IMG/VR virus record: IMGVR_UViG_3300043392_000027
Location: 1-29,917 of that record
From: a virus
Direction: 5' to 3' (one strand)
Length of the DNA stretch: 29,917 nt
Part shown: positions 1 through 29,917 of the stretch, piece by piece
Layout: each line of letters starts with the position of its first letter
Numbering within the stretch: the first letter of the stretch is position 1
Position numbers and translations under genes: made by a program
The notes under the pieces: model-generated
What the model was told of the DNA's origin: nothing
Databases searched by the model: none
Seen by the model: the letters and a program-made list of their open reading frames with translations, nothing else

Positions 1-127
1 AGTATCAACAACGAAACCCCACATAGCTTCATCCCATGCAACAGCATGAGGCAGACGCTTCACTTCCTCAAACCAACGGAAAGTCGCATCCTGCAACGGA
101 ACAGTCACCTGACCATCCTTTGTCACA
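1..127. repeat. Terminal direct repeat, left copy (circular-contig overlap)
   Basis: Positions 1-127 are identical to 29791-29917, read base by base. The reading frame of the small-terminase gene continues through the junction when the two ends are merged. The length of 127 equals a commonly used assembly k-mer, so the simplest reading is an assembler overlap of a circular or circularly permuted molecule rather than a biological terminal repeat. Confidence 0.95.
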
Positions 128-258
128 ATCGTGCGATGCGTTGGAAGGTCCAAAGGCCAAGGCCCCTGGAAAGGAACGTTCAGAAACTCTCGAGTCTCAA
201 CACGTGAAGGATGACGAGTAACAGACTTGTCACTTGGTGTACGTCCTGGAACAGCCAT
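1..258 (-). CDS. terS: Terminase small subunit, N-terminal part (continues at the right end of the window)
   Basis: This is the 5' part of the small-terminase gene, cut by linearisation. Reading backwards from an ATG at 258-256, the frame stays open to position 1 and joins the open frame ending at 29575, giving 157 residues in the circle. The start is supported by GGGAGG about 6 bases upstream. The N-terminus begins MAVPGRTPSDKSVTRHPS and contains PFQGPWPLDLP, a proline-rich lead-in typical of actinophage small terminases. The family recognises packaging sites and loads the large terminase. It follows the HNH gene and precedes TerL, the usual packaging order. Identity rests on position and general character, not on a diagnostic motif. 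Confidence 0.8.
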   Translation of the reverse strand, partial: MAVPGRTPSDKSVTRHPSRVETREFLNVPFQGPWPLDLPTHRTIVTKDGQVTVPLQDATFRWFEEVKRLPHAVAWDEAMWGFVVDT

Positions 259-268
259 TTGATTGCCT

Positions 269-302
269 CCCGTTTCGGGTGAATACACACCCATTTCGGG
301 TG
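269..302 (-). repeat. Two 13-bp direct repeats upstream of terS
   Basis: On the - strand CACCCGAAAYGGG occurs twice (302-290 and 281-269) with a 21-base period, about two helical turns. The upstream copy can fold (CACCC, 5-base loop, GGGTG). The downstream copy runs into the terS ribosome-binding site GGGAGG. The arrangement looks like a protein- or RNA-level control element for the packaging genes. No function is proven. Confidence 0.5.
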
Positions 303-324
303 CAGTGGTTTGCTCACACACTCC

Positions 325-339
325 AGGCCCGAAGGGCCT
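325..339. other. Short perfect hairpin AGGCCC-GAA-GGGCCT
   Basis: A 6-bp perfect inverted repeat with a 3-base centre lies in the 164-base gap between the HNH gene and terS. There is no T-tract on either strand, so it is not a clear intrinsic terminator. It may be an RNA processing or attenuation element. The rest of the gap (340-422) shows no gene. Confidence 0.45.
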
Positions 340-422
340 CGCGCGTGAAAAGGGTTTGGAAATTGCACACACCGCGAGCCACAGCATCTCCCCGATGATT
401 TAGCTGGGGTGGGGAGGGGTCC

Positions 423-728
423 TTACCCTATCCAGCCAGGATGCGACTCCTTTGGTCGTCGCTCTGTGAGGTGTTTGTGTGCTGCGTTACCTTCTGCTGA
501 GGACTTCTTTTTGTGATGCCATGTGCAGAGGAGTCTGAGGTTGTCGAGTGAGTGGTCGTCTCCTGGGAGTATGTGGTCTACGTCTGTGCCTTGGTCGGTG
601 CAGCGTGTGCCGTCTCTCATGAGTTCTGTGCAGCGGTTGCCGTCTCGTTCTTTTACGAGTTGTCGGAGTTGTGGCCAGTTGTGTGGGAGTCGTGAAGCTC
701 GTGTGCTTCCTTCCCACTGTCCTGCCAT
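423..728 (-). CDS. HNH endonuclease, terminase-adjacent
   Basis: A 101-residue HNH nuclease. The Cys pairs expected to bind structural zinc are C33/C43 and C68. The core is DVDHILPGDD (D51-H52), N63 and H71-H72. HNH proteins next to terminase are established packaging cofactors in many long-tailed phages (HK97 gp74 type), where they support cleavage of concatemers by the terminase. Its place directly before TerS and TerL in the transcription direction fits that role. AGGAG precedes the ATG at a normal distance. Length and motif order are normal for the family. Confidence 0.9.
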   Translation of the reverse strand: MAGQWEGSTRASRLPHNWPQLRQLVKERDGNRCTELMRDGTRCTDQGTDVDHILPGDDHSLDNLRLLCTWHHKKKSSAEGNAAHKHLTERRPKESHPGWIG

Positions 729-741
729 TGGTGACTCCTGG

Positions 742-987
742 TTATTCTGTGTCTGCTTGGAACATGTCGAAGGCGAGGTTCAGTAACCCGTTGAGTGCGT
801 AAGACGTTGTCCCTGGGGAGTAGTCGATGCGTATATCGGCGTCGATGTCGTTTGCTGGTGATGCGACGTCTTTCACTCCGCAGACGAGTATCCAGTCTCG
901 TGCGATCATGTTGTCGCTGGTGACTGCTTGGATGTGTGCCTGTATGGCGTCTAGGAGCTGTAGATAGGTGACTGTTGTGTCTGCCAT
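742..987 (-). CDS. Small acidic phage protein, unknown function
   Basis: An 81-residue acidic protein beginning MADTTVTYLQLLDAIQAH. I chose the ATG at 987 because AGGAG stands about 5 bases upstream. The frame remains open to a GTG at 1062, which would add a CTEC-containing leader but has no good ribosome-binding site. The centre has a hydrophobic strand (DWILVCGVKD) followed by a predicted Asp-rich segment. Small proteins of this look often sit just ahead of the HNH/terminase genes in actinophages, but I do not recognise a named family. Confidence 0.7.
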   Translation of the reverse strand: MADTTVTYLQLLDAIQAHIQAVTSDNMIARDWILVCGVKDVASPANDIDADIRIDYSPGTTSYALNGLLNLAFDMFQADTE

Positions 988-1274
988 GTTTGCTCCTGAA
1001 GTTTGTGTGTGAGTGGGCCACAGCTCACACTCTGTGCAGGTCGCGTTCCTGTCGTCGGTCACTAAGAATGCCGAGTATTGCCGTCTGTCCTCGAATGTTG
1101 TCCGAGGGAGTTAAATAGGCCGGTTGATGCTCACCCTATGCGTGCATGTTTAGAGAGTCTGCCCTGGAGGGTAGTGAATGACTTTGTGTGCAAATGGTTC
1201 TGCTTCACCGGTCTGAGGTGGCGGATAGACGAGAAGCGCCATCCTCTAGTTACTACTGTCCGGCTTTTCCGGAA
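988..1274. other. Largest gap in the lytic unit; possible regulatory region
   Basis: These 287 bases separate the early gene cassette from the 81-residue gene and the packaging genes, and contain at most one tiny reading frame (1150-1242). A small hairpin, TCCGG-CTTTT-CCGGA, lies at 1259-1273 immediately after the stop of the gene ending at 1275. I could not identify a convincing -35/-10 pair. If a separate late promoter exists, this is the best place for it by position. Confidence 0.35.
1150..1242 (-). CDS. Possible 30-residue peptide
   Basis: A short frame starting at the ATG at 1242 and ending in TAA, with product MALLVYPPPQTGEAEPFAHK followed by ten more residues. GAGG lies directly against the ATG, closer than usual for a ribosome-binding site. 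It has no recognisable motif and does not overlap its neighbours, unlike most genes in this unit. It may be chance. Confidence 0.25.
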   Translation of the reverse strand: MALLVYPPPQTGEAEPFAHKVIHYPPGQTL

Positions 1275-1469
1275 TTAGTTCCAACTTAATTTGTTCGGCG
1301 TGTCGCAAAGTTTGGCTTGATGTACTTGTTCATTGATAAGCGCAGCAATTTGAAGGTTAGTTCCGCACCACTGCTCTGTGTCCAAGCCTTCAAGTAGGTT
1401 GATGATCCGTTCACGCTCATACTCGCGGCCTTGCTTCCGGTAATACTCACGAACAGACTCAGCACTCAC
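1275..1469 (-). CDS. Small ERERI-family phage protein (paralogue 3)
   Basis: About 64 residues from the GTG at 1469, which overlaps the stop of the previous gene as GTGA and is preceded by GGGGGAGAAC. It starts MSAESVREYYRKQGREYERE and carries the ERERIINLLE core and an AALI segment shared with the genes at 1466-1744 and 1869-2177. It is therefore the third member of a tandem paralogous set. The pattern is an N-terminal S/T-x-x-x-V/I-R helix, a charged amphipathic helix, then a Cys-bearing turn. This is a recurrent type in actinophage early regions with no known function. This copy lacks the C-terminal GENK found in its relatives. Confidence 0.75.
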   Translation of the reverse strand: MSAESVREYYRKQGREYERERIINLLEGLDTEQWCGTNLQIAALINEQVHQAKLCDTPNKLSWN

Positions 1470-1744
1470 TTGTTCTCCCCCTTGATAAGCGCAATACTCT
1501 CGCACGATGCGCAACTGTCTTGACTAACTGGGTCATGTTGCCAAGCCCATGAATGGTTTTCTTCGAGTAGTTTGATGATGCGTTCACGCTCAGCAAATTG
1601 CGCTTTCTGCAAAGTGCTTTTAAGCCAACGGTCAAACTCCGCTTTATCTCCATAAAACAGTTCTCCACTATTGGAAAGTGATGGCTGAGTGTATTTGGTA
1701 TACGCGGTACGGATATCTTCTGTTGTAGGTGTGTAGTCACTCAC
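1466..1744 (-). CDS. Small ERERI-family phage protein (paralogue 2)
   Basis: 92 residues from the GTG at 1744, overlapping the stop of the zinc-ribbon gene as GTGA with GGAGAGAAC as ribosome-binding site. An in-frame ATG at 1777 would overlap the previous gene by 37 bases and is less likely. The protein begins MSDYTPTTEDIRTAY and contains FDRWLKS, AERERIIKLLEENHSW, two Cys (CASC) and a C-terminal ALIKGENK. FDRWL, the ERERI helix and the GENK tail are shared with the paralogue at 1869-2177. Function is unknown. Tight overlap on both sides shows it is translated as part of a coupled cassette. Confidence 0.8.
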   Translation of the reverse strand: MSDYTPTTEDIRTAYTKYTQPSLSNSGELFYGDKAEFDRWLKSTLQKAQFAERERIIKLLEENHSWAWQHDPVSQDSCASCESIALIKGENK

Positions 1745-1872
1745 TTGTTCTCTCCTCGGCTCACAATCATGTAACAAGTCGGATATTTGTCGTCAAACGT
1801 GTGGCAGTAATCTTCGCCGTTTATCGAAGCACCAAGCTGTTCGGCTTCTTTACCGCATCTAGCACACTTCAC
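1741..1872 (-). CDS. 43-residue zinc-ribbon-like protein
   Basis: A very short gene starting at GTG 1872, overlapping the upstream stop as GTGA, and ending at TGA 1743-1741, which overlaps the next start in the same way. The product begins MKCARCGKEAEQLGASINGE and has CxxC at residues 3-6, then CH at 23-24 and C33, a plausible single zinc site. It ends in RGENK, the same tail as its two neighbours. The perfect fit between two GTGA overlaps, with GGAGAGAAC before each, is strong evidence that it is real. Function unknown; such ribbons may bind nucleic acid or protein. Confidence 0.8.
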   Translation of the reverse strand: MKCARCGKEAEQLGASINGEDYCHTFDDKYPTCYMIVSRGENK

Positions 1873-2177
1873 TTGTTCTCTCCTTCTGACGGATTGTCTA
1901 TTTCATCCTCGACATTTTGGCTACCTTTGATAAGCGCAAGCAACCGTTTGCCTTCCTCTCCCTTGATACGACAGTCACAAGTACCGTCGTGACTAAGCCA
2001 CTCGCTTATTTCTTTTTCAAGTAGCTTGGTGATGCGTTCACGCTCAGAATCACGCTCAATCTTTGCCATCATGTTCCACACACGTTCACGCTCTGCATAA
2101 AGCCAACGGTCAAAACCTTCAACATCCTGCGTCAAAGCAAACCATGCCGAACGAACATCATCAGTACTAACAGTCAT
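1869..2177 (-). CDS. Small ERERI-family phage protein (paralogue 1)
   Basis: 102 residues, starting MTVSTDDVRSAWFALTQD. Contains FDRWLYAERERV and later SERERITKLLEKEISEW, so the charged helix appears to be duplicated within this copy. A CDC motif follows, then ALIKGSQ and a C-terminal GENK. The ATG overlaps the stop of the FmdB-like gene (ATGA). It is the first and longest of three paralogues in a row. The mainly helical, highly charged make-up suggests coiled-coil or partner-binding behaviour. No enzyme motif is visible and the family has no assigned function that I know. Confidence 0.8.
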   Translation of the reverse strand: MTVSTDDVRSAWFALTQDVEGFDRWLYAERERVWNMMAKIERDSERERITKLLEKEISEWLSHDGTCDCRIKGEEGKRLLALIKGSQNVEDEIDNPSEGENK

Positions 2178-2341
2178 GCGTCTTTACCCCAACCTTCTCC
2201 CTTGAATGTAAGGCCACCCACTGACGGCCTCCTCGTCATCTCTTCCAAACATTCTGGGCACACAATATGCACCTCAGAAGTCATAGAGTGCAGAACTTCT
2301 GTCGTGAATCCACATGTGCAGCTGTAAACGTAAGTTGGCAT
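2174..2341 (-). CDS. FmdB-like zinc ribbon protein
   Basis: A 55-residue protein fitted between the metallophosphoesterase stop (TAATG overlap) and the next gene (ATGA overlap). It begins MPTYVYSCTCGFTTEV, has a second pair CPEC at residues 28-31, and ends GGLTFKGEGWGKDA. This matches the FmdB putative regulatory family, which typically reads MPTYEYRC...CPxCG...FKGxGWYKTD. Four Cys (8, 10, 28, 31) form the expected zinc ribbon. The family is common in bacteria and actinophages and its molecular role is unsettled. Identification is by the conserved ends and spacing. Confidence 0.85.
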   Translation of the reverse strand: MPTYVYSCTCGFTTEVLHSMTSEVHIVCPECLEEMTRRPSVGGLTFKGEGWGKDA

Positions 2342-3474
2342 TAGATCACCGCCAAACTTTGCAGGTCGAACCCGTCCTCGTTGATGGCAAACACAAGCAG
2401 TCCAGGGTCAGAGTCTTGTCCGGCCTTGTTGCGGAACCAATCAGAGCCGTTGTCGATGGTTGGTGCTTGGAGCCACCACTTGGAGCGTGCAGTGTATGGG
2501 TTTCGTCCTGTGGGGATTATGGTCAGCACGTGATAGTGACCTGTGAGCAGGATGTCGGCTGCACCGATGGGCTGTCCGCCGTGTTGTTGCTTGGCCCAAT
2601 AGTTTGGTGCTCCACCTGGTCCGAACTGATTGCCGTGGACTACACCGAGGACTGTTCCTCGTACTGTGTGAATGATTGCTTCGTCATATGGTGCTGGGTA
2701 GTGCCAGGTTGCGTCGAGTCCTGCAGCGTTGGCTATCTTCTCGACCTGCTGGTGAACAAACAGCCCCAAGTCGTCTTGAGGGTTACCAAGATTCTGTTTT
2801 CCGTTTCGCCATGCAGTGTGGTTTGAGGGTACACAGAGCACGTCAACGTGGCCGAATCTGGTCATGAGTTTCACGAACTCGAACACTTCGGTGGCTGCCA
2901 TGTCCATTTGTTGCGCCAAGGATAGGTCGTTGGTGAACATGGGGTTTCCACCTGACTCGAATCCTTCGAACAAGTCTCCGACTTCAGCGAGTACCAATGA
3001 TTCTGGCTTGTTGTCTTTCAGGTACTGCTCGAGGCGTGCTCGTGTTTCGTGGATGCGTTCTAGGAGTTCTGGAGTTCCACCACGTGAGCCGGTCTTTCCA
3101 ATTTGCATGTCTGAGAGTGCAACGACGACAGTCTGCTTTTTCCGGTCTCCACGGAGCTTAGGCAGCTTCTTCTGCTTTGATGCCTGGTACAAGGTAGGGA
3201 GGTCAAGCTTTGACGTCTTAGGTCGGTGCTTGAAGTAGTAGCTGACTCGCCACTCCCCGTTTGGGAGCTGTTTACGCCACTGGTTTACTGTGCCGACAAT
3301 TTCAATCTCTTCAGGGTCATAACCAAACTGAATGAGTAGATCATTGTCTGTCGCTACTGGAGCGATTGGTCCTGTAACAAGTTCGCCTTCATCTCCGCGG
3401 ATGACGTGACGCATCTGCCACTCTTCTGGGAACTGAACAGACACAAGCTTTTCTTCCTGGTCCTTAAACGCCAT
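2341..3474 (-). CDS. Metallophosphoesterase (calcineurin-like)
   Basis: A 377-residue protein with the metallophosphoesterase signature blocks in order: SDMQIGK (D122, Q124), EVGDLFEG (D167), PSNHT (N218-H219), VVHGNQ (H280) and LTGHYHV (H313, H315). These residues form the two-metal site that hydrolyses phosphodiesters or phosphomonoesters. The first block is DxQ rather than the usual DxH, which I believe is common in phage members. Actinophage relatives are often annotated as Mre11-like or plain phosphoesterases. DNA is a plausible substrate given the nearby replication genes, but this is inference. The N-terminal 110 residues precede the catalytic domain. The gene overlaps the preceding HTH gene by 11 bases. 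Confidence 0.88.
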   Translation of the reverse strand: MAFKDQEEKLVSVQFPEEWQMRHVIRGDEGELVTGPIAPVATDNDLLIQFGYDPEEIEIVGTVNQWRKQLPNGEWRVSYYFKHRPKTSKLDLPTLYQASKQKKLPKLRGDRKKQTVVVALSDMQIGKTGSRGGTPELLERIHETRARLEQYLKDNKPESLVLAEVGDLFEGFESGGNPMFTNDLSLAQQMDMAATEVFEFVKLMTRFGHVDVLCVPSNHTAWRNGKQNLGNPQDDLGLFVHQQVEKIANAAGLDATWHYPAPYDEAIIHTVRGTVLGVVHGNQFGPGGAPNYWAKQQHGGQPIGAADILLTGHYHVLTIIPTGRNPYTARSKWWLQAPTIDNGSDWFRNKAGQDSDPGLLVFAINEDGFDLQSLAVI

Positions 3475-3688
3475 GATGTGCCTTTCTCCAGTTGCACAAA
3501 GTCACATAAGAGATTGGGAAACCTTCTTCTCGGAAAGCATCCATGGCTTTCTTTTGTGAAGCATGAGTCAAAATGCGAATTGCTGCTTCCCTGTTGTCGT
3601 CTGAGAGTGTCTGTAAGTACTCGTCCAGCTTTTGGACAGCAGTCTTTCTTCCCAGGAACAGTTCCTGTTCGATTTTTACAAAACTCAT
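3464..3688 (-). CDS. Small helix-turn-helix protein
   Basis: 74 residues. The C-terminal part, FREEGFPISYVTLCNWRKAH, resembles a helix-turn-helix in which the second helix ends with a W-R DNA-contact segment. The N-terminal 50 residues are charged and helical. The start overlaps the previous stop as ATGA and the end overlaps the phosphoesterase gene by 11 bases, so it is coupled to both. It is probably a small DNA-binding accessory protein. No specific family is recognised. Confidence 0.7.
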   Translation of the reverse strand: MSFVKIEQELFLGRKTAVQKLDEYLQTLSDDNREAAIRILTHASQKKAMDAFREEGFPISYVTLCNWRKAHHGV

Positions 3689-3897
3689 TGTTGTGCTCCG
3701 TTTCTTGATGCTGTCCCCCGTGGGCGTCCACGCTTTACGCTGGCTTCAACCCTCATAACCTCCTGCGACTGGACTTCAGTCACACCGTTTGGTCCTGTCC
3801 GGCTTGGTAGCCGACCAGATTTCACCCAGTCGTAGACGCTGGTCTTTTTGCGTCCGACTAGGAATGCTGCTTGCTGGATTGTCAACCATTCACGCAT
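3685..3897 (-). CDS. Excisionase/MerR-type helix-turn-helix protein
   Basis: 70 residues from ATG 3897, which overlaps the end of the zinc-finger gene by 8 bases. Longer in-frame starts would lie deep inside that gene. The sequence MREWLTIQQAAFLVGRKKTS, followed by VYDWVKSGRLPSR, is a winged helix-turn-helix of the excisionase (MerR-like) class: a two-helix motif, then a W/R-rich wing. The basic tail KRGRPRGTASR is typical of minor-groove AT-hook contacts. It is a second xis-like gene besides the one at 10046, and lies far from attP, so a regulatory rather than excision role is more likely. Confidence 0.75.
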   Translation of the reverse strand: MREWLTIQQAAFLVGRKKTSVYDWVKSGRLPSRTGPNGVTEVQSQEVMRVEASVKRGRPRGTASRNGAQQ

Positions 3898-4516
3898 TGA
3901 CGGCCTTCCTCTCCTCAAGCTCTGCAACAATTTCGAACGATGACTGGTCAAGGACGTAGTCGCAGCTCTCGGTATTGCAGGTGACTTGCACGTGATCTCC
4001 CACATGCTGTGGTGGAACCCAAATGAGGGAGACTTGACCGCACTTGACACAGCGGAATCGTGTAACCCTGTGTGCCATTTCCTCTATCGGGTGCATTCTG
4101 AATGCTGTCTCTGCCATAGACGTGAAGTTGATGGCATCTTTTGCCCCATCAACACGCGAAACCCACTCGTCTGCATTACCTGTGTATGACCGCAGGAACG
4201 ATTCACACTCGTCGACTGACAATCTGGTTGAAGGAATAGGAATATGGCCCTGAGCTGACGTTCTGACTCCACCTGTGTCACGAATAACTGCTCTGTCAAT
4301 ACCAGAGATGGTCGCAGCAAAGTGTGGCCATCGAGTCATGACATCAACCAGGTGCTCCCAGCACGCCCAGCACAGTAAACCGTGTTCAGCTGGCCTGGGG
4401 AGACAGCCACGACATTCACGACTGCCCCTCCATCCATCACATGCTGGAGAGTGCTCACCTTTGACAGTGCAGGAGCGAACTCCATGCATGTCGTTAGTGA
4501 TGCAAACCAGTTTCAC
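3890..4516 (-). CDS. Zinc-finger protein, unknown function
   Basis: 208 residues starting at a GTG (4516) in a GTGA overlap with the upstream micro-gene. An N-terminal Cys cluster (SCTVKG, CDGW, CRGCLPRP, LCWACWEH) looks like one or two zinc sites. A C-terminal pair, FRCVKCGQVSLIW with CNTESCDY, forms another ribbon. The middle section contains STRLSVDECESFLRS. Proteins with this layout recur in actinophage early regions next to the small HTH/excisionase-like gene. I know no function. Nucleic-acid or polymerase binding is possible from the ribbons alone. Confidence 0.75.
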   Translation of the reverse strand: MKLVCITNDMHGVRSCTVKGEHSPACDGWRGSRECRGCLPRPAEHGLLCWACWEHLVDVMTRWPHFAATISGIDRAVIRDTGGVRTSAQGHIPIPSTRLSVDECESFLRSYTGNADEWVSRVDGAKDAINFTSMAETAFRMHPIEEMAHRVTRFRCVKCGQVSLIWVPPQHVGDHVQVTCNTESCDYVLDQSSFEIVAELEERKAVNA

Positions 4517-4644
4517 TTCTTTTCTTCTTTCTTTCCGTGACAGCAGGTCCCAGCAATAGCTGAGTGACCATAAGGCGTCTTACATTTGCCACAGCATGGC
4601 CCCATTGGTGTAGGTCCTGCAGTTGTAGCCGGTGCGTACCTCAT
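4513..4644 (-). CDS. 43-residue Cys-rich micro-protein
   Basis: A short gene from ATG 4644, three bases after the SSB stop, to TGA 4515-4513, which overlaps the GTG of the next gene. The product begins MRYAPATTAGPTPMGPCCGK and has CCGKC at residues 17-21, CCH at 34-36 and a Lys/Glu-rich tail. The two CC clusters could hold one zinc ion. Overlap with the next start and position in a tight operon support its being real. No family recognised. Confidence 0.65.
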   Translation of the reverse strand: MRYAPATTAGPTPMGPCCGKCKTPYGHSAIAGTCCHGKKEEKK

Positions 4645-4647
4645 GGC

Positions 4648-5052
4648 TTAGAAGGGTGCGTCATCGTCGGCAGGTACTTCAAGGCCAACAGCAAGTGATG
4701 ACTGTGGCCCCATTGGTCCCTGGTTACGGTGCTTGACAGTGATTGACTCGACCCAGTCAGTCTGGATTGAACGCCCATCTGATCCATCGCGCTTCTTGAA
4801 CTCTTTCTCAACGATGGTTGCTGTTACTTCAACAAGGTCGCCCTGTCGAATGTCTGTTGAGGTCTTGTCTCCCCACAAAGTCACGCGAATCTTTGAGACG
4901 TCACCGGTCTTGGAATAAGTACCTGATGTTTTGTCCTTCTTGGCGTGGTTGACGTACACGGGGAATTGCAGGTTTGATGCACCGTTAGGTGTAGTTCCTG
5001 CCTGTGGTTCTGCAACGACGGAACCGGTGAAGGTTGCTTTGATCTGGCTCAT
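4648..5052 (-). CDS. ssb: Single-stranded DNA-binding protein
   Basis: 134 residues with an OB-fold SSB pattern: an N-terminal strand ATFTGSVVAEPQ, core strands with VSKIRVTLWGDKTST and DLVEVTATIVEKEF, then a flexible Gly/Pro/Gln linker and the acidic tail DDDAPF. In bacterial and phage SSBs this tip recruits host replication and repair proteins. It coats single strands made during replication and by the recombination exonuclease. Its position between the regulatory and replication modules is usual. The ATG overlaps the previous stop (ATGA). Confidence 0.92.
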   Translation of the reverse strand: MSQIKATFTGSVVAEPQAGTTPNGASNLQFPVYVNHAKKDKTSGTYSKTGDVSKIRVTLWGDKTSTDIRQGDLVEVTATIVEKEFKKRDGSDGRSIQTDWVESITVKHRNQGPMGPQSSLAVGLEVPADDDAPF

Positions 5053-5339
5053 TTTGTTTCCTTTGTTTTGATGTTGTGTTGGTGTTTGTTTGGTTTCAGG
5101 TGAAGCTCACGACGCAGCTCTGCGACTCGTCCTCGGCTTATTTGAAGCCGGAGTGACATTTCCCCATCCGTTGCACCATTTCGGTGCAGAATGGCTACTC
5201 TGTCGCGTGTAGTCAGTTGTCTGGAGAACTGTGAAAGAACAGCTCCTCGAAGCCACTGTGAGAGACTCATGCCTCTGGCCTGTGCTTTCGTTTCCAGGAA
5301 CCAGACATCTGCAGGTTCAAGGTCAACAGTTACTTTCAT
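5049..5339 (-). CDS. DNA-binding protein with RHH-like and HTH-like parts
   Basis: 96 residues from ATG 5339, with GGGAGG about 9 bases upstream. A TTG further up would destroy that spacing. The N-terminus MKVTVDLEPADVWFLETKAQ, followed by GMSLSQWLRGAVL, has the strand-helix-helix pattern of Arc/CopG ribbon-helix-helix proteins. The second half (RVAILHRNGATDGEMSLRLQ, then ISRGRVAELRRE) resembles a helix-turn-helix. It is probably an early or middle-gene regulator, or helps SSB and replication. It is coupled to its neighbours by ATGA overlaps on both sides. Confidence 0.65.
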   Translation of the reverse strand: MKVTVDLEPADVWFLETKAQARGMSLSQWLRGAVLSQFSRQLTTRDRVAILHRNGATDGEMSLRLQISRGRVAELRRELHLKPNKHQHNIKTKETK

Positions 5340-5701
5340 TTTTTGACCTCCCAATATGGGACGTGACCTTCTGGCCAGTTACCTCGGTCATGTTCGTCAC
5401 AAGCAACCCAGCCATGCTCAGCAAGCCACGCAGTTGATGTTTCAAACTGCTCTTTGTGCTGTTCAGCCCATGTCCCTGGTTTTGCCCAGCTATTGAGCCA
5501 GAATCGCTTGCTACACCAACCGTTGAACACAATCCCGTGGTTGGTGGAGTCCAAGTAGGCGTTACGCGACCATTCACCACAATGTGTGCACTGTCGTGGC
5601 TTAGAAGCCTCCTCGCGAGCCTTTTCAGCTTCTTCCTCAGCTAACTGCTGGGCTGCTGCTTTTTCCTGGTCTAGCTCGTCAAAGATTGATAACTGATTCA
5701 T
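5336..5701 (-). CDS. Zinc-finger protein with N-terminal clamp-binding-like motif
   Basis: 121 residues. It opens with MNQLSIFDELDQ, whose QLSIF resembles the bacterial beta-clamp-binding pentapeptide (QL[S/D]LF). A charged Ala/Glu-rich helix follows (residues 13-34). Then comes CTHCGEW with later Cys (GWCSKRFW) for a zinc site, and an aromatic C-terminal half rich in Trp/His (EHGWVACDEHDRGNWPEGH). The likely role is in replication or repair through contact with the host clamp, but this is inferred from one short motif. Both ends overlap neighbours by ATGA. Confidence 0.65.
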   Translation of the reverse strand: MNQLSIFDELDQEKAAAQQLAEEEAEKAREEASKPRQCTHCGEWSRNAYLDSTNHGIVFNGWCSKRFWLNSWAKPGTWAEQHKEQFETSTAWLAEHGWVACDEHDRGNWPEGHVPYWEVKK

Positions 5702-5889
5702 GCTGCAGTCCTCCTTTGGTGAGACTGGTCAAACAACCTCGCCAAATCAGGACGTCCATGACGCCACATCAACTTGTTCAAAGCGTGAGTAGTGCGACCA
5801 ATAGCCTCGGCAATGTAAAGAGGATGCATGCCACCATCAAGAAGCCACTCAACCTCAGCAATAACCTCTGCTGCAGTCATCTTTGCCAT
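5698..5889 (-). CDS. Small helix-turn-helix protein
   Basis: 63 residues, starting MAKMTAAEVIAEVEWLLDGG. The centre, MHPLYIAEAIGRTTHALNKL, fits a helix-turn-helix of the small replication-associated or regulator type, followed by a basic tail (HQRRTAA). The ATG overlaps the initiator stop (TGATG), so it is translated right after the replication initiator. It may act as a DNA-binding partner of that protein or a regulator of the early unit. No specific family identified. Confidence 0.65.
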   Translation of the reverse strand: MAKMTAAEVIAEVEWLLDGGMHPLYIAEAIGRTTHALNKLMWRHGRPDLARLFDQSHQRRTAA

Positions 5890-6650
5890 CAGTCATCACC
5901 TCGAGCACAACGATCACAAGGCATCGGATAGCCAACATGCATCTGACACATGCGAGCCTCAAGCTCCTCCTTTGTTGGAGGCTGAGGAACAGCAGGCTTC
6001 GTGCGTTGACCTTCAGGAGTGTTGATGTAGTCACGACGCATCCACACCTTCCACGCCTTCTCCCAATCAAGCTTCCGAGCGTTAGCCCCACCGGCTGAAT
6101 GCCAGTAATCCATGAACTGCTCGGTAGCTGTCTTGATGTCCATACCAGGAACACTTGTTGAAGCCCAAGACGCCATCGAAGAAGTAATTGTGAAATCTTC
6201 AGGGAGTCGGTGAGCACGTTTCGTGCTCTCAACACCTTTAGGTGTTGAGGGATGGGATGGGATGGGATGGGGAAGGCGAACTTCTTCCGAAGTTCTGTTT
6301 ATGTTCGCCCGAACATTTGTCGAACTTGCAGACTTATTGGCACGAACACGAGCCATCCTGGTCCGCGCAGCCTCACGCTCAGCCATGACAGATTCACGAG
6401 TCGGCTGGTAATCATGCCAGTCATTGAACTCGAAACCATCCTCAGCCTCATGCCACAAACCTGCATCAACGAGACGAGGAGCTGTAGAAGCCCCACCAAA
6501 GGCAGAAATGACATCGTTAGGCACGTATCCATCAGTGAGCTGTTGAGCACACCAGGAAAGAGACCTGATCCATAGGCCCATAGCCTCATTACCTGCTTGC
6601 ATCACCTTTGGGTGAAAAGCCAGGTTGTCATCAACACGTCCCCAAGCCAT
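5889..6650 (-). CDS. Replication initiation protein (DnaT/replisome-organiser-like)
   Basis: 253 residues. The N-terminal ~100 residues (MAWGRVDDNLAFHPKVMQAG through FEFNDWHDYQPT) match the winged-helix start of phage replisome-organiser proteins. A basic low-complexity linker (about 85-150) follows. The C-terminal block QFMDYWHSAGGANARKLDWE and KAWKVWMRRD is a DnaT/primosome-like segment that can bind single strands or load helicase. A terminal CQMHVGYPMPCDRC may bind zinc. It lies between the recombination genes and SSB, as expected. The linker-coding DNA (6212-6316) carries a candidate origin, the same arrangement as lambda O. No helicase gene is seen, so host DnaB is presumably loaded. 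Confidence 0.8.
   Translation of the reverse strand: MAWGRVDDNLAFHPKVMQAGNEAMGLWIRSLSWCAQQLTDGYVPNDVISAFGGASTAPRLVDAGLWHEAEDGFEFNDWHDYQPTRESVMAEREAARTRMARVRANKSASSTNVRANINRTSEEVRLPHPIPSHPSTPKGVESTKRAHRLPEDFTITSSMASWASTSVPGMDIKTATEQFMDYWHSAGGANARKLDWEKAWKVWMRRDYINTPEGQRTKPAVPQPPTKEELEARMCQMHVGYPMPCDRCARGDD
6212..6316. other. Candidate replication origin inside the initiator gene
   Basis: Four perfect inverted repeats occur within 105 bases: 6212-6228 (GAGCACG-TTT-CGTGCTC), 6228-6249 (10-bp arms CTCAACACCT/AGGTGTTGAG, 2-base centre), 6278-6295 (GAACTTC-TTCC-GAAGTTC) and 6301-6316 (ATGTTCG-CC-CGAACAT). Between the second and third lies a GGGAT tandem array (6248-6272) with five runs of at least three G, capable of forming a G-quadruplex on the + strand. 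The block sits in the linker region of the initiator, where lambda-type phages place their origin. Origin function is inferred, not demonstrated. Confidence 0.6.
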
Positions 6651-7000
6651 TAGTTCACCTCCCGAACGTCACGACCATCGACAACAGTGAATCCGCCCTG
6701 GTCATCGAGCAGACGCCACTGGTCAAAGAACTTGAAATACACTGCAGTCCGGTATGGGTCCTCCCACTGGTGCAATTTGACCCCAAGGAGTCGTGCACGA
6801 GGCATGAGGTTGTCCTCAAACTGTCCGTTGCAGACATAGCAAGCAGTCAGATAGTTAGCTAAGTGATCGCGCAGCTTTGAACCGCCAGCTTGACGGTTTT
6901 TCCTGTGGTGAATCGCCAGGCCAGATGTTGTTCCGCACCAGACGCACTGCTCACCATCACGAACAAACGCAATCTTCTTGTTTTTAGGAGAAACAGCCAT
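6650..7000 (-). CDS. HNH endonuclease, early region
   Basis: 116 residues from ATG 7000 (TGATG overlap with the previous stop). A CVWC pair (residues 19-22), LAIHHRKNRQAGG (H31-H32), N49 and CYVC (54-57) form a zinc-stabilised HNH core. The C-terminal 50 residues (HQWEDPYRTAVYFKFFDQWR) lie outside the nuclease core. Unlike the HNH at 423-728 it sits in the recombination/replication block, so a role in recombination, replication or host DNA attack is more likely than in packaging. A homing function is possible, though it is not inserted in another gene. Confidence 0.85.
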   Translation of the reverse strand: MAVSPKNKKIAFVRDGEQCVWCGTTSGLAIHHRKNRQAGGSKLRDHLANYLTACYVCNGQFEDNLMPRARLLGVKLHQWEDPYRTAVYFKFFDQWRLLDDQGGFTVVDGRDVREVN

Positions 7001-7359
7001 CAGCTCTGCCCCCATTCAAGACGCATGATTGGAGAAAGTGAGCGACCAATCTCAAGACGGTCACGCAAAGCCTTCAGTTTGTCCTTAGCCTCCTGCAAAG
7101 CAAGCTCTGCTGCTTTCCATTCAGCCTCAAGCTGTAACGTCTCCAGCTCACACACAGCGCGACGCATGTCAGCTGTCAAAGGCTTACCGTCAGCATCAGC
7201 TTTGTGCGTAAACATTGCAGTATTGAATGCACGCTTGTACTTCAAACGAGCCTCAACCTCTGCCTCGCCAAGAGGACGAAGAGTCTCAGTCATTACGTCA
7301 ATTTCTTTGCCAATAGTTGCCAAAGTAGACAGCACAGATGCAGGAGTTAGGTTGCTCAT
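7000..7359 (-). CDS. Coiled-coil protein beside the annealing protein
   Basis: 119 residues, almost entirely helical, with long heptad-like stretches (CELETLQLEAEWKAAELALQ, then EAKDKLKALRDRLEIGRSL). No enzyme motif. It begins at an ATG that overlaps the annealing-protein stop by ATGA. Small coiled-coil proteins are common directly after Rad52/Erf-type annealing proteins in phage genomes, where they may act as partners. That association is the only basis for a functional guess here. Confidence 0.65.
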   Translation of the reverse strand: MSNLTPASVLSTLATIGKEIDVMTETLRPLGEAEVEARLKYKRAFNTAMFTHKADADGKPLTADMRRAVCELETLQLEAEWKAAELALQEAKDKLKALRDRLEIGRSLSPIMRLEWGQS

Positions 7360-7928
7360 GAGTCACGCTCAATCTCGTCGTTTCCAAGAGCTACCTGCTG
7401 CTCAACACCTTCCTGAATATCAGCGTGAGATTGCTCAGTTCCAACCAAAGTGGCCTTAACAAGCGCAGTGAGCTGGCCCTTGTTGTACAGGCTCAAACCA
7501 AACTGGTCGCCCAAAGCAATCGCTGCACGCTTGATGCTCAAAGAAATAGCAGACTTGTATGCCAAATCATGCCCACCAGCTCGAGTCTGGTTCTGGGCAT
7601 CACCAGTAGATCCGTTTTCGAATACACAGACGGTCTGGCCTGCCTCGTTACGGACAGTCAAACGAACTAAAGCTCGGTAACACACATCCCATCGGCCTGT
7701 CATTTCACCCGAATCTTTGATGCGTGGTTCTTCAAACACCAGGTCTACTTTGATGACTTCAATATCGAAGTTTCCAAAGCCAAACATGCGGCTGAAATGG
7801 GCCACGATGTCCTGCTGTGAAACGTGTGAGTGTCCCTGAGCCTGAAGGACTCGCTTGGGGTTTATTGGCTTGAGTAATTGTTCAACCTGCTTGGCAGAGA
7901 ACGTGCCACGGTCATCAGAAAACATCAT
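7356..7928 (-). CDS. Single-strand annealing protein, Rad52/Sak-like
   Basis: 190 residues. The central part reads HVSQQDIVAHFSRMFGFGNF, then a beta-rich region and GGHDLAYKSAISLSIKRAAI with LGDQFGLSLYNKG. This set is typical of the Rad52/22 superfamily of phage annealing proteins (Sak type), which form rings that pair complementary single strands. It overlaps the exonuclease gene by 14 bases and would use the 3' overhangs that nuclease produces, as in lambda Red. The Gln-rich C-terminal tail after residue ~155 varies in the family. The annealase identity is strong; the exact subfamily is less certain. Confidence 0.88.
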   Translation of the reverse strand: MMFSDDRGTFSAKQVEQLLKPINPKRVLQAQGHSHVSQQDIVAHFSRMFGFGNFDIEVIKVDLVFEEPRIKDSGEMTGRWDVCYRALVRLTVRNEAGQTVCVFENGSTGDAQNQTRAGGHDLAYKSAISLSIKRAAIALGDQFGLSLYNKGQLTALVKATLVGTEQSHADIQEGVEQQVALGNDEIERDS

Positions 7929-8823
7929 TACCTTCTTTCAGTGCGGAGATACGAAGAGAAGGCTTGGACTGTGAAACCTTCACGAACTGTTTGAACAGGT
8001 CTGGCTGTGCAGACTTGAACGCAGCAGAGTCAAATCGTTCAGTTGGTTTAGGAGTTGACAGGCTCAATTTCGCTGAGCTTGTTTCAATGGAGAATGAGTC
8101 ACGGTCACCAATGCGTGAACGAATCAGTTCATCCAGTTCGGCCATGATTTCTACATACTTGTCACGTGATGCACGAGCAGTGATGTATTTATTGACTAGC
8201 TCTTCATAATCTGCAGGGTCATCTTGCTCAGCGTCAGAGTCCAAGAAAGCCAGGAACTCGTCAGCTACCGCAACCAGTTCCTCAATACGTTTCTGGTCAC
8301 GTTTGATCCATTCCTTCTGCGCAGGAAGCGGAGTGAAATCCTCATGCTGTTCCCACACATAAAGACATTCCATGCAGTCATCACCTATGACATACATTTG
8401 GAACTGAATTTGGTCGTAGTAGCCAGCTTTCACAAAAGCTTCAGAGCCTGGTGAAACGTCATGCTTGCTGGTTTTTATTTCACCAACAAGGACAATTCCG
8501 TCACTCAGATATAAAGCATCAGGTGTAGCCAGGTGACGCTTGTTTTCCTCAGCGTGATAGAGAACATCTGAGCCAAAGAATCCCTCTGGCTTGAGCATGG
8601 TTTCGACCAGGAAAGGTTCACGCTCAAGGCCCCACTCAGTGAACTTGTTACCAAAAAAATCACGTTCACCACTGCGCTTTGATGCTGCAAGGTTGCTCCA
8701 GCCATTCTTGCTTTTGGCTAGATCACGAACTTCAGTTGCTGTTACACCGGTACGACGAGCGTGGAGCCAGCTGACTTCATCAACGTTCTTGTCTGCAAGT
8801 GCGCGTTCATAGATTGTGCTCAT
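7915..8823 (-). CDS. YqaJ/lambda-type recombination exonuclease
   Basis: 302 residues with the PD-(D/E)XK pattern of YqaJ viral recombinases. An N-terminal WLHARRTGVTATEV block is followed by GLEREPFLVETM, ATPDALYL (D102), VGEIKTSK (E115, K117) and YYDQIQFQMYV (Q138, Q140). These enzymes degrade the 5' strand of a duplex to give 3' single strands for the annealing protein. The C-terminal third is a helical region with a long Asp/Glu-rich stretch (FLDSDAEQDDPADYEEL). The gene overlaps RusA by 4 bases upstream and the annealase by 14 downstream, forming one recombination operon. Confidence 0.9.
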   Translation of the reverse strand: MSTIYERALADKNVDEVSWLHARRTGVTATEVRDLAKSKNGWSNLAASKRSGERDFFGNKFTEWGLEREPFLVETMLKPEGFFGSDVLYHAEENKRHLATPDALYLSDGIVLVGEIKTSKHDVSPGSEAFVKAGYYDQIQFQMYVIGDDCMECLYVWEQHEDFTPLPAQKEWIKRDQKRIEELVAVADEFLAFLDSDAEQDDPADYEELVNKYITARASRDKYVEIMAELDELIRSRIGDRDSFSIETSSAKLSLSTPKPTERFDSAAFKSAQPDLFKQFVKVSQSKPSLRISALKEGNDVF

Positions 8824-9176
8824 GCGATTTCCTCGATTCGTAGTTCCATGAATGCGACCGCGTTAGGGTCATAAACAATCACCGGCATGCTTTTGCGCAT
8901 TAGCTCTGGGGTATCGTCTGGCACAATTCCTGCATCAACCAGGCCGTCACACATTGCTTTCAGCGTTGGCACGATGTTGTCTGCATCACGTCGACGCTTG
9001 TCGTTGACAATCCAGTTCAAAGAAACTGCACATGCTTTCATCGGTGGGATGTGCGCAGCCTTTTGAGCAGTCAAAGCACGAACGTCTTTTGTGAGGAGTG
9101 CTTTCATACGCCAATGCAGACGCTGGTTTGCTGTAATTGGTGGTCGTTCGTATTCGAACTCAATGCTGTAGGTCAT
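8820..9176 (-). CDS. rusA: RusA-like Holliday junction resolvase
   Basis: 118 residues. The segment NDKRRRDADNIVPTLKAMCD, continuing GLVDAGIVPDDTPEL, is the RusA signature; its acidic residues (RRRDADN and PDD) bind metal for junction cleavage. RusA resolves four-way junctions made by recombination and can remove branches before packaging. The N-terminal PPITANQRLHWRMKAL is the expected opening block. It is the first gene of the recombination group and overlaps the exonuclease gene by ATGA. Length is normal for the family. Confidence 0.92.
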   Translation of the reverse strand: MTYSIEFEYERPPITANQRLHWRMKALLTKDVRALTAQKAAHIPPMKACAVSLNWIVNDKRRRDADNIVPTLKAMCDGLVDAGIVPDDTPELMRKSMPVIVYDPNAVAFMELRIEEIA

Positions 9177-9313
9177 GAACGGCCTCGCTTAAGAATCGAA
9201 ACGGCAGAGAAACCCATAACGATGGCTCCAAGCAAAGTAGCCCCGTTGTTTACGCCCAGGAATACTGCTGGAATCATCGCGAAAATGAATGCGCCAATGA
9301 ATGTGAGGTTCAC
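9173..9313 (-). CDS. 46-residue two-helix membrane protein
   Basis: A very short gene from GTG 9313 (GTGA overlap with the previous stop) to TGA 9175-9173 (ATGA overlap with rusA). The product MNLTFIGAFIFAMIPAVFLG continues through NNGATLLGAIVMGF and ends with a basic ILKRGRS. It is predicted to have two membrane segments (about 3-20 and 26-41) with the basic tail in the cytoplasm. The double overlap makes it credible. Function unknown; early phage membrane proteins of this kind can affect superinfection or host physiology. Confidence 0.7.
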   Translation of the reverse strand: MNLTFIGAFIFAMIPAVFLGVNNGATLLGAIVMGFSAVSILKRGRS

Positions 9314-9546
9314 TTGCGTCCACCCCACTTCAAACCCTTAGAGGTGAACTTCACTCGCTTGAGAAGTGGGAGCTGTTCAAAGCTCTCCTGTGACTTTGTC
9401 CAACCGACTGTGAAGCCCTTCATGTAAGAGTCGTATTTCTCACGCTCTGCCTGAATCTTCAAAGCAATCTCTTGCTCTGCAAGCTTGGAATCAAGAAGTG
9501 CCATGAACTCACGATCACGTTTCTGCTGTGCAGTTAGTTTTGCCAT
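9310..9546 (-). CDS. Small basic coiled-coil protein
   Basis: 78 residues beginning MAKLTAQQKRDREFMALLDS. The first half is a charged helix (KLAEQEIALKIQAEREKYDS). The second half is basic with FTVGWTKSQESFEQLPLL and ends KGLKWGGRK. There are no recognisable catalytic residues. The start overlaps the upstream micro-gene (TAATG) and the end overlaps the membrane-protein gene (GTGA), so it belongs to the same coupled early set. Function unknown. Confidence 0.7.
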   Translation of the reverse strand: MAKLTAQQKRDREFMALLDSKLAEQEIALKIQAEREKYDSYMKGFTVGWTKSQESFEQLPLLKRVKFTSKGLKWGGRK

Positions 9547-9647
9547 TAGAGGGTCACCGCCAATGCCAAAATTGTCAGAAACAAAATCAGTCCTGCGACT
9601 ACAGCGCAGCCAACTGCGAGGCTTTTGTCATCTTTGAAGTCGTTCAT
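9546..9647 (-). CDS. 33-residue single-span membrane peptide
   Basis: A short gene starting at ATG 9647 inside the stop of the previous gene (ATGA) and ending TAA in a TAATG overlap with the next. The product MNDFKDDKSLAVGCAVVAGL continues ILFLTILALAVTL: a charged N-terminus followed by one membrane segment (about residues 11-32). Neat overlaps at both ends argue that it is translated. Function unknown. Confidence 0.6.
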   Translation of the reverse strand: MNDFKDDKSLAVGCAVVAGLILFLTILALAVTL

Positions 9648-9934
9648 GCGAGGTCCCACACAGCCAGTACGTGGTGACGAGAAGAAGGACGCTCAGAAGG
9701 CTTGTAGCCAACACGCTTGAGGTTGAATCGCTTAGCAGCGTGCAAGATAACTGCACCAATGGCGTTACCGTGGTGAGGAGGAGTAGACAAGTTTGCCCAC
9801 ACATCATCAGAAGTGAATGGCCCCTTGTTCGCTAAGGTTTCAATCACCTGGTATGCCTCTTCTTTCCATGAGTCATCGGCTTTTTGTAGTACCAATGCGA
9901 TACCCTCGTCTCGAAGGGTTTTTCCGTTTTGCAT
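9644..9934 (-). CDS. Winged-helix-like phage protein, unknown function
   Basis: 96 residues. A helical N-terminus (TLRDEGIALVLQKADDSWKE) is followed by GPFTSDDVWANL, IGAVILHAAKRFNLKRVGY and a short C-terminal strand HHVLAVWDL. This helix-helix-strand order recurs in a small family seen in many phages, mostly in replication or early regions, and looks like a winged helix. AAAGG lies 7 bases before the ATG. No function is established. A role in DNA binding during early replication is a reasonable guess. Confidence 0.7.
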   Translation of the reverse strand: MQNGKTLRDEGIALVLQKADDSWKEEAYQVIETLANKGPFTSDDVWANLSTPPHHGNAIGAVILHAAKRFNLKRVGYKPSERPSSRHHVLAVWDLA

Positions 9935-9950
9935 GATTTTCCTTTCATCG

Positions 9951-9977
9951 CCCTCCGGTTGCCGCCGGAGGGTTTTT
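9951..9977 (+). terminator. Intrinsic terminator shape on the + strand
   Basis: CCCTCCGG, a 6-base loop TTGCCG, then CCGGAGGG followed by TTTTTCTTTG: a classical rho-independent terminator for + strand RNA. All genes around it are on the - strand, where the hairpin has no following T-tract and lies in the leader of the 96-residue gene. It may end an antisense RNA, block leftward read-in, or act as mRNA structure on the - strand. Confidence 0.6.
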
Positions 9978-9995
9978 CTTTGTGTTCGGTTTAGG

Positions 9996-10042
9996 ACCAG
10001 GGCCGGATGGAGGACACTCGGGGGAATGGAGCCGACCCTGGT
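9996..10042. other. Inverted repeat downstream of the xis-like gene
   Basis: ACCAGGG (9996-10002) pairs with CCCTGGT (10036-10042), and the pairing can extend with CGG/CCG. In the - strand mRNA it begins 3 bases after the xis-like stop codon. With the hairpin at 9951-9972 it fills the whole 111-base gap, which holds no gene. It may stabilise or attenuate the early transcript. Confidence 0.45.
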
Positions 10043-10045
10043 GGC

Positions 10046-10243
10046 TTAGTTCTTCGACCCGAAAGTACGTGAGTCGATGAAAGCTTGTAGATCGTCAGCT
10101 CGGATGCGTTGCTTAGCTCGAGATGTTCCAAGTTCGACGACTCGAATCTGTCCTGTGTTTATGAGCTGATACATGAATGTGCGCCCGATGCCGAGGACTT
10201 CCGCAGCTTTTGCAACTGGGTAGAGGCGAACTGCTTCGTTCAT
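10046..10243 (-). CDS. xis: Excisionase-like helix-turn-helix protein
   Basis: 65 residues with the excise/MerR-like pattern: VAKAAEVLGIGRTFMYQLIN, then TGQIRVVELG, an Arg-rich wing (SRAKQRIRADDLQAFID) and a short tail. Members bend DNA at attachment sites to steer integrase towards excision, or act as repressors. As the second gene of the lytic unit, coupled to the Cro-like gene by an ATGA overlap, and about 2 kb from attP, it is the best candidate for the true excisionase. Another protein of the same class lies at 3685-3897. Confidence 0.78.
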   Translation of the reverse strand: MNEAVRLYPVAKAAEVLGIGRTFMYQLINTGQIRVVELGTSRAKQRIRADDLQAFIDSRTFGSKN

Positions 10244-10470
10244 GCCTGCACCTCGACTGTGACGAGTTCAGCCACGGAGGTATCAAGTGCACTAGCAACG
10301 CTGTACAGCTCCTCAATGGTGAAAGAAGTGCGACCTTGCACTCGACGGTTGAGTGTTGCCAGAGGAATACTTGTTTGCTCTGCCAGCCACCGTTGCGAAA
10401 GTCCCTGGTCATTGAGGTGGGTCAGGATTCGCTGTGCGACCTGGCCTGATTTATTCCCGTTCTGTTCCAT
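10240..10470 (-). CDS. Cro-like XRE-family regulator
   Basis: About 76 residues from ATG 10470 (or 79 from GTG 10479). The helix-turn-helix (GLSQRWLAEQTSIPLATLNR) is followed by VQGRTSFTIEELYSVASALD, the standard XRE layout. It is the first gene of the lytic unit and divergent from the repressor, the position of Cro. Neither start has a clear ribosome-binding site, so the mRNA may be leaderless. A 16-base palindrome overlaps the start codons and could be an autoregulatory site. Confidence 0.8.
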   Translation of the reverse strand: MEQNGNKSGQVAQRILTHLNDQGLSQRWLAEQTSIPLATLNRRVQGRTSFTIEELYSVASALDTSVAELVTVEVQA

Positions 10471-10478
10471 ATGGAACA
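10463..10478. promoter_or_regulatory. 16-bp perfect palindrome, candidate operator
   Basis: TGTTCCATATGGAACA reads the same on both strands. It overlaps the GTG and ATG start codons of the Cro-like gene. A symmetric site at the start of a lytic operon next to two XRE regulators is a plausible binding site for repressor or Cro. Confidence 0.55.
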
Positions 10479-10479
10479 C

Positions 10480-10548
10480 TTTAGTAGGTAACTCTCAGGT
10501 TCATGCAACTCACTTGTTTCGGCGTGTCGCCTATGAGACACTAGTGGT
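10480..10548. promoter_or_regulatory. Divergent switch region with operator-like inverted repeat
   Basis: The 69 bases between the Cro-like and repressor genes must hold both promoters. GTGTC-N8-GACAC at 10524-10541 is an inverted repeat next to the repressor start. Weak promoter matches can be drawn: TTGCAT with TACTAA on the - strand, and TTGTTT (10514-10519) with GACACT on the + strand. Both would start RNA at or near the start codon. No Shine-Dalgarno sequence precedes either gene, which fits leaderless mRNAs. Confidence 0.5.
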
Positions 10549-10914
10549 ATGCCATCAGGTACAAAGTCCGCACCGAGTCAGCTCACAAAGGCCATAGCTC
10601 GCCGGATAGAGAACGAAAAATCACTCCAAGGCTTCACCAACTCGGAGCTATCAAGGCAGTCCGGAATCTCCAGACCTCTGCTTGTAAACATGCTCCAGGG
10701 AACAAAGCACTGGGACATCGACCAGCTAGACGCCGTGTGCAAAATACTCGAATTAGACATCGTTGAAGTTATTGCAACCGCAGAAGCACAAGCCAAGGTC
10801 CAGAATGTCAGACCCCTTCGCAAGAATCTAAACCTTGAGGTAGTCGACCTCGAGCAATACGAGAAAGCTGCAGACCACAACAACCACGATTCGGGGGAAC
10901 CAGAAATACCATGA
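10549..10914 (+). CDS. XRE-family lysogeny repressor
   Basis: 121 residues. The helix-turn-helix is GFTNSELSRQSGISRPLLVN (about 30-49), followed by MLQGTKHWDIDQLDAVCKIL, the usual five-helix XRE bundle. The C-terminal 45 residues are charged and lack the Ser-Lys autocleavage domain of LexA/CI repressors. Instead the next gene, overlapping by ATGA, encodes an ImmA/IrrE-type protease, so induction probably works by proteolysis of this repressor, as known for ICEBs1 ImmR/ImmA. It is the first gene of the + strand lysogeny operon, with no visible ribosome-binding site. Confidence 0.85.
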   Translation: MPSGTKSAPSQLTKAIARRIENEKSLQGFTNSELSRQSGISRPLLVNMLQGTKHWDIDQLDAVCKILELDIVEVIATAEAQAKVQNVRPLRKNLNLEVVDLEQYEKAADHNNHDSGEPEIP

Positions 10915-11276
10915 CCAAACCAGGGGGATACGATCCGTTTGAGCACGCAGAACGACTGGGGATTCAAATTGTTTACCGAAGGCTCACCTCTGGAAATGGA
11001 CTATGGGTTCCAGACCTGCACGCAATCTTCCTTCAGCCACGCATGAGAGCTGTCCACGAACGCTCTGTACTCGCACACGAACTAGGCCACGCATGTCTCG
11101 GCCACCGACACTCAACACCAAAACTAGAACGCCAAGCAGACTACTTTGCAGCACGCCACCTCATAGACCCACATCACCTCGACGATGTGCGACGCACCAG
11201 CTCAGACCCAAACGTCTGGGCCAACGAAGTCGGCGTCACACTCAATCTCTTAGAACTCTTTCTGAAATCCGCATAA
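10911..11276 (+). CDS. ImmA/IrrE-type metallopeptidase
   Basis: 121 residues with HELGH (residues 56-60), the zinc-binding HExxH motif, and a downstream acidic helix ERQADYFAARHLI that should supply the third ligand. This is the ImmA/IrrE (COG2856) pattern, found in phages and conjugative elements beside XRE repressors that they cleave to trigger induction. The gene overlaps the repressor stop by 4 bases, so both are made together. What activates the protease cannot be read from the sequence. Confidence 0.9.
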   Translation: MTKPGGYDPFEHAERLGIQIVYRRLTSGNGLWVPDLHAIFLQPRMRAVHERSVLAHELGHACLGHRHSTPKLERQADYFAARHLIDPHHLDDVRRTSSDPNVWANEVGVTLNLLELFLKSA

Positions 11277-11285
11277 GGAAACAAC

Positions 11286-12440
11286 ATGGCTAGATCATCA
11301 AAAGGCGAAGGCTCCATCTTCCGAGATGGCGACGGCTGGCGTGTTCGAGTCACCGTTGATGGCAAAAGAAAATCTGTGCGTGCAAGCAGTAAAGCCGAAG
11401 CAGCCCAAAAGCGCAGAGAACTCCTTCAGCGCAGAGACGAAGGCACGCTCACCGTTGGTTCATCCCCCACGTTTGAAGCCTGGTCGACACACTGGCTTGA
11501 AGCCATCGCAGACCTCGCTCCACTCACACGTCAGGGATACCGCTGGTACCTGAACCACTACATCAACCCAGTCATTGGCAACATCACTCTCGACAAGTTG
11601 CGCCCTGAACATCTTGAAAAGCTATACAACAGCATGAAAGACGGCACGCACGAGAGACTGAAGAAACCAGTCAGCCCTGCCACCGTCCGCCAAGCACACT
11701 CCATCATCAGAAGAGCACTCAAAATAGCAACTCAACGAGGACATGCAGGACGCAACGTAGCGTTACTCGTGAGCATCCCTGCAGTGCCCAAAGCACAGAC
11801 CGAGGCACTCTCTATCGCAGACGCTCAGGCCATCCTTGCAGCTGCAGAAAACTCCCCCTACAGAGCACGATGGGTTATTGCGCTACTGCTTGGACTTCGA
11901 CCAGGAGAAGCCCTCGGCCTGACCTGGGACAACATCGACCTCGAGGCAGGAGAACTCCACGTTAGACAGCAACTCCAGCACATCGCAGGACGCGGTCTAA
12001 TCCTCAAAGATGCGCCCAAGACAGATGCCGGTCACCGCACCGTCAAGATGCCTCAGTTCCTCACACAGCTCCTCCAGGAGCATCGTGCTGAACAGCTCCG
12101 CATCATGGTGGAAGAAGGAGACGACTGGGAAGGCTGGGAGTTCAACGGCAAACCAGTACCCCTGGTATTCACACAACGCAACGGACACCCCATCTCCACA
12201 CGATTAGACGATGATCACTGGCGCGAACTGGTAGCAAGCGCCGGACTTCCTCACACACGTAGGTACACCGCACGTCACACTGCAGCGACAATCATGCTCG
12301 ACCAGATTGGTGACGTTGCAGTCGTCGCTGCAACCCTTGGGCACTCAGACCCGTCCTTCACGTACAGGGTGTACGTACACGCCCTCGAGGAGAAGAAGGT
12401 CACCCTTGCAGAACGCCTCAACGCATTCGCTCCGAAGTAG
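11286..12440 (+). CDS. int: Tyrosine-recombinase integrase
   Basis: 384 residues. An AP2-like arm-binding N-terminus (GSIFRDGDGWRVRVTVDGKR) precedes a SAM-like core-binding domain (about 62-155). The catalytic domain has R205 (LGLRPGEALGL), K245 (PKTDAGHR), R330 in YTARHTAAT, H353 (LGHSD) and nucleophile Y363 (YRVYVHALEE). The first position of the usual H-x-x-R box is Tyr 327 rather than His, a variant I believe occurs in actinobacterial integrases. AAGGAA precedes the ATG. The gene follows repressor and protease on the same strand, and attP begins 5 bases after its stop. Confidence 0.95.
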   Translation: MARSSKGEGSIFRDGDGWRVRVTVDGKRKSVRASSKAEAAQKRRELLQRRDEGTLTVGSSPTFEAWSTHWLEAIADLAPLTRQGYRWYLNHYINPVIGNITLDKLRPEHLEKLYNSMKDGTHERLKKPVSPATVRQAHSIIRRALKIATQRGHAGRNVALLVSIPAVPKAQTEALSIADAQAILAAAENSPYRARWVIALLLGLRPGEALGLTWDNIDLEAGELHVRQQLQHIAGRGLILKDAPKTDAGHRTVKMPQFLTQLLQEHRAEQLRIMVEEGDDWEGWEFNGKPVPLVFTQRNGHPISTRLDDDHWRELVASAGLPHTRRYTARHTAATIMLDQIGDVAVVAATLGHSDPSFTYRVYVHALEEKKVTLAERLNAFAPK

Positions 12441-12444
12441 TCTC

Positions 12445-12467
12445 TGGGACCTTATGTGGGACCTTAT
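12445..12467 (+). repeat. Left arm-type repeats of attP
   Basis: The 11-mer TGGGACCTTAT occurs twice, at 12445-12455 and 12457-12467, with a 12-base period, starting just after the integrase stop. The same pair occurs right of the tRNA-like core (12665-12687). Paired direct repeats on both sides of a core are the hallmark of arm sites bound by the N-terminal domain of tyrosine integrases. Confidence 0.8.
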
Positions 12468-12570
12468 GAACCGGATTTCAGCGTATTTCAGCGAACAGCC
12501 AAAAAAAATAAATGCACTCTGAACAGGGGAAAAGAACACAAGCGAACAACAGCGAAAACCCCTAAACTAC

Positions 12571-12616
12571 ACTTTTAATCCGAGGGTCGTGGGTTCGATC
12601 CCCACGGGGCCTACCA
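12571..12616 (+). other. attP: attP core: 3' half of a tRNA-Lys(UUU)
   Basis: The sequence reads as a tRNA 3' half: anticodon loop CTTTTAA (12572-12578, anticodon TTT), stem strand TCCGA, variable loop GGGTC, T-arm GTGGG-TTCGATC-CCCAC (12589-12605), acceptor strand GGGGCCT, discriminator A and CCA (12614-12616). The 5' half is absent, so it is not a working tRNA gene. It would restore the host tRNA on integration. Exact crossover limits need the host sequence. Confidence 0.88.
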
Positions 12617-12620
12617 AGTA

Positions 12621-12659
12621 AATAAAGGGAAGTAGCCACATTGGTTACTTCCCTTTATT
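12621..12659. terminator. 17-bp stem-loop between attP core and right arm
   Basis: AATAAAGGGAAGTAGCC (12621-12637), a 5-base loop ACATT, then GGTTACTTCCCTTTATT: fully paired with one G-T wobble. The A/T-rich outer ends give A- and T-tracts within the stem, so it can act as a terminator in either direction. It may isolate the integrase operon from the cargo genes, or the host tRNA from prophage transcription. Confidence 0.6.
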
Positions 12660-12664
12660 ACGTC

Positions 12665-12719
12665 TGGGACCTTATCTGGGACCTTATGTTTAATCTTTTA
12701 ATTGTCCGTGGGACCCAAT
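12665..12719 (+). repeat. Right arm-type repeats of attP
   Basis: TGGGACCTTAT occurs at 12665-12675 and 12677-12687 with a 12-base period, matching the left pair. A partial third copy TGGGACCCAAT lies at 12709-12719. Together with the left arm they bracket the tRNA-like core, giving a complete attP of about 280 bases (12445-12719). This explains most of the 325-base gap between integrase and the next gene. The stretch 12468-12570 also has AGCGAA-containing short repeats of unknown meaning. Confidence 0.75.
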
Positions 12720-12765
12720 AAAGTAATTACTGCCGCACAAGAGGCCATAACAAAAGGGGGAAATA

Positions 12766-13467
12766 ATGACTGTTTTTGTCGTCCCATACGAAAACACAGA
12801 GTGGATTTCAGGAGTCGGTGAAGCATATCGACTAGCTAACTGGAAGAAACTCGTCGGCAATATCGAGCCAGATGTAGAGCACAAACAAAAGCTCATGGTC
12901 CAGCTAGTGCCAGAACCAGAAAACCAATATGACAACAAAGCAGTTGCGCTTCACGTCAATGGCATTCACGTCGGATACCTGGCAGGTGACATTGCGTCAA
13001 AGTATTTCAAGACCATTCTGCCTATCTATAAAGAGGGAAATGCCATAGTCGCCTATGGATCTATTTGGGTAGTAAGTCGAGGTGGAGAGCTGAACGCAAA
13101 CGTCTCAGTGAACTTGCCAAAGAAAATATCTGTCCCAGAACTACTAACTCTTGAGACAGCCCCAGACCAACCAACCAGGTCTCCAGCGTCTAAGGTGTCA
13201 AATGAAATCAACTTCCCTGTTATAGCAGGTGGCGCAAAAACTACTTCTGGGACTGTCAGCGAGAGAATTGCAGCAGACCCCAAGGCAACAAAACTATTGA
13301 GCGTGTTCAAAGTGCTACTCAAAGTATTCGTTGTTCTTGTTGTTGCAGTAATTGCTCAAGCCATTACCGGTTCAGCACAGGTGTCACAAACCGTCATCAT
13401 CATTGGTGCGCTGTGGATTATCTTCGAGAAGAAAATCAAGGCGTTCATCAAGTCCAGGAAGAAGTAA
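12766..13467 (+). CDS. Membrane-anchored HIRAN-domain protein (cargo gene)
   Basis: 233 residues. Residues about 45-82 carry the HIRAN core: VQLVPEPENQYDNKAVALHV followed by GIHVGYLAGDIASKY. HIRAN domains are known in helicase/nuclease proteins (HLTF, Rad5) for binding DNA ends, and as stand-alone bacterial and phage proteins. A Ser/Pro-rich linker (130-170) leads to two membrane segments (about 183-202 and 208-221) and a very basic end (KKIKAFIKSRKK). Strong AGGGGG lies 5 bases before the ATG. It lies next to attP, in the prophage-expressed orientation, as expected for lysogenic conversion or superinfection-immunity cargo. Confidence 0.75.
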   Translation: MTVFVVPYENTEWISGVGEAYRLANWKKLVGNIEPDVEHKQKLMVQLVPEPENQYDNKAVALHVNGIHVGYLAGDIASKYFKTILPIYKEGNAIVAYGSIWVVSRGGELNANVSVNLPKKISVPELLTLETAPDQPTRSPASKVSNEINFPVIAGGAKTTSGTVSERIAADPKATKLLSVFKVLLKVFVVLVVAVIAQAITGSAQVSQTVIIIGALWIIFEKKIKAFIKSRKK

Positions 13468-13472
13468 CCAGA

Positions 13473-13805
13473 ATGAACAAGATTTTCGGTATTACTGCAG
13501 GAGCACTAACTGCCGTAGCTCTAACAATTTGGGGAATAGCAGCTGTAGGCTCCACGCCTCAACCTGAACCAACACCACAAGTGGTTGTCCAGAACGCTCC
13601 AATCTCAACAAGCATTGATGCCGTTCAGGCCCCTGCTGTCGATAACGCGACTCCACTTCCAGAACCACCAAAGAAATGCCCTGAAGGAAGCCAGGCAAAC
13701 GCAGCGGATGCTACAGGGGACACATCCTGTTATTGGGAAATATGTTTCCACCTAACACTCCCAGACAGTACGCATCCAGAATGTAACTCTGACTTCAAAC
13801 CATAA
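13473..13805 (+). CDS. Small secreted Cys-containing protein (cargo gene)
   Basis: 110 residues from ATG 13473, five bases after the HIRAN-gene stop. MNKIFGITAGALTAVALTIW is a signal-peptide or anchor segment. A Pro/Gln/Val-rich linker follows (residues 28-65), then a C-terminal domain with four Cys (KKCPEG, SCYWEICFH, ECNSD) that may form two disulphides. There is no lipobox Cys near the signal. It is coexpressed with the HIRAN membrane protein and ends just before a terminator, so the two look like one cargo unit acting at the cell envelope. No family recognised. Confidence 0.7.
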   Translation: MNKIFGITAGALTAVALTIWGIAAVGSTPQPEPTPQVVVQNAPISTSIDAVQAPAVDNATPLPEPPKKCPEGSQANAADATGDTSCYWEICFHLTLPDSTHPECNSDFKP

Positions 13806-13813
13806 AAAAGAAG

Positions 13814-13843
13814 CCCCCACCCAGACCGAAATCTGAGTGGGGG
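13814..13843. terminator. Bidirectional terminator between lysogeny and lytic units
   Basis: CCCCCAC (13814-13820) pairs with GTGGGGG (13837-13843), and CAGA/TCTG continues the stem. An A-run precedes it (AAAAAAG) and TAATTCTTT follows, so it can stop RNA from both sides. It stands exactly where the + strand cargo unit meets the end of the - strand lysis genes. Confidence 0.85.
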
Positions 13844-13855
13844 TAATTCTTTATC

Positions 13856-13873
13856 GTTATCGCATCCGATAAC
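13856..13873. terminator. Hairpin at the end of the lytic unit
   Basis: GTTATCG-CATC-CGATAAC is a perfect 7-bp stem with a 4-base loop, touching the stop codon of the 29-residue gene. It lacks a strong T-tract but lies just before the bidirectional terminator and may protect the 3' end of the late mRNA. Confidence 0.5.
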
Positions 13874-13962
13874 TACTGGCAGGACTCACATTGGAACTCG
13901 TCCATTGGATCAATGGGAATAACGTATTCACCAACGAAGTCGGAGCTTTTCTCTGCGCTCAT
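13873..13962 (-). CDS. 29-residue peptide ending the lytic unit
   Basis: From ATG 13962, overlapping the holin stop as ATGA, to TAG 13875-13873. The product MSAEKSSDFVGEYVIPIDPM ends DEFQCESCQ. It is acidic, with an extreme C-terminal CxxC. The overlap with the holin gene suggests translational coupling. No function is known. It could regulate lysis or be a small effector. There is no separate ribosome-binding site, so it would depend on reinitiation. Confidence 0.55.
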   Translation of the reverse strand: MSAEKSSDFVGEYVIPIDPMDEFQCESCQ

Positions 13963-14144
13963 AGCTTTGTCGAAGTGTTAGCTGCAGGCATCACATTCAG
14001 CACCACAGTCACAAGACCGACAATCTGAGCAAGCTGTTCCTGAGTCAGGTAGCCATAGGCTGCCAGGAGAGCACCTACTGCAATCAATACGCGATAAATA
14101 TATGCGCGAACTTCCTGCGTGAAAATTGACTTTAGTTTTTCCAT
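13959..14144 (-). CDS. Holin
   Basis: 61 residues: a short charged N-terminus MEKLKSIFTQEVRAYIYRVL, a first membrane segment (about 16-33), the turn YLTQEQLAQ, and a second membrane segment IVGLVTVVLNVMPAA. Two hydrophobic helices, small size and position next to the endolysin are typical of actinophage and r1t-like holins, which form holes in the cytoplasmic membrane to time lysis. GGAAGAGAT lies upstream of the ATG. There are two candidate lysis membrane proteins here; this one has the more holin-like topology. Confidence 0.8.
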   Translation of the reverse strand: MEKLKSIFTQEVRAYIYRVLIAVGALLAAYGYLTQEQLAQIVGLVTVVLNVMPAANTSTKL

Positions 14145-14153
14145 ATCTCTTCC

Positions 14154-14408
14154 TTACTTAACAACCCATGTAGCGAATGCTGCGATAAAACCGAGCAAGC
14201 CGATTCCCATAGCAATCCAGTTAGTGATGTGGACACGAGGTCCCTGGCGTTGTTTAAGAAGCTCAATCTCAACGTCATGTTCAGCGAGTTTCTTCCAATG
14301 CCTGTCAGTCGTGTTTTCAAGACGATCTAACTTGTCGTTCACGGCTTTCACCATTTCTTCGAGGCGTCCTACAGCGACCAGAACGTCGCTTAACGATGGC
14401 TCAGGCAT
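14154..14408 (-). CDS. XhlA-like lysis membrane protein
   Basis: 84 residues. An N-terminal coiled coil (VGRLEEMVKAVNDKLDRLEN, then HDVEIELLKQRQ) is followed by one membrane segment NWIAMGIGLLGFIAAFATWV near the C-terminus (about 63-82). This is the layout of XhlA/BhlA-type proteins, which assist a holin and endolysin in Gram-positive phages. The ATG overlaps the endolysin stop by one base, so endolysin, XhlA-like protein and holin form a cassette. It could also be a second holin. Confidence 0.75.
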   Translation of the reverse strand: MPEPSLSDVLVAVGRLEEMVKAVNDKLDRLENTTDRHWKKLAEHDVEIELLKQRQGPRVHITNWIAMGIGLLGFIAAFATWVVK

Positions 14409-15037
14409 TATTTCGACAGGTACTTACTGCGCCATAAATCCCAAGTGTCTGGAGACAGTTGGATGGCACTCCCGTGAATTGCTGCAAGCTTGTTGGCAAA
14501 ATCCTGCTGTTCAGTTTCAAGCCAAGCTGCTTGACCGTTACCGTCACCAGCTAACGCAAAGGTTGTTTTGCCGTTTCTTTGCACGTAATACATGGTTGCC
14601 ATAGTTTTTCTCCGTGGTGGTTGAGTAGGTGAATCACCGAAATGTTGTGGGTTTAGTGTCTGTGGGTCTACCCACACACCGTTTACTTTTGTTCCCCAGT
14701 GCAGGTGTGCCCCTGTTGAGAAACCAGCACCCCAAGTTCCTGATGCTCCCCCAGTAAGACCAATTTGGTCGCCTGCTTGAACATAGGCTCCGTTTGATAC
14801 ATCAAATCTGGAGAGATGCCAGTGCCGAACAATGATGCCGTCATCGGTGCGAATATCGATTCCTGCACCGTCTTTGTCGGAGTAGTACCTCAGAACTCGA
14901 CCCGTAGCTGTAGCAACCAAAGGAGTGCCTTGTGTCGCAGCTATGTCGATTCCGTCATGGAATCCTTGACGCCATTCAGACCAGCCAAAACCTTCATTGA
15001 TTTTGACTGGGTTGAATGGCCAGTAAAGCGCAGCCAT
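14408..15037 (-). CDS. M23-family peptidase endolysin
   Basis: 209 residues. The M23 (LytM) zinc site is H27 and D31 in FHDGIDIAA and H111/H113 in GAHLHWG, with the supporting RHWH at 71-74. M23 enzymes cut peptide cross-bridges of peptidoglycan. The C-terminal ~65 residues (MYYVQRNGKTTFALAGDG onwards) form a separate small domain, perhaps wall binding. No signal peptide, so release depends on the holin. It follows the tail fibre and leads the lysis cassette. Only one lytic activity is visible; many actinophages have several. Confidence 0.88.
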   Translation of the reverse strand: MAALYWPFNPVKINEGFGWSEWRQGFHDGIDIAATQGTPLVATATGRVLRYYSDKDGAGIDIRTDDGIIVRHWHLSRFDVSNGAYVQAGDQIGLTGGASGTWGAGFSTGAHLHWGTKVNGVWVDPQTLNPQHFGDSPTQPPRRKTMATMYYVQRNGKTTFALAGDGNGQAAWLETEQQDFANKLAAIHGSAIQLSPDTWDLWRSKYLSK

Positions 15038-15045
15038 GAGTATGC

Positions 15046-16521
15046 CTACGCTTCAGGAAGGACAGATTCGATAGCACTAATTCGTGCTTCAAGTTCGGAA
15101 ATGAGAGCTGCTTGTTTTTGAAGCTGTGGAATTACTGCAATAGCAAGTCGCTCATAGTGGACACCTGCAGGCTTATCGTCATCAAAGTAGACAAACTTTT
15201 CCATACCAGGTACTTCGAGAAGCTGCTCAGCAATCACACCAATTTCGATTGGAGCTTTGTCCCCTAGTGCCTCAACTGCGTCGATGTATCGGAAGTTCAC
15301 AACTTCAACACCAAGCACTGCATCACTTGGAATATCGGCAGGAGTGATGTCCTGCTTCACAGTTTTTGTTGAAGCAGTGTTACCAAGTCGCCCATCAACA
15401 TTCACCCAAACAGCACGATATGCGCCATATGTGACGCTTGTGTTGTAAACGTCAGTTGCATAAAGACCGCCAGCAATTCCAACTGCAGATGAAACGTTTA
15501 GGGTCCCACCAATAGCAACGTTTCCGTTTGATGCCATAGTTACAGCTGAACCACCTGCGTTGTTGTTTACGGAGATGTACGTTCCACGTAGGCTTCCAGG
15601 CACGTCAATGTTGCCAGAAACAATCTGGCTTCCATCGTGAGTGTGTGAACTAGCTGCTGCACCAATGTTGCCAGGAGTAATCCCGAGGTTAGATCGTGCA
15701 GATGATGCACTCGTTGCACCTGTTCCACCGCTTGTTACAGGAATTGTGGGTAAGCGGTCTGTACCGATTGTTCCACTAACAACTGCCGAAGCATCGTGAG
15801 TGTGCGATGAAGCTGCAGCGCCAAGGTTTGTCCTAGCAGTTGAAGCATCAGTCGCACCAGTTCCACCCTTAGCAACTGAAATAGTTGGCAGGCGGTTGCT
15901 ATCTACAGTTCCAGAAGTCAGCACCGAGGCGTCCAAAGAAGTTGGTGTAACAACCTCCCACGCGCTTCCAGTGTAGGTTTCAAGTTTTCCAATGGTGGTG
16001 TTGAAACCAGTCAATCCAAGGAAAGCAGGCTTCCGGTTTGCTGTAGTCCAAACATTCTCGATAAATGTTCGCTTATCAGTAACGTTTGCTGCGCTAATCG
16101 TTGTTGCTGATGCTGGTACTGAAACATGCGCCAGCAGTAATTCATAAACTGCTGTGTCTGTTTGAGTGAGATTTGGAGCTGATGGAGAAACCGCTGGAGT
16201 TCCAGCAACAACAGCCAACACAATCGAGTTGACCGATGGATCAAGACGCAACACAACAGCATCAATGCGTGGTGAAGAAGCGGCTGCACTAATTGTGAGT
16301 GTTTCTTCAGCAGTCGACTGGTACATGTGGCCGCGAACTATTGCTTGTGAGAGACCACCAGCAATCTTGACTTTCACATTCATTCCAGAAGAGTCTGCAT
16401 AAACCAAAAGGTTGTTATCTCCTGGTACGCCGTTGACTCCCTGCCCGATATTGCGCAACAGACGAGAGTATTGAGTCTCTGTCGTATCTACGCCTTCGAA
16501 TGGCCAGCTTGTCTGCGTCAT
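15046..16521 (-). CDS. Tail fibre with S74 intramolecular chaperone
   Basis: 491 residues. The N-terminus (MTQTSWPFEGVDTTETQYSR) is an attachment domain seen in actinophage tail-tip fibres. The middle has repeated fibre modules of type GGTGATDASTARTNLG and AAASSHTHDASAVVSG. The C-terminal ~110 residues are a peptidase S74 chaperone domain: STKTVKQDI supplies the Ser and, five residues on, the Lys of the self-cleaving dyad, and a final coiled coil reads QKQAALISELEARISAIE. In known members three chains trimerise, then cleave off the chaperone. It is the probable host-recognition fibre. AAGGAG precedes the ATG. Confidence 0.85.
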   Translation of the reverse strand: MTQTSWPFEGVDTTETQYSRLLRNIGQGVNGVPGDNNLLVYADSSGMNVKVKIAGGLSQAIVRGHMYQSTAEETLTISAAASSPRIDAVVLRLDPSVNSIVLAVVAGTPAVSPSAPNLTQTDTAVYELLLAHVSVPASATTISAANVTDKRTFIENVWTTANRKPAFLGLTGFNTTIGKLETYTGSAWEVVTPTSLDASVLTSGTVDSNRLPTISVAKGGTGATDASTARTNLGAAASSHTHDASAVVSGTIGTDRLPTIPVTSGGTGATSASSARSNLGITPGNIGAAASSHTHDGSQIVSGNIDVPGSLRGTYISVNNNAGGSAVTMASNGNVAIGGTLNVSSAVGIAGGLYATDVYNTSVTYGAYRAVWVNVDGRLGNTASTKTVKQDITPADIPSDAVLGVEVVNFRYIDAVEALGDKAPIEIGVIAEQLLEVPGMEKFVYFDDDKPAGVHYERLAIAVIPQLQKQAALISELEARISAIESVLPEA

Positions 16522-16535
16522 TGTTTCTCCTTAAA

Positions 16536-16555
16536 TAAGAAAAGCCCCGAAGGGC
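16536..16555 (-). terminator. Intrinsic terminator with TTCG loop before the fibre gene
   Basis: On the - strand GCCC-TTCG-GGGC is followed by TTTTCTTATTT. It lies in the 56-base gap after the Gp37-like/collar gene and ends directly before the fibre gene's ribosome-binding site. A wider pairing CCCCGAA/TTCGGGG (16571-16565 with 16551-16545) can compete with it. It probably reduces fibre transcription relative to upstream tail genes. Confidence 0.7.
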
Positions 16556-16577
16556 CTGGATGTAGTTCGGGGATTTC

Positions 16578-18938
16578 TTACGTCTTGATGATGTAGTTCA
16601 GGACAATGTAAGGCTGCAAGTTGTTGTGTGCCCCACCGCCACCAGTGTTTTGGTTGGTTGCAGTAGTCGCATTGTTAGTTGCAGTTGTTGCCTGGTTGGT
16701 TGCAGTAGTTGGATTGTTGGTTGCAGTGTTTCCAGCAATAGATGTCTGAGTCGTACCTGCAGCATTACCAGCTACAAACGAAATGCTTTGGCTACCACCA
16801 TAAGCAGTTGAGAAGTTCCAACCGCTGTATTGGTTTCCTCCGAAAAGGAAGTTGTGGCCGTGAGCATTCTGGCTGTGGTTGTGAGCATCCTGCGTGTGGT
16901 TGTGAGCGTTCTGTGTGTGGTTGTGAGCATCCTGAACGTGCGTGTGAGAAGGCATCTCACCAACGCTCAAGGTGTGCGTCTCAGCACCACCGGTAGCACC
17001 AAGGTTGGCAAACGTACCAGAAGCAGACTTACCAACAGGAACCCGTGTACGTAAGTCAGGAAGAGTGAAGTTTGCTCCGCTTCCTCCATACGTGTAACCA
17101 ATTACAGCAAACAATGAAGCGTAAGTAGTTGTTGAAAGGGACTGCCCCTGGCAGAGCAAGAACCCACTTGGCGCACTTGATCCAGCGTATTGAAGCAAAG
17201 CACCAACGGGAGTTCCAACTCCATCATTACCTGCAGGAATTGTCAGGTTTAGTGTCTGGCTTGGAGAGGTTCCAGTAATCGTTGCAGAAGCAGGTGACCC
17301 AGAAGCCCCAGTCGTAACTGTTCCAATAGACAAAGAGTTAGCTGGACCAGCAGGACCAGTAGGTCCGGCAGGACCAGTAGCGCCAGTAGCACCTGTCGCA
17401 CCAGTCGCACCCTGCGGAATTGTGAAATTGAATACTGCAGCGGAGGTTGTTCCAGAGTTAGTTACTGAAGCACTCGTACCTGGGGAGCCTGTAGTTGTTG
17501 TGCCGACAGTAACTGTGGCAGCACTTCCAGCAGGACCGGTTGCACCTGTAGGACCTTGTGGGCCAGTTGCCCCTGTGGGTCCTTGTGGGCCTGTTGCGCC
17601 AGTAGCACCTGTCGCACCAGTAGCACCAGTAGCACCTCGAGGAATAGTGAAGTTCAGAACAACATCTGTAGTTGTCCCAGAATTAGTCACTGACGCATTA
17701 GAGCCAGCAACACCTGTAGTAGTAGTTCCAACGTTTACAGAAACTGTTGCGTCTCCACCACCAGTCGACTCTTTTCGCTCCAACGCATTCACGCGCTTCG
17801 TCGTAGTGACCTGCTTCTTAGCAACAAGAGCGTCATAGTCAACACCAGTAGGTTGCCCTACAGTCGCGCCAACACGGACACCGTCAGCCTCAACACTCAA
17901 AGCCACCTGAGTGACAACAGCAGAAACTTCCTGACCGCCAACAACAACAGTGACAGAGTCACCCAAGTTCCAGTCAATGCCATAACGCATCGTCGAATCA
18001 GACGAAGGCACAACATCAATCGACGTAACAGTCGCGCCGGACTCAGCTAATGCCTCAAGACCAGCCTGCTCAAGCTCTGCAGTAACAGCAGTGTTGCGCT
18101 GGTCAATGAAAGTCTCAATGCGTCGACCCCACAAGGTTTCTGCAGCTAACGATTCAGAAGTATCAACCTCAATAAAGGTACGACTTGCACCCTCACCTTG
18201 ACCTGCAACAATGGCTCGAGAAAGCCCCATGATTCCATAGCCGTAAGAGGTAGAAGCCAGAGTGTTGTTCTGGACATCCATACGGATTTCACCAGTACGG
18301 TCAACAGGAGCAAACACAGAGAACTCAAGCTCGAGGTCATTCTGCTTGATGTCAAAACCAAGACCATCAACAACTGCCAGCTCCGTCAACAATTCACCAA
18401 GAATGTCAAAGCGAGCAGACTTAGTGACTAGAGAGCCAAGTGCAGTATCCGGAGCAAGCGCAAGGTTTGAAATAGCGCGAGAAGCTGGAGCAACACCAGG
18501 AATAAGGTTGCGTTCAACAAAGCCATACATGGCTGTTGAGGCCACCTCAGAACTCACTGTGTCATAGGCAGAAGTCTGCGCAGTAACATCAGCGGTTGAA
18601 GGAGTGGGGTATGCCAGACGCTCCCCCAGAATGACAGAGTCATCCACGCCACGAATGGTCATCACGCCATGAGGGTCTCCAGCCTCCGACAGATTCTCCA
18701 CAGCCGTAGTAGGGCCGGAAAGGATCACACCTGCAGTCTGGTGAGTCACCAAAATACCTGAACCAGGAGCAGCTAGAACCAGTCCAAGAACATGATCTGA
18801 AGGGAGAGTAATTTCCCACGAGCCAACATTGTTGAAACGAAGGACAGATTTCCAACCAACCAAGTCAGTTGGGAGGAGCTGTCCAATACGATTCAATGAT
18901 TCATCGCGGACTTCGAATGTCAGCTCGTTTATGTTCAT
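16578..18938 (-). CDS. Tail-tip protein: Gp37-like domain, collagen-like repeats, tail collar
   Basis: 786 residues in three parts. Residues 1-390 resemble the siphovirus ReqiPepy6 Gp37-like minor tail protein, which sits after Dit as the tail hub. Residues about 390-560 are three tandem modules of pattern [21 protein letters not shown], each leading into GATGATGATG-type collagen-like Gly-x-y repeats. The rest is a phage tail-collar domain ([43 protein letters not shown]) interrupted by a His-rich heptad array and a Thr/Asn-rich heptad array. Hub and collar/receptor-binding parts are here one chain. TAATG overlap with Dit. The collagen-like part implies trimers. Confidence 0.85.
16655..16738 (-). 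repeat. 21-bp tandem repeat array, Thr/Asn-rich heptads
   Basis: Four units of 21 bp (16655-16675, 16676-16696, 16697-16717, 16718-16738, consensus TGGTTGCAGTAGTTGNATTGT on the + strand) encode seven-residue units of type [14 protein letters not shown] near the C-terminus of the tail-collar protein. The exact unit length keeps the frame, so copy number could change without loss of the protein. Confidence 0.8.
16860..16943 (-). repeat. 21-bp tandem repeat array, His-rich heptads
   Basis: Four units of 21 bp (16860-16880, 16881-16901, 16902-16922, 16923-16943; + strand consensus GTGAGCATCCTGNGTGTGGTT) encode heptads of type [14 protein letters not shown] in the collar domain. Regular His pairs could bind metal along the axis of a trimer, as seen in T4 short-tail-fibre gp12. 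Confidence 0.8.
17343..17641 (-). repeat. Collagen-like Gly-x-y coding repeats
   Basis: Two blocks (17343-17409 and 17525-17641) are built from 9- and 18-bp variants of GGTGCTACTGG-type units on the - strand, coding GAT, GPQ, GPT and GPA triplets. They lie between the repeated NSGTT modules. Internal homology at the DNA level would allow recombination that lengthens or shortens the protein. Confidence 0.75.
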
Positions 18939-19801
18939 TAGTGAACTACTTCCTTACGTGGTTGGTAGTAGAGAGAAATCAGCGTGTTCGCGTCAGCACC
19001 CACAGCTTCAACAGTCACCGACGTATTTCCAGAAGGAAGGGTAAACAGTTTGGGAGCAACGCTTAAGTTCGCGTACCTGTTCACGCCATCTTCATCTACG
19101 ACAGTTCCTGCAGCAGTGTTTACAGTGATTGTTGAACCCGTAGGAATTGAAGCTGCATACTCAAACGACAAGCCACTTTGAGAAGTAACAGAAACTGAGT
19201 CTGCAGGGCCTTGGAAAATCCAGACCGGATAAGCCTCAACGTCACCCAAGTTTTCAATATCAATCTCACCAATAGCTTGAGAACCAGTAACTCTCAATTC
19301 TGCAAGGTCAGGAATGAGCGAACGGCCAGTACCTGGAACGCCTACAGAGAAAGATTCAGCCTGTTGGCGAATCCAGAAAGGGTTCGCAAACTGCATAGAA
19401 AGAACCCAGCGAGACCAGGCAACATTCGCATCCTCGCCCTTAGTGGTTTCAGCCCCTGCTACGTAATGCCCCTGAGTCAGCTCCCACACTTCACCAGTTG
19501 AGTATGAAGCGCGTAAAACTGTCCCAGCAGACTTGTCTTGCAACAGGTTAGAAAGACGCCTCAGATTTGATTCCACAGCCACACGGTCATTACCGAAAAC
19601 AACAACCGGTAGATCCATTTCACGAATGCCACGTTTTGAAAAGCGCCAAACGCCACCATCAGAAGCAGAGTCATCAATGCGAACTGAAGTGGCAGGGATA
19701 CCCATACCGGACAAGCCAGTTGTTAGGACATAATCCCCAGCATCAGTGAAAACAATCTCGTCACCGTTCGCTCCAACAAGCGAAAGAGTTACGTCTACCA
19801 T
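18938..19801 (-). CDS. Distal tail protein (Dit-like)
   Basis: 287 residues between tape measure and the Gp37-like hub, the fixed place of the distal tail protein. Features of siphovirus tail components are [40 protein letters not shown] and [20 protein letters not shown], with a C-terminal beta-rich domain (galectin-like in known Dits). Dit forms the hexamer that joins the tail tube to the tip. The start lies 7 bases inside the end of the tape-measure gene. Fairly sure by order and pattern. Confidence 0.82.
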
Positions 19802-21282
19802 CCGACGACCTTGGCCCTTCTCATAGCTGTAAACAGTGCTTGCTCTGCATCAAGCGAAGTATTAGGTGCAGCGTTGTAAACGATGGTTTGGCCCGAGGCT
19901 TTGTCAAGAGGAACTACAGAAGCGCCCCTGTTGAGGTTCAACAGTTCCGGACCCTTCTCACCAACAAGCACAGTTCCAGAACCAGTGATGGTTCCGCCGT
20001 TAGCAAGTAGTGGAATCTTGTTCAGCTTGAAACCGATAGAGCCACCAGTTGCTTTACTGATGAAACTTCCGACACCGTTGAGTGCGCCAATAACACCATT
20101 GACTAGGTTCAGAATCGTGTTGATGTAAGACTTTACAAGCCAGACAACACCGTTGAAAACATTCCCGATAACCTGCCCGATACCGTTGAAAACGGTACTG
20201 AAAACGTCACCGATAGCTTTGATACCTGGAGTAATCCAGCCAACAAAACCAGCCCACACAGTAGTAAGCCACTTGAAGACCGAATCCCAGTTCAATGCCA
20301 AAAGCACTAAAGCACCAATGAGTGCCATAACTCCAATGATGATCCATGTGATGGGGTTAGCCAGGAGCGCAGTGTTCATCGCCCAGGTGGCAATAGTTAC
20401 TCCCACAAACGCGGCAGCCAAGATGCCCAAAGCAATAGCGAGAGCCTGAACAACGACGGGGTTGTCTGCCATCCAGTTCATCAAGTCAGCGCCAACAATG
20501 GCGAGCTGTTCAACAGCAGGAAGAACAAGCAGACCAAGCGTCTCCTGGAAGTTAGCAAAAGCCTGAGTCATCTTGTCCGCGTTGGTCGAAGTAGCCTCAG
20601 CCGTTCCACCGACCTGAGTCTCAAGCTCCTTCATCATCAAAGCTTGAGCGCCAGCCATGTCACCTGCAGTGACCATGGCCTCAATCATGGCTTTCTGTTC
20701 ATCCGTGAACTGAACACCCATACGGCTCAAAGAAGCCATTCCCTGAATAGGGTCGTTCAATGCCTTACCAAGAGCAACAGCGTTACCCTCAGCAGAACCA
20801 AAACCGGCAGCAGCCAAGTCCATCGCAGCCATCGTTGCGCGGTCAAACATTCCACCCATGTCGCCTGCAGTTGCTGCAAGTTCCTTGAAGGTCAACAGTT
20901 TGGCTTGAGTGTTCTTGATGGAATCTTCATCCAAACCCTTGTTCAGAGCTTGAGCCTGAGCCAGGTCAATCAGACGCTGAGAAACCTTCCCCGCGTTCTC
21001 ACCAAACAGCCCCATAGAAGAAGCAATCTGGTTGATACGAGCATTCTGCTCCACCTCAGCCTGAGCAGCCGAAACAATATCCCTAGTGAAGTTGCCAATA
21101 GCAACACCACCAACAATGGCAGCCATCGGGCCAGCGAGAGACTTCAAACTTCCCATCATGCCTTGACCCATTGACTGGCCAACAGGCCCACCAATGTTCG
21201 AGAACTCATTCTCTAAAGCAGACTGTGCACCCGTCATCGAGGGAACAATTTGAACGTATGCCTCCGCTATACGTGACGCCAT
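19795..21282 (-). CDS. Tape measure protein
   Basis: 495 residues. The N-terminus reads MASRIAEAYVQIVPSMTGAQ, a standard actinophage tape-measure opening, followed by long helices. Hydrophobic segments occur at about 49-65 and in a cluster near 275-340 (LGILAAAFVGVTIATWAM, ITWIIIGVMALIGALVLLAL) that probably act in DNA ejection. The protein sets tail length and is packed in the tube with the chaperones made just upstream. At about 0.15 nm per residue the tail would be near 75 nm, short for a siphovirus. The start overlaps the chaperone stop (TGATG). Confidence 0.92.
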   Translation of the reverse strand: MASRIAEAYVQIVPSMTGAQSALENEFSNIGGPVGQSMGQGMMGSLKSLAGPMAAIVGGVAIGNFTRDIVSAAQAEVEQNARINQIASSMGLFGENAGKVSQRLIDLAQAQALNKGLDEDSIKNTQAKLLTFKELAATAGDMGGMFDRATMAAMDLAAAGFGSAEGNAVALGKALNDPIQGMASLSRMGVQFTDEQKAMIEAMVTAGDMAGAQALMMKELETQVGGTAEATSTNADKMTQAFANFQETLGLLVLPAVEQLAIVGADLMNWMADNPVVVQALAIALGILAAAFVGVTIATWAMNTALLANPITWIIIGVMALIGALVLLALNWDSVFKWLTTVWAGFVGWITPGIKAIGDVFSTVFNGIGQVIGNVFNGVVWLVKSYINTILNLVNGVIGALNGVGSFISKATGGSIGFKLNKIPLLANGGTITGSGTVLVGEKGPELLNLNRGASVVPLDKASGQTIVYNAAPNTSLDAEQALFTAMRRAKVVGW

Positions 21283-21662
21283 CAGGACTCCTTTGGATTC
21301 ATGCGTTCAAGGTTGCGGAGAACATCCGCACGAGAATGTGTTGTCTTTCCAGACCGTTTGACATTTGCGTCAGGCCATGGCCGTTGAAGAGGTTTGATTT
21401 TCTTCTTCGAATTGATTTGATGCGTTAGATCGAACAGCTCCGCCATGAGCATCCACTCATGTGTGACGGGATACTTCCAATCGTTGAGTGCAGCTTGCAA
21501 CCAGGAAGAAGGGTCGCGAAACAAAATGGCAGTCAAGTGGATTGCTTCACGCCAGGAGATACTCTCTCCAACTTCATCCCACGAAAGGTTGTAACGACTC
21601 CGAAAGTCTGCGCGAATCTCTGAAGGATAAGACTCGGCAATCTCTAGGAGCCGGAAGATTCC
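21282..21662 (-). CDS. Tail assembly chaperone, frameshift extension (GT-type)
   Basis: The -1 frame relative to the gene at 21644-21904 stays open from before that gene's stop to 21282, adding 126 residues. It begins GIFRLLEIAESYPSEIRADF and continues SRYNLSWDEVGESISWREAI, then HLTAILFRDPSSWLQAALND. This is typical of the T part of long-tailed-phage tail chaperones. There is no good independent start, so it is probably made only as a fusion of 81 + 126 = 207 residues. The fusion product helps wrap tail-tube subunits on the tape measure. Confidence 0.85.
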   Translation of the reverse strand, partial: GIFRLLEIAESYPSEIRADFRSRYNLSWDEVGESISWREAIHLTAILFRDPSSWLQAALNDWKYPVTHEWMLMAELFDLTHQINSKKKIKPLQRPWPDANVKRSGKTTHSRADVLRNLERMNPKES

Positions 21663-21904
21663 CCCATCGTGACCCCGTTAGTCCAGGCTTTGATGATGTC
21701 GCCAACCTCAGATAGTGGCTTTTCATCGAGTGCTTTCAACTCTTTTGAATCTTCACCAAGTGTTAGCTCGAGAACTAGGAATGCTGCATCAACATCGTTC
21801 TCAGCTTTACGAGATTTGCGGACTACCCCTGAAGGGATGTTTTCAAACTTAGGAATGGCGAAGTCTTTGCCTTTGTGTTCGAAGTGAAACTTTTCTGCGG
21901 ACAT
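21644..21904 (-). CDS. Tail assembly chaperone (G-type)
   Basis: 86 residues starting MSAEKFHFEHKGKDFAIPKF, with VDAAFLVLELTLGEDSKELK and ending in a TAG after SSGS. Position between major tail protein and tape measure, small acidic make-up and overlap with a second frame identify it as the G protein of the G/GT pair. AAGGAG lies 6 bases before the ATG. Ribosomes that slip at 21659-21665 produce the longer GT form. Confidence 0.88.
   Translation of the reverse strand: MSAEKFHFEHKGKDFAIPKFENIPSGVVRKSRKAENDVDAAFLVLELTLGEDSKELKALDEKPLSEVGDIIKAWTNGVTMGESSGS
21659..21665 (-). promoter_or_regulatory. Programmed -1 frameshift site GGGGGAA
   Basis: In the G frame the codons read ATG GGG GAA, and five G then AA lie five codons before the stop. 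A slip of one base back at GGG joins the G frame to the open T frame. GGGGGAA is, to my knowledge, a usual slippery sequence in actinophage tail chaperone genes. The conserved frame order supports the call. Confidence 0.82.
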
Positions 21905-21933
21905 GATGTCTCCTTAGTGCGGTTTGTTAGGAA

Positions 21934-21985
21934 GTGCGGACGAGGGGTAACCAGGGCCGGTGAGTCCGCACAACACCGGCCCTGG
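21934..21985 (-). other. Predicted H-type RNA pseudoknot / hairpin after the major tail gene
   Basis: On the - strand RNA a perfect 12-bp stem (21985-21974 with 21962-21951) encloses an 11-base loop. Eight loop bases (GTGCGGAC, 21971-21964) are perfectly complementary to GTCCGCAC downstream (21941-21934), with joining loops of 2, 1 and 9 bases. It starts 3 bases after the tandem TAA TAA stop of the major tail gene. A second loop complement, CCGCAC (21922-21917), lies just before the ribosome-binding site of the chaperone gene. It could be a terminator, an mRNA-stability element or a translational control. Confidence 0.6.
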
Positions 21986-21991
21986 GGTTTA

Positions 21992-22516
21992 TTACTCGAA
22001 CTCGCTAAAGAAAGCGTCCGAGGTACGACCATCAGTCGCATAAGCAGTAACGGTTACTCCATACATGAGAGCTTCACCGTTAGCGATGGTCTGAGCTTCA
22101 ACAGCTAGAACTTCACCGGAAGGGATGTAGTGACGGATGACCTTGTCACCATCAACAACATCGATGACGAAAGACTTGCGTCCACCAGTAGATGCTGGGT
22201 TGACTTCAATCTTTCCGCCGACCATGGTTGCACCAAAGTATAGTTCCAGAACTGCCTCGTTGGTTTCAAGAAGCGAGAAGGTGAAAGTTTCAGTTGCTTC
22301 GGTCACAACTTCACGAACGAGGTCAGCGTTCTGCCATCCACGGATTTGGTTGGTGGACTTGTCCAGAGCGTGAGCGATACCGTCAGCGGACACGTAGCCA
22401 AGCTCGGTGAATCCGGTAAGTACTGAGTCTGATGCGGTTGGTGCGGTTGCAGTGGTGGCACCGACGTAGCACTTGCCTGTAATTCCCACCACAACTGAAT
22501 CGGCTGAGAGAGCCAT
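21992..22516 (-). CDS. Major tail protein
   Basis: 174 residues, beta-rich, beginning MALSADSVVVGITGKCYVGA, with LGYVSADGIAHALDKSTNQI, GWQNADLVREVVTEATETFT and NGEALMYGVTVTAYATDGRT. This matches tail-tube proteins of actinophage siphoviruses. Its place just before the chaperone pair and tape measure is diagnostic. TTGGAG precedes the ATG. It ends in a tandem TAA TAA stop, then a strong RNA structure, and is preceded by an intrinsic terminator, so its mRNA segment is bracketed by structures. No extra Ig-like domain is present. Confidence 0.9.
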   Translation of the reverse strand: MALSADSVVVGITGKCYVGATTATAPTASDSVLTGFTELGYVSADGIAHALDKSTNQIRGWQNADLVREVVTEATETFTFSLLETNEAVLELYFGATMVGGKIEVNPASTGGRKSFVIDVVDGDKVIRHYIPSGEVLAVEAQTIANGEALMYGVTVTAYATDGRTSDAFFSEFE

Positions 22517-22534
22517 GTTTTCTCCAAATGGTTA

Positions 22535-22563
22535 AACGAAAAACACCCTCGGTCGAGAGTGTT
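22535..22563 (-). terminator. Intrinsic terminator just before the major tail gene
   Basis: On the - strand AACACTCTC-GACC-GAGGGTGTT (9 bp with one T-G pair) is followed by TTTCGTTT, together a five-T run. It lies between the tail-terminator gene and the major tail gene, only 19 bases before the latter's ATG. A second small palindrome TGGGC-AAA-GCCCA lies at 22568-22580. There is little room for a promoter after it, so it is probably a partial terminator or an RNA-processing point. Confidence 0.7.
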
Positions 22564-22600
22564 GAGGTGGGCAAAGCCCAATCTGAGTGCGGTCAGAAAA

Positions 22601-23008
22601 TTAGACGTCAGAAGCTTTCACAACAAGTTCAAACGTCATGTAACGCTGCTCTTGTACAGCTTCGTTGTCTACACGAACAGGAGACATCACAGTCTCCACA
22701 AGCTTCACGTCACCCCAGTTGAATGTGCGCATTAGCGACTCAACGAACAAGGCCAGCGTGGAAGCATCAGAATATGTGTCAGCATAAACATTCAAACCGA
22801 CACGTTCAGTTTTCGTGATGCCCCTCACCCGTTGCATTCCACCATCAGCGCGTACCGTAACAATACGAGCTGGATACGGAGACACATCAGGAGCAGGCTT
22901 CTTTGTAGCAACAAAGACGTTAGATGCATACGGCAGAGAAGAAGCAGAAAGAGCCGACTTCAGACGAGCCACAATCAGCTTCTCAACATCAGGGAAAATA
23001 GTCGCCAT
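22601..23008 (-). CDS. Tail terminator protein
   Basis: 135 residues: MATIFPDVEKLIVARLKSAL, then KKPAPDVSPYPARIVTVRAD, GLNVYADTYSDASTLALFVE and a final beta strand YMTFELVVKASDV. The helix-strand order and the location just before the major tail protein fit tail terminators (gpU-like), which cap the tail tube before head joining. The start overlaps the preceding stop (TAATG). Assignment is mainly by gene order and fold-like pattern. Confidence 0.75.
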   Translation of the reverse strand: MATIFPDVEKLIVARLKSALSASSLPYASNVFVATKKPAPDVSPYPARIVTVRADGGMQRVRGITKTERVGLNVYADTYSDASTLALFVESLMRTFNWGDVKLVETVMSPVRVDNEAVQEQRYMTFELVVKASDV

Positions 23009-23256
23009 TACTTCTCCAAGCGTGAAAGTGTTTGAGCAAGACGACCAGTTATCGACTCACGGAATAAAGCACCAGGTCGTGGATCAACAACGTTGGCCAC
23101 ATATTTTGTGCGACGCATCCAAGGCTGAGCTTCATATCCTGAACCTGCACTTGCAGCGAATATTTCAGCAGCTTCATCAACAGCGGACACAATTCCGTCC
23201 TCATGCATCAAAGCGATAATGCCCTGCTTATCTAGTTTGATTTTGACCTTAGCCAT
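23008..23256 (-). CDS. HK97 gp10-like tail completion protein
   Basis: 82 residues beginning MAKVKIKLDKQGIIALMHED, then VDEAAEIFAASAGSGYEAQP and a basic C-terminal helix. Small basic-acidic proteins with a helix and a GYE.Q / R.K..V.V segment at this position are the HK97 gp10-like or neck type 1 components linking head and tail. It overlaps the upstream head-closure gene by 8 bases. Medium certainty because the protein is short. Confidence 0.7.
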   Translation of the reverse strand: MAKVKIKLDKQGIIALMHEDGIVSAVDEAAEIFAASAGSGYEAQPWMRRTKYVANVVDPRPGALFRESITGRLAQTLSRLEK

Positions 23257-23575
23257 CGCGACGCCTCAGAGAAACGACGACTCCCTTAGAGACGTTCAGC
23301 ATCGATGACCAGGACTGGGCAAAGCCATCCTTGACATACTGGTCACCACGAACAACAAAGATGTCCTCGTCTTGAACAGTAGAACCAGCAGGCATGTACA
23401 AAGTCATCTGAGTGTCAATAGGGTTGCCCTCAGTAGTGACAGGCTCATTAGTTGAACCCCACCCCACCAGGCATCCTGCAACAGTCACATTCGATGTCGT
23501 AAAAGTAGGGTTTCCGTAATCATCAACTGCACCAAGAGTGCGTCGAATAATTGTTACTGTCTCGCCCATATTCAC
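23249..23575 (-). CDS. Head closure protein
   Basis: 108 residues from GTG 23575, overlapping the upstream stop as GTGA. The sequence GETVTIIRRTLGAVDDYGNP, then PAGSTVQDEDIFVVRGDQYV, shows the beta-barrel pattern of SPP1 gp16-like head-completion (stopper) proteins that seal the capsid after packaging. Place between the connector adaptor and the gp10-like gene agrees with that. Confidence 0.78.
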   Translation of the reverse strand: MNMGETVTIIRRTLGAVDDYGNPTFTTSNVTVAGCLVGWGSTNEPVTTEGNPIDTQMTLYMPAGSTVQDEDIFVVRGDQYVKDGFAQSWSSMLNVSKGVVVSLRRRDG

Positions 23576-24171
23576 ATCCCGAAGTGCGTAGCGTCACCAA
23601 GCCGGTGTGTGTATCGCTTGTTACCCAAAATCGATGCAGTACCAATGTGCTTCTGACGGTAAGAATCAGCGACAGCCTGCTCTGCAGGAGACAGCATCAC
23701 CTGAGAACCAACAGCCCAAGATGCATACTCTTGAGAGAAAGGCCCAGTGGTTTGCTTAGTGATACCTGAAGCAGCATCAGGAGCGATAGATAAAGTACGT
23801 GCAACCATTCCAGCCACGACTGCAACAACAGGCTCCGGAATAGTAGCCGAGCCATGTTCGTAAACAACCTTCAAAGGCTGGTTTGTAAACACGTCAAAAA
23901 TAGTTTGGAAACCATCCCAGGTGTAATCCACTGGGTTTCCGTTCAAGTCCTCGACAGAGATGATCTCAATGACTGGACGTTGAAGAAGGCGAACGACGCC
24001 ATCCTTAGCAAATACGCGAACTGTAGATTCGCCTATCTCAAACTGTTGTTCTGACCTGTTGACGAAAAGTGCGGACGCATCCTCAAGCCAGGCAGTCGCT
24101 TTTGCTTCTTCAGCAGTTGTGAGTTCACGTCCAAGACGAGCCTCAACGTCTGCAATGGTTGCGAGAGCCAT
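23572..24171 (-). CDS. Head-tail connector adaptor protein
   Basis: 199 residues. The N-terminal helices MALATIADVEARLGRELTTA and KATAWLEDASALFVNRSEQQ match the gp6/gp15-like adaptor family that binds under the portal. It continues with a beta section (GVVRLLQRPVIEIISVEDLN) and a longer C-terminal region than minimal members (SPAEQAVADSYRQKHIG). It is the first gene after the capsid gene. The ATG is preceded by AAAGG. Confidence 0.82.
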   Translation of the reverse strand: MALATIADVEARLGRELTTAEEAKATAWLEDASALFVNRSEQQFEIGESTVRVFAKDGVVRLLQRPVIEIISVEDLNGNPVDYTWDGFQTIFDVFTNQPLKVVYEHGSATIPEPVVAVVAGMVARTLSIAPDAASGITKQTTGPFSQEYASWAVGSQVMLSPAEQAVADSYRQKHIGTASILGNKRYTHRLGDATHFGM

Positions 24172-24219
24172 TCACGCGCCTTTCGTTTAAGGTAAAGAAA
24201 TTATTTAGTTGTGTGGAAG

Positions 24220-24247
24220 GTGAGGGCCGACCTAAGTCGACCCCCAC
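24220..24247 (-). terminator. Strong hairpin downstream of the capsid gene
   Basis: On the - strand a 12-bp stem (24247-24236 with 24231-24220, two G-T pairs) with loop TTAG follows the capsid stop by 14 bases. The next bases are not T-rich, so it may protect the capsid mRNA 3' end or give partial termination rather than a full stop. Confidence 0.6.
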
Positions 24248-24261
24248 CCAGACGAATCGGA

Positions 24262-25077
24262 TTAGGCCGATACGTACTTGTATACGCCAGCAGGAATGGT
24301 TACCTTTGCGCCGTATACGTTCAGACCACGAACGATGTCAGCGAACTTGCTTGGGTTACGCAGAGACTCAACCTTGTCAATCTGAGAAACGAAAGCAGCA
24401 GTTGCGGAGTGGTAACCCACAGCAACAGGCTTGGTTGCTTCAGCGAAAGCAGGAGTCTCGATAACGTCCATACCGAACAGGCGTGCAACCTGACCGTTAC
24501 GGAGTTCGTTTGAACCACCAGCAAGAGCTACGTCAGAAAGGCCACCAACGAGCAGGTCTGCGAAAGCAGGGTTTACTGCAACGAAGCGGTCAGAGGTTGG
24601 AACCTTTGCCTTAGCCATCATGGTACGAATCTTCTGGAGAGCAGCCTTTGCCTCAGCGAAGGTGTCAACAGCTACAGGAGTTGACTCCTGAGCGTTGGTT
24701 GCGCCAGCGAGAAGCTGAGCTACAACGTACTCTTCAGCGTCCTCTGCGAGACCCTTACCTGCTGCGGAAACCCAAGCGTCGAAGGAACCAGCAGCCTGAA
24801 CTGCGTCAACGTCGTCGATGTTTACAGAGAAGGCACGCTCCTGGTCAATGAGGAGAGAAACCTCAGTGTCGCCCAGAGCTTCAGCGTCGATAACACGACC
24901 TGCGCCTGCATAGTCAACGATGGTTGGAGTGGTTGCGTTGATGATGTGGACAGTGTTGCCCTTACGTGCATCTCCAGAGAACTGAGTGTTCAGGGTGGGG
25001 ATGATCAACTGGTTTGCGAAGAAGGACTGCTGAACGCCAGCTGCCCAGATTTCTGGGATGAAGTTGTCGATAGCCAT
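24262..25077 (-). CDS. Major capsid protein
   Basis: 271 residues: MAIDNFIPEIWAAGVQQSFF, NQLIIPTLNTQFSGDARKGN, TVHIINATTPTIVDYAGAGR, and later ERAFSVNIDDVDAVQAAGSF and VAVNPAFADLLVGG. This is the P22/HK97-fold coat protein type frequent in actinophages, about 270-300 residues, without an N-terminal delta domain; the scaffold is a separate gene just upstream. AAAGGAGATAG precedes the ATG, a strong ribosome-binding site fitting high expression. A hairpin follows the gene. Confidence 0.92.
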   Translation of the reverse strand: MAIDNFIPEIWAAGVQQSFFANQLIIPTLNTQFSGDARKGNTVHIINATTPTIVDYAGAGRVIDAEALGDTEVSLLIDQERAFSVNIDDVDAVQAAGSFDAWVSAAGKGLAEDAEEYVVAQLLAGATNAQESTPVAVDTFAEAKAALQKIRTMMAKAKVPTSDRFVAVNPAFADLLVGGLSDVALAGGSNELRNGQVARLFGMDVIETPAFAEATKPVAVGYHSATAAFVSQIDKVESLRNPSKFADIVRGLNVYGAKVTIPAGVYKYVSA

Positions 25078-25094
25078 TAGCTATCTCCTTTCGA

Positions 25095-25670
25095 TTATTG
25101 TTTGCCCATCAGAGCATCAAGGCGTCCGTCTTTACGAGCGGCCAAAATCTCATCCGGAGTCATATTTGATAGCTCTTCACGAGAACGAATCTGTGCAGAG
25201 CCTGAAATGGTTTTGCCTCGGACTCCCTGACCCAAGTCGGGAAGTGGAGCCTCAGCAGGTTTGGTGTGCGCCTCGACCCATGCCTGGATGGCTTCGGTGT
25301 CGATGTCGCCTGAATCGTCGATGAATGCTGACTTGTTGAAGTCGAGAATGGCGTTACCCTCGAGGGTTTTGCCATTGAGAGCTGACTTCAGTTCTGCGTC
25401 CACAAGCTTTCCAGCGAACTCAAGTCGCACAGCCTTTCGCGTTTCCTCACGAGTCGACTCAATAAGTCGCTCCTGGTCGGAAAGGGATGCTTTCTTGAGA
25501 GCCTCAAGTTCTTTCGCAGCTTCAGCGTTTGCCTTAGCTTGAGCCTCAGTTTTGCGACTCATTGCTTTCCACTTCTCAAGTTCAGCTTTCAAATCCTTTT
25601 CAGGAATCTCCACATCTTGAACTTCAGCAGTTTCTTCAGCCTCAGCAGTTTCGATGATTTCTTCTGGCAT
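25095..25670 (-). CDS. Scaffolding protein
   Basis: 191 residues: an acidic N-terminus (MPEEIIETAEAEETAEVQDV), a long charged coiled coil (KAELEKWKAMSRKTEAQAKA to ESTREETRKAVRLEFAGKLV), and a C-terminal part with NMTPDEILAARKDGRLDALM. This is the usual actinophage scaffold layout, acting inside the growing prohead and leaving before packaging. It immediately precedes the capsid gene. GGAGACATGACCC precedes the ATG. Confidence 0.88.
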   Translation of the reverse strand: MPEEIIETAEAEETAEVQDVEIPEKDLKAELEKWKAMSRKTEAQAKANAEAAKELEALKKASLSDQERLIESTREETRKAVRLEFAGKLVDAELKSALNGKTLEGNAILDFNKSAFIDDSGDIDTEAIQAWVEAHTKPAEAPLPDLGQGVRGKTISGSAQIRSREELSNMTPDEILAARKDGRLDALMGKQ

Positions 25671-25683
25671 GGGTCATGTCTCC

Positions 25684-25735
25684 GTTTCGGATAATGTGCG
25701 CTCATTGCGAGCTAATCGGCAGCGGTTGCCGAAAC
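25684..25735 (-). other. Possible branched RNA structure between MuF-like and scaffold genes
   Basis: On the - strand GTTTCGG (25735-25729) can pair with CCGAAAC (25690-25684), enclosing two smaller hairpins, CGGC/GCCG (25731-25717) and GCTC/GAGC (25712-25700). One CGG is shared by two helices. The gap is 65 bases, has no gene, and the structure ends near the scaffold ribosome-binding site. Its role is unknown. Confidence 0.4.
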
Positions 25736-26569
25736 TTATGAACCCCACGTGCGTCGTGGGGGAAGGTCTGAAGGGCCAGTAAAGTTTTGGCCTTCGACCG
25801 TGAGAACAGGGCCAAGTTCGCCATGTTCGTGGATTGTGATTTTCGAATAATCCACCGTCCGAGCTGCGCGATCACTCACACCAAATCGTTCAGCGATAGA
25901 AGCATGGACTGCGTCCAAACGTTCCTCGTCAATAACTTGGCCTACGTCTGTCGTGCCATAGATAGGCATTTCTCCACAGTCGCAGTTGTTGTGAATTGGC
26001 TGCAGGTCGCCAGAGTGATACCTCTGCGTAGATGCGACATAACACAGTGCACAGTTCTCAGCTCCAGAGAGAACGCGAACATAGCCAACAATGTTGTTGT
26101 TGCGTCCCCTGGAGAGCAAACCTGCAGAGCGTCGAGCAAGTTGCACTTCAGTTCGCATGATGTCCTCAACGCGAAGAGCTGCTTCTTCCAAAGCCTGCGT
26201 CATTGACTTGTCTTGCGACAGTGCAGTTCGCAAAGTTACGAACGGTCTGGAATAGACCTGAACCAGGTCCGCCCCATTGCGCAGTGCACTCGTGCTCAAC
26301 TGTTCAGCAGTGATCGCAGGAGCAACAAACTTCTCCCCCTCAAGCTTGGCAATCTCACGATAGAAACCTGTCGCCAGTTTTGCTGCTTGAGTTTTCACTG
26401 CAGTCATATCGCGCACCGTGGCATCGATAAACATAGGAACATCGTCATCTCGCCATGAGCCGAGGTTTAAGAAACGTTCCTTAGCCTGGTTACCTGCCGC
26501 GTCTATAAGTCGCCCAGAGAGCGTCTGATAGGCGTCTGAGAGTTCCTTACGGCTGGGCAACCTGACCAC
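25736..26569 (-). CDS. MuF-like minor head protein
   Basis: 277 residues overlapping the portal gene by 23 bases. A helical N-terminal half (PSRKELSDAYQTLSGRLIDA; TALSQDKSMTQALEEAALRV) leads to RTEVQLARRSAGLLSRGRNN. The zinc-like block follows: ENCALCYVASTQRYHSGDL and IHNNCDCGEMPIYG. This is the Mu gpF / SPP1 gp7 family pattern of portal-associated capsid proteins. Members are carried in the head and can be ejected or act in capsid assembly. No toxin domain is fused at the C-terminus here. Confidence 0.85.
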   Translation of the reverse strand: MVRLPSRKELSDAYQTLSGRLIDAAGNQAKERFLNLGSWRDDDVPMFIDATVRDMTAVKTQAAKLATGFYREIAKLEGEKFVAPAITAEQLSTSALRNGADLVQVYSRPFVTLRTALSQDKSMTQALEEAALRVEDIMRTEVQLARRSAGLLSRGRNNNIVGYVRVLSGAENCALCYVASTQRYHSGDLQPIHNNCDCGEMPIYGTTDVGQVIDEERLDAVHASIAERFGVSDRAARTVDYSKITIHEHGELGPVLTVEGQNFTGPSDLPPRRTWGS

Positions 26570-27884
26570 CTAGCATCGCCTGCGTGAGGATAGCTTCGCC
26601 TGCGCGTTCAGCTTCCATCTCCGCAATCTCAGCAGGTGAGAACTGTCCAATGAGCGACATACGTGAGCGGAATGGAATGTCTTGGAACTTCGAGTTAGCG
26701 TCTCCACGTTCAGCCAGCGAGTAGCGTTCTGCAGGCTTCCAGATAGGTTCTAGATCGAGCAGGTTTGCACGCTCTTCGTCACCCATCCAACGGAACATCA
26801 AAGACATCACCTTGGACCAGGAAGCAGTTACTCGAGCCATACGGTCCTCAGCTTTGAATACGAGTCCTTCTCGTGCGAGAGCTGCACCCTCAGCAGACTG
26901 GTTTGCACCATCTGGAGAGAGGTAGTGCATGGGTGTGCGAGTCAATGCTGCGAAGTCTTGGATGTCAGCACGAACACCAGAGATAATTCCCTGAATGTCG
27001 GTCTGCTGTGACTCCCAAATATCTGCACCTTCAGGAAGCATCCACAGCGCACCAGGTCCAGGTTGGAAAATACCGTCATAGTCGACTTCGTTTCCTTCCA
27101 TATCGAACTGTGGAAGGTCACCCTTGATAGCGCGCTGCTTGAATGCCTGAGTTGTCACAATGACAAGGCGTTGCAAAATCATGTGATTGATGCGATCAAT
27201 TAGGTCGAGGAAAGGTTCAAACTCGCCCTTCTCGTTCAAGTTCTCAAACTTGACCACAGGGACTTCACCAAGAGGGTTATCGCTTGAAAGGTCCTCACGG
27301 TAAACCCAGTTATCCACCGAGTACAGTGAACCCTCAGCAGGCTTCACATAAACCTCTATACGAGTGGGGTAGTAGAAGTATGCGAAATCATAACCAAGGT
27401 GGTCATCACGCCAAACCTTCACAGCCTCAGTGATAAGGCGTGGGTCAGACTCGTGGTGCTCAGTCTCAATCTGGCGAGGGTCCTCAACCGTAACGACAGG
27501 GAATCCGCCAGGAACAATCGGAGGGCCAACAATCGCGTAGCATTCACCGAACGTCAGCATCTTGTCGTGAATGTCAGCGGACAACACGTCAAGGTTGTTT
27601 GCCTTCCACAAGCGTCGAGCTACAAGGTCGCCGTTTTCGTCACCATCAGCTCCAGTCCGGAAACCGCCAATAATCATGCGTTCACGAGTAGCTGCAACAG
27701 CCAGTGAAGCAAGGTTCATGCGAGCCTTCTTCTGGAAACGACGGTAAGCCTTAGAGGCTCCCTCAGCTCCTTCAGGAAGTGGGGCATCACCATCGACATA
27801 ACGCTCCAGGAGGTTATAGCGTGCTTGTCCTCTGGCGATGTCGCGGACTAGGTACTGCTGGCGTGAGTCCAGTTCGGTCGCCAT
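26547..27884 (-). CDS. Portal protein (SPP1 gp6-like)
   Basis: 445 residues beginning MATELDSRQQYLVRDIARGQ, with NLLERYVDGDAPLPEG, MLTFGECYAIVGPP, RTPMHYLSPDGANQSAEGAA and LAREGLVFKAEDRMARV. These blocks fit the SPP1 gp6-like portal family, the twelve-subunit ring through which DNA enters and leaves. It follows TerL directly with AAGGAG before the ATG and overlaps the MuF-like gene, the standard order. Length is normal. Confidence 0.92.
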   Translation of the reverse strand: MATELDSRQQYLVRDIARGQARYNLLERYVDGDAPLPEGAEGASKAYRRFQKKARMNLASLAVAATRERMIIGGFRTGADGDENGDLVARRLWKANNLDVLSADIHDKMLTFGECYAIVGPPIVPGGFPVVTVEDPRQIETEHHESDPRLITEAVKVWRDDHLGYDFAYFYYPTRIEVYVKPAEGSLYSVDNWVYREDLSSDNPLGEVPVVKFENLNEKGEFEPFLDLIDRINHMILQRLVIVTTQAFKQRAIKGDLPQFDMEGNEVDYDGIFQPGPGALWMLPEGADIWESQQTDIQGIISGVRADIQDFAALTRTPMHYLSPDGANQSAEGAALAREGLVFKAEDRMARVTASWSKVMSLMFRWMGDEERANLLDLEPIWKPAERYSLAERGDANSKFQDIPFRSRMSLIGQFSPAEIAEMEAERAGEAILTQAMLGGQVAQP

Positions 27885-27893
27885 GAGTTCTCC

Positions 27894-29582
27894 TTAACGA
27901 ATGCGACGGGGCACGAATGTGCTCCGTGTGGCCTCCCCTTTGGAGAGAGCCTGAAGTCTTGCCTGGTAGGCGAGAGTTGCTGCAACTGCAGCGTCAATCT
28001 TGTTTCTTGAATCGGGATGTTCTTTCGCAATAGAAAGACCACTACGGCCAATGCGTCGACGAGCATTCAACACGTGACGTGTCAAAGCGCGGTCACCGTT
28101 GTGTGTGAGGTCACCCTCAACCACAGCGTTCTGGAATTGCTCCAAAGCACGCACCACAAGATAGGAACGGTTACCTGTCATCCACCACTCAATGGGATGG
28201 TTCAGAGTGGACTTCACTTTCAGCTTCTTACCGAAAGCAGCTTCCCACCCAGCGACATACGATTCCCACCTTGCAGGGTCAGCAAACATGCCAACAACCG
28301 TGTAGTCCTCAAATGCTTTACGCACCTCAAAATCAACCTCAGCTGCAGGAACTTCCCAGTCATCCCCAGCAGGGCCATCTGGTTGCTCCCAGACTTTGAT
28401 TTCAAACAGGTGGCCATCAGATACACGACACCCAATCAGTGCAGTGGCATCAGCGACACCTCGTGAACGCTGGCGTGAACCATCGAATCCGAGCGTAATC
28501 TCGTCACGCTTAGAAACCTCAGAAGGCTTCATGCACGCATTCCACTCCACAGCAGACAGCCACGCATCACGTGAAGAAGTCGGCTGGTTGAAGTAGTAAC
28601 GACGAGAATCCTGTGGATCATTACGAGGGTCGTAGATTTCCGAAATGATTCGGTCAATATCCATAACCTCAGCAAACGGCCCATAGACATCCTTGAGGCC
28701 AGCACGAACTTCATCCTCATTAGTGAGGTCAATGTCCGCGTCAGCTTCACGATGGTCGAACAGGAGGCGTTGACGCTTCGTCTTACCCTCAGCAATAGCC
28801 TTAGCTAGGTCGTGAGTCTCCTCAGCAACAGACTTCTCACCAGGCATATACATGGTTGATGTCTCGAGCGACCAAGGCTCCGACTGTTTACGCTTTGCCA
28901 GGTTACGACGAACAGTCTGATACATGCGCTTCAGTTCAGGACGAATGTACAAGTGCGTCTCGTCAAAGACCACAAATGTTTCTTTTCCACCATCCTTCGA
29001 CGAGTTCGAAGCAGTAGATGGAACAATCTCCCCACCACTAGGGAGGAAAGTCCTGGTCAAACCTGCACCATCACGGGGCATGCCTGCAGCCAAAGGACCC
29101 ATCGTCAAATTGAAGTGCACGTTGTCGTAAGTGTTACCGGCCTGACCTTCCTCAGTCGCAAGACAGCGAATGACAGGCTCAACAACAGGGTGACCTACAG
29201 GGTCGCCCGATTCGAACACGAACGTGAACTCACAATTCGCGACCAGACACCCCTGCGAAGCACACGAATATGACTCGCCTTGTTCAGCCCAATGGTCGAA
29301 CCGGACATTTGTCAGAGCCTCAGCAAGAACAATAAATCCTGCCAGCTCACTCTTAGCTCGACCTTTAGGTCGCGACATGAAAGCCGAATCGTAAAGTCTG
29401 CGCCCATCCTCGCCCACTGCATAACAGTCGACAATGAATCCAGCGAACTCAGCATCTAATTCGATAGGTTGACCGGCAACGTCACCAGGGCCATGAACAC
29501 AATGATGCTCAATCCAGTCACAGATGAAGAAGCCAAGCGACCTGTCACGATCATGTTCAGTCGAGCGAATCAGCTCACGCAT
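27894..29582 (-). CDS. terL: Terminase large subunit
   Basis: 562 residues with an ATPase and a nuclease domain. Walker A variant SRPKGRAKS (70-78), Walker B TFVVFDE (202-208), and RNase-H-like nuclease aspartates D367 (LGFDGSRQ), D378 (GVADATAL) and a final one in NKIDAAVAA (about 535). It uses ATP to pump DNA into the prohead and cuts concatemers. The segment SYSCASQGCLVANCEF (105-120) has three Cys. The start overlaps the terS stop by 8 bases. Confidence 0.95.
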   Translation of the reverse strand: MRELIRSTEHDRDRSLGFFICDWIEHHCVHGPGDVAGQPIELDAEFAGFIVDCYAVGEDGRRLYDSAFMSRPKGRAKSELAGFIVLAEALTNVRFDHWAEQGESYSCASQGCLVANCEFTFVFESGDPVGHPVVEPVIRCLATEEGQAGNTYDNVHFNLTMGPLAAGMPRDGAGLTRTFLPSGGEIVPSTASNSSKDGGKETFVVFDETHLYIRPELKRMYQTVRRNLAKRKQSEPWSLETSTMYMPGEKSVAEETHDLAKAIAEGKTKRQRLLFDHREADADIDLTNEDEVRAGLKDVYGPFAEVMDIDRIISEIYDPRNDPQDSRRYYFNQPTSSRDAWLSAVEWNACMKPSEVSKRDEITLGFDGSRQRSRGVADATALIGCRVSDGHLFEIKVWEQPDGPAGDDWEVPAAEVDFEVRKAFEDYTVVGMFADPARWESYVAGWEAAFGKKLKVKSTLNHPIEWWMTGNRSYLVVRALEQFQNAVVEGDLTHNGDRALTRHVLNARRRIGRSGLSIAKEHPDSRNKIDAAVAATLAYQARLQALSKGEATRSTFVPRRIR

Positions 29583-29917
29583 TATCCAAGACGCGACGTC
29601 GACGAGTAGAAATGTCGGTCACTTCCGCGCCATCACGAGACTCGATAAGAACGTCAATGGGGTCCTTGTAAACCATGCGTGCCTTGAAACGAGACTCAGC
29701 AGTTTTCAAAATCTCGCCAGCCTCACGCTGACGCTGCTCAGTCATAGCAGAGGCAATCCCACAGTTCGCGCTATCAACCACATTCACTGCAGTATCAACA
29801 ACGAAACCCCACATAGCTTCATCCCATGCAACAGCATGAGGCAGACGCTTCACTTCCTCAAACCAACGGAAAGTCGCATCCTGCAACGGAACAGTCACCT
29901 GACCATCCTTTGTCACA
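29575..29917 (-). CDS. terS: Terminase small subunit, C-terminal part (begins at the left end of the window)
   Basis: The frame runs off the right end and continues in the bases after the repeat at the left end (128-258), where its ATG lies. A GTG at 29916 is internal, not the start. This portion (113 residues) includes DATFRWFEEVKRLPHAVAWD and helices ending STRRRRVLDNA, the basic C-terminus expected to contact the large subunit. The stop overlaps the terL start by 8 bases. The break is an artefact of where the circle was opened, not a broken gene. Confidence 0.82.
   Translation of the reverse strand, partial: VTKDGQVTVPLQDATFRWFEEVKRLPHAVAWDEAMWGFVVDTAVNVVDSANCGIASAMTEQRQREAGEILKTAESRFKARMVYKDPIDVLIESRDGAEVTDISTRRRRVLDNA
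29791..29917. repeat. Terminal direct repeat, right copy (circular-contig overlap)
   Basis: Identical to 1-127. One copy should be removed when the circle is closed, giving 29,790 bp. The repeat lies inside the terS gene. Confidence 0.95.

Follow-up and report, generated by a model that had tools for sequence, protein, structure and literature searches.

Does the replication initiator gene of a virus also hold the origin at which its product acts? The question arises from a lone virus contig of 29,917 bases (IMG/VR virus record IMGVR_UViG_3300043392_000027; hereafter, the window, meaning the whole stretch analyzed), in which four perfect inverted repeats (arms 7, 10, 7, and 7) and a GGGAT array are packed into 105 bases of coding DNA, just as the first-pass annotation had described. 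Based on comparisons with relatives, this region is very probably the phage replication origin, placed inside the initiator gene as in lambda, with dyads as the putative initiator sites. The order, position, strand, and DNA-level constraint of the dyads, array, and hairpin, together with the covariation between dyad class and initiator residue 99, are established at the level of sequence comparison.

The initiator gene and its product

The initiator matches the phrog_2447 'replication initiation protein' profile (E 2.3e-42) over residues 1–169, which cover the N-terminal domain and the linker. A Pfam search up to E 0.1 gave no family match for this protein and did not place it in the lambda O protein family, and a Foldseek search of its model against the PDB found no structure at E 0.001. 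The AlphaFold2 model, built from 30 sequences (mean pLDDT 86, pTM 0.48), consists of the parts given in Table 1. Mean pLDDT drops to 52–56 over residues 111–140, a low-confidence linker between two folded parts, which agrees with the low-complexity linker that had been read from the translation. From its position and the phrog names, we infer that the C-terminal helical part is the predicted helicase-loading part. Genes for SSB-like, HNH, Rad52-like, YqaJ-type exonuclease, and RusA-like proteins (replication/recombination) lie at 4648–9176; no phage DnaB helicase gene was noticed near the window initiator, whereas several relatives have one nearby.

Initiator relatives were drawn from phage records, viral contigs, and actinobacterial genomes. 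Single-protein queries against viral and genome contigs found no relative of the initiator, and an alignment query was needed; relatives are present in 656 phage records, mostly Mycobacterium and Gordonia. About 140 relatives share the element, which reads, 5′ to 3′ on the coding strand, half-site dyads, a CCC array with a period of about 5, and, in about half of the cases, a hairpin. The same plan of dyads, a run of G-triplets, and then often a small hairpin thus appears to be common to many viruses of soil actinobacteria.

Table 1 Features of the initiator gene in the window, and loci in which the array lies outside the initiator frame
Feature	Position	Strand	Details and basis
Replication initiator gene, 253 aa, phrog_2447	5889..6650	-	Profile match
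N-terminal folded domain, residues 1–84, winged-helix-like	6399..6650	-	AlphaFold2, pLDDT mostly >90
Long basic helix, residues 85–112	6315..6398	-	AlphaFold2 and residue-99 covariation
Codon of the specificity residue Met99 (basic helix)	6354–6356	-	
Disordered linker, residues ~113–146, holding the DNA element	6213..6314	-	AlphaFold2
C-terminal helical part, residues 157–217	6000..6182	-	AlphaFold2, profile match
Outlying GTTCG half-site	6321..6325	.	11 bp from the half-site of the next dyad; sequence, half-site class
Dyad 1, GTTCG-GG-CGAAC core, coding strand ATGTTCGGGCGAACAT	6301..6316	.	Arms 7, loop 2
Dyad 2, coding strand GAACTTCGGAAGAAGTTCG	6277..6295	.	Perfect repeat at 6278–6295, arms 7, loop 4; conserved across the clade
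G-run array GGGATGGGATGGGATGGGATGGGG, five G-runs	6249..6272	+	CCC array on the coding strand
Post-array hairpin, coding strand CTCAACACC-TAAA-GGTGTTGAG	6228..6249	.	Arms 10, loop 2; conserved feature
Second hairpin GAGCACG-TTT-CGTGCTC	6212..6228	.	Arms 7, loop 3
Propionibacterium phage B22 (L285)	1866–2056		Initiator frame ends before the array
Other frame-ended loci: L060, L067, L072, L073, L099, L102, L168, L223, L232, L254, L267, L272, L282			

Inverted repeats and G-run array in the window

Counting inverted repeats with arms of at least 7 and loops of up to 8, 1902 of the 1988 sliding 105-nt windows (step 15) contained no such repeat and none contained more than three. Neither 2000 dinucleotide shuffles of the region nor 5000 synonymous recodings of the same protein ever yielded more than two, and the recodings kept the C/G-run motif in 1.9% of cases. 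The array fits the sequence definition of a G-quadruplex (four or more GGG runs, no loop longer than 7), as do those of 62/77 relatives; here it has five runs and loops of 2, and it is the sole motif of this type in the 29,917 bases, whether short or long loops are allowed. GC skew along the window has no turning point at the element and gives no origin signal. Outside the element, the window has just one inverted repeat whose arms reach 8 or more with a short loop, CCCTCCGG-TTGCCG-CCGGAGGG, at 9951–9972.

The repeats had been taken for hairpins throughout, which does not hold: dyads 1 and 2 are GTTCG dyads, and the repeat directly behind the array is a different, separately conserved hairpin. 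Dyad 1 was also found in L031, and the second hairpin was not seen in the near relative L026.

Dyad classes follow residue 99 of the initiator

The 130 nt that precede the array hold more six-mers of a few half-site types than the synonymous expectation. When the count is limited to half-sites past codon 110, half-site class is best predicted by residue 99, which sits midway along the basic helix (z 37.5; next column 17.8), a score that overstates the significance because the shuffled labels ignore the tree. The better guide is given by pair counts and repeated class changes: the tree of residues 1–90 shows about 28 changes of half-site class, and of the closely related pairs, 267 differ in both class and residue group, 182 share both, and 77 are discordant. 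Residue 99 is Met in 34/35 genes of the GTTCG class, Lys or Arg in 28/30 genes of the GTCCC class, and Gln in 16/25 genes of the GTRAC class; in the GCAAG class (13 genes) it is mostly Gly or Arg. From this covariation, the dyads are most likely initiator sites. Because dyad class follows residue 99, dyads 1 and 2 of the window can be regarded as the equivalents of iterons. The earlier proposal of hairpins and a G-rich array rather than iterons is borne out for the G-run array, which is conserved, and needs correcting for the repeats, which are not of one kind and do not replace iterons.

Selection on the DNA is stronger than on the peptide, as the first-pass annotation had suspected. In the clade of the window, the same-codon excess is +0.44 over the dyad and +0.26 over the array vs +0.03 and +0.05 in the N-terminal domain and the C-terminal part, respectively. 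An excess of synonymous conservation in relatives had been named at the outset as the test that an origin at this place had to pass, and it was found on both the dyad and the array. The exact dyad pattern occurs in 18 stretches of bacterial genome contigs, and of the three of their genomes that were searched with phrog_2447, two matched.

Comparison with lambda and a model of origin opening

The lambda origin sits in gene O and comprises an AT-rich tract and, next to it, four iterons, which are imperfect inverted repeats to which O binds as dimers (PMC7466680, PMC5043065). The candidate origin of the window resembles it in lying in the linker of the initiator gene (residues 113–146), between the DNA-binding and helicase-recruiting parts (roles that are predicted here), and in having repeated candidate binding sites that are inverted repeats, with the proposed opening region beside them. 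Together with the conservation of array, dyads, and hairpin and the covariation of residue 99, this placement supports an origin inside the initiator gene. Unlike in lambda, no AT-rich tract adjoins the iteron equivalents; the long tract is replaced by the G/C-run array, followed often by a hairpin in a short AT-rich stretch (58% AT in the approximately 15 nt behind the array vs 37% in the gene). Other differences are that the half-site family has several interchangeable classes and that Pfam does not place the protein in the O family. RepA of extrachromosomal mycobacteriophages is likewise an actinophage initiator with a helix-turn-helix part, whose origin is suspected upstream of or within its gene and for which no repeat motif was found (PMC7157519); however, it is a different protein, and its role is in prophage maintenance. 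Among open-licence papers, we found no description of a G-run array or hairpin in such an initiator linker and no mapped origin for phages with a phrog_2447-type initiator.

We propose that replication would begin in three steps. In the first step, the initiator, probably as dimers, would read the GTTCG dyads through the Met99 region of its basic helix and build up on the DNA of the linker; this reading of the dyads is well supported by the covariation, and binding itself is what we infer from it. In the second step, the strain of assembly and negative supercoiling may open the duplex beside the dyads, where the G-run array and then the short, hairpin-bearing AT-rich stretch lie. In the third and more speculative step, the GGG array and the hairpin would fold on one strand, holding the strands apart so that the C-rich strand is available for priming and for the C-terminal part of the initiator to load the helicase. 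The linker peptide would be unstructured so that the gene can carry the origin DNA. If a single helix residue does set which dyad is read, origin and initiator could switch specificity together within one gene, and residue 99 would provide a testable one-residue specificity code.

Conservation and periodicity of the array

Among 77 non-redundant initiators of at least 200 aa, a set that excludes genes found by exact array patterns, 62 have at least four CCC runs with spacers of 1–3 nt on the coding strand and none (0/77) has the array on the opposite strand, i.e., G-rich on the coding strand. The motif occurs 5 times per 335 kb of flanking DNA. The array was present in 61/76 genes as observed, vs a mean of 7.6 (maximum 16; 300 trials) after synonymous recoding and a mean of 11.8 (maximum 21) after permuting each gene's own codons. 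Gene-blind scans of viral contigs for two perfect arrays returned 156 contigs among the matches listed; in 88 contigs, again among the matches listed, the array lies in an open frame of the initiator family, and in 87 of these it is C-rich on the coding strand. The array motif is missing from about 20% of relatives; in cluster E and L mycobacteriophages, the initiator is short and has no array.

A base-agnostic scan found a period of 5 in 104/141 genes, a share that is inflated because a large part of this set came from exact array patterns. This periodicity is not a codon-position effect, because 5 and 3 share no factor. In period-5 arrays, departures from the consensus amount to 0.7% at the C phases vs 7.0% at other positions, both rates being diluted by the same choice of genes.

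Two readings of the array compete for the third step. The first is a class of origins opened by DNA structure, in which a G-quadruplex and an adjacent mini-hairpin replace AT-richness and one residue sets dyad specificity; we put this forward tentatively. The second accepts the origin but takes the array for a 5-nt repeat recognized as a single strand by the initiator, the helicase, or a primase filament, with no quadruplex formed and the hairpin serving as a signal for priming or loading. This variant of the third step, which falls within the confidence that we place in the origin itself, is a serious rival that we rate somewhat short of an even chance, because period 5 dominates (232/294 steps in addition to the gene share above) and some members are CC-only. 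These members (L035, L038, L301, and L314) have CCACT, CCAAG, or CCAGT pentamers in the same place, which hold the period and lose the GGG runs, and a strict need for a quadruplex is disfavored because they cannot make one of three layers. However, the spacing is not strict, with a period of 6 in 51 steps and of 4 and 7 in 10, and CCC is far more constant than the spacers, which argues against a simple single-strand repeat. The element offers a natural setting for testing whether an AT-rich unwinding element can be replaced by a G-run array and a hairpin.

Similar arrays were seen in other proteins. L131 carries a CCCAT array at ~9750–9850, preceded by its own short repeats, in the linker of a different type of initiator (DUF1376-like by eye), possibly a convergent use of the same element. 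In L183 and L203, an array on the opposite strand lies in the linker of proteins with an HNH motif by eye.

A hairpin with restricted loops behind the array

Within 42 nt behind the array, and picking perfect stems of at least 6 by the stem alone, we found a hairpin in 70/132 genes vs 7.5% of control windows (median offset 2 nt). The stems are unrelated between genes, and the loops TAAA (15), T..C (24), and T.C (11) account for 50/70 hairpins vs 37/940 control hairpins. The mirror loop types G..A and G.A were absent among the 70; phage Ignacio, with a GTA loop on the coding strand, is an exception. The TAAA loop is common to the window and L026, with stems of different lengths. In the previously unused genomes L297, L299, and L302, hairpins with TAAA, TAAC, and TTC loops lie behind the arrays, L297 being a nearly identical bacterial-genome counterpart of L026 and therefore not independent of it; the loop in L304 is AGA, and an array is missing from many of the weaker matches. 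A second kind of sequence behind the array, e.g., TCTATTGGTTACGTAGAGGGGG, was seen in L286, L295, L296, L057, and L069; its short stem encloses a long loop that contains GGTTAC, and G-runs follow.

In DNA, hairpins with a GNNA or GNA loop and a C-G closing pair are unusually stable, and 35/70 post-array hairpins have TNC or TNNC loops on the coding strand, i.e., GNA or GNNA on the G-rich strand. DNA energy parameters favor the G-rich-strand hairpin for the T..C class only (by ~0.4 kcal/mol, in 24/24) and show no such preference for T.C or TAAA loops; therefore, they do not settle which strand folds. The early-promoter hairpins of phage N4, which extrude under supercoils made by gyrase, need their closing pair and a loop with a 5′ G and a 3′ A for extrusion in supercoiled DNA (PMC4496689). 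The GNA/GNNA half of the post-array hairpins is similar to these, the N4 loop being G...A with C-G closing. In contrast, the N4 hairpins are promoters for the virion RNA polymerase, an enzyme of which no counterpart is known here, and the window hairpin, although closed by C-G, has a TTTA loop on the G-rich strand and is not of the GNA/GNNA type.

A transcription terminator was considered for the window hairpin and rejected, because no T-run lies behind it on either strand. More broadly, the dyads could be an operator for initiator expression and the hairpin could act in the mRNA, with the origin elsewhere. The dyads, which look initiator-bound by their covariation, would suit an operator too, and some hairpin loops would be stable as RNA, namely C(UUCG)G and C(UACG)G. 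Others, C(UGAC)G among them, are not known to be stable as RNA, which counts against a function in the mRNA, as do the missing T-run and an Rfam search without a match. It would also be unusual for an operator to lie midway along a coding region or at its 3′ end, and the origin on which lambda-type initiators act has this same location (PMC7466680). We consider an autoregulatory or RNA element improbable, and the origin reading is preferred.

Arrays outside the initiator frame

In 14 loci (Table 1), the initiator frame stops 32–102 nt before the array, and the half-site repeats and the array persist past the stop codon. Since half-sites and array remain where they are untranslated, and since synonymous conservation peaks on the dyad and array, the element works as DNA. 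A purely protein-level explanation, in which the linker is a proline-rich spacer and the repeats are by-products of slippage and codon choice with no function of the DNA, can appeal to the disorder of the linker, to the Pro-rich peptides that most arrays encode, and to the ability of slippage to create perfect short tandem repeats, but it is strongly contradicted and very improbable, given these 14 loci, the constancy of CCC while the encoded peptides differ (HPIPS, DPTRP, VPSRP, VPVPV, PEPEP), the destruction of the array by synonymous recoding, and the conservation of dyads and hairpin, which it leaves unexplained.

The element, as a putative origin acting through its DNA, provides a rule for locating the likely origin by sequence in many phages with this initiator. 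The frame-ended phages seem to have a short initiator and a predicted origin outside the gene. For example, gp53 of Propionibacterium phage B22 has 121 codons and is followed by a 190-bp gap that contains a (CCCGTA)n array. Several of the remaining contigs from the gene-blind array scans are members with a broken initiator frame, and in several frame-ended loci the stop codon sits inside the repeats themselves.

What the first reader, a model, noticed from the sequence alone, without database searches (positions are those of the whole stretch)
21934..21985. H-type pseudoknot immediately after the major tail protein stop
A 12-bp perfect stem has an 11-base loop, of which 8 bases are perfectly complementary to a segment 9 bases downstream. 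That gives a textbook H-type pseudoknot (stems 12 and 8 bp; joining loops 2, 1 and 9). It starts 3 bases after a tandem TAA stop. Pseudoknots near tail-protein stops are known for recoding in Listeria phage PSA, but here I see no slippery heptamer and the stop is doubled. A new role, such as mRNA protection, graded termination, or control of chaperone translation through the second loop complement at 21917-21922, is more likely.
Basis: partly seen in the sequence, partly recalled or inferred. Interest (0 to 1): 0.75.

Follow-up and report, generated by a model that had tools for sequence, protein, structure and literature searches.

The report
Phage tail-operon RNA pseudoknot switch
Between two tail genes of this bacterial virus lies a folded RNA element whose hairpin loop can pair with several competing partner sites, one of them at the next gene's start codon, and the same arrangement recurs with different letters in many related viruses, so it is probably a built-in control on how much of the next protein is made.

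Summary
On the minus strand, between the major tail protein (MTP) and tail assembly chaperone genes, a 12-bp stem (21951-21985) has a loop (21964-21971) complementary to 21934-21941. The loop also matches 21917-21922, beside the chaperone Shine-Dalgarno, and 21896-21902, which includes the G of the start codon. In 194 usable MTP loci (103 non-redundant), 89 of 103 show stem plus loop complement, against 7-8 in shuffles and 18/102 and 16/96 in control regions. Loop sequence differs between phage clades but stays complementary to its own downstream copies and its own chaperone start region (10-clade permutation, 0 of 20,000 for both). Differences in the start-region partner are mostly G-U compatible (22 of 38; 9 expected). 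No slippery heptamer was found (0/75) and U-tracts are rare (8/75), so recoding and termination are unlikely. Best reading: a cis-acting RNA switch in which one loop is shared by mutually exclusive pseudoknots and controls chaperone translation. The structure is well supported; the direction of regulation is inferred. Rfam had no match and ten paper searches found no description. Some clades lack the start-region partner, and a few relatives lack the element.

The parts
21992..22516 (-). major tail protein gene; tandem stop TAA TAA at 21989-21994
   Evidence: phrog_117 major tail protein E 6.4e-38; sequence
21974..21985 (-). stem 1, 5' arm (CCAGGGCCGGTG)
21964..21971 (-). shared loop segment (GTGCGGAC), 5' strand of all alternative second stems
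21951..21962 (-). stem 1, 3' arm (CACCGGCCCTGG)
21934..21941 (-). partner 1 (GTCCGCAC), 8 bp with the loop; proximal pseudoknot
   Evidence: energy -15.1
21917..21922 (-). partner 2 (CCGCAC), 6 bp with the loop, directly 5' of the chaperone Shine-Dalgarno
   Evidence: energy -11.6
21910..21915 (-). Shine-Dalgarno AAGGAG of the chaperone gene
   Evidence: sequence, (by eye)
21896..21902 (-). partner 3 (GTCCGCA), 7 bp with the loop; includes the G of the ATG and codons 2-3
   Evidence: energy -13.3
21644..21904 (-). tail assembly chaperone gene, the presumed target
   Evidence: phrog_8595 tail assembly chaperone E 1.6e-12

Best explanation
It is a cis-acting structured RNA element of the late tail-operon mRNA that controls translation of the tail assembly chaperone. 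A long stem presents a loop that can pair with only one downstream partner at a time. One partner is proximal (P1); others lie beside, on or just after the chaperone ribosome-binding site and start codon. Pairing with the start-region copy should block ribosome binding (off). Pairing with P1, made first in transcription and usually the stronger, should occupy the loop and leave the start free (on). The phage would thereby set chaperone synthesis apart from the MTP gene upstream. Shown here by comparative sequence: the stem, the loop:P1 pairing, the loop:start-region pairing in most clades, and that they compete for the same loop bases. Inferred: that pairing occurs in the cell, that start-region pairing represses, that P1 acts as a decoy, and what shifts the balance (ribosomes ending on MTP, kinetics, or a bound protein).
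For: (1) Conservation: 89 of 103 non-redundant regions (178 of 194 usable loci) against 7-8 of 103 shuffled and 18/102, 16/96 control regions. (2) Loop:P1 window, mean duplex energy by clade -17.9 in cis vs -10.1 permuted, 0 of 20,000 permutations; loop:start window (-18..+9) -15.0 vs -9.0, 0 of 20,000. (3) Copy number: 73/75 representatives have at least one exact loop complement of 6 nt or more between stem and +9, 55/75 two or more, 18/75 three or more, mean 1.97 vs 0.20 in shuffles; 60/75 have one reaching past -20 (summed over clades). In the window's clade 3.87 copies per 100 nt of gap vs 0.16 in the chaperone ORF and 0.17 in the 700 nt upstream. (4) RNA-type selection at the start: 54 of 62 have a start-region partner with at most 2 differences (cross-clade 99 of 620); 22 of 38 differences are G-U compatible, 9.0 expected. 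(5) Coding bases covary: in the window's clade codon 2 is TCC in 6 and ACC in 0 for GCGGAC loops, 1 and 19 for G[CT]GGTC loops. (6) Anchored at the chaperone start rather than the MTP stop: stem 112 nt after the stop in L060 and after an extra ORF in L023, partner still next to ATG.
Against: No expression or probing data. Start-region copies are absent or weak in the Lollipop1437 and Vendetta groups and in about half of the Abidatro group (6 of 13 with an exact copy); 24 of 75 do not individually beat 95% of other-clade start windows. In L002, the closest relative, the copy lies upstream of the -15..+9 window and does not beat the null there (p 0.47). Where copies lie 5' of the Shine-Dalgarno (as partner 2 here) pairing might help rather than block ribosomes. 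Swapping loops between sisters L154/L155, or window/L138, weakens the proximal pairing in one direction only. The codon association and the G-U count are not corrected for shared ancestry.
Confidence: 0.6

Rival explanations
1. mRNA stability or processing element: the proximal pseudoknot blocks exonucleases and protects the MTP message or marks a cleavage site.
For: Very stable stem (-27.5 kcal/mol), median 11 nt after the MTP stop. In Lollipop- and Vendetta-type loci only the proximal partner is clear.
Against: Does not explain copies at the start codon that follow the loop from clade to clade, the G-U bias there or loci where the stem is far from the MTP stop (L060; L023).
Confidence: 0.17
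2. Binding site for an autoregulatory protein (tail tube, chaperone or host factor) that recognises the pseudoknot and so represses the chaperone gene, as coat or ribosomal proteins do elsewhere (recalled).
For: Location between the two tail genes; compatible with the best explanation as its trigger.
Against: Loop and partner letters differ widely between clades, so sequence recognition would have to co-evolve; nothing here tests binding.
Confidence: 0.12
3. Intrinsic terminator or attenuator reducing transcription into the chaperone gene.
For: GC-rich hairpin; some Abidatro relatives have T-runs after it.
Against: 5 or more T in the next 8 nt in only 8 of 75; the window's stem is followed by TTACCCCT and is not called by the terminator scan (that scan allows loops of 3-8 only).
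Confidence: 0.05
4. Recoding signal producing an extended tail protein.
For: Pseudoknot a few bases after a stop.
Against: In-frame XXXYYYZ in the last 10 codons found in 0 of 75; tandem stop in the window. +1 sites such as CCC_UGA were not screened across the set.
Confidence: 0.02
5. DNA-level repeats (operator-like sites), not RNA.
For: Loop and partners form inverted and direct repeats.
Against: G-U excess among differences, strict strand and order relative to the genes.
Confidence: 0.03

Closest known systems
ColIb-P9 (IncI-alpha) repZ / IncL/M repA translational pseudoknot
   Same: A hairpin loop pairs with a segment at the next gene's ribosome-binding region and acts as a molecular switch for its translation (titles seen in the reference list of PMC10724649; details recalled).
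   Different: There the pseudoknot activates and is controlled by a leader peptide and an antisense RNA (recalled). Here the loop has several competing partners, often covering the start codon, and no antisense RNA was looked for.
Start-Associated Sequences (SAS) and ESAS of Cluster K mycobacteriophages (PMC3203893, passages)
   Same: Short sequences at start codons, about half with an inverted repeat just upstream, presumed to act on translation initiation.
   Different: SAS is a fixed 13-bp sequence at many genes; here the sequence varies by phage, sits before one gene, and the paired partner is the loop, not the repeat arms. TM4 (a Cluster K phage) carries this element at its MTP/gp15 junction.
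Listeria phage PSA tail-shaft (tsh) recoding
   Same: Site next to the end of a major tail gene.
   Different: +1 shift at CCC_UGA; the stimulatory pseudoknot is in the capsid gene (PMC5009743, passages). A look by eye at the PSA stretch gave no loop copy at the next gene's start.
Giles 'pseudoknot RNA' annotation (NC_009993.2, 10907-10974)
   Same: Annotated pseudoknot at the junction before a tail assembly chaperone gene.
   Different: Overlaps the annotated chaperone coding region and reads as a hairpin with a small loop (by eye); no publication found.

Membership tests
Rfam families (4227 models) | score at or above a family's gathering threshold | tested here: not met
   0 matches in the window and in 15 relatives chosen from the loci then held, L001-L098
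H-type pseudoknot RNA | stem plus loop:downstream helix kept by compensatory change | tested here: met
   joining loops 2/1/9 nt; structure not probed
Translational-control pseudoknot (repZ-like) | loop complementary to the next gene's ribosome-binding or start region, conserved as pairing | tested here: met
   not met in the Lollipop1437 and Vendetta groups
Translational-control pseudoknot (repZ-like) | changes translation of that gene | not testable with these tools
   needs reporter assays
repZ/repA system proper | leader peptide and antisense RNA | not tested
   not looked for; the upstream gene here is the MTP gene
Programmed frameshift signal | slippery heptamer before the structure | tested here: not met
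   0 of 75, XXXYYYZ only
Intrinsic terminator | U-tract directly after the stem | tested here: not met
   window: no; 8 of 75 representatives have one
SAS/ESAS | GGGATAGGAGCCC upstream of start codons | tested here: not met
   not present upstream of the chaperone start in the sequence (by eye); definition

The most novel reading that the evidence does not exclude
A widespread, unnamed class of phage RNA switch in which one hairpin loop is shared among a ladder of competing partner copies reaching into the coding sequence, coupling chaperone production to tail-tube translation or assembly across phages of several actinobacterial hosts.
Probability: 0.45. Interest if true: 0.85.

Novelty: new variant of a known kind. 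Interest (0 to 1): 0.72.

Why it matters
Tail assembly needs tube protein and chaperone in proportion; I read nothing that explains how their ratio is set at this junction. A conserved element here in phages or prophages of Gordonia, Arthrobacter, Microbacterium, Corynebacterium, Mycobacterium and Aurantimicrobium offers a directly testable control point, and an RNA architecture with one loop and several rival partners.

Tried and rejected
DNA-level search of the phages collection with the junction gave no match, so relatives were found by protein. Recoding, termination and DNA-operator readings were rejected as told under rivals. A MAFFT alignment of 16 junctions misplaced some partners and was not used for covariation counts; clade permutations and shuffles were used instead. 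No covariance model was built, no protein structure predicted, no metagenome scan made. Partner copies elsewhere in the window: 14 WCCGCAC sites vs 7.6 expected, weak and not pursued.

Rows dropped: of 196 loci, 3 run off in MTP and 19 had no start by my rule, leaving 174 (138 distinct gaps). Several of the 19 carry the element by eye, for example L127, L138, L144, L145, L149, L163, L167, L189; others lack it (L018, L019, L026, L055, L063, L094, and L177 with stem only). Of 82 representatives 7 were left out of the loop tests (L020, L054, L098, L111, L113, L184, L195); L184 and L195 do carry the element by eye, the automatic stem was wrong. could not type 3 of 58 gaps. In one search, 62 of 75 representatives had a usable P1-defined loop segment.

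In one search regions without the element can pass the permissive scan by chance, as the control regions show; 89 is thus somewhat generous. Streptococcus phage Javan144 and phiC31 lack the element (short or no gap).

Literature: ten searches of the open-access library; listings only, except passages of PMC3203893, PMC10724649 (its reference list) and PMC5009743. Subscription papers are not covered, so absence from print is not shown.

Full report
What is there. The finding lies on the minus strand in the 87-nt gap between the stop codon of the major tail protein gene (21992-22516; phrog_117) and the start of the tail assembly chaperone gene (21644-21904; phrog_8595). Reading 5' to 3' on that strand: tandem stop, three bases, a 12-bp stem with an 11-base loop, a 9-base linker, an 8-base perfect complement of the loop (P1, 21934-21941), a 6-base complement directly before the Shine-Dalgarno (21917-21922), and a 7-base complement beginning with the G of the start codon (21896-21902). 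In a scan for this architecture the window has only this one, and shuffles give 0.017 per window.

Relatives. A scan of viral contigs with the MTP protein found 13 loci. L002 (90% identical) has a counterpart at the same identity in a genome record of Aurantimicrobium minutum (L015), which suggests, but does not show, a host in that group for the window. Further loci came from MTP proteins of Arthrobacter phage Abidatro, Microbacterium phage FlameThrower, Gordonia phages Obliviate, CheeseTouch, Lollipop1437 and Vendetta, from an alignment of the window's clade, and from named phage records.

Conservation of stem and P1. Among 197 loci with an MTP end, 194 are usable and 103 are less than 80% alike. 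89 of 103 have a stem of at least 8 Watson-Crick pairs with a loop that has an exact complement of 6 or more within 70 nt. Shuffled versions of the same regions give 8, 7 and 7; control regions inside MTP give 18 of 102 and regions 440-700 nt downstream 16 of 96. Of the 89, 84 have 10 or more Watson-Crick stem pairs, and 80 have a loop complement of 7 or more. The 14 without include two Cutibacterium phage records, Streptococcus Javan144, phiC31, Catfish, several loci with other sequence after the MTP gene, three Abidatro- or FlameThrower-type loci with a stem and a weaker complement or a truncated end (L031, L036, L062), and L177, a stem without a partner.

Loop letters change, pairing stays. 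Loops read for example GTGCGGAC (window), AGCGGTC, TGCGGC, CGGGAGCC, CGGGAACC, GCGGGGGCC, TGGCAGGTCC, TGCACCGGGCC and TGGTGGGTT, each with its own complement downstream. With loops of 10 clades permuted against windows of other clades, the mean energy in cis is lower than in all 20,000 permutations for both the P1 window and the start window. The clades differ in size (40 to 1 representatives) and not every clade contributes: for the start window Vendetta shows no preference, and Lollipop1437 is no better with its own start than with that of TM4.

Several partners for one loop. Over 75 representatives the region from stem to +9 holds 1.97 exact copies on average (0.20 in shuffles); 55 of 75 have two or more and 18 have three or more. 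In the window's clade copies cluster at three places: the proximal one, one just before or on the ribosome-binding site, and one at +2 to +9, that is in the start codon and codons 2-3. Codon 2 follows the loop type: TCC in 6 and ACC in 0 with GCGGAC loops, 1 and 19 with G[CT]GGTC loops (shared ancestry not corrected). Mycobacteriophage TM4 has three copies, the last reaching the Shine-Dalgarno, and Che8 two.

RNA rather than DNA. Using loop segments defined by P1 alone (62 of 75 representatives), 54 have a start-region partner with at most two differences, against 99 of 620 cross-clade trials. Of the 38 differences 22 turn a Watson-Crick pair into a G-U pair; 9.0 are expected if differences were random (binomial p 6e-6, not corrected for ancestry).

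Energetics and geometry. P1 is the stronger partner in 47, the start-region (-15..+9) partner in 17, and they are within 0.5 kcal/mol in 11 of 75. The stem begins a median 11 nt after the stop (quartiles 6 and 14), about where the front edge of a ribosome on the stop codon would stand (footprint recalled). The distance is not fixed, though: 112 nt in L060, 67 nt in Vendetta, and in CheeseTouch relatives another ORF precedes it. The copies near the start codon are the better anchored part. This points to the chaperone gene as the target.

Mechanism. All partners need the same loop bases, so the pseudoknots exclude one another. The simplest working model is that pairing with the start region keeps ribosomes off the chaperone start, and that P1, transcribed earlier and usually stronger, competes for the loop. 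The often similar energies suggest a tunable mixture rather than a lock. What tips the balance is open: kinetics of folding, ribosomes ending the MTP gene next to the stem, or a bound protein. An activating role, as recalled for the repZ pseudoknot, cannot be excluded, in particular where the copy lies 5' of the Shine-Dalgarno, as partner 2 does here.

Alternatives. An in-frame slippery heptamer in the last 10 codons was found in 0 of 75, and the PSA parallel does not hold. U-tracts follow the stem in 8 of 75. Protection of the MTP message may be an added effect and is the likeliest role in clades without the start-region copy.

Known or new. Rfam has no match in the window or in 15 relatives. 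None of ten searches of the open-access library found a description (listed in Tried and rejected), but subscription papers are not covered and the Giles record carries a 'pseudoknot RNA' annotation at a comparable junction whose source I could not find. I rate it a new variant of a known kind: translational-control pseudoknots are known; the shared loop with multiple rival partners at this phage junction is, as far as I could check, not described.

Noticed in passing
22542-22563 (-): Terminator-like hairpin with a T-run in the leader of the major tail protein gene, and an ACCGCAC copy at 22587-22593 just upstream.
   Followed up: no
L201 (Giles NC_009993.2) 3908-3975: GenBank annotates a 'pseudoknot RNA' gene overlapping the start of the tail assembly chaperone gene; source publication not found.
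   Followed up: partly
L187, L188, L191-L193, L196-L198 junctions: Subclade with TGCGGC loops has a second GC-rich hairpin inserted between the stem and the first partner.
   Followed up: no
L057, L060 junctions: Additional hairpin-like sequence inserted before or after the first partner.
   Followed up: no
L024, L099-L110 junctions: In Lollipop1437 the gene after the element is a virion structural protein, with the chaperone one gene later, and the group's start-region copy is missing.
   Followed up: partly
L177: A relative in the window's clade with a stem but no loop partner, a natural stem-only case.
   Followed up: no
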